The position numbers and the translations under genes were made by a program. A stretch of DNA of 36,295 bases from Myxococcaceae bacterium. GTDB taxonomy: Bacteria; Myxococcota; Myxococcia; Myxococcales; Myxococcaceae. Below, piece after piece: positions 1 through 36,295 of this stretch. The DNA is taken from assembly GCA_017881345.1 (NCBI GenBank), contig JADGQZ010000029.1, forward strand, positions 1-36,295, written 5' to 3'. Numbering within the stretch: position 1 is the first letter of the stretch; each line of letters starts with the position of its first letter. A model generated the notes under the pieces. That model was not told the DNA's origin, made no database searches, and worked only from the letters and a program-made list of their open reading frames with translations.

Positions 1-3000
1 ACGCACCAGCACCACGCCCACGTAGACGTCCGGGATGCCCGTCTCGCCGACCGGGACCTCGAGGGTGGTGGCGGCTCCCTTGAGCTTCACGTGGCGGGCG
101 AGGCTGACCCCCTCTCGCTCCACGGTGAGCACCGCCTCGGCCGAGGGAAACGGGCTCTTCACCAGCACCCGCGCGGTCTCGCCCACGTCGTAGACCGCCT
201 TGTCGGTCACCAGATCGATGCGGTCCGAGTCGTTGCGCTGCCACGAGACCCAGCCGTCGCCCACCACGTAGAGCGCGCTGCGGGTGGTCTGCTTCCGCTT
301 CTGGGCGTCCACGACCTCCGCCTGAACGACGTGGAGACCCGGCGCCTTCGGGGTGAAGCTGCAGGCTCCGGGGACCTGCTCGACCTTGACCGTGCAGCTG
401 GCCACCGGCTCCTCGACCGGCTCGCTGAGGGTCTCCCACCGGTCACCGCCGGTCTTCTTCCGCACGAACTTCCAGTCGCGCCGGAACACGCTGACCTGCA
501 CCTCTCCCTTCTGGCGCTTGCCATCGGGAGAGACCGCGACCGCCTCGAGCGACACCGGCTTGCCGACCTCGGCGAAGCCCTCGACGTTGCGCTGCCGGAT
601 GCCGGCGTAGAGCGCGGCCGGATGCACGTGCACCACGGCCCGGTTGGCGATGCGTTGCCGGTTGACGTCCGCCACCTCGGCCTCGAGCGTGACGACCGAG
701 GAGCGTCCGCCCGGCGTCTCGACCTGGCCGGCGTCGATCTCGAAGACCCCCTGGGCGTCGGTCTTGCCCTCCCCCGCGCCGATCACCTCGGTGGTCGAGC
801 CCGGCCGGTCATCGCTCCACTCCCAGGTGTTGATGCCGAAGGCGAAGCCGGGGTTGTCGGGCGGCTGGTAGTCATCGGTGGCGCGGGTGGCGGTCCAGCG
901 CACCGTGGCGCCGGGCATCGCCCCACCGAAGAGGTAGCGGGCCACCACCCGGCCCTGGAGCTTCTGGCCGCTCAGTGCCTCGGGGGACGCGGTGGTGACA
1001 TCCACCTTGAACTGCGGCGGACGGTACTCCTCGACCCGGAACGTCGCGCTGGTGGAGATGCCGCCCGACGAGACGTCCGCGCTCGCCCGGAGCTGGTACG
1101 TGCCCAGCGGCGCGCCGGCATCGATCGGAACCTCGGCGGAGAAGGTGCCAAAGTCGCTGAGCGGGATGCTCCGGGACCAGATCGTCTTGCCCCGTGAATC
1201 CAGGACCGAGACGTCGGCCTTGGTTCCCTTGCCGGGGGTGGTGACCACGCCGAGGCGCCGGTACCGGAGCATGCCCTTGATGTCGACGGTATCGCCCGGC
1301 CGGTAGATGCCACGCTCGGCGACCGCGAAGCCCATCGACTGCGGCTGCTTGCCGTCCCACGCGCCCTCGACGCCGAATGCCCACGGCCCGAAGCCGCCCG
1401 ACCAGTCCGCGAGGGTGACGCCGGTGTCTCCGTCGAGCGACGCGGCGACGAGCGCGAAGGGCGGCCCCCCGTCGTGGTCCCGACCTCTCCGTCCACCGCT
1501 CTTGCCGGGTCCGACGACGGACGCGAGGCCGGGCACGTGCGCCAGCCCGTCGCCATCGGTCTTCCCCTGCCACTTCACCGCGCCGTCGCCGTCGTAGAGC
1601 GACAGCGCCGCGCCCGGGACCACCGTGCCGTCGGACACGCGGGTGACCCACACGATGCCCGACGTCGCCCCGAGCTTGGTGTGCACGGCCAGGTCGGTGA
1701 TCTGCCCGGTGACGCGCTGGGTCCGCTGCCAGCCCCGGTGCGGGTCGATCTCCGGCGCGGTGGTGACCAGGTGGAAGAGGCCGGTGCCCTTGCCCGCGAG
1801 GAGCTCGCGCACCTTCACCGGACGGGTGCCCGGGAGGTTGTGCGTGCCGTCGAGCGCAATCTGGCTGGTGATCGGCTGCCCGGCGGGGACGGTCTGGGCG
1901 TTGCGGCGGCCACCGAGGAAGCGCGCCATCTCCGCCGGCCCGAGCGGCCAGAGCTGCGCGTCGAGCTCGGTGACGTTGGTGAATCGAACGGGAAGGTCGC
2001 CGTCTCCCTTCGCCTCGAGCAGGGCGACGTCGGGCCCGAGCTCGTATTCGGGCTTCAGGTCGTCGGTGCGGGCCTGTCCCTGGGCGGCCGGCGCGGTCTG
2101 CCCGAAGACGTCCTTCACCCCCGAGGCGATGGTGAAGACGTAGGTCGTGCCGGGGCGGAAGCTCCCGGGGACGGTGGTGTAGGGGTTGTGCCGGTTCCCG
2201 TAGGGCTCCTGGGACTCCGCGCGGTCCCAGTCGATCTGCACCGCTGGCTGGACCTTGAGGTGGGCCTTCAGCGAGGCCACGTCGAGCGGGTTGGTGCTCT
2301 CGATCACCAGCGGACCGTAGGGACACGCGTAGCCGCCGAGGCAGGCCTGCACGCCTTCGATCCGGGCCGGCCCGTAGGTGTGGTACCCGAGACGGACCTC
2401 CTGCTCCAGGGTGAGCGGGCCCTCCTTCGCCCGGAGCGAGGGAGCGATGACCAGCTCCACCGCCGTGGCCAGGGGGAGCGGCCGGTCGATCTTGACCGTG
2501 ACCGCGGTGCGCCGGCTCGCGATGAGGTCGCGGCCCGGGCGCTCGACCGACTCGGGCGCCGGGCCCGCGGGCTTCGCCGAGACCGTCACCGGCCACGTCG
2601 TGCCTTCCGGACCGACGCGGAGCGAGATGGCCTTCTCCGGCTCGACCACCGCCTGGTTGAAGACGAGGACGATGTCCTGGCTCGGCCTGAGCCACCGCGA
2701 GCCGCCGGCCGGAGCGGCCGACTCGAGCCGGGGCCCCGGCGTGTCGAAGGACCAGCTGTAGCCCTCCTTGAGCGTCGATCCGTCCACACCCTTCAGGCCC
2801 GGCGGCACGGTGACGGTGAACCGGGTGGCGAACGGCAGGGGTGTCTTCGGGACGAACTCCACGCTGGCCGAGCCGATCCATCGCCACTCGCCGTCGACCG
2901 CAGTGCTGAGGGAGGGCGGAGGGGCGAGCGCCTTCTGCTCGTCGATCGACATCAGCGCGACCACCGGCCGCGAGAAGGTGATGGTGGGGCGTGCGTCCGC

Positions 3001-3198
3001 GCCGACCACCTCGTGCGGCCGGGCGGCCACGACGGTGAGTAAACCTGGTGGCAGCGCCTCCCTCGCGATGTCGAGCGCGGGGGGCGCCGGCAGGGGCTGC
3101 AGCGTCTGGTCCGAGCCCGACGGTTTGCCCTTGCAGGCGGTGAGCGCGGCCGCAGCGAGCACGACGGCGCAGACGAGACGGGTCGATCCAGCCCTCAC
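1..3198 (-). CDS. Alpha-2-macroglobulin family lipoprotein (N-terminal 1066 residues; runs off the window)
   Basis: This is the open minus-strand frame that the ORF track misses because no stop lies inside the window. It starts at GTG 3198, behind a GGGGGAGGACG ribosome site. The leader ends in a lipobox, LTAC, with Cys22 as the predicted lipidated residue and Lys at +2, so an envelope-anchored lipoprotein is likely. The middle reads as repeated macroglobulin beta domains, including ERGIYRPGDTV near residue 620 and DKAVYDVGETARVLVKSPF near residue 1010, both typical of bacterial alpha-2-macroglobulins. Family members usually reach 1500-2000 residues, and the CxEQ thioester, if present, would lie beyond base 1. 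The known family role is trapping attacking proteases in the periplasm. The usual PBP1C partner gene is not in the window. The family call is firm; the trapping role is inferred. Confidence 0.9.
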   Translation of the reverse strand, partial: MRAGSTRLVCAVVLAAAALTACKGKPSGSDQTLQPLPAPPALDIAREALPPGLLTVVAARPHEVVGADARPTITFSRPVVALMSIDEQKALAPPPSLSTAVDGEWRWIGSASVEFVPKTPLPFATRFTVTVPPGLKGVDGSTLKEGYSWSFDTPGPRLESAAPAGGSRWLRPSQDIVLVFNQAVVEPEKAISLRVGPEGTTWPVTVSAKPAGPAPESVERPGRDLIASRRTAVTVKIDRPLPLATAVELVIAPSLRAKEGPLTLEQEVRLGYHTYGPARIEGVQACLGGYACPYGPLVIESTNPLDVASLKAHLKVQPAVQIDWDRAESQEPYGNRHNPYTTVPGSFRPGTTYVFTIASGVKDVFGQTAPAAQGQARTDDLKPEYELGPDVALLEAKGDGDLPVRFTNVTELDAQLWPLGPAEMARFLGGRRNAQTVPAGQPITSQIALDGTHNLPGTRPVKVRELLAGKGTGLFHLVTTAPEIDPHRGWQRTQRVTGQITDLAVHTKLGATSGIVWVTRVSDGTVVPGAALSLYDGDGAVKWQGKTDGDGLAHVPGLASVVGPGKSGGRRGRDHDGGPPFALVAASLDGDTGVTLADWSGGFGPWAFGVEGAWDGKQPQSMGFAVAERGIYRPGDTVDIKGMLRYRRLGVVTTPGKGTKADVSVLDSRGKTIWSRSIPLSDFGTFSAEVPIDAGAPLGTYQLRASADVSSGGISTSATFRVEEYRPPQFKVDVTTASPEALSGQKLQGRVVARYLFGGAMPGATVRWTATRATDDYQPPDNPGFAFGINTWEWSDDRPGSTTEVIGAGEGKTDAQGVFEIDAGQVETPGGRSSVVTLEAEVADVNRQRIANRAVVHVHPAALYAGIRQRNVEGFAEVGKPVSLEAVAVSPDGKRQKGEVQVSVFRRDWKFVRKKTGGDRWETLSEPVEEPVASCTVKVEQVPGACSFTPKAPGLHVVQAEVVDAQKRKQTTRSALYVVGDGWVSWQRNDSDRIDLVTDKAVYDVGETARVLVKSPFPSAEAVLTVEREGVSLARHVKLKGAATTLEVPVGETGIPDVYVGVVLVR

Positions 3199-3303
3199 GG
3201 TGTGGCGTCCTCCCCCGGGAAGCCCCGCAGCTTGCGGTGCCCCGGGCCTATTCTGCTCTCTGGCGAGCGCGCCCGGGTCGACGAAGAGCTCCCGGGAGTC
3301 CCG

Positions 3304-3330
3304 GGCCCGAGGCGGTGCAGCCGCCGGGCC
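3304..3330 (-). terminator. GC-rich stem-loop after the TMEM175-like gene
   Basis: GGCCC-GA-GGCGG-tgcag-CCGCC-GGGCC forms two 5-bp stems separated by a GA bulge. It lies seven bases past the stop of the minus-strand channel gene. There is no clear U-tract, so it may be a terminator or an mRNA 3'-end stabiliser. The rest of 3199-3336 shows no gene. Confidence 0.35.
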
Positions 3331-3336
3331 AGCCGC

Positions 3337-3915
3337 TCAGCGGGAGCGGAGGACCGACTCGATGCGCCGGTCGGGGATGAGCCACGCGAGGGCCACGCCG
3401 GCGTAGACCAGGTCGGCGAGCCACGGGTGGACGAAGGCCAGCCCGATGCCCACGGCGTAGGCCACCGGCGAGAGCTTGTCCTTGTGCGCTCGCCCCACCG
3501 CCCGGGCAAGCTCGGAACGCGGTCCCTCGTGGGCGATGATCGCCCGCTCGAGGACGACGTACGCCAGCCCCGCCAGGAGCAGCACCACCCCGTAGAGCGC
3601 CGCCGGCCAGGGAGCCCGCGGGTTGTCCCCCACCCAGGCGGTCACCACCGGGACCAGGGAGAGGCAGAAGAGGAGCGCCAGGTTCGCCCACATCACCCTG
3701 CCGTCGATCTCGTGCGTCGCGTGGAGCAGGTGGTGGTGGTTGTTCCAGTAGATGCCGACGTAGACGAAGCTCAGGACGTAGCTGAGGAAGAGCGGGACCA
3801 TCGGCCGGAGAGCGTGGAGGTCGCCGCCGTGCGGCACCTTCAGCTCGAGCACCATGATGGTGATGACGATGGCGAGCACGCCGTCGCTGAAGGCCTCCAG
3901 CCGTCCAGTCTTCAT
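3337..3915 (-). CDS. TMEM175-like (DUF1211) integral membrane potassium channel
   Basis: The protein has 192 residues from ATG 3915; the track's longer N-terminus is a shadow read through lutC. The opening MKTGRLEAFSDGVLAIVITIMVLEL contains the RxxxFSD signature (Arg5, Phe9-Asp11) of the TMEM175 family, whose bacterial members are K+-selective channels with six helices per subunit. Several hydrophobic segments follow, with a His-rich WNNHHHLLHATHE stretch near residues 57-69 that is also typical of the family. The gene begins 13 bases after the lutC stop on the same strand, so it is probably co-transcribed with lutB-lutC. A link between K+ flux and lactate oxidation is only inferred from position. 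Confidence 0.85.
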   Translation of the reverse strand: MKTGRLEAFSDGVLAIVITIMVLELKVPHGGDLHALRPMVPLFLSYVLSFVYVGIYWNNHHHLLHATHEIDGRVMWANLALLFCLSLVPVVTAWVGDNPRAPWPAALYGVVLLLAGLAYVVLERAIIAHEGPRSELARAVGRAHKDKLSPVAYAVGIGLAFVHPWLADLVYAGVALAWLIPDRRIESVLRSR

Positions 3916-3928
3916 CGCCCCCCGGGCT

Positions 3929-4525
3929 TTAGCCGACCAGGATGACGGTCGTCGACCGGGCACCGTGCGCACCGATGACCAGCGCCTGCTCGATGTCGGC
4001 CGTCTTGGAGGGCCCGGAGATGAAGATGCCGAAGCCGGGCGCGCCCAGGCGCAGCCGCCCGTAGGCGTCGTGGAGCGTGTGGACCAGCTCCTTGCCCGGG
4101 ACGACGAGGACCAGGTGCTGGGTGACGAAGAGCACCGCCCGCCGCTCGCGGAGCACCGCATCGGTCAGCCAGACCGCGCCGTTCTCGGCCACGCCGAACT
4201 CACCGGGCACCACGGCCAGGTCCACGCCCGCGAACCCGTGCGGATCGGCGACCGCGTCGATGGAGAGGTTTCCCGGAAGCACCTCTGGCACCAGCGAGAC
4301 GATCTGCCTGGCCTCCCGCGCAACCGGGAGCGCGCGGACCGCGGCAGCCGCCTCCAGGAGCCCGGCGACTCGGACGCACACGCCGCCCACGTCGGTGACG
4401 CTCTGGGCGAACTTGCCCGCGAGGTCCTCGAACCGCACCGGCGAGGAGGCCACGTCGGGCAACGCGACCGGCGGAGGCTTCGCCTGCCGGAGGCGCTCCA
4501 GCATCTTCTCGCGGCTAGCTCGCAC
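3929..4525 (-). CDS. lutC: Lactate utilization protein C (LUD domain)
   Basis: The protein has 198 residues and spans the LUD domain (LutC/YkgG family). Typical stretches are DLAVVPGEFGVAENGAVWLTDAVLRERRAVLFVTQHLVLVV and, near the C-terminus, GFGIFISGPSKTADIEQALVIGAHGARS. LutC is the small subunit of the LutABC iron-sulfur system that oxidises L-lactate to pyruvate in the cytoplasm or at the membrane. The start ATG at 4525 lies inside the end of lutB (11-base overlap), which supports translational coupling. The length fits the family (about 200-240 residues). The family call is strong; the substrate is inferred from the presence of all three lut genes. Confidence 0.92.
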   Translation of the reverse strand: MRASREKMLERLRQAKPPPVALPDVASSPVRFEDLAGKFAQSVTDVGGVCVRVAGLLEAAAAVRALPVAREARQIVSLVPEVLPGNLSIDAVADPHGFAGVDLAVVPGEFGVAENGAVWLTDAVLRERRAVLFVTQHLVLVVPGKELVHTLHDAYGRLRLGAPGFGIFISGPSKTADIEQALVIGAHGARSTTVILVG

Positions 4526-5882
4526 GGCGGCTCCTCCACTCCTCTCGGAAGCTCCGCGCCGGGAGCGGGGGAAGGTCCCGCTCCTGTCCCCAGCCGCCGG
4601 ACATCCTGCGCAGCAGCCCCGCGGGCATGAGCCGCCCGAAGAAGCGCACCATCCACCCCGCCAGGCGATAGAGCCGCGGGCGCTGGAACACCCAGCTGGC
4701 GATCGCGACCCCGCGGCGCTTGCCGGCCGGGGTTAGGCCCCGGGCGTCGAGCTCGCGTCTCCAGGCGAGGAGCTGGCTGTGCAGGTCGATCTTCACCGGG
4801 CACACGTCGCTGCACGAGCCGCAGAGGCTCGAGGCGAACGGGAGCGCGACGTTCCGCTCGGCGTCCGCCGCGGGCGAGAGCACCGAGCCGATGGGCCCGG
4901 GCACCGTCGTGCCGTAGCTGTGACCGCCGCTGCGCCGGTACACCGGGCAGGTGTTCATGCAGGCCCCGCAGCGGATGCAGCACAGCGCGCGGCGGTGCGT
5001 CTCGCTCGCCAGCAGGTTGCTCCGGCCGTTGTCCACCAGCACGAGGTGCAGCTCGCCACCCGGCCGCGGCCCGTGGAAGTGCGAGGTGTACGTGGTGATG
5101 GGCTGGCCGGTGCCGCTCCGGGCGAGGAGCCGGAGGAAGACGGCGAGGTCCGCCGCCCGCGGGATGAGCTTCTCCACCCCCATCGAGGCGATGTGGATGG
5201 GTGGGAGCGCCACCCCGAGGTCGGCGTTGCCCTCGTTGGTGCACACCACGAAGCCGCCGGTCTCGGCGATGGCGAAGTTCACCCCGGTGAGCCCGGCCTG
5301 ACCGGCGAGGAACTTCTCGCGCAGGTGCTGCCGGGCGGCCTCGGTCAGCTGCTTGGGGTCGGAGAGGCCCGCCGGCGTGTGGAGCGTGCGGTGGAAGAGC
5401 TCACCGATCTCCTCGCGCTTGCGGTGGATGGCCGGCATGACGATGTGGCTCGGCGGCTCCTTGCCGAGCTGGACGATGCGCTCGCCGAGGTCGGTATCGA
5501 CGACCTCGATGCCCGCTTCCTCCAGGACGCCGTTGAGGTGGCACTCCTCGGTGAGCATCGACTTGCTCTTCACCAGCCGGGTGACGCCGCGGTCCCGGAG
5601 CAGGCCGAGGACGATGGCGTTGTGCTCGGCGGCGTCGGCCGCCCAGTGCACCTGTGCGCCGAGGGCGAGGGCCTTGCGCTCGAACTCCTCGAGGTAGTCG
5701 GCAAGCCGCGAGAGGGTGTGGAGCTTGATGCGCGAGGCGGCGTCGCGGAGGGCCTCCCAGTCGGGCACGACCGAGGCGGCGCGGTCGCGCTTGGTCCGCA
5801 TGTTCCAGACCGCGGCGTCGTGCCAGTGGAGGCGCGCCTCGTCCCGGACCAGCGTGAGGGCGGCGCGGGCGTGGGCGTTCAT
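4515..5882 (-). CDS. lutB: Lactate utilization iron-sulfur protein B
   Basis: The protein has 455 residues. The N-terminal two thirds is a LUD domain (KSKSMLTEECHLN near residue 105, AETGGFVVCTNEGNADLGVALPPIHIA near residues 206-232). A bacterioferredoxin-like module follows with two [4Fe-4S] Cys sets: Cys302/305/308 with Cys312 (CIRCGACMNTCPVY) and Cys354/357/361 (CGSCSDVCPVKI). The basic C-terminal tail (LutB C-terminal domain) is also present. In Bacillus, LutABC oxidises L-lactate and passes electrons onward; LutB is the electron-transfer subunit. The start ATG 5882 has only a weak ribosome site. lutC overlaps its end. It is separated from lutA by a small plus-strand ORF, so lutB-lutC may have its own promoter in 5883-5980. 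Confidence 0.95.
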   Translation of the reverse strand: MNAHARAALTLVRDEARLHWHDAAVWNMRTKRDRAASVVPDWEALRDAASRIKLHTLSRLADYLEEFERKALALGAQVHWAADAAEHNAIVLGLLRDRGVTRLVKSKSMLTEECHLNGVLEEAGIEVVDTDLGERIVQLGKEPPSHIVMPAIHRKREEIGELFHRTLHTPAGLSDPKQLTEAARQHLREKFLAGQAGLTGVNFAIAETGGFVVCTNEGNADLGVALPPIHIASMGVEKLIPRAADLAVFLRLLARSGTGQPITTYTSHFHGPRPGGELHLVLVDNGRSNLLASETHRRALCCIRCGACMNTCPVYRRSGGHSYGTTVPGPIGSVLSPAADAERNVALPFASSLCGSCSDVCPVKIDLHSQLLAWRRELDARGLTPAGKRRGVAIASWVFQRPRLYRLAGWMVRFFGRLMPAGLLRRMSGGWGQERDLPPLPARSFREEWRSRRAS

Positions 5883-5959
5883 GGTGCGGGGACTTCAGCC
5901 GAGTGCCTCCCCGGGCGCAACCGCGCCGTGGCGGCCGGCGTGGAGCGCCGGGTCGTGCC

Positions 5960-5965
5960 TATCCT
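5960..5965 (+). promoter_or_regulatory. Candidate -10 element of the small Cys-rich ORF
   Basis: TATCCT sits in the context GTGCCTATCCT, 15 bases before GTG 5981. The same GTGCCTA context precedes the exported nuclease gene at 19908. There is no convincing -35 box. This is a visual match only. Confidence 0.3.
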
Positions 5966-5980
5966 CCGGCCGCACGCCCC

Positions 5981-6211
5981 GTGAGCCGGAACTCCCGCAT
6001 TGCCCTGGTCGCCGCCCTGCTGATCGTCACGGTGCTCGTGGTCGCGACCCTCATGGCCGAGCCGCTGGTACACCCCTGCCCGGGCGACATCGAGCAGTGC
6101 GGACGGATCTGCGCCGGCCAGACGCTCGCCCCGCTCCCCTGGCGCTGTCACCGGGCGACTGACTGCCAGTGCCCGAAGGCCCTGCCCTGGCCTCACCGCC
6201 GGCCGCGGTAG
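5981..6211 (+). CDS. Small membrane-anchored or secreted Cys-rich protein, unknown function
   Basis: The ORF encodes 76 residues from GTG 5981; the track's upstream extension (26 Arg/Pro-rich residues) looks non-coding. The N-terminus VSRNSRIALVAALLIVTVLVVATLMAEP is a basic segment followed by one hydrophobic helix, like a signal anchor. The rest carries six cysteines (HPCPGDIEQCGRICAGQ, WRCHRATDCQCPKA), which could form disulfides outside the membrane or bind metal. I do not recognise a family. It lies on plus between lutA and lutB, divergent from lutB and converging on lutA, whose stop is 20 bases away. It could be spurious, but the signal-like start and Cys clustering favour a real gene. 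Confidence 0.5.
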   Translation: MSRNSRIALVAALLIVTVLVVATLMAEPLVHPCPGDIEQCGRICAGQTLAPLPWRCHRATDCQCPKALPWPHRRPR

Positions 6212-6230
6212 GCTCCCCGGCGCTCTGCGC

Positions 6231-7001
6231 TCAGACCGGCGCGGGCACGGCAGCGCCGGACATCGCCGCGTCGAACACCTGGGCCACGTGGAGGAACTGC
6301 AGCGGCGAGCGACCCCGGCGAGCGACTCCCTCCAGGTGCATCAGGCACGACATGTCCACCGCGGTCACCACGTCGGCGCCGGCACGCGCATGGTCGGCGA
6401 CCCGGTCCCGGCCCATCGCTCCAGACACCGCCGCCTCGTCCAGCGAGAAGAGCCCGCCGAAGCCGCAGCACTCGTCGGGGCGCGCCAGCTCCACCAGCTG
6501 GATGCCGCCCAGCGAGCTGACCAGCGCGCGCACCTTGTTCCACGGCTCCACCATCCGCTCGCTGCCCGTGCCAAGCCGGAGATCCCGCAGTCCATGGCAG
6601 CTCTGGTGGATGCCCACCTTGCGTGGATAGACCCCCTCGATGCGGCGGACGCCGAGCACGTCGATGATGAACTCGCAGAGCTCGTAGGTCCTCCCGGCAA
6701 CCGTCTCCACCCGCGGATCGTTCGGGAGCACGTCGTGGTAGTGGTGCCGGACCATCGCAGTGCAGCTCCCCGACGGGCAGACGACCTGCTGGTACCGCTC
6801 GAAGACGTCCAGGTGGTGGCTCGCCAGGGGCGCCGCCGCCTTCGTGGCACCGGCGTTGGCCATGGGCTGGCCGCAGCAGGTCTGGGCCTCCGGGTACTCG
6901 ACCTTCACCCCGAGCCGCTCCAGCACCCGCGCCGTGGCGAGGCCCACCGCCGGGTAGAGCTGGTCCACGTAGCAGGGGATGAAGAGGGCCACCGGGTCCA
7001 T
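6231..7001 (-). CDS. lutA: Lactate utilization protein A (cysteine-rich CCG-domain protein)
   Basis: The protein has 256 residues from ATG 7001 (MDPVALFIPCYVDQLYP); a GGGAGAG ribosome site precedes it, so the track's 54-residue extension is rejected. Two CCG-type cysteine-rich domains are visible: Cys10 with EAQTCCGQPMANAG and VCPSGSCTAM in the first half, and HQSCHGLRDL with PDECCGFGGLFSL and DMSCLMHLEG in the second. This architecture is shared with GlpC, HdrB and LutA. LutA is the third component of the LutABC lactate oxidation system, so the locus has all three genes. It is transcribed in the same direction as lutB-lutC but separated from them by a plus-strand ORF. The upstream 7002-7081 gap is shared with a divergent outer-membrane protein gene. 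Confidence 0.93.
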   Translation of the reverse strand: MDPVALFIPCYVDQLYPAVGLATARVLERLGVKVEYPEAQTCCGQPMANAGATKAAAPLASHHLDVFERYQQVVCPSGSCTAMVRHHYHDVLPNDPRVETVAGRTYELCEFIIDVLGVRRIEGVYPRKVGIHQSCHGLRDLRLGTGSERMVEPWNKVRALVSSLGGIQLVELARPDECCGFGGLFSLDEAAVSGAMGRDRVADHARAGADVVTAVDMSCLMHLEGVARRGRSPLQFLHVAQVFDAAMSGAAVPAPV

Positions 7002-7081
7002 CGTCCGACTCTCCCGCGCCGCGGCCCTGGGCACAACGTTCAGATTGCCGGGGATCCCCCGAGCGGGCAGGCTGCGTGCCC

Positions 7082-7684
7082 ATGCGAGCGAACGCCCCGG
7101 CAACACTGTCCGCAGCGCTGTGCCTCCTGGCGCCGGTCGCGTTCGGCCAGTCCGAGCCGCCACCTGGACCGCCTCCGGAGTACGGGACCTCGCAGGCTCC
7201 GGTGTATCTCCCGCCGCCGCAGTACGCGCCGCCCCCGGAGCCGAGCCTGGTCCGCCAGATGTCGGTGGGACCGCGCCTGATCATCGCCCCGGGCGTGTTC
7301 ATCCCGTCCTCGGGCAGCACGGGCTTCACGCTGGGTGTGGTCGGCGGCTACGGGATCGATCTGGGCCCGGTCATCGTGACGCCGGGGCTGATGTTCCAGG
7401 GGAGCTGGAGCTCCGACTGGACCGTCTACTCCGGCCTGGGCGGCGCGCGGCTCACCTTCCCGTTCGGGAACTTCGGTCCGTTCATCGAGGGGGCGCTGGG
7501 CTACGGCAACGTCAGCGGGCCCCTGGGCTACTCGAAGGGAGGCCTGGAGATCCGAGTGGGTGGCGGGTTCATCTTCTTCTTCAGCCGCTCCTTCGCCCTC
7601 GGTCTGACGGTGGACTACGACACCATCACCGACACGCCGTACCACACCTGGATCATCGCCCCGACGATCCTGCTCTCGTTCTAG
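7082..7684 (+). CDS. Outer-membrane beta-barrel protein with Pro-rich N-terminal linker
   Basis: The protein has about 200 residues. ATG 7082 gives a clean signal peptide (MRANAPATLSAALCLLAPVAFGQS); the in-frame GTG at 7076 is an alternative start. After cleavage there is a Pro/Tyr-rich linker (PPPGPPPEYG, YLPPPQYAPPPEPS). The body is about eight alternating hydrophobic, Gly/aromatic-rich strands (GFTLGVVGGYGIDLGPVIVTPGLMFQG, YSGLGGARLTFPFGNFGPFIEGALGYG), ending in ILLSF with the C-terminal Phe typical of outer-membrane barrels. This resembles small OmpA/OmpW-like barrels of myxobacteria, but I cannot name a specific family or substrate. It is divergent from lutA, and its stop codon abuts the stop codon of ndk with no base between. 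Confidence 0.8.
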   Translation: MRANAPATLSAALCLLAPVAFGQSEPPPGPPPEYGTSQAPVYLPPPQYAPPPEPSLVRQMSVGPRLIIAPGVFIPSSGSTGFTLGVVGGYGIDLGPVIVTPGLMFQGSWSSDWTVYSGLGGARLTFPFGNFGPFIEGALGYGNVSGPLGYSKGGLEIRVGGGFIFFFSRSFALGLTVDYDTITDTPYHTWIIAPTILLSF

Positions 7685-8122
7685 CTACCGTTTCGACGGG
7701 TAGGGGCTGACTTCCGTCTCCCGGAAGAAGTAGCCGATCTCGGTCTTCGCGTTCTCGACGCTGTCGGAGCCGTGCACGGTGTTCTTCTCCACGTCGGTGG
7801 CGAAATCCTTCCGGATCGTTCCCGGCGCGGCGTTGGCCGGGTTGGTCGCGCCCATGATCTCGCGGTTCCGGGCGATGGCGTTCTCTCCCTCCAGCACCAT
7901 CAGCACCACCGGTCCCGAGGTCATGAAGGTGACCAGGTCCTTGAAGAAGGGCCGCGCCTTGTGGACGGCGTAGAACCCCTCGGCGTCCCGCTGCGAGAGG
8001 TGCTGCATCCGCACCGCGACGGGCTTCAGCCCCGCATCCTCGAAGCGGGTGATGATCTTCCCGATGATGCCCTTCTCCAGTCCGTCGGGCTTGATGATGG
8101 AGAGCGTGCGCTCAGTGGCCAT
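7685..8122 (-). CDS. ndk: Nucleoside diphosphate kinase
   Basis: The protein has 145 residues from ATG 8122 ([24 protein letters not shown]); the track's longer start reads through sucD. The hallmark motifs are present: the nucleotide-binding start [27 protein letters not shown], and the phosphohistidine loop NTVHGSDS with His117. The enzyme exchanges the terminal phosphate between NTPs and NDPs. It follows sucD by 20 bases on the same strand, a useful pairing because NDK can interconvert the GTP or ATP made by succinyl-CoA synthetase. The ribosome site is GAAGGA, somewhat far from the ATG. The length is normal for the family. Confidence 0.98.
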
Positions 8123-8142
8123 GTCGTTGTCGTTCCTTCGGT

Positions 8143-9033
8143 TCAGCGAGTGCGGCCGCGCTGCAGCGCGGCCTGCAGGGTGGTGCCGAGCTCGGCGGGG
8201 GACGGCGCCATCAGCACCCCCGCCGCCTCCATCGCCCGGATCTTCTCCGCCGCGGTGCCCTTGCCCCCGGCGATGATCGCCCCGGCGTGCCCCATCCGCT
8301 TGCCGGGAGGGGCCGACACTCCGGCGATGAACCCGGCGATGGGCTTCCTGAACTCCTTGCCGATGTACTGGGCGGCGGTCTCCTCGGCGCTCCCGCCGAT
8401 CTCGCCGATCATGATGACCGCGTCGGTCTCCGGGTCGGCGTTGAAGAGCCTGAGGCAATCCACGAAGTCGGTCCCGTTCACCGGGTCACCGCCGATGCCC
8501 ACCGCGGTCGACTGGCCGAGCCCCAGCTGGGTGAGCTGGAAGACCGCCTCGTAGGTCAGGGTCCCCGAGCGAGAGACGACCCCGATCCGCCCGGGGCGGT
8601 GGATGTGGCCGGGCATGATGCCGATCTTGCACTTGGCCCCGGGGGTGATGACGCCCGGGCAGTTGGGGCCGACCAGCCGCACCGGCCTGCCCTGCAGCGC
8701 CCGCTTCACCTTCACCATGTCCAGCACCGGGATGCCCTCGGTGATGACGATGACCAGCGGGACGCCTGCGTCCGCGGCCTCGAGGATGGCGTCGCCGGCG
8801 AACGGCGGAGGCACGAAGACCACGCTGACGTTGGCGCCGGTCTGCTTCACCGCGTCGGCCACGGTGTCGAAGATTGGGACCGAATCGCGGAACCGGGTCC
8901 CGCCCTTCCCCGGGGTGACGCCGGCGACGAGCTTCGTCCCGTAGTCCATCATCTGCCCGGCGTGGAAGGAGCCGGCGGAGCCGGTGATGCCCTGCATCAG
9001 CACCCGGGTGTTCTGGTCGATGAGGATGCTCAT
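8143..9033 (-). CDS. sucD: Succinyl-CoA synthetase, alpha subunit
   Basis: The protein has 296 residues. The N-terminal CoA-binding Rossmann domain ([32 protein letters not shown]) is followed by the ligase domain with [21 protein letters not shown] and the phosphohistidine loop [11 protein letters not shown] (His249). With SucC it converts succinyl-CoA, ADP (or GDP) and phosphate to succinate, CoA and ATP (or GTP) in the TCA cycle. Its start codon overlaps the stop of sucC by four bases (ATGA), a sign of coupled translation, and ndk follows 20 bases later. The length is normal and no key residue is missing. Confidence 0.98.
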
Positions 9034-10205
9034 GACACCTTCTCGCCCCGGGCTGCCGCCACGGCCTTCTCCGCGGCCTGGCGGAGGTTGTCCGCGGGGA
9101 TGATGGGCAGGCCGGAGTGGCGGAGGATCTCCTTGCCCTGCTCCACGTTGGTGCCCTCGAGCCGGACGACCAGCGGGACGGACAGCTTCACCTCGCGGGC
9201 GGCGGCGACCACGCCCTCGGCGATGACGTCACACTTCATGATCCCACCGAAGATGTTGATCAGCACTGCCTTGACCGCCTTCGCGCTGAGGATGAGCTTG
9301 AACGCCTCGGTCACCTTCTCCTTGGTCGCCCCGCCGCCCACGTCGAGGAAGTTCGCGGGCTGGCCGCCGACCAGCTTGATGGTGTCCATGGTGGCCATGG
9401 CCAGACCGGCGCCGTTCACCATGCAGCCGATGTTGCCGTCGAGGGAGATGTAGGCCAGGTCGAACTCCTTGGCCTGCGCCTCGATCGGATCCTCCTCGGC
9501 GACGTCGCGGTAGCCCAGCAGCTCCTTGTGCCGGTAGAGGGCGTTGTCGTCGAAGTTCAGCTTGGCGTCGAGGGCCACCACCGAGCCGTCCTTGAGCAGG
9601 ACCAGCGGATTCACCTCGACCAGCGAGGCGTCGGTCTCGATGTAGCTACGGTAGAGCGCCCGGGCGAAGGCCACGAACTTGCCGATGCTGTCGCCCTTGA
9701 GGCCGAGGCCGAAGGCGAGCTTTCGCGCCTGGTAATCAGCGAGGCCGACGACCGGGTCGATGGACTCGAGGAGGATCTTCTCCGGATGCTTCGCGGCGAC
9801 CTCCTCGATCTCCACCCCGCCCTCGCTGGAGGCCATCAGCGACAGACGCGACGTGGCCCGGTCGAGCGTCATGCCCAGGTAGAACTCCCGCTCGATGGGG
9901 AGTCCCTCCTCGACGTAGACCTTGTTGACCTTCTGCCCCTCGGGGCCGGTCTGGTGCGTCTTCAGCATCATCCCCAGGATCTGCGAGGCGAGCTGCTTCG
10001 CCTCCGCGGGGCTCTTCGCCAGCTTCACCCCGCCGCCCTTTCCCCGGCCGCCGGCGTGGATCTGCGCCTTCACCACCACCACCGGAGTCCCGAGCGACGT
10101 CGCCGCCTTCTCGGCCTCCTCCGGAGTCGTGGCGAGGACGCCGCGCGGGGTGGGCACCCCGTACTTCCGGAACAGCTCCTTGCCCTGATACTCGTGGATC
10201 TTCAT
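9030..10205 (-). CDS. sucC: Succinyl-CoA synthetase (ADP-forming), beta subunit
   Basis: The protein has 391 residues from ATG 10205 ([22 protein letters not shown]), preceded by a GAGGGGG ribosome site. The ATP-grasp domain is clear ([22 protein letters not shown] near residues 44-65, [26 protein letters not shown] near residues 196-221), followed by the ligase-CoA domain ([39 protein letters not shown]). It is the nucleotide- and succinate-binding subunit. It leads the sucC-sucD-ndk operon. The promoter must lie in, or overlap, the 25-base gap shared with the divergent glycosyltransferase gene, which contains a GGGGGTTCCCCC inverted repeat. Length and motifs are normal. Confidence 0.98.
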
Positions 10206-10230
10206 GGGGGTTCCCCCTCGGGGGGCGGGC

Positions 10231-11508
10231 ATGTCTCACGCAGAAACCGGGCCGAGGCAAGCGGGAAACGCGTCGCCGGCCGCGGTCGGAGACGCTCGCC
10301 CGGCGTTCCCCCATCCGGAGGCCCCGGGCGGTGCCGACTCGCCCGCCGACGCCTGGTGGCGAGCGGCGCTGATCCTGCTCCTGGGCGTCCTGGTGGCCCA
10401 CAGCTGGCTCCTCAAGCCGGGCGGCGACTTCCACGTGTTCTGGCTCGCCGGGCGCCGCATGCTGGACGGTGTCCTGCCGTACCAGGCCGCCGACGGTCTC
10501 TATCCGTTCAAGTACCTCCCACCGGTGGCCCTGTTCCTCGCACCGCTGGCCCTGCTCCCGGAGCGCCTGGCGAACGGCCTGTGGCTGGTGCTGTCCGCGG
10601 TGGGGCTCCTCCGGCTGGTGCGCTGGAGCCAGGCGACGCTCGGTGGAGGGCCCGATGCGAGGCGTGAGCTCCTCCTCCTCCTCGCGCTGCTCCCCTTCGT
10701 GACCCACCTCCTCGGGCTCGGCCAGTCCGAGGGGCTGCTCCTCTGGTTGATGGTGGAGAGCGAGGACCGGCGGACCCGGCCGCCCATCCTCTCCGGCGTC
10801 CTGTGGGCCATCGCTTGCCTCTTCAAGCCGCCGTTCGCGGTCTTCCTCGGCCTGGTTGCCTGGCGCCGGGAGATCCGCCTCGGGCTCGGTCTGCTCGCGG
10901 GGGTCGCCGGCTCCTTCGCTCTGCTCGCGCTCGTGCCCGGGCTGGCGACCGTGGGGGCGCAGCTCGCCGCATGGCAGGGACTCCTCCGCGAGTCGACGCC
11001 GGCGGCGGTCTGTGGTGCCCAGAACCAGAGCGTGGTCGCGCTGGTCTGCTCGCTGACCTCTCTAGGACCGGGAGACCGGGGCTTCGGGGCGGCGGTGGCG
11101 CTCGCCGCGGGGGCCCTGCTCGCGGTCGGGGGCGCGGCGGTGGCCCTCTGCGCCCGGCGGTCCCGGGCCGAGGGCGAGCGGCTCGCGCTGGCGCTGACGT
11201 TCTACGCGACCGCGCTCCTCTCCCCGCTGGGCTGGCGCACGAATCTGCTCGCGCTGGCGCCGGCGCTCGCGCTCCTCTTCGCGCGCGGACGGCCCCCTGA
11301 CCCGGTGGCCTCACGGGTGCGGATGGGGTGCGCGGCCGCGCTCGCGCTGACCGTCCTGGTCCTGAACTACGACGTGCTCGGGCCGGAGCGGTTCCGCCAG
11401 ATGCTCGAGCAGCGGACCTACGGATGGCTCGGGCTGGCCATGGCGGGGTGCGCGGTGCTGGTCAGCATCCGGAGCACCGCGCGACGCGCGCTCGCCTCGC
11501 CGGGCTGA
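10231..11508 (+). CDS. Polytopic membrane glycosyltransferase, GT87/DUF2029-like
   Basis: The protein has 425 residues from ATG 10231 ([10 protein letters not shown]); the track's start at 10204 would overlap sucC and is less likely. After a hydrophilic N-terminus of about 45 residues there are about nine to eleven hydrophobic helices. The first extracytoplasmic loop has [22 protein letters not shown], the acidic D-plus-aromatic pattern of GT-C mannosyltransferases such as PimE. Later segments carry LFKPPFAVF and [23 protein letters not shown], both usual in DUF2029/GT87 proteins. These enzymes move sugars from polyprenyl-phosphate carriers on the outer face of the membrane. The acceptor cannot be read from the sequence. 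It is divergent from sucC and convergent with sdhB; its TGA and the sdhB stop together form TGATCA. Confidence 0.72.
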
Positions 11509-12342
11509 TCAGGCCGGTCCGCCCGCGGCGGCCTCGCTCTCGGTGTCCTTGAAGAACAGGTCCTTGACCACCAGCTTGGTGACGTCGCGGTTCATCGCGG
11601 CGATGGAGGTGGTGAGCGGGATCTCCTTGGGGCAGACCTGGACGCAGTTCTGCGCCTTGCCGCAGTCCTGGATGCCGCCCGGGCCCATGAGTCCGCGCAG
11701 CCGGTCGTCGGCGTGCATCGCGCCGGTGGGGTGAAGGTTGAAGAGCCGCGCCTGGCTGATGGGCGCCGCGCCCATGAAGTCGTTGTCCTGGGTGACCTGC
11801 GGACAGGCCTCGAGGCAGCTGCCACAGGTGATGCAGGTGGAGAGCACGTAGCGCTGGGCCTGCTCGCTCTGGCTCTGCCGCGGTCCGGGGCCGAGGTTGT
11901 GGGTGCCGTCGAGCTCGATCCACGCCTTCACCTGCTTCAGCGACTCGAACATCCGGCTCCGGTCGACGGCGAGATCACGCACCATCGGGAACTTGCGCAT
12001 CGGCTCGAGGGTGATCGGCCACTCGAGCTTGTCCACCAGCGCCGAGCAGGCCATCCGCACCCGCCCGTTGATGTTCATCGCGCAGCTGCCGCAGACCTCC
12101 TCGAGGCAGGCCGCGTCCCAGGTGACCGGGGTGGTGGTCTGCCCGGCGGCGTTCACCGGGTTCCGCTGGATCTCCATCAGGCAGGAGATGACGTTGGCGC
12201 CCTTCCGGTAGGCGATCTTGAAGTCCTCGAAGCCCCCCGGCTTGTCGGCCTCCTCCTGCCGCCAGATCCGGAAGGTGATCCACTTCTCCTCGGCCCTCGC
12301 CTTGCTCTCGCTGGTCCGTCCAACCTGCTTGGCTTCATCCAT
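11509..12342 (-). CDS. sdhB: Succinate dehydrogenase/fumarate reductase, iron-sulfur subunit
   Basis: The protein has 277 residues from ATG 12342 (MDEAKQVGRTSE). The N-terminal plant-type ferredoxin domain binds a [2Fe-2S] cluster (CLEEVCGSCAMNINGRVRMAC, Cys79/84/87/99). The C-terminal domain has the [4Fe-4S] and [3Fe-4S] ligands (CITCGSCLEACP with Cys160/163/166/170; CGKAQNCVQVCPKEIP with Cys227/233/237). It carries electrons from SdhA flavin to the SdhC hemes and quinone. It is the last gene of sdhC-sdhA-sdhB, 17 bases after sdhA. The extended Cys spacing and the HPTGAMHADDRL insertion match the Bacillus/Geobacter-type enzymes rather than the four-subunit type. All ligands are intact. Confidence 0.97.
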   Translation of the reverse strand: MDEAKQVGRTSESKARAEEKWITFRIWRQEEADKPGGFEDFKIAYRKGANVISCLMEIQRNPVNAAGQTTTPVTWDAACLEEVCGSCAMNINGRVRMACSALVDKLEWPITLEPMRKFPMVRDLAVDRSRMFESLKQVKAWIELDGTHNLGPGPRQSQSEQAQRYVLSTCITCGSCLEACPQVTQDNDFMGAAPISQARLFNLHPTGAMHADDRLRGLMGPGGIQDCGKAQNCVQVCPKEIPLTTSIAAMNRDVTKLVVKDLFFKDTESEAAAGGPA

Positions 12343-12359
12343 GGCGGTCCCTGGGCTCC

Positions 12360-14231
12360 TCAGGCGTACCAGCCTGGCTCGGGGTCGAGCACCGGCGTGG
12401 GAATGTTCTCGTAGGTGATCTCGGATCCCTGCGGCGTCCACCGGGCGATGGTGGTCTTCGCCCACTTCTGGTGGCGCTCCTTCCAGGCGCGCATCCAGTC
12501 GGGGTCCTGGGTGGGGTCCTTGGTCTTGGGCTCGGGGAGCTGGAACTCAGGCTTGTAGTGCGCCCCGCGTGACTCGTCGCGGAGCAGCGCGCTCCTGGTG
12601 ATGACCTCGGCGAGCGCGAACATGTTCCACAGCTGGTTGACGAAGCTGAGCGGGCGGTTGCTGCTGTGCCCGTGGTCGAGCACGTTGATCCGCTTCCAGC
12701 GGTCCTTCAGCTCCTCGAGCTTCTCCAGGGTCTTGCGCAGCCGGTCGTTGCGCCGGACGACGGTGACGTTCTCGGTCATCACCTCGCCCAGCTCGCGGGC
12801 GAGCACGTAGGGGTTCTCGCTCCCGGTCATCTTGTCGATGGCGGCGAAGCGCTCGCCCCACTCCTTCTTCGCGTCCTCGAAGACCCTTTCCTGCACCGCG
12901 GTCGAGCTCTTCGCGTTGTTCTTCGCGTAGCTCACCATGGCCGGGCCGCCGATCATCCCGCCGTAGATGCAGGAGAGGAGCGAGTTGGCTCCGAGCCTGT
13001 TCCCGCCGTGGTACGCGTAGTCCGCCTCGCCCGACGCGTAGAGACCGGGGATGTTGGTGGCCTGGTTCTTCGGGCTGTTCGCCAGCGGCTCGAGGTTCGG
13101 CCCGGGCTCGAAGGTCACGTACAGGCCGCCCATCGAGTAGTGCATGCCCGGGAAGATGACCATCGGGTGACGGCGCGGATCGTCACCGACGAACTTCTCG
13201 TAGATCTCCATCACGCCCTTGATCTTCGCGTCGAGCGTGGCGGCCGGGATGTGCGTGACGTCGAGGTAGACGCCGTCGCGTCCCGCGATGCCCATGCCCA
13301 GCTCGCGGCAGACGTGGAAGATCTCGCGGGTGGCGACGTCGCGGGGGACCAGGTTCTTGTACTTGGGATACTTCTCCTCGAGGAAGTACCAGCGCTCGGC
13401 CTCGGGGATGCTCAGAGGATCGCGGGTGTCGTTCTTGGTCTTCGGGACCCAGACCCGCCCGCCCTCGCCGCGGACCGACTCGGACATGAGCCGCAGCTTG
13501 TCCTCGCCCGGGATGGAGGTCGGGTGGACCTGGATGAACTCGCCGTTGGCGTAGATCGCGCCCTCGAGGTACGCGCGGCCGGCGGCGGTGCCGGTGTTGA
13601 TGATCGAGTTGGTCGAGCGGCCGAACACGATGCCCGGGCCGCCGGTGGCCAGCATGACCGCCTCGGCGGGGAGCGCGCGGATCTCCATCGTCCGGAGGTC
13701 CATGGCCACGCTGCCCACGACCCGACCGGACTCGTCCTTCACCGTCCCCAGCCACTCCCAGTACTCGAACTTGGAGACCATTCCGTCGGCCTCGAAGCGG
13801 CGCACCTGCTCGTCGAGCGCATAGAGCAGCTGCTGGCCGGTGGTGGCGCCGGCGAACGCCGTCCGGTGGTGGAGCGTCCCGCCGAAGCGACGGAAGTCGA
13901 GGAGCCCTTCCGGGGTGCGGTTGAACGGCACGCCCATCCGGTCGAGCAGATAGATGATGCCTGGCGCCGCGTAGCACATGCCGCGCACGCTGGTCTGCTC
14001 GGCCAGGAAGTCCCCGCCGCGGAGCGTGTCCTTGACGTGGATGTCGGGGTGATCACCCTCGCCCTTGGTGTTCACCGCGCCGTTGATCCCGCCCTGGGCG
14101 CAGACCGAGTGCGAGCGCTTCACCGGGACGATGGAGAGGAGGTCCACCTTGTGACCGGCCTCGCAGAGCTTGATGACCGTCATCAGCCCCGCCAGCCCGC
14201 CTCCCACCACCGTGAATCGAGGTTCCGCCAT
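12360..14231 (-). CDS. sdhA: Succinate dehydrogenase/fumarate reductase, flavoprotein subunit
   Basis: The protein has 623 residues. The dinucleotide fold VVGGGLAGLMTVIKL is at residues 8-22, and RSHSVCAQGGINGAV places the covalent FAD ligand at His41. The substrate site includes the RRFGGTLHHRTAFAGATTGQQLL region, HPTSIPGEDKLRLMSESVRGEGG, the capping-domain helix RELGMGI and the flavin-proximal GNRLGANSLLSCIYGG. It oxidises succinate to fumarate at the inner face of the membrane. The overall pattern follows the Bacillus/Geobacter (type B) group, some of whose members also work as fumarate reductases. It lies 16 bases after sdhC and 17 bases before sdhB. The direction of catalysis in the cell cannot be read from sequence. 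Confidence 0.97.
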   Translation of the reverse strand: MAEPRFTVVGGGLAGLMTVIKLCEAGHKVDLLSIVPVKRSHSVCAQGGINGAVNTKGEGDHPDIHVKDTLRGGDFLAEQTSVRGMCYAAPGIIYLLDRMGVPFNRTPEGLLDFRRFGGTLHHRTAFAGATTGQQLLYALDEQVRRFEADGMVSKFEYWEWLGTVKDESGRVVGSVAMDLRTMEIRALPAEAVMLATGGPGIVFGRSTNSIINTGTAAGRAYLEGAIYANGEFIQVHPTSIPGEDKLRLMSESVRGEGGRVWVPKTKNDTRDPLSIPEAERWYFLEEKYPKYKNLVPRDVATREIFHVCRELGMGIAGRDGVYLDVTHIPAATLDAKIKGVMEIYEKFVGDDPRRHPMVIFPGMHYSMGGLYVTFEPGPNLEPLANSPKNQATNIPGLYASGEADYAYHGGNRLGANSLLSCIYGGMIGGPAMVSYAKNNAKSSTAVQERVFEDAKKEWGERFAAIDKMTGSENPYVLARELGEVMTENVTVVRRNDRLRKTLEKLEELKDRWKRINVLDHGHSSNRPLSFVNQLWNMFALAEVITRSALLRDESRGAHYKPEFQLPEPKTKDPTQDPDWMRAWKERHQKWAKTTIARWTPQGSEITYENIPTPVLDPEPGWYA

Positions 14232-14247
14232 GGGTCGTGCTCCCTGA

Positions 14248-15009
14248 TCAGCCGACGGCGCCGAAGCGCAACTGGAAGAGGATGCTCAGCGTGCCCACCG
14301 AGAGGAGCGCGAAGAGCAGCCAGGCCACCTGCGTGACGCGCCGCTGGGCAAGCCTCCCCACGGCGATGCCCCACGTCCAGCAGAATCCCTTCAGCCCGTA
14401 GGTGAAGTGCCAGAGGGTGCAGAGCGTCCCGAGGACGTAGAGGGCGAAGATGTGGTCCCCGGCGAGGATGCTCTGGACCCCGAGCGAGGCCGGGTTCCCA
14501 AGGTGGGCCGCCACGTCACGGTAGGTGACCAGATCGAGCCCGTCGGGGGTCAGGGTCCGCACCGCCGAGAGGTGATGGCCGAGCAGCGTCACCCACGTCC
14601 GGAGGGTCCCCACGTGCACCAGGAGGAACAGGAGCGCGATGACGCCGGTGATCCGCTGGGCCAGGTAGCCCCAGTTGCTCGGGTAGGCATAGCGGCCGTT
14701 GTTGGGCCGGCCGGTCACCGCGACCCAGACCCCGTAGAGCGCGTGGTAGGCCAGCGGAAGGACGATGGTCACCAGCTCGAGCGCGTAGAAGAACGGCCGC
14801 GGGAGCAGCACGTTCACGTGGTTGACCATCTCGTCGTACGCAGCCGGGCTGCGCAGCGCCGACATGTTCTCGAACAGGTGGTAGCAGAGGAAGACGCCGA
14901 GCGGCAGCACGCCCGACAGCGAGTGGAGCCGTCGCCAGAGGAAGGAGCGGTCGTCCCGGGTGCCGGCGCCCGTGCGGACGGCATCGGCGGTGGTGGCGGC
15001 ATCGGCCAT
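14248..15009 (-). CDS. sdhC: Succinate dehydrogenase/fumarate reductase, cytochrome b558 subunit
   Basis: The protein has 253 residues with five predicted membrane helices. Candidate heme-ligand histidines sit in the helices: His29 (RRLHSLSGV), His44 (CYHLFEN), LAYHALYGV, LLVHVGT and LWHFTYGLKG. This is the pattern of the diheme, single-anchor cytochrome b558 family, so no sdhD is expected and none is present. It anchors SdhAB and transfers electrons to quinone, probably menaquinone by family precedent. It is the first gene of the sdhCAB operon. The promoter should lie in the gene-free stretch upstream (from 15010), where GGTAATCAG near 15024 is a weak -10 candidate. No strong ribosome site is visible. 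Confidence 0.95.
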   Translation of the reverse strand: MADAATTADAVRTGAGTRDDRSFLWRRLHSLSGVLPLGVFLCYHLFENMSALRSPAAYDEMVNHVNVLLPRPFFYALELVTIVLPLAYHALYGVWVAVTGRPNNGRYAYPSNWGYLAQRITGVIALLFLLVHVGTLRTWVTLLGHHLSAVRTLTPDGLDLVTYRDVAAHLGNPASLGVQSILAGDHIFALYVLGTLCTLWHFTYGLKGFCWTWGIAVGRLAQRRVTQVAWLLFALLSVGTLSILFQLRFGAVG

Positions 15010-15323
15010 GGTCGAGTCTTCTGATTACCGCCCGGGGACCGCCATGACCATCGCGGGACCCCTCGGAAAATCAGGGGCTTTCATGGCGGACAGGAGTCGG
15101 CCTGTCTTCCCGGACCCCCGGGCGAGAGGCAAGGAGAATCCGGCGGAGTCCAGCGTCGCGCCCGTGAGGAACACGCTTTCTGGAGAGACCGGCCCGGGTG
15201 CCGAGCCCGTTCCTGGCCCGAGCTCCCCGCGCTGCAGGGGTGCAACGGCAGGGGGCCGATGACCACGGGGGCGCAGGGCCGGAGCGAGCACGAGCTCCGC
15301 GGACGCCCGGACCGAGAGCCGAC

Positions 15324-15340
15324 CGCTCGGTCGCCGAGCG
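15324..15340. repeat. Perfect 7-bp inverted repeat (stem-loop 1)
   Basis: CGCTCGG-TCG-CCGAGCG is a perfect 7-bp stem with a 3-base loop. It is the first of five stem-loops in the sdhC-mdh gap. No U-tract follows on either strand. Confidence 0.6.
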
Positions 15341-15375
15341 ACTTCTGCGGAAGGCCTCGCTGACCGAGCGTACGT

Positions 15376-15455
15376 TCCCCGTTCGGCAGCGCGGGGCCAC
15401 TTGGCGTCCGGCCTTGTGCCTGGCGCGCGCTCCCACGCACAAAAGCGGACGGCCG
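15376..15455. repeat. 80-bp direct repeat, copy 1
   Basis: It runs from TCCCCGTTCGGCAGCGCGGG to AAAAGCGGACGGCCG. It matches copy 2 (15537-15616) without gaps at 75 of 80 positions by hand alignment. Its right half is the imperfect palindrome at 15405-15451: CGTCCG/CGGACG outside and TTGTGC/GCACAA inside, with the inner stem spoiled by CC facing AA. A 16-base piece, GGCAGCGCGGGGCCAC, recurs at 15708-15723. Confidence 0.85.
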
Positions 15456-15480
15456 GGCAGCCCGGGCAGAAACGGACCGA

Positions 15481-15503
15481 TGGTTCGTTCGACGACCGAA
15501 CCA
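15481..15503. repeat. Perfect 7-bp inverted repeat between the direct repeats
   Basis: TGGTTCG-TTCGACGAC-CGAACCA gives a 7-bp stem with a 9-base loop. It lies in the 81-base spacer between the two 80-bp copies. It could be a dyad operator or an RNA hairpin. The T-arm-like GGTTCG is not part of a tRNA fold. Confidence 0.6.
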
Positions 15504-15536
15504 ATTCCGAGAAGACAGTCGGTGCCCGACCTAGTC

Positions 15537-15616
15537 TCCCCGTTCGGCGGCGCGGGCCCACCTGGCGTCCGGTTTTGTGCCTGGCGCGCGCTCCCACGCA
15601 CAAAAGCGGACGGCCG
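15537..15616. repeat. 80-bp direct repeat, copy 2, with long imperfect palindrome
   Basis: The copy is 161 bp downstream of copy 1. Its palindrome (15566-15612) is more complete: CGTCCG/CGGACG (6 bp), a G-G mismatch, TTTTGTGC/GCACAAAA (8 bp), a C-C mismatch, TGG/CCA (3 bp) and a 9-base loop. That is 17 pairs in 47 bases. Of the five differences from copy 1, two (CC to TT) restore pairing in the stem. Confidence 0.85.
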
Positions 15617-15704
15617 CAGCGACACCGTGCAGCCCCGGAGCGCCCGGGCCGCGCAGGCCGCCGGTCCGGGCAGTGCCGCGGTGCCCCCGAACCCGGACTC
15701 CGCC

Positions 15705-15732
15705 CGAGGCAGCGCGGGGCCACGCGGCCTCG
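15705..15732 (-). terminator. Stem-loop downstream of mdh
   Basis: CGAGGC-AG-CGCG-gggcca-CGCG-GCCTCG pairs 6 bp plus 4 bp around a two-base bulge. It starts 62 bases past the mdh stop on minus. There is no U-tract, so it is a possible terminator or 3'-end stabiliser of the icd-mdh transcript. It contains the 16-base fragment shared with the 80-bp repeat. Confidence 0.4.
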
Positions 15733-15794
15733 TCGAAGCCCGAGCTCCGGACCAGGCACCGCCGCGACCCGTGGCGGCGGCGCCCACTCCGTCT

Positions 15795-18052
<2,258 letters not shown>

Positions 18053-18173
18053 GGTGCGCTCCCGAATTGCCAAAAACCCTGGCGGTCGGGGGGTATACGG
18101 GACGCGACAACGGCTCCGCAACCTGGAACAAGTACCTACTCTTTTTGGTTGAATCGAGCCTCTCCCGGGTGAA
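18053..18173. promoter_or_regulatory. Shared divergent promoter region of icd and gltA
   Basis: This 121-base gap must drive both genes unless they are read from farther away. It has an unusually AT-rich patch, AAGTACCTACTCTTTTTGGTTG near 18130-18151, just before gltA, with TACTCT as a possible -10. It also has TATAC at 18094 near the middle, which could serve icd on minus (TTGCGG 18 bases upstream as -35). GCCA-AAAACCC-TGGC at 18069-18083 is a short dyad. None of these is conclusive. Confidence 0.4.
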
Positions 18174-19481
<1,308 letters not shown>

Positions 19482-19492
19482 GCACAGGGACC

Positions 19493-19837
19493 ATGACGCT
19501 CGACTTCACCTGCCAGAAGTGTGAGGGCACCTTCGAGATCGACGCCCAGGATCTCATCGACGGTAGCGAGAAGCTCGAGTGCCCCCACTGCAACACCCGC
19601 GCACCGGCGGCCGCGGTCGATGACTTCGTGGCCGCCCTCACCGAGATGCGGGCGCAGGTGGCGGCGCTGAGCAAGAAGTTCACCGTCTCCACGACCCTCG
19701 AGAGCGAGGATCTGGCCGAGCTCGACGCAGACGAAGACGAGGACGACGAGGACGAGGACGAGGTCGACGAGGACGACGACGACGAGGACCTCGACGAGGA
19801 CGACGACGACCTCGAGGACGAGGACGAGGAGAAGTAG
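19493..19837 (+). CDS. Zinc-ribbon protein with highly acidic C-terminal tail
   Basis: The protein has 114 residues from ATG 19493 (MTLDFTCQKCEGTFEID). A CxxC...CxxC zinc ribbon (TCQKCEG and LECPHCN, about 20 residues apart) occupies the first third. A short helical stretch follows (DDFVAALTEMRAQVAALSKKF). The last 45 or so residues are almost only Asp and Glu with a few Val, Leu and Lys. The ribbon resembles FmdB/MJ0042-type ribbons, but I do not recognise the whole protein. The acidic tail might mimic nucleic acid or bind basic proteins or metal; that is speculation. It sits 11 bases after gltA. The coding tail is a GAC/GAG repeat tract, so its length may vary between strains. Confidence 0.75.
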   Translation: MTLDFTCQKCEGTFEIDAQDLIDGSEKLECPHCNTRAPAAAVDDFVAALTEMRAQVAALSKKFTVSTTLESEDLAELDADEDEDDEDEDEVDEDDDDEDLDEDDDDLEDEDEEK

Positions 19838-19895
19838 CCGACGCCCGGACTGTCGGCCAGCGCTCGCTTGCGCGGCCACCCCGCGCCTGCGTGCC

Positions 19896-19901
19896 TAGGG
19901 T
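19896..19901 (+). promoter_or_regulatory. Candidate -10 for a leaderless nuclease-family transcript
   Basis: TAGGGT ends six bases before GTG 19908 in the context GTGCCTAGGGTGCAGG. That spacing would put the transcription start on or next to the start codon, and no ribosome site precedes the GTG. There is no clear -35. Confidence 0.35.
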
Positions 19902-19907
19902 GCAGGG

Positions 19908-20483
19908 GTGCCCGCTCCCCTGCTCCTGGCGATGCTGTTGCTCTCGGCGAACCCTCCTCCGGCATCCCTGGTGCAGATGGAGGTCAAGGACGTCGTTCCC
20001 CTCAAGGAGCTCAAGCAGCACGCCGTGGTGCTGATCTCGAAGGAGGACGGGACCGTTCTGCCGCTCTTCGTGGACGAGACCGCCGCGGTGGCCATCGCCT
20101 TCCGCCTGATGGGCCGCCCGACGCCGCACCCGCTGGCGCACGACCTGCTGGATCGCCTCGTCCCGAGCCTCGGAGGAAAGCTCACCGAGGTCCGGATCGA
20201 CGGGCTCAAGAACCACATCTACTCGAGCCACGTCTTCATCCAGCAGGCGAACCGCCAGCTGGTGATCGAGGCCCGCCCGTCGGACGCGGTGGCGATGGCG
20301 CTCGCGGCGAAGGTGCCGGTCTACACGACGCGCCAGGTGATGGCGGAGGGTGGCATCACCCGGGCCGAGATCGACACGTACGGGAGGGTGCCGGGGGACG
20401 CGCTCCCCGGCCAGGGCGGGAGCGGCACCGCCGGGACCGCGCCGGCCACCGTCTCACCCCAGAAGAAGCCCGTGGAGCTCTGA
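19908..20483 (+). CDS. Exported bifunctional nuclease-fold (BFN/DUF151) protein
   Basis: The protein has 191 residues from GTG 19908. A hydrophobic leader (MPAPLLLAMLLLSANPPPAS) is followed by the BFN domain: VQMEVKDVVPLKELKQHAVVLISKEDGTVLPLFVDETAAVAIAFRLMG, then HDLLDRLVPSLGGKLTEVRIDGLKNHIYSSHVFIQ and EARPSDAVAMALAAKVPVYTTRQVM. The ARPSDAVALA-type motif and PLFV entry are family signatures. Plant BFN proteins have DNase/RNase activity; most bacterial members are untested. The leader suggests it acts in the periplasm, unlike the more common cytoplasmic members. The C-terminal 30 residues are Gly/Pro/Thr-rich. A hairpin terminator follows. The family call is firm; nuclease activity is not shown by the sequence. 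Confidence 0.88.
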   Translation: MPAPLLLAMLLLSANPPPASLVQMEVKDVVPLKELKQHAVVLISKEDGTVLPLFVDETAAVAIAFRLMGRPTPHPLAHDLLDRLVPSLGGKLTEVRIDGLKNHIYSSHVFIQQANRQLVIEARPSDAVAMALAAKVPVYTTRQVMAEGGITRAEIDTYGRVPGDALPGQGGSGTAGTAPATVSPQKKPVEL

Positions 20484-20496
20484 CTCCGGAGACTGG

Positions 20497-20533
20497 AAAG
20501 CCCGGCCCCCCCTCCCAAGGGAAGCCGGGCTTT
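20497..20533 (+). terminator. Rho-independent-type terminator after the BFN gene
   Basis: AAAGCCCGGC and GCCGGGCTTT form a perfect 10-bp stem around a 17-base C-rich loop, 14 bases after the stop. The A/T ends give a short U run on either strand. It closes the gltA-side transcription unit. Confidence 0.75.
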
Positions 20534-20651
20534 CGCGAGGCAAACTCCGATGGGGCATCGCCCCCCCTGACGTCTACTCCGTGGGGTGACGAGTCATGTG
20601 AAGCAGCGTCGGCCCTGCTCCAGCGTGGGAGCCTGTTCGTATTCCGCCCGG

Positions 20652-20664
20652 TGACAGAGTGTCA
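20652..20664. promoter_or_regulatory. Dyad operator candidate upstream of pyk
   Basis: TGACA-GAG-TGTCA is a perfect 5-bp dyad 22 bases before the pyk ATG. TATTCC at 20640-20645 could be the -10, which would put the dyad on the transcription start, a usual repressor position. The remaining bases of 20534-20686 show nothing else clear. Confidence 0.4.
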
Positions 20665-20686
20665 AGAACCGGCCTGACCAAGCAGG

Positions 20687-22093
20687 ATGAATGCCGTGGC
20701 GCGTCGCTCGAAGATCGTCTGCACCCTTGGCCCAGCGTCCGATGCCCCTCGGGTGCTGGCCGCCATGGTCGCCTCGGGCATGGACGTGGCCCGCCTCAAT
20801 TTCTCGCACGGAAGCGCTGCCGAGCACCGTGCCCGCGCCGAGGCGGTGCGCCGCGAGTCACGCCGCGCCGGACGCAACGTCGCGATCCTCCAGGACCTCC
20901 AGGGCCCCAAGCTGCGGCTGGGGGTCTTCGCCGAGGGCCGGGTCGAGCTGGTCGCCGGTGAGTCGGTGCTCCTCGTGACCCGCCGCGGTGTGGTGGGGAG
21001 CCCGCGGCTCATCCCTGTTCCACTCCCCTCCCTCGCCCGCGACTGTTCCGCTGGCGATCCGGTGCTGCTGGATGACGGCCGGGTGCGCCTGCGCGTCCGC
21101 CGGCGGCGCGGCGCGGACGTCGAGGCGGAGGTGGAGGTGGGTGGACCCATCTCGGACCACAAGGGCGTGAGCCTTCCGGGCGCGGCGGTGTCCGTCCCGG
21201 CGTTCACGCCGAAGGACCGGCGCGACGCTGCGCTGGGCCGTGCGCTGGGGGTCGACCTGGTTGCGATGTCCTTCGTGCGGACCGCGCAGGACGTCGAGCG
21301 GGCGCGCCGGCACCTCGCCCCGGGTACGCCACTCATCGCCAAGATGGAGAAGCCGCAGGCCATCGAGGCGATGGAGGAGATCGTCCGGAGCGCGGACGGG
21401 GTGATGGTCGCGCGAGGCGACCTCGGTGTCGAGCTCCCGCTGGAGCAGGTGCCGGGCATCCAGAAGCGGCTGGTGCACCGGGCAAACGTCCTCGGGCGCA
21501 CCTGCATCGTGGCGACGGAGATGCTGGAGAGCATGATCCGCTCCCCTCGTCCCACCCGCGCCGAGGTCTCCGACGTGGCCAACGCGGTGCTCGACGGCGC
21601 GGACGCGGTGATGCTCTCGGCCGAGACCGCGGTGGGACACGATCCGGTCGCGGCAGTGGCGACGATGGCCCGCATCATCGAGGAGGCGGAGCGCGGAATG
21701 CCGCCGGCCGTGCGCCCGGAGCTCGCCGGGGGCGACATCTCTCCGGGCATCGCCGCCGCGGCGGTGGAGGCAGCGCGCAGCGTCGGCGCGAAGGTGATCG
21801 TCGCCTACACCGAGAGTGGCTACACCGCGCGTCTGGTCGCCGCCTTCCGGCCAGCGATGCCCATCCTCGCGCTGACACCGAACGACGCGGTCGTCCACCG
21901 TCTCGCCCTGGTCTGGGGCGTGGAGGCGCACCAGGTGCCGCGGCTGCGGTCCACCGACACCGTGATGCAACGGGCCCGCGACGAGGTCCGCCGGCGCGGG
22001 CTCGCCATCCGGGGGGAGCGCATCGCCATCGTCGCCGGCGTCCCGCTGAACGAGCCCGGGAACACGAACGTGCTGACCGTACAGCGCGTGTGA
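20687..22093 (+). CDS. pyk: Pyruvate kinase
   Basis: The protein has 468 residues. All signatures are present in order: KIVCTLGPAS, DVARLNFSHG, ILQDLQGPKLRLG, the B-domain, PAFTPKDRRD, MSFVRTAQDV, the active-site stretch PLIAKMEKPQAIEAMEEIV, DGVMVARGDLGVELPLEQVP and ATEMLESMIRSPRPTRAEVSDVANAVLDGADAVMLSAETAVG. The C-terminal regulatory domain (VIVAYTESGYTARLVAAFRP) is complete. It makes pyruvate and ATP from phosphoenolpyruvate, feeding the PFOR and TCA genes nearby. ATG 20687 directly abuts AGCAGG, so GTG 20696, at a better nine-base spacing, may be the true start. A dyad operator candidate lies just upstream. Confidence 0.97.
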   Translation: MNAVARRSKIVCTLGPASDAPRVLAAMVASGMDVARLNFSHGSAAEHRARAEAVRRESRRAGRNVAILQDLQGPKLRLGVFAEGRVELVAGESVLLVTRRGVVGSPRLIPVPLPSLARDCSAGDPVLLDDGRVRLRVRRRRGADVEAEVEVGGPISDHKGVSLPGAAVSVPAFTPKDRRDAALGRALGVDLVAMSFVRTAQDVERARRHLAPGTPLIAKMEKPQAIEAMEEIVRSADGVMVARGDLGVELPLEQVPGIQKRLVHRANVLGRTCIVATEMLESMIRSPRPTRAEVSDVANAVLDGADAVMLSAETAVGHDPVAAVATMARIIEEAERGMPPAVRPELAGGDISPGIAAAAVEAARSVGAKVIVAYTESGYTARLVAAFRPAMPILALTPNDAVVHRLALVWGVEAHQVPRLRSTDTVMQRARDEVRRRGLAIRGERIAIVAGVPLNEPGNTNVLTVQRV

Positions 22094-22166
22094 CCCCGCC
22101 CGGAGACCACGGCGCGCTTGCAACGAACGACGCCCGGTGCCGTCCTCTCGCCGGGAGGAGTCAGCC

Positions 22167-22493
22167 ATGAAGAAGTATCTGGTGCTCTATCGCGCCCCCA
22201 TCGCTGCGAGCGAGCAGCTGTCCAAGGTCACTCCGGAGCAGGCGAAGCAAGGCATGGACCTCTGGCGAGCCTGGGGCAAGAAGGCCGCGGCGGCCATCGT
22301 CGACGTGGGCTCGCCCCTGGAGCGCGTGGCGAGCCTCGGGGGGAGCGCCTCGCCCGGTCACGTGGGCGGCTTCTCGGTCCTCCAGGGAGACTCGGTCGAG
22401 GACGTGAAGCGACAGCTCGAGGGCCATCCACACTTCAAGATGCCGGGGGCGTCGATCGAGGTCTTCGAGTTCCTGTCGATGCCCGGGATGTGA
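22167..22493 (+). CDS. YCII-like small protein
   Basis: The protein has 108 residues from ATG 22167 (MKKYLVLYRAPIAASEQLS), with a strong GGGAGGAG ribosome site six bases upstream; the track's ten-residue extension is rejected. The start MKKYLVLYRAP, the middle HVGGFSVLQGDSVEDVKRQLEGHPHFKMPGASIEVFEFLSMP and the length fit the YCII-related/dimeric alpha-beta barrel fold, in which the GxxxLQxDSxEEAxxxxxxHP pattern is common. No enzymatic role is established for most of these. It follows pyk by 73 bases and may be read with it. The family call is moderate. Confidence 0.72.
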   Translation: MKKYLVLYRAPIAASEQLSKVTPEQAKQGMDLWRAWGKKAAAAIVDVGSPLERVASLGGSASPGHVGGFSVLQGDSVEDVKRQLEGHPHFKMPGASIEVFEFLSMPGM

Positions 22494-22518
22494 CCGCCGA
22501 TCGCGACCCGATGACGAG

Positions 22519-22542
22519 CCCGAGCTGACGGGCAGCCTCGGG
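22519..22542. terminator. Hairpin between convergent genes
   Basis: CCCGAGCTG-acggg-CAGC-C-TCGGG pairs nine bases with one bulged C. It lies between the YCII-like gene (plus) and the HEGLGH membrane protein gene (minus) and could end both transcripts. No U-tract is present. Confidence 0.45.
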
Positions 22543-22607
22543 AATGCCCTCGGGAACGCTCCGCCAGCGGGGTGCCCAGCCAGACGTGTGCTTCAGCGCC
22601 GCCCGCT

Positions 22608-23456
22608 TCAACCTCGGCGGCCGAGCACCACACCAGGACCGAGCACGCCGACGAAGATCCCGAGAACCACGGCCGCGAGGACGAGCCACCCCCAGCTCCG
22701 GGGTATTCCCAACGCGACCTGGTCGGCTCGCGCCGGAGGGCGGCGGGCCCACAGCCGTGGGTACCAGGCGAGGAGCGACGTCCCGCCGAACGACGCTGCC
22801 GCGCCGGAGATCAGCACCAGCGACGGCCCGTGCGGGTTGAAGCGACCGGCCAGGACGTAGACCGTCCCTCCCACGAGGTACGGGAGGAGCGTCAGCGCGC
22901 GGCCCCGGGCGGCGCGCTCCTCGGAGCCCGTTCCGAGGAAGGGCTCGAGCTCCGGCATCAAGACCCTGGGCGCCACCCAGAAGTAGAGGACCACCCCGAC
23001 CACGGACAGTCCGAGCCGCCAGACGCCGGCGGGTTGCAGCCCATCGACGACGACGGACCAGTCCCCGACGCCGGCGAGCCCCGAGAACAGGAGATAGCCG
23101 AAGGGCTGGAGCACGTTGACCGCCAGCATCAGCCAGGCGAAATCGCGCACTCGCCCCCACTGGCTCGGCAGCGTCTTCAGGGCCGCCGCAGCGAGGCCAG
23201 CGAAGACGAGATTCGCGATGCTCCCGCCCGCGGCGAGCCAGCGCTGGGCCGAGGACTGCAGGCCCTCGACCGAGCACTCAAAGAAGATGGCGTTCAGCGT
23301 TTCGGGACGGCCACCCACGAGGAGACATGCCCCGCCGTGTCCCAGCCCCTCGTGCACCACGTTGCTGACGGCGTAGGCCACGACGGCGATGGCACCGACC
23401 GTCCAGCGATCGAGCGTCGTGGTCTTTGCATCGGGTCGAGGCACCGGGAGCCTCAA
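22608..23456 (-). CDS. Multi-pass membrane protein with HEGLGH motif (M50-protease-like, uncertain)
   Basis: The frame has no ATG near its true start. AGGAGGAGGG at 23461-23470 lies four bases before TTG 23456, giving 282 residues; GTG 23444 is the alternative. There are about seven hydrophobic segments. The first carries AYAVSNVVHEGLGHGGACLLVGG (His35-Glu36...His40), placed like the zinc motif of membrane-embedded M50 proteases. But HEGLGH spaces the histidines as HExxxH, one residue more than HExxH. A second polar segment, WLMLAVNVLQPFGYLLFSGLAGVGDW, has the N..P.GYL..SG..G.GDW pattern seen where M50 proteins place the third zinc ligand. It could be a diverged M50 protease or a non-enzymatic relative. 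It lies 112 bases after the thioredoxin gene on the same strand. Confidence 0.6.
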   Translation of the reverse strand: MRLPVPRPDAKTTTLDRWTVGAIAVVAYAVSNVVHEGLGHGGACLLVGGRPETLNAIFFECSVEGLQSSAQRWLAAGGSIANLVFAGLAAAALKTLPSQWGRVRDFAWLMLAVNVLQPFGYLLFSGLAGVGDWSVVVDGLQPAGVWRLGLSVVGVVLYFWVAPRVLMPELEPFLGTGSEERAARGRALTLLPYLVGGTVYVLAGRFNPHGPSLVLISGAAASFGGTSLLAWYPRLWARRPPARADQVALGIPRSWGWLVLAAVVLGIFVGVLGPGVVLGRRG

Positions 23457-23568
23457 TCTACCCTCCTCCTGCTGCACACGCTGGGGCCCGGTGGTGGAGA
23501 CCTGGGGCTCCGGAGATCGTTCCGGAGGTGCGGTCCCCGCTCGAAGTGACCATTCTCCGCGAGCGCTG

Positions 23569-24204
23569 CTACTGCGGTCGAGTGGGGCGTCCGGCCGCGG
23601 CCTCGAACGAAGACAGGGTCTGGGCGCCGATGAGCATGTCCCGGACTCGCCCGTCGCGCCCGATGACCAGCGTGGTCGGGCGGCCCTGATAGGCCATCTG
23701 GCCGATCGCATCGTCGGGGGGCGCGTCGGAGAAATAGCCGTTCACCCGGGCACTGCGGACCGGAATCGCAGCGCGCAAGGTCTCCAATGATTCGTCGGAG
23801 ACGGCGAGCACCACCAGATCCGGACGGCGTTCGGCGAGCCGTTCGAGATCGGGGATCTCCTCGAGGCACGGGCCGCACCAGGTTGCCCAGAAGTTGAGGA
23901 CCACCACCTTCCCCGCGTACTCCGACAGGTGGTGGACAGAGTCGTCGCTCACCAAGCGGAAAGTGAAATCGCCGACCCGTCGAACCAGTGCGCTGTTCAC
24001 CGACCGCACGAAATGAAAGGCGAGGGCACAGGCGACGACCATCGCCACGCAGAGGCCGGCCAGGATGCCGCGACTCCATCGAAAACGGCCGCGCCGGGCG
24101 ACGAGGAGTGCGGCGAGGCCGAGAAGGCCAATCGCGAGCACCGGGAAGAGCAGCGTTCCGCGCTCGAGGAGAAAGGCAAACGCCGCCCGCTGGACCTCGT
24201 CCAT
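23569..24204 (-). CDS. Membrane-anchored TlpA/ResA-type thioredoxin
   Basis: The protein has 211 residues. Two hydrophobic helices (about residues 15-36 and 47-66) precede the thioredoxin domain, so the redox domain is probably held on the periplasmic side. The active site is WCGPC (Cys110, Cys113) in VVVLNFWATWCGPCLEEIPDLERL, and the cis-Pro loop is GRPTTLVIGRDGRV. Such proteins reduce disulfides of exported proteins or of apocytochrome c. It is followed on the same strand by the HEGLGH membrane protein. The 132-base gap to the DHOD-like gene (24205-24336) shows no gene and probably holds its promoter. Which partner protein it reduces cannot be read here. Confidence 0.88.
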   Translation of the reverse strand: MDEVQRAAFAFLLERGTLLFPVLAIGLLGLAALLVARRGRFRWSRGILAGLCVAMVVACALAFHFVRSVNSALVRRVGDFTFRLVSDDSVHHLSEYAGKVVVLNFWATWCGPCLEEIPDLERLAERRPDLVVLAVSDESLETLRAAIPVRSARVNGYFSDAPPDDAIGQMAYQGRPTTLVIGRDGRVRDMLIGAQTLSSFEAAAGRPTRPQ

Positions 24205-24336
24205 GGATCCGGTACGTCTCTCACTCCCGACGATTTCTCACCGCCCGGTCATCCACGACAACGCAACAGGTCATCAACGAATCAGGGCAGCGTACCTCGG
24301 TGGCCAGTCACCCGACGAGGGGAGGTGCTGGCCCTC

Positions 24337-25344
24337 TCAGGGAACGCTCGGGTGCTCCCGCCACCCGTGCAGCAGATGAATGTAGTTCGCCCGCTCGTAC
24401 GCCGACGGATCTGGGCACGCCTTGAGGTTCATGCTCCCCCGGAGCTGGCGAACCGAGGTGTACTCGCGCTCCACCAGCCAGCGCTCGAGCGAGGCCCGGA
24501 GCGAGAGGAGACGCGAGGGGCCGTTGCGGAGCAGGGTCGAGACCAGCTGGACCGCCGTCGCCCCCGCCATCAGCGCGCGAATGATGTCCACCGTCTCGTG
24601 CACCCCGCCGCTGATCGCCAGGGGGATCTTCCGCTGCGCGGAGAGGATTGCCAGCCAGCGGAGCCGGAGCGGGAGCTCCGAGCTGTCCGAGAGGTGGAGC
24701 ACCCGCCTCACCTCCAGCGCATCCACGTCGATCTCCGGCTCGAACAGCCGGTTGAAGAGAACCAGCGCGTCCGCCCCGGCCTCCTCGAGGCCCCGGGCGA
24801 CGCTGGAGATGGAGGTGTAGAAGGGCGAGAGCTTCACCGCGACGGGGATCTTGATCCTGCCCTTCAGGGTCCGGACCAGATCCAGCGTGTCCTTCTCCAC
24901 CGTCGCGCCGTCCCGCGCCGGGTCGGTCGGCACCGCGTACAGGTTCAGCTCCAGCGCCGAGGCCCCCGCCTGCTCGATCAGCCGGGCGAAGTCGATCCAC
25001 CCTCCGGGCGTCGTCCCATTGAGCGAGGCGATCACCGGCACCTTCACCGCTGCGCGGATCTTCCGCAGCTGCTCCAGGTACCGGTCCGGGCCCAGCCGGT
25101 AGTCGGACGGCTCCGGAAGCATGCTCGAGGCCTCCGCCGAGAAGCTCTGGTGACCCTCGGTTGCCATGAAGGTCGACAGCTGCTCCTGCGTGAGCTGCTC
25201 CTCGAACAGCGAGCGCATCACGATGGCCGGCGCCCCGGCGTCCTCGAGCGCGCGGACGGTCCCCAGCTCGTCCGCGAGCGGCGAGGCGCCCGGCAGGAGC
25301 GGGTGCGCCAGCTTCAGTCCCAGGTACTCGACCGAGAGATCCAT
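24337..25344 (-). CDS. Dihydroorotate-dehydrogenase-like flavoprotein, PFOR-associated
   Basis: The protein has 335 residues from ATG 25344 (MDLSVEYLGLKLAHPLLPGASPLAD). The FMN-binding TIM barrel is complete: PVIASLNGTTPGGWIDFARLIEQAGASALELN, VAVKLSPFYTSISSVARGLEEAGADALVLFNR, LPLAISGGVHETVDIIRALMAGATAVQLVST. But the loop that is NLSCPN with the catalytic Cys in class 1 enzymes (Ser in class 2) reads NLYAVPTDPARDG here, so no catalytic base is in place, and the ITKS lysine is replaced in VMRS. Orotate synthesis is therefore unlikely. It begins eight bases after the PFOR stop, so it should be co-transcribed with PFOR. The usual annotation 'dihydroorotate dehydrogenase-like protein' fits; its real substrate is unknown. 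Confidence 0.88.
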   Translation of the reverse strand: MDLSVEYLGLKLAHPLLPGASPLADELGTVRALEDAGAPAIVMRSLFEEQLTQEQLSTFMATEGHQSFSAEASSMLPEPSDYRLGPDRYLEQLRKIRAAVKVPVIASLNGTTPGGWIDFARLIEQAGASALELNLYAVPTDPARDGATVEKDTLDLVRTLKGRIKIPVAVKLSPFYTSISSVARGLEEAGADALVLFNRLFEPEIDVDALEVRRVLHLSDSSELPLRLRWLAILSAQRKIPLAISGGVHETVDIIRALMAGATAVQLVSTLLRNGPSRLLSLRASLERWLVEREYTSVRQLRGSMNLKACPDPSAYERANYIHLLHGWREHPSVP

Positions 25345-25352
25345 GTGCGCGC

Positions 25353-28300
25353 TCACTCCTGGCTGGCCGCGGGCGGCGGCCGGACATCGGGGATGGCCGT
25401 GGCCTGCGGCACGACGACCTTGGCCAGCTGCTCGTACACGCCGTAGCGCTGGGTGACGTTCTGCTGCGCCCACGCCAGGAGCTGCTTGTAGCGCTCCGGG
25501 TCGAGGCTCTCGGTGATCCGGAAGCGGGCCTCCTCGCGCATGTACTCGCGCACCGGAAGCTTCGCCGGCCCCGAGTCGAGCACCAGCGGCGGCTGACCGG
25601 CGGCGCTGCGCCGCGGGTCGAAGCGGTAGAGCGGCCAGGTCGCCGAGTCCACCGCCCGCTTCTGCTGCTCGAGCCCGTTCACCAGGTCGTAGCCATGGGC
25701 GATGCAGTGGCTGTAGGCGATGACCAGCGAGGGGCCGCGGTAGCTCTCGGCCTCGAGCATCGCCTTGACCACCTGGGCGTCCTTCGCCCCGAAGGCCACC
25801 TGGGCCACGTAGGCGGTCCGGTAGCCCATCGCCAGGAGCCCCAGGTCCTTCTTCCCGATGGACTTGCCCGCAGCGGCGAACTTGGCCGCGGCGCCGAGCG
25901 GCGTCGCCTTGGATTGCTGGCCGCCGGTGTTCGAGTACACCTCGGTGTCGAGCACCAGGATGTTCACGTCGACGTCCGTCGAGAGGACGTGGTCGAGCCC
26001 GCCGTAGCCGATGTCGTAGGCCCAGCCGTCACCTCCGACGATCCACACCGTCTTCTTCAGCAGGTGGTCCGCCAGCCCGCGAAGCGTCCGGCCCTCGAGG
26101 GTGTCGGTCTTCAAACGGCCCTTCAGCTCGGCCACCCGCTTCCGCTGGGCGGCGATGCCGGCCTCGGTGGACTGGTCCGCCTCCAGCAGCGCGGTGACGA
26201 ACGCGTCCCCCAGGACCGGGGCCTGCCGCTTCAGGACGGTCTCCGCCAGGTGCCGGAGCGCGTCCGAGCCGAGCCGGATGCCGAAGCCGAACTCGGCGTT
26301 GTCCTCGAAGAGCGAGTTGGCCCAGGCCGGGCCGCGCCCATCGCGGTTCACGGAGTAGGGGGTCGTGGGGAGGTTCCCGCCGTAGATGGACGAGCAGCCG
26401 GTGGCGTTGGAGATGATCATCCGGTCGCCGAAGAGCTGGGTGAGCAGCTTGATGTAGGGCGTCTCACCGCACCCGGAGCAGGCGCCCGAGAACTCGAAGA
26501 GCGGCTGGAGGAACTGCGAGCCCTTCACGTCCAGCCGGAGCGTGGTCCGGTCCACCTCGGGAAGGTCGAGGAAGAAGTCGAACGACCTCTTCTCCTGGTC
26601 CCGGAGCGGCGGTTGCGGCGCGAGCTCCAGCGCCTTGTGGCGGGGGTTCGCCTTGTCCTTGGCCGGGCAGACCTCGATGCAGAGCCCGCATCCGGTGCAG
26701 TCCTCCGGCGCGACCTGGACGGTGTACGCGCTTCCCGCCTGGCCCTTGAAGGCCATGTGCTTGAAGCCTTCCGGCGCCGTGGCCACCGCGCCCTCGCCGT
26801 AGACCTTGGTCCGGATGGCCGCGTGCGGGCAGACCAGCGCACACTTGTTGCACTGGATGCAGATCGGCCCGTCCCAGACGGGGATCTCCAGCGCCAGGTT
26901 CCGCTTCTCCCAGCGGGCCGTCGCCGTGGGCCACGTCCCGTCGATGGGGAAGGCGCTGACCGGGAGCAGGTCCCCCTTGTTCTCCAGCATCACCGCCGTG
27001 ACCCGGCGCACGAAGTCCGGCGCCTCCGGCGCGACCACCGGGGGCCGGCCGCGGGTCGCGGTCATCTTTCCCGGTATCTTCACCGCGAAGAGCGAGGCGA
27101 GCGAGGCGTCCACCGCGGCGTGGTTTCGCCGCACCACCTCGGCGCCCTTCTTCTTGTAGGTCTTCTCGATGGACCTCTTGATCTGCTCGATGGCCTCGTC
27201 GCGCGGGAGCACGCCGGAGAGCGCGAAGAAGCAGGCCTGCATCACGGCGTTGATCCGCCCACCCATCCCCGCCGTCTGAGCGACCTTCACCGCGTCGATG
27301 ACGTGGAGCTGCAGCTTCTTCTCCAGCACCGTCTCCTGGAACTCGCGCGGCAGCCGGTCCCAGACCTGCTCCGGGGTGTAGGGCGCGTTGATCAGGACCA
27401 CCGCGCCTGGCGCCGCCAGCTCGAGCACGTCCATCCGGTCGATGAGCTGGAACTGGTGCACACCCACGAAGCCGGCCTGCTTGACCAGATACGACGAGCG
27501 GATCGGCCCTGGCCCGAAGCGGAGGTGACTGATGGTCATCGCCCCCGACTTCTTCGAGTCGTAGACGAAGTAGCCCTGGGCCGCGTGCTCGGTCTCCTCG
27601 CCGATGATCTTGATCGAGGCCTTGTTGGCGCCGACGGTCCCATCGGAGCCGAGGCCGTAGAAGACCGCCTGGGTCCGTCCGGGGACGGAGATCTCGAAGT
27701 CCCGCTTCCACTCGAGCGAGGTCCGGGTGACGTCGTCGACGATGCCGATCGTGAAGTGGTTCTTCGGCTCGGGGCGGGCGAGGTTCTCGAAGACCGCCCG
27801 CACCATCCCGGGATCGAACTCCTTCGAGGACAGTCCGTACCTGCCGCCCACCACGGCCGGGATCGGACGGCCGGCGCGGGCCTCGGCGAAGGTCGTCAGC
27901 ACGTCCATGTAGAGCGGCTCGCCCGGGGCTCCGGGCTCCTTGGTGCGATCGAGCACCGCGACCGCGCGGGCGGTCCTGGGAAGCGCGGCAAGGAACTCCT
28001 CCGCCGGGAACGGCCGGTACAGGCGGATCTTCACGACGCCGACCCGCTCACCCTTGGACAGGAGCCAGTCGACCGTCTCGTGCGCCACCTCGGCGCCGGA
28101 GCCCATGGCCACCACCACCCGCTCGGCCTGCGGGTGACCATGGTAGTCGACCAGGTGGTACTGGCGGCCGGTGAGCTTCCCCAGCCGGTCCATCTCCTCC
28201 TGCACGATCTCGGGACAGACGGCGTAGAAGGGATTGCACGCCTCGCGTGCCTGGAAGAAGGCGTCCGGGTTCTGGGCCGTGCCGCGGAGCACCGGGTGCT

Positions 28301-28934
28301 CCGGGTCGAGCGCGCGGCCCCGGTGGGCGGCGATCGCCTCCTCGTTCACCATCGCCCGGAGCTGCTCGTCGGAGAGCTCGGTGATCTTCGCCACCTCGTG
28401 CGAGGTGCGGAACCCGTCGAAGAAGTGGATGAATGGCACCCGGGCTCGCAGCGTCGCCGCGTGGGCCACCGCCGCGAGGTCGTGCGCCTCCTGCACCGAG
28501 CCCGAGGCCAGGAGTCCGAGGCCGATCTGCCGGCAGGCCATCACGTCCGAGTGGTCCCCGAAGATGCTGAGCGCGTGCGTGGCCAGCGTGCGCGCCGCCA
28601 CGTGCATGCAGAACGCAGTCAGCTCCCCGGCGATCTTGTAGAGGTTGGGGATCATCAGCAGCAGGCCCTGCGACGCCGTGAAGGTCGTCGTCAGCGCCCC
28701 GGCCTGGAGTGCCCCGTGGACCGCCCCTGCCACCCCCGCCTCCGACTGGAGCTGGACGACCCGCGGGACGACGCCCCAGATGTTCTGCTGGCCGTGTGCC
28801 GACCACTCGTCAGCCAGCTCGGCCATCGTCGAGGAGGGAGTGATGGGGTAGATGGCGATGGTCTCGGACAGCCGGTGGGCAACCGAGGCCACGGCCTCGT
28901 TCCCATCCACGGTGAGGAGGCGAGGCGTGCTCAT
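25353..28934 (-). CDS. nifJ: Pyruvate:ferredoxin (flavodoxin) oxidoreductase, single chain
   Basis: The protein has 1193 residues from ATG 28934, preceded by GGAGGG; the track's 145-residue extension is Arg-rich and rejected. Domains in order: the pyrimidine-binding domain with YPITPSSTMAE (residues 29-39), the transketolase-like domains, the gamma domain (GMGGRINAVMQACFF), the ferredoxin domain with two [4Fe-4S] sets near residues 689 and 744 (CIQCNKCALVCPHAAIR; CTGCGLCIEVCPAKDK), the proximal cluster and TPP start CSGCGETPY near 818, and GDGWAYDIGYGG near 965. It splits pyruvate and CoA into acetyl-CoA, CO2 and reduced ferredoxin, an oxygen-sensitive route. No regulator is adjacent. The next gene is the DHOD-like protein. 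Length matches known single-chain PFORs. Confidence 0.97.
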   Translation of the reverse strand: MSTPRLLTVDGNEAVASVAHRLSETIAIYPITPSSTMAELADEWSAHGQQNIWGVVPRVVQLQSEAGVAGAVHGALQAGALTTTFTASQGLLLMIPNLYKIAGELTAFCMHVAARTLATHALSIFGDHSDVMACRQIGLGLLASGSVQEAHDLAAVAHAATLRARVPFIHFFDGFRTSHEVAKITELSDEQLRAMVNEEAIAAHRGRALDPEHPVLRGTAQNPDAFFQAREACNPFYAVCPEIVQEEMDRLGKLTGRQYHLVDYHGHPQAERVVVAMGSGAEVAHETVDWLLSKGERVGVVKIRLYRPFPAEEFLAALPRTARAVAVLDRTKEPGAPGEPLYMDVLTTFAEARAGRPIPAVVGGRYGLSSKEFDPGMVRAVFENLARPEPKNHFTIGIVDDVTRTSLEWKRDFEISVPGRTQAVFYGLGSDGTVGANKASIKIIGEETEHAAQGYFVYDSKKSGAMTISHLRFGPGPIRSSYLVKQAGFVGVHQFQLIDRMDVLELAAPGAVVLINAPYTPEQVWDRLPREFQETVLEKKLQLHVIDAVKVAQTAGMGGRINAVMQACFFALSGVLPRDEAIEQIKRSIEKTYKKKGAEVVRRNHAAVDASLASLFAVKIPGKMTATRGRPPVVAPEAPDFVRRVTAVMLENKGDLLPVSAFPIDGTWPTATARWEKRNLALEIPVWDGPICIQCNKCALVCPHAAIRTKVYGEGAVATAPEGFKHMAFKGQAGSAYTVQVAPEDCTGCGLCIEVCPAKDKANPRHKALELAPQPPLRDQEKRSFDFFLDLPEVDRTTLRLDVKGSQFLQPLFEFSGACSGCGETPYIKLLTQLFGDRMIISNATGCSSIYGGNLPTTPYSVNRDGRGPAWANSLFEDNAEFGFGIRLGSDALRHLAETVLKRQAPVLGDAFVTALLEADQSTEAGIAAQRKRVAELKGRLKTDTLEGRTLRGLADHLLKKTVWIVGGDGWAYDIGYGGLDHVLSTDVDVNILVLDTEVYSNTGGQQSKATPLGAAAKFAAAGKSIGKKDLGLLAMGYRTAYVAQVAFGAKDAQVVKAMLEAESYRGPSLVIAYSHCIAHGYDLVNGLEQQKRAVDSATWPLYRFDPRRSAAGQPPLVLDSGPAKLPVREYMREEARFRITESLDPERYKQLLAWAQQNVTQRYGVYEQLAKVVVPQATAIPDVRPPPAASQE

Positions 28935-29067
28935 GCCCTCCAGCGGTAGCACGGGGTATGCCGCTCGCCTGAGGTCTCCTGCGGCGCAAGCCATGCGCCC
29001 TGCCCCTGCGCCGGGTCCGGGCGCCGCATGCGGTGCGGGCTCCGCGCGGCGCCTTGGCGATGGCGCG
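28935..29067. promoter_or_regulatory. Divergent intergenic region between PFOR and hydrolase genes
   Basis: This 133-base gap has to carry promoters for PFOR (minus) and the hydrolase (plus). It is GC-rich with GCGC-type short repeats. I see no clear -10/-35 pair or regulator dyad. Confidence 0.25.
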
Positions 29068-29967
29068 ATGCGCCGTCGGTGGCTCTGGCCTTTCGTTCTT
29101 GCTGCCACTGCCGCGTGCGCCAGCCCCCCCCGACCTCCGCAACCGGCGCCAGCCGAGGCGTCGAAGAGGGTCGACCGGCCCGAGCCCGCGCCCGAGCGCG
29201 TCGAGTTCGCCAGCGGGTCGCTTCGGCTGCACGGTCTGCTCTGGAGGCCCGCCGGAGGGGGGCCGTTCCCGGCGGTCCTCTTCAGCCACGGGTCGGGAGG
29301 CGCCACGCCCGACGAGACGGCGGGGCTCCCGATGACCGAGGCCGCTGCGCGACTCGCTCCACTCTTCACCCGACGCGGCTACGCCTTCTTCTACCCCTTC
29401 CGGCGTGGCCAGGGTCCGTCCGCGGATGGAGCTCCCTCGCTGCAACAGGTCCTCGCGCGCGAGGAACGGGCGCATGGGACGCAGGCTCGGCAGCGCCTGC
29501 AGGAGATGCTGCTGCAGACGGAGCAGCTCGAGGACGTGCTCGCTGCGCTCGCCGTTCTGGAAGAGATGCCCGGAATCGATCGGTCACGTCTGGTGCTCGT
29601 GGGACACTCCTTCGGCGGACAGCTCACCATCCTCGCCGCGGCCCACGACCGGACGGTCCGGGCAGCCGTGACATTCGGGGCCGCCGCGGAGTCGTGGTCA
29701 CGGTCAGCAGACCTGCGCTCCATCCTGCGCGAGGCAGCTCACCGGGCGCGCTGCCCGATCCTTCTCGTACAATGGAGCAACGACTTCGACACCGAGCCGA
29801 GCATCGCGCTGAGCAAGGAGCATCGACCCGGTGGCCCGGTCCGCGTCGCCATCCTCTACCCTCCGGTGGGGTCGAGCCGCGAGGAAGGCCACAACGGCCT
29901 CTACCTGGCAGTGACGGAGTGGGAGCCGGACGTGTTCCGGTTCCTGGCCGAGGCAATTCCGCCATGA
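29068..29967 (+). CDS. Exported alpha/beta hydrolase, dienelactone-hydrolase-like
   Basis: The protein has 299 residues from ATG 29068 (MRRRWLWPFVLAATAACASPP); the track's 72-residue extension is a shadow of PFOR and the gap. The leader could be a signal peptide or a lipoprotein signal ending in TAAC (Cys17), although Thr at -3 is not usual. A Pro-rich linker follows. The hydrolase core has the oxyanion strand PAVLFSHGSGG, the nucleophile elbow GHSFGG (Ser181), the acid NDFDTEP (Asp239 or Asp241) and the catalytic His275 in EEGHNGLYL. It probably acts on an ester in the envelope; the substrate cannot be told. A long Gln/Glu-rich helix (residues 122-157) forms the lid. It is divergent from PFOR. 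Confidence 0.82.
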   Translation: MRRRWLWPFVLAATAACASPPRPPQPAPAEASKRVDRPEPAPERVEFASGSLRLHGLLWRPAGGGPFPAVLFSHGSGGATPDETAGLPMTEAAARLAPLFTRRGYAFFYPFRRGQGPSADGAPSLQQVLAREERAHGTQARQRLQEMLLQTEQLEDVLAALAVLEEMPGIDRSRLVLVGHSFGGQLTILAAAHDRTVRAAVTFGAAAESWSRSADLRSILREAAHRARCPILLVQWSNDFDTEPSIALSKEHRPGGPVRVAILYPPVGSSREEGHNGLYLAVTEWEPDVFRFLAEAIPP

Positions 29968-30013
29968 CCCGCGCCCGGTCCGCGCACACTTCTCGCATGA
30001 ATCGCGAGGTGCT

Positions 30014-30029
30014 CGGACCGTGGGGTCCG
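30014..30029 (+). terminator. Short perfect hairpin between hydrolase and hemerythrin genes
   Basis: CGGACC-GTGG-GGTCCG has a 6-bp stem and a 4-base loop, about 46 bases after the hydrolase stop. There is no U-tract, so its role as terminator is uncertain. Confidence 0.35.
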
Positions 30030-30106
30030 CTGCGCAAGCTGTGCGCCCGAAGGCTGACGGGCGTTCGGCGGCCGAAGGGATTGCGGGTCTGCCCAGGAGG
30101 ACCACC

Positions 30107-30559
30107 ATGGAGCTGAGCGCGAGTCAGGTCCGCAGCCTCATCCTCGACGAGCACACCGTCCTCCGGGACGTCCTCGAGGAGATCGACGAGACGCTGGGGG
30201 AGATGACGCGGCGTGTCCCGGGCGCCATCGGGCGTCTCCGGGGCACGCTCCGGACGTTTCAGGATGCCTTCCTCCGTCACCTGAACCACGAGGAGACGGT
30301 GCTCCGTCCGCTGCTGGTCGATGTGGACGCCTGGGGCCCGGCGCGGGTCGAGGCGATGGACGAGGAGCACAGGGCGCAGCGCGCTGCCATCGCCGAGCTC
30401 AGCCGCCTGGCTCTGGACCAGGACCTCGATGCCACCGTCCAGCGCATCGAGGACTTCGTGCGCCGGCTCCGCGCAGACATGGACGGCGAGGAGCACCACG
30501 CGCTGAGCCCGGAAGTGCTCCGCGACGACATCATCGTCATCGACACCTTCATGGGCTAG
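30107..30559 (+). CDS. Hemerythrin HHE domain protein
   Basis: The protein has 150 residues from ATG 30107 (MELSASQVRSLILDEHTVLRD), with CAGGAGG six bases upstream; the track's longer N-terminus is rejected. The four-helix HHE cation-binding fold is supported by His16 (LDEHTVLRD), His58/His61/Glu62 (FLRHLNHEETVLRPLL), His88 (MDEEHRAQR) and His130/His131 (DGEEHHALSPEVL). Such proteins bind a di-iron site and sense or store O2, NO or iron. It stands alone between the hydrolase and the convergent nuoN (20 bases away). A role in oxygen or nitric oxide handling near PFOR is inference from context only. Confidence 0.88.
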   Translation: MELSASQVRSLILDEHTVLRDVLEEIDETLGEMTRRVPGAIGRLRGTLRTFQDAFLRHLNHEETVLRPLLVDVDAWGPARVEAMDEEHRAQRAAIAELSRLALDQDLDATVQRIEDFVRRLRADMDGEEHHALSPEVLRDDIIVIDTFMG

Positions 30560-30580
30560 CCGGGCTCTCGAGCGCCGGGG

Positions 30581-32041
30581 TCAGCGTCGGGACGAGACCG
30601 CGGCCGGCTCGGCGAGCAGATCCGCCGCCGCGACGTCCGCCGCCTCGAGCAGCGGGCGCGGCCAGAGCCCCAGGCCCACCACCGCGATGAGGCACGCGCC
30701 GATGGCGAGCCGGAGCGGAAGACGCGTCGGCACCGGTGCGCTCCCCTCCCCCTCGGCCATGAAGGTCGAGCGGGCCACGCTCAGGTAGTAGAAGAGGCCG
30801 AGCACCGCGAGCGCGACGCCGAGCACGACCAGCCAGCCGAGCCCCGCGCGGTAGCCGGCGAGAAGCACGAAGAGCTTCGCCCAGAACCCGGCGACGAACG
30901 GGATGCCCGCCAGCGACAGCAGGAAGATGAGCAGCGCCGCCCCGAGCGCAGGGGCGCGGCGCGACAGCCCGGCCAGCTTCGCCACGCCATGGCCGCCCGA
31001 GCCCTCGGCCCCTGCGTGCAGCACCAGGAACGCACCGAGATTGGTGAAGACGTAGGTGGCCATGAAGAACAGCGACATCGCCAGCCCCGCCCGCGTCCGC
31101 GCAGCGAGGCCGATGAGCACGTAGCCCATCTGTGCGATGCCGGAGAACCCGAGCAGACGGCGAACGTCGGACTGGTTCAGGGCGAAGACGTTACCGACCA
31201 GCATGCTCGCCGCCGACAGGAGCACGACCGCCGGCGCCCAGAGGCTCCCCTGCCGCGCCCAGCCGTGCAGCAGGACCACCGCGAGCGCGGCGAGGCCGCC
31301 CAGCTTCGGCGCCACCGACAGGAACGCCACGAACGGCGTGGGCGCGCCCTGGTACGTGTCCGGTACCCAGAAGTGGAACGGCACCGCGCCGATCTTGAAG
31401 CCGAAGCCGGCGATGATGAGCAGCATCCCCACCGCCGCGAGCGGCGCCCGCGCCGGGTCTGCCACCACGTCGATCTGCGTCGTCCCGCTCAGGCCGACCA
31501 CCAGCGCCAGCCCGAAGAAGGTCAGCGCCGAGCTTGCCGTCCCGGTGACGAAGAGCTTCAGCCCCGCCTCGGCGCCCAGGCGCGGGCGGTCCGGGGGCCC
31601 GTCGTTCTTGGCCCAGGCGGCGAGCGCGTAGAGCGGGATGCCCATCAGCTCGAACGAGACCACGAGGAGCGCCCAGTCCCGCGCCCCCGGGATCATCATC
31701 ATCCCCGAGGTGCTGAAGAGGACCAGGGCCAGGTATTCGGCCTGACGACCCCCGGCGCGCGACTCGAGCCAGTCCATCGAGCCGAGGATCGCCAGCAGCG
31801 CGCTGACGACGAAGACCCGCTGGAGGAACAGGGACCAGGGCCCGGCGACGTACGCCCGGTGGGGAGCGGCCCCCGCCGAGTTCATCCCCAGGGAGAGCCC
31901 GAGGAGCGCAAGCAGCAGCCCCACGGCGAGCCAGCCCCACAGCCGCCCGCGGCCAGGCAGGAGCGTGTCGCCCCCGAGCACCACCGCGCCGATGGCAGCA
32001 ACGGCCATCGCCGGACCGAGCAGCTGGAACCAGGGGTTCAT
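30581..32041 (-). CDS. nuoN: NADH-quinone oxidoreductase subunit N
   Basis: The protein has 486 residues from ATG 32041 (MNPWFQLLGPAMAVAA). It is an antiporter-like, proton-pumping membrane subunit of complex I with about 14 helices. Typical stretches are SFELMGIPLYALAAW (the conserved Glu of helix 5), GFGFKIGAVPFHFWVPDTYQGAPTPFVAFLSVAPKL and LNQSDVRRLLGFSGIAQMGYVLIGL. Its start overlaps the nuoM stop by four bases. It is the last gene of the visible operon; the convergent hemerythrin gene ends 21 bases further. Length and motifs are normal. Confidence 0.97.
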   Translation of the reverse strand: MNPWFQLLGPAMAVAAIGAVVLGGDTLLPGRGRLWGWLAVGLLLALLGLSLGMNSAGAAPHRAYVAGPWSLFLQRVFVVSALLAILGSMDWLESRAGGRQAEYLALVLFSTSGMMMIPGARDWALLVVSFELMGIPLYALAAWAKNDGPPDRPRLGAEAGLKLFVTGTASSALTFFGLALVVGLSGTTQIDVVADPARAPLAAVGMLLIIAGFGFKIGAVPFHFWVPDTYQGAPTPFVAFLSVAPKLGGLAALAVVLLHGWARQGSLWAPAVVLLSAASMLVGNVFALNQSDVRRLLGFSGIAQMGYVLIGLAARTRAGLAMSLFFMATYVFTNLGAFLVLHAGAEGSGGHGVAKLAGLSRRAPALGAALLIFLLSLAGIPFVAGFWAKLFVLLAGYRAGLGWLVVLGVALAVLGLFYYLSVARSTFMAEGEGSAPVPTRLPLRLAIGACLIAVVGLGLWPRPLLEAADVAAADLLAEPAAVSSRR

Positions 32042-33585
32042 CGACGGAGCGCCTCCGCCACCAGCGCCACCCGGTTCAGGTAGCCGGAGGTGGTGGTGTC
32101 GATGACGTCGAGGATGAGCCGCGGCCAGACGCCGAAGACCACCAGGCAGGTGCAGAGCACCACCGGGGCGAACCACTCCGTGCGGTGCGGGTCGCCGAGG
32201 TGGGCGACATCACCCAGCGGCCTCGGCCCCCAGAAGATGATCTTCGAGGCCCGGAGCACGTAGACCGCGGTGACGAACGCGCCGAGCACCGCGGGGATGG
32301 TCCACCAGGCGCTCCGGCCCGTCGCCGCGCCGAGGAAGACCAGGAACTCGGCCACGAACCCGGCCGTCCCGGGAAGACCGAGGGAGGACAGCGCGCCCAG
32401 GGTGAAGAAGGCGGCGATGGCCGGCATGGCATGGGCGAACCCGCCCATCTTGGCGAGGTCCCGGGTGTGCGCCCGCTCGTAGACCAGGCCCACAAGGGCG
32501 AAGAAGAGCCCGGTCATGATGCCGTGGGCGAACATCTGGAACACCGCACCGTTCCAGCCCACCGGGGTCAGGGTGGCCGCCCCGAGCATCACCACGCCCA
32601 TGTGGCTCACCGACGAGTAGGCCACGATGTACTTGAGGTCGTCCTGGGCCGCGGCGCAGAGCGCGCCGTAGAGGATGTTGACCACCGCCACCGCGCCCAC
32701 CAGCGGAGCCCAGGCCACCGCCGCCTCGGGGGCCAGCACCATCCCCACCCGCATGACGCCGAAGGCGCCGAGCTTCATCAGCACGCCCGCGTGCAGCATG
32801 CTCACCGCGGTGGGCGCCGAGGCGTGGCCGTCCGGGCTCCAGGTGTGGAACGGGAAGACGCCGGCGAGGGTCCCGAAGCCGAGCCAGAGCAGCGGGAAGA
32901 CCCACATCTGCGTCGAGCGCGGGATGGACGCCGCCGCGAGCAGGCCGAGGTCGAAGGTGCTGCCGCCGGCGCGGGACCAGAGCCCGAACATGGCGACCAG
33001 GATGGCGGCCGATCCGACCAGCAGCATCAGGGTGAGCTTCATCGCCGCGTACTCGCGGCTGCCCACCACGAACCAGCGCCAGGCGCCCTTGAAGGGGCCC
33101 GCCGCCTTCACCTTGTGGCTGCTGCCCCAGATGCCGATGAGCAGGTACATCGGCAGCACGGCGATCTCGTAGAAGAGAAAGAAGACGAACAGGTCCTGGC
33201 TGACGAACACCCCGAACACCCCGGTCACCAGGGTGAGCAGGAGGACGAAGAACTCCTTGTCCCGGCGCTGCACCGTCCAGCTCGCCAGCACACCGGTGAC
33301 GATGATGATTCCGGTGAGGAGCACGAGCGCGATGCTCCAGCCGTCCGCGGCGAGGGAGAGCGAGATGCCCATCGAGGGCACGAGCGGATAGCGCTCCGCC
33401 ATCTGGAAGCCGCCGGTGCCCTTGTCCCAGCTGAGCGCCGCCACCACCGCTCCCACCAGGCCGCCGCTCGCGCCGGCCAGCGACACCCAGCGGATGGCCT
33501 GCCGCATGCGCCCGGGGATGAGGAGGAGCAGCGCGGCGGCGATCGCCGGCGAGGCCACCATCCAGGCGAGGAGGTGCCCCTTCAT
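32038..33585 (-). CDS. nuoM: NADH-quinone oxidoreductase subunit M
   Basis: The protein has 515 residues from ATG 33585 (MKGHLLAWMVASPAIAAALL). It is an antiporter-like proton-pumping subunit of complex I with about 14 helices. Visible signatures are LFVFFLFYEIAVLPMYLLIGIWG (conserved Glu), FHTWSPDGHASAPTAVSMLHAGVLMKLGAFGVMR, DDLKYIVAYSSVSHMGVVMLG and LGLPGTAGFVAEFLVFLGA. Both ends overlap the neighbours by four bases (nuoL before, nuoN after). No missing key residue is seen. The promoter lies upstream of the window in the nuo operon. Confidence 0.97.
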   Translation of the reverse strand: MKGHLLAWMVASPAIAAALLLLIPGRMRQAIRWVSLAGASGGLVGAVVAALSWDKGTGGFQMAERYPLVPSMGISLSLAADGWSIALVLLTGIIIVTGVLASWTVQRRDKEFFVLLLTLVTGVFGVFVSQDLFVFFLFYEIAVLPMYLLIGIWGSSHKVKAAGPFKGAWRWFVVGSREYAAMKLTLMLLVGSAAILVAMFGLWSRAGGSTFDLGLLAAASIPRSTQMWVFPLLWLGFGTLAGVFPFHTWSPDGHASAPTAVSMLHAGVLMKLGAFGVMRVGMVLAPEAAVAWAPLVGAVAVVNILYGALCAAAQDDLKYIVAYSSVSHMGVVMLGAATLTPVGWNGAVFQMFAHGIMTGLFFALVGLVYERAHTRDLAKMGGFAHAMPAIAAFFTLGALSSLGLPGTAGFVAEFLVFLGAATGRSAWWTIPAVLGAFVTAVYVLRASKIIFWGPRPLGDVAHLGDPHRTEWFAPVVLCTCLVVFGVWPRLILDVIDTTTSGYLNRVALVAEALRR

Positions 33586-35381
33586 TGCCAGGCTCCGAGC
33601 ACCAGCAGCACCACCGCGCCGATCACCACCGCCAGCGCGTAGTCGCGGGTCCGGCCGGTCTGGACGGGGCGAACCACGGTGCCGACCTCGAGCGTCCCCC
33701 AGCCGAGGCCGTTGATCGCCCCATCGACGAGGTAGCGGTCCACCCAGCGGAGCACGCCGCTGAGCGGGAGCAACACGCCCCGGTATCCGAACGCCCAGGT
33801 CCGGTCGACGATCGACGCCCGGTCCAGCGCGGCGATGGTTCCAGCCAGAGGAGCCTCGCGGCCGCGCGAGTAGAGCACGAGGGCGAGCGTCAGGCCCGAG
33901 AGCGCGGCCACGCTTGCCAGGACCGGAGTCAGCCCGAGGTGCAGGTGCATCTCCTCGCCCATCCCGCGCGCGAGCCACGGCCCGAGCAGCCCACCGGCCA
34001 CGGTGGGGATGGCGAGGGCGAGCAGCGGCCCGGTCATGACGGCCGGCGACTCGTGCGCGTGCGCGGCCGCGGGCGAAGGCTTGCCGAGGAAGGTCAGGAC
34101 CAGCACCCGGCCCATGTAGAACGCGGTCAGGAACGCGGTGGCCAGGAGCAGCGCCCAGGGAATCCACCCCGCACGGCCCTCGACCGCGGTGAGGATGGCG
34201 TCCTTCGAGGCGAAGCCGGCGAACGGGGGCACGCCGGCGAGTGACAGGGCGCCCACGGCGAAGGTCGCAGCGGTGAGGGGCATCTTGCGCCCCAGGCCGC
34301 CCATGTCGGTCATGAAGTTGGAGTGCACCGCGTGGATGACGCTGCCCGCGCCGAGGAACAGCAGCGCCTTGAAGAAGGCATGCGTCCCGAGGTGGAAGTA
34401 CCCGGCGAAGGCCGAACCGGCCCCCAGCGCCGCCACCATGAACCCCAGCTGCGAGCAGGTGGAGTACGCGAGGACGCGCTTGATGTCGGTCTGCACCAGG
34501 CCCAGCAGCGCGGCGAAGACCGCGGTGATGGTCCCGATCCACAGCATCCCGCCCTGGACCCAGTGCGCCTGGGTGAAGAGCGGGTCAGCCCGGACGACGA
34601 GGTACACGCCTGCGGCCACCATCGTCGCGGCGTGGAGCAGCGCCGAGACCGGCGTGGGGCCCTCCATCGCGTCGGGGAGCCACACGTGCAGCGGGAACTG
34701 GGCGGACTTGCCCATCACCGCGATGAAGATCAGGGCCGCGGTCGCCTCGGCCACCTCGGGCCGGAGCGCCACGTCCCAGGAGAACGCGCCGGTGCGCGAG
34801 TACAGGAGCAGGAGCGCGAACAGGAAGCCCATGTCCGCGAGCTTGGTCATCCAGAACGCCTTCACCGCGGCCCGCGCGGCGGTCGGGCGGTCGAAGTGGA
34901 AGCCGATGAGGAGGTAGCTCACCAGACCGACCAGCTCCCACCCGGCGAACGCCTGGAGCAGGTCCGGCGCGAGCACCAGGGTGTTCATGCTGAAGAGGAA
35001 GAGCGCGTGGTAGGTGAAGTACCGCCCGTAGGAACGGTGCGTCTCGCCGTGCATGTACGCGAGCGAGTAGACCTGCACCGCCAGGGCGACCAGGCACACC
35101 ACCGCGAGCATCGGGATGGAGACGGCGTCGAGCCGGACGCCGATCTCGCCCAGCCCCCGGCCCTGCACCAGCATCCATGGAACGGTGGCGCGGATTGCAC
35201 GGCCCGCGACGTCCTGCGCGAGCAGGGCCCCGGCGGCGCCGGTGGCGAGCACGCTGCCGGCGATGGCGAGCACGGCGGAGGGAGTGCCCCGGTGCCGGAG
35301 CGGCGGGATGAGAACCGAGAGGAGGGCAGCGGCGAGCGGGGCGCCGACCGTCACCAGCGCGAGGAGGACCGACGGGCTCAT
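33582..35381 (-). CDS. nuoL: NADH-quinone oxidoreductase subunit L
   Basis: The protein has 599 residues from ATG 35381 (MSPSVLLALVTVGAPLAAALL). It is the distal antiporter-like subunit of complex I. Signatures include LLQAFAGWELVGLVSYLLIGFHF (conserved Glu in GWELVG), AVMGKSAQFPLHVWLPDAMEGPTPVSALLHAATMVAAGVYLV, VQTDIKRVLAYSTCSQLGFM, HAFFKALLFLGAGSVIH and GVPPFAGFASKDAI. A C-terminal part follows with the long lateral helix region and a last helix (VVIGAVVLLVLGAWQ). It overlaps nuoK and nuoM by four bases each. It is slightly shorter than the E. coli protein (613 residues). Confidence 0.97.
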   Translation of the reverse strand: MSPSVLLALVTVGAPLAAALLSVLIPPLRHRGTPSAVLAIAGSVLATGAAGALLAQDVAGRAIRATVPWMLVQGRGLGEIGVRLDAVSIPMLAVVCLVALAVQVYSLAYMHGETHRSYGRYFTYHALFLFSMNTLVLAPDLLQAFAGWELVGLVSYLLIGFHFDRPTAARAAVKAFWMTKLADMGFLFALLLLYSRTGAFSWDVALRPEVAEATAALIFIAVMGKSAQFPLHVWLPDAMEGPTPVSALLHAATMVAAGVYLVVRADPLFTQAHWVQGGMLWIGTITAVFAALLGLVQTDIKRVLAYSTCSQLGFMVAALGAGSAFAGYFHLGTHAFFKALLFLGAGSVIHAVHSNFMTDMGGLGRKMPLTAATFAVGALSLAGVPPFAGFASKDAILTAVEGRAGWIPWALLLATAFLTAFYMGRVLVLTFLGKPSPAAAHAHESPAVMTGPLLALAIPTVAGGLLGPWLARGMGEEMHLHLGLTPVLASVAALSGLTLALVLYSRGREAPLAGTIAALDRASIVDRTWAFGYRGVLLPLSGVLRWVDRYLVDGAINGLGWGTLEVGTVVRPVQTGRTRDYALAVVIGAVVLLVLGAWQ

Positions 35382-35674
35382 CCCTTTGCCTCGCTGGCCA
35401 GCTCGAGCAGCGTGTCCCCGTGCCGTCGGTACAGGAGCAGCACCAGGGCCAGCCCCACCGCGACCTCGGCCACGGTGACGGCCAGCGCGAAGAGCACCAG
35501 GGGGTGCCCCGGCGCTCCGCCGAACCGGGCGAAGGCGACGAAGACCAGGTTGGCGGCGTTGGCCATGACCTCGATCGAGAGCAGGAGCGCCACCGCCTGC
35601 CGCCGGGTGACCAGGCCGTAGATGCCGGTGGCGAAGACCGCGGTCGCGACGAGGAGGAGCGCGCGCAGGGTCAT
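35378..35674 (-). CDS. nuoK: NADH-quinone oxidoreductase subunit K
   Basis: The protein has 98 residues with three membrane helices. The membrane-buried glutamates of the proton path are present: LLLSIEVMANAANLVFVAF and FALAVTVAEVAVGLALVLLLYR. The tail (RRHGDTLLELASEAKG) is typical. It overlaps nuoL by four bases and its start overlaps the nuoJ stop by four bases, so the operon is tightly coupled. Size is standard for NuoK (about 100 residues). Confidence 0.97.
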   Translation of the reverse strand: MTLRALLLVATAVFATGIYGLVTRRQAVALLLSIEVMANAANLVFVAFARFGGAPGHPLVLFALAVTVAEVAVGLALVLLLYRRHGDTLLELASEAKG

Positions 35675-36225
35675 GGTGGGCTTCCTTCCCGCAGCGCCAC
35701 CGGATCCGGTCCCTCGACCCCCTCGGGGGACGGGTCCCGCCTCCGGGCGAGCACCACCGCGCTGATGATGGCAGCGAGCAGGAGCACCGAGGCGACCTCG
35801 AAGGCGATGAGGTACCGGTCGAGCAGCGCGAGCGCGAGGTCCTGCGTCGACGGGGGCTCCACCGCCGTGAGTTCCGAGAGGTCGGTCCGGAAGATCGCTG
35901 AGGCGACGATGCCGAAGAACGCCAGGGCCGCAAGGGCGCCGCGGACGCGGTTGGTGCCGTCGATGCCAACCGTCGTGCCGTCGTACTTCCGGGTGACCAT
36001 CACTCCGAAGATCATCAGGGTGACGACGCCGCCCACGTAGGTGAGCACCTGGACCCCCGCGAGGAAGGGAGCGTGCAGGAGCCCGTAGAGCACCGCCGTG
36101 CCGAGCAGCGTCCCGGCCAGCCAGAGGACCGCGCGGACCAGGTTTCCGCTGGTCACCACCAAGATCGCGGGGAAGCCGACCAGCAGAAAGGCGAGGAGCC
36201 CGAAGCCCAGCTCGGAGGGGCTCAC
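35671..36225 (-). CDS. nuoJ: NADH-quinone oxidoreductase subunit J
   Basis: The protein has 184 residues from GTG 36225 (MSPSELGFGLLAFLLVG). Five hydrophobic helices are seen, with the typical NuoJ core FLAGVQVLTYVGGVVTLMIFGVMVTRK around residues 55-80, including the pi-bulge helix YVGGVV region. The C-terminal tail is charged and Pro-rich (RRRDPSPEGVEGPDP). The GTG start overlaps the TGA stop of the preceding gene (GTGA), which supports this start. It links the peripheral arm to the pumping subunits. Confidence 0.95.
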   Translation of the reverse strand: MSPSELGFGLLAFLLVGFPAILVVTSGNLVRAVLWLAGTLLGTAVLYGLLHAPFLAGVQVLTYVGGVVTLMIFGVMVTRKYDGTTVGIDGTNRVRGALAALAFFGIVASAIFRTDLSELTAVEPPSTQDLALALLDRYLIAFEVASVLLLAAIISAVVLARRRDPSPEGVEGPDPVALREGSPP

Positions 36226-36295
36226 GCGTTGCCCTCGCCGGAGGGCTTCGGTGACGGGCTCGCGGCCGGTGGTGGCCCCGCAGCCGAGTCGGAGG
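36222..36295 (-). CDS. C-terminal tail of the preceding nuo gene, probably nuoI
   Basis: Only the last 23 codons are visible: SDSAAGPPPAASPSPKPSGEGNA, ending in TGA that overlaps the nuoJ GTG. The tail is low-complexity Pro/Ala/Ser. In the usual nuo order the gene before nuoJ is nuoI, and NuoI proteins of this group can carry such tails; nothing in the visible part proves it. Confidence 0.5.
   Translation of the reverse strand, partial: SDSAAGPPPAASPSPKPSGEGNA

Follow-up and report, generated by a model that had tools for sequence, protein, structure and literature searches.

The neighbourhood of pyruvate:ferredoxin oxidoreductase (PFOR) and a dihydroorotate dehydrogenase-like (DHOD-like) protein has already been published for Propionibacterium and Synechocystis. 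In Propionibacterium, the genes for an NfnB-like protein, PFOR and a DHOD-like protein are co-transcribed and co-regulated, a bifurcating complex was proposed, and a PFOR knockout shows a growth defect (PMC7650540). In Synechocystis PCC 6803, the nifJ transcription unit (sll0741-sll0743-sll0744) contains sll0744, which is annotated as dihydroorotate dehydrogenase. The unit is transiently induced upon a dark micro-oxic shift and the nifJ operon is under the control of SigE and cyAbrB2 (PMC11368403). On the protein family concerned here, NF005741/PRK07565, a literature search under the family name yielded almost nothing; in an older paper, PRK07565 is identified with class 2 PyrD (PMC3224940).

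Gene organisation of the PFOR locus

The DNA analysed here is a stretch of 36,295 nucleotides from a Myxococcaceae bacterium (GCA_017881345.1, contig JADGQZ010000029.1, positions 1 to 36,295), referred to as the window. The DHOD-like gene lies on the minus strand at 24337..25344 and encodes 335 amino acids; the plus-strand frame of the same interval is not the gene. Directly upstream, also on the minus strand, lies the gene for a single-chain pyruvate:ferredoxin (flavodoxin) oxidoreductase (nifJ/PFOR, 25353..28934). Its frame spans 25353 to about 28934, with the start set at MSTPRL. The product scores 1704.6 bits with TIGR02176 (curated cut-off 911) and contains the PFOR domains in Pfam. The PFOR stop codon (25355-25353) and the DHOD-like ATG at 25344 are separated by 8 bases, read directly from the sequence (25345..25352, minus strand), and a ribosome-binding-like AGGAG motif overlaps the end of PFOR ahead of the ATG. 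A sequence-only reading of this DNA had noted the eight-base spacing and called the pair surely co-transcribed. The spacing is exact; co-transcription is published for relatives and is here inferred from the 8-base gap.

A thioredoxin/AhpC-TSA-type gene with a WCGPC motif (23569..24204, minus strand, Pfam PF00578/PF08534) follows 132 bases downstream on the same strand and is possibly the third gene of the transcript. As in Propionibacterium, PFOR adjoins the DHOD-like gene, a likeness in gene arrangement. In contrast to the Propionibacterium cluster (PMC7650540), the window has no NfnB-like gene adjoining PFOR. Synechocystis sll0744 would belong to the same family as the window protein, judging solely by its annotation and operon.

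Two further features of the window were observed. The region 11509-22093 is a central-carbon island with genes for SdhB, SdhA, SdhC and malate dehydrogenase (all minus strand) and for citrate synthase and pyruvate kinase (plus strand), and includes a candidate isocitrate-dehydrogenase-like ORF at 16751-18268. A hemerythrin HHE-domain protein is encoded divergently from PFOR at 30020-30559 (plus strand).

Family assignment and predicted fold

The DHOD-like protein matches NF005741/PRK07565 over its full length (residues 1-327) with 400.8 bits, above the curated cut-off of 303, and all 41 aligned relatives match the same model. By this profile the window protein is clearly a new member of an already named, uncharacterised family, from which it differs in nothing. 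The NCBI name of the family is "dihydroorotate dehydrogenase-like protein", and RefSeq plasmid records use the same product name. The NCBI conserved-domain collection presumably remarks that proteins of the PRK07565 kind lack catalytic residues.

Models of genuine dihydroorotate dehydrogenases (DHODHs) were missed by far. The score was 95 bits against a cut-off of 269 for NF005574 and 93.4 against 270 for TIGR01037 (both class 1), and 21.4 against 200 for TIGR01036 (class 2). The protein starts with MDLSVEYLG, lacks the N-terminal membrane extension of class 2 enzymes and has Ala at the position of the catalytic base. The low class 2 score, the missing base and the missing extension leave the equation of PRK07565 with class 2 PyrD unsupported.

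An AlphaFold2 model built from a 41-row alignment reached a pLDDT of 87.5 and a pTM of 0.86, and in this model the FMN-type TIM barrel is intact. Foldseek searches with the model returned dihydropyrimidine dehydrogenase (DPD) as best match (E 2e-17), followed by DHODB and DHODA. TM-scores were about 0.65-0.70 with large rmsd; the modelled fold thus has a remote but clear match to these enzymes. With the FMN domain of DPD/PreA the protein has W116, GAxALELN and KLSP in common, but a variable residue replaces Cys671, and both the C-terminal 4Fe-4S domain and the N-terminal NADPH/FAD domain are missing. With DHODB (PyrDB, L. lactis 1EP3) it shares the FMN barrel and the flavin residues of ELN and VKLSP, but it lacks the catalytic Cys, the orotate-loop region is replaced, Thr is changed to Arg199, and no PyrK gene was seen adjoining the DHOD-like gene. 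NfnA is of the PyrK type and carries FAD and a 2Fe-2S cluster. A Pfam search of the 335-aa protein found the DHO_dh-type barrel only, with neither the PyrK-type FAD/2Fe-2S domains of an NfnA-like protein nor the Fer4 domain of DPD/PreA.

A conserved alternative active site

Profile alignments place NLYAVP (N134-P139), with no gap, on NISCPN of L. lactis DHODB and on NLSCPH of pig DPD, of which mutant crystal sequences carry A671/S671 at Cys671. Since ELNLYAVP aligns gap-free to ELNISCPN (DHODB) and ELNLS(C671)PH (DPD), A137 occupies the position of the catalytic Cys. The codons for Y136-A137-V138-P139, in the position that class 1 enzymes fill with the catalytic S-C-P-N, lie at 24928..24939 (minus strand). 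The first flavin-site lysine is lost as well, VMRS (42-45) with R44 standing where (I)TKS is expected, and the second is retained as K171 in VAVKLSP. The sequence-only reading had described the replaced Cys motif, the exchange of Lys for Arg and an intact FMN barrel, and is right on all three. The losses are real, but they are traits of the whole family and not peculiar to the window protein.

This became apparent in a survey of 116 members from four phyla plus one from Sumerlaeota. At position 137, Tyr (45), Ala (17), Ser (13), Arg (8), Leu (7), Phe (5), Thr (4), Asp (4) and others were found, and none of the 116 had Cys. The 13 Ser and 4 Thr raised the possibility of a replacement base; because the column is mixed and Ser and Ala are exchanged even between same-genus orthologues (Ala in the window protein, Ser in its orthologue), no base is maintained there. 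Position 44 is mainly His, Arg, Pro or Tyr, with Lys in five members. A different set of residues is common to the family, namely S45-L-F-E-E-Q, E132-L-N-x-Y, F197-N-R, R318 and Y321, and the window protein conforms to it. No variation occurs at S45, E49, N134, K171, N198 or R318, and 115/116 members have R199. The residues expected to contact FMN (S45, S107, N134, K171, G247) are conserved, and R199 sits where DHODs have a substrate-binding Ser/Thr; the substrate Ser/Thr and Asn positions are altered.

Barrel enzymes of this type have their active site where the strands end on the C-terminal side, and of the 15 near-invariant polar residues ten fall there (hypergeometric p 5e-5, with strand-end windows of our own choice taken from the predicted secondary structure). 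The DHOD-like gene is under purifying selection, with a dN/dS of 0.14 against the same-genus orthologue (0.11 for PFOR), and on this ground, together with the invariant site, a decayed pseudoenzyme was rejected. As the alternative polar set is invariant and purifying selection acts on the gene, the active site, as read from these sequences, is re-tooled and not decayed. This conserved alternative signature of the PRK07565 family may be unreported.

Separate PyrD and association with PFOR

We searched for other pyrD genes in the genomes that carry the DHOD-like gene. In the genome of the window itself, a PF01180 match on contig C18 covers the beginning of a pyrD that the contig end cuts off; its N-terminal extension and sequence mark it as class 2. 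Another canonical PyrD with a clear DHO_dh match is encoded in 34 of 36 further carriers, and in two (G037 and G171) no other canonical DHO_dh match was found. Their assemblies are perhaps incomplete; alternatively, the two are auxotrophs or depart from the rule. The missed cut-offs, the unconserved base and the additional PyrD agree with the suggestion of the sequence-only reading that the protein does not act as a DHODH, and the start of the pyrD that it had proposed to look for elsewhere in the genome is present. That the protein is nonetheless a genuine dihydroorotate dehydrogenase using an atypical base, as the fold, the remote similarity and the two carriers might suggest, is scarcely credible, given the unconserved base position, the changed substrate Ser/Thr and Asn positions and the separate pyrD.

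Co-occurrence was counted in four phyla, comparing genomes with NF005741 over cut-off with those encoding single-chain PFOR. PFOR was present in 152 of the 157 genomes carrying the DHOD-like gene. In Myxococcota, the gene occurs in 38/157 genomes, 37 of them with PFOR (45 PFOR genomes in total). The corresponding numbers are 39/146, 38 and 107 for cyanobacteria, 31/199, 28 and 55 for the actinobacterial phylum, and 49/148, 49 and 82 for Bacteroidota (GTDB grouping). Fisher p values range from 1e-5 to 6e-27 and are too small, the relatives being non-independent. Five carriers are exceptions. G327 has a PFOR fragment at a contig edge and in G384 the contig ends just past the DHOD-like gene; G073, G180 and G346 have no such contig-end account. 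The reverse dependence does not hold: PFOR does not need the DHOD-like gene, because it is often present without it, as in 8 of the 45 Myxococcota PFOR genomes and in most small-genome cyanobacteria. This near one-way dependence across phyla may be unreported.

Adjacency is conserved too. Among 161 DHOD-like copies, 120 adjoin PFOR on the same strand, with PFOR upstream in 117. The remaining 41 were not seen adjoining PFOR, some lying in other neighbourhoods, so that the protein does not need a fixed complex with PFOR. An apparent PFOR::DHOD-like fusion in G003, a 988-aa in-frame opening, was rejected, since PFOR ends at a TGA of its own and is read in another frame than the DHOD-like gene. 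Among 59 adjacent PFOR/DHOD-like pairs the tree distances correlate (r=0.83 for all pairs together, 0.86-0.96 inside single phyla), although species descent alone is able to yield such a correlation and shared descent may explain part of it. Likewise, a common anaerobic lifestyle could be the source of part of the co-occurrence. In the tree of DHOD-like proteins, which the sequence-only reading had also proposed, the window protein falls into a clade (starred) of 15 Myxococcota sequences, all PFOR-linked. The link to PFOR that it had suspected is thus borne out by co-occurrence, conserved adjacency and purifying selection, and its interpretation as a whole is upheld in part.

Proposed function and alternatives

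The computed basis for a functional proposal comprises family membership, the intact fold, the loss of the Cys/Ser base, the new invariant polar set, and PFOR co-occurrence and adjacency; reports that other bacteria co-express the pair (PMC7650540, PMC11368403) point the same way. On balance we lean towards a PFOR-dependent redox flavoprotein that is not a DHODH. In this reading, the family derives from class 1 dihydroorotate/dihydropyrimidine dehydrogenases, no longer handles pyrimidines and works with NifJ-type PFOR. The barrel is predicted to bind FMN, which would be reduced or oxidised with PFOR electrons, either directly or through ferredoxin or flavodoxin. The re-tooled site with R199 would then exchange these electrons with a small organic substrate, probably an anion, that belongs to anaerobic carbon metabolism. 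This last step, with a small carboxylate as substrate, is put forward tentatively. More speculative still is that PRK07565 serves across bacteria as a dedicated redox partner of NifJ-type PFOR. Its FMN would then exchange electrons directly with PFOR and link pyruvate oxidation to the reduction or oxidation of an unrecognised small metabolite. If true, anaerobic pyruvate metabolism would have a branch that has so far been overlooked.

Copies located away from PFOR bear on the foremost alternative. Cyanobacterial copies of this kind (L126, L127, L128, L185) are followed by 6-phosphofructokinase, one of them on an Acaryochloris plasmid, and a Stanieria plasmid copy adjoins lactate dehydrogenase and PEP synthase. 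In a Chlorobia-like group (L173-L179) the copy adjoins sdhC-sdhA-sdhB and a cyclase/arylformamidase-like gene, and PFOR is located elsewhere in the genome. In Anaeromyxobacter-like Myxococcota (L051, L061) it lies between a universal stress protein gene and genes for rubrerythrin and a GlpC-like FeS protein. Both group labels are our own, derived from genes and not from names. The recurring theme of these PFOR-less neighbourhoods is anaerobic central carbon metabolism. The protein might be an enzyme of metabolite repair or a reductase that stands alone, acting on a by-product that arises in anaerobic pyruvate metabolism, with PFOR only supplying reduced ferredoxin or substrate. The central-carbon neighbours (PFK, Sdh/Frd, lactate dehydrogenase, PEP synthase) speak for this, as do the invariant residues, which are the same in copies beside and away from PFOR. 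The strong preference for the place directly after PFOR in four phyla speaks against it, and we consider it unlikely.

Lower in the order stands a subunit of an Nfn-like bifurcating complex of NfnB-like (GltD-like) protein, PFOR and DHOD-like protein, in which the DHOD-like protein would exchange electrons with quinol (PMC7650540). An NfnB-like gene directly precedes PFOR in G021, Trebonia, G396, Phenylobacterium and Methylovirgula, and the published co-transcription, co-regulation and knockout phenotype fit this reading. The three-gene arrangement is, however, found at a minority of loci. Among the large-flank genome loci screened, only 3 genomes have an NfnB-like gene adjoining PFOR; at most loci, as in the window, just PFOR and the DHOD-like gene stand together, and the protein has a PyrD-type barrel and no PyrK-type domain. 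We consider such a subunit quite unlikely here, and with the NfnB-like neighbour only occasional, the complex was rejected as a general rule.

A role in protecting PFOR (from oxygen) or in its assembly (FeS maturation), with the flavin structural or acting as an oxygen or radical sink, is very improbable. PFOR adjacency and the rubrerythrin and universal stress genes beside Anaeromyxobacter-type copies would suit such a role, but the conserved polar active site favours catalysis and the gene also occurs beside sdhCAB in Chlorobia-like genomes.

Annotation routinely gives a widespread gene the name of a pyrimidine enzyme although its product lacks the base of that enzyme, and metabolic models can be misled by this. 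A concrete lead to an unrecognised fermentation reaction comes from the near one-way PFOR dependence and from the alternative active site that the members share.
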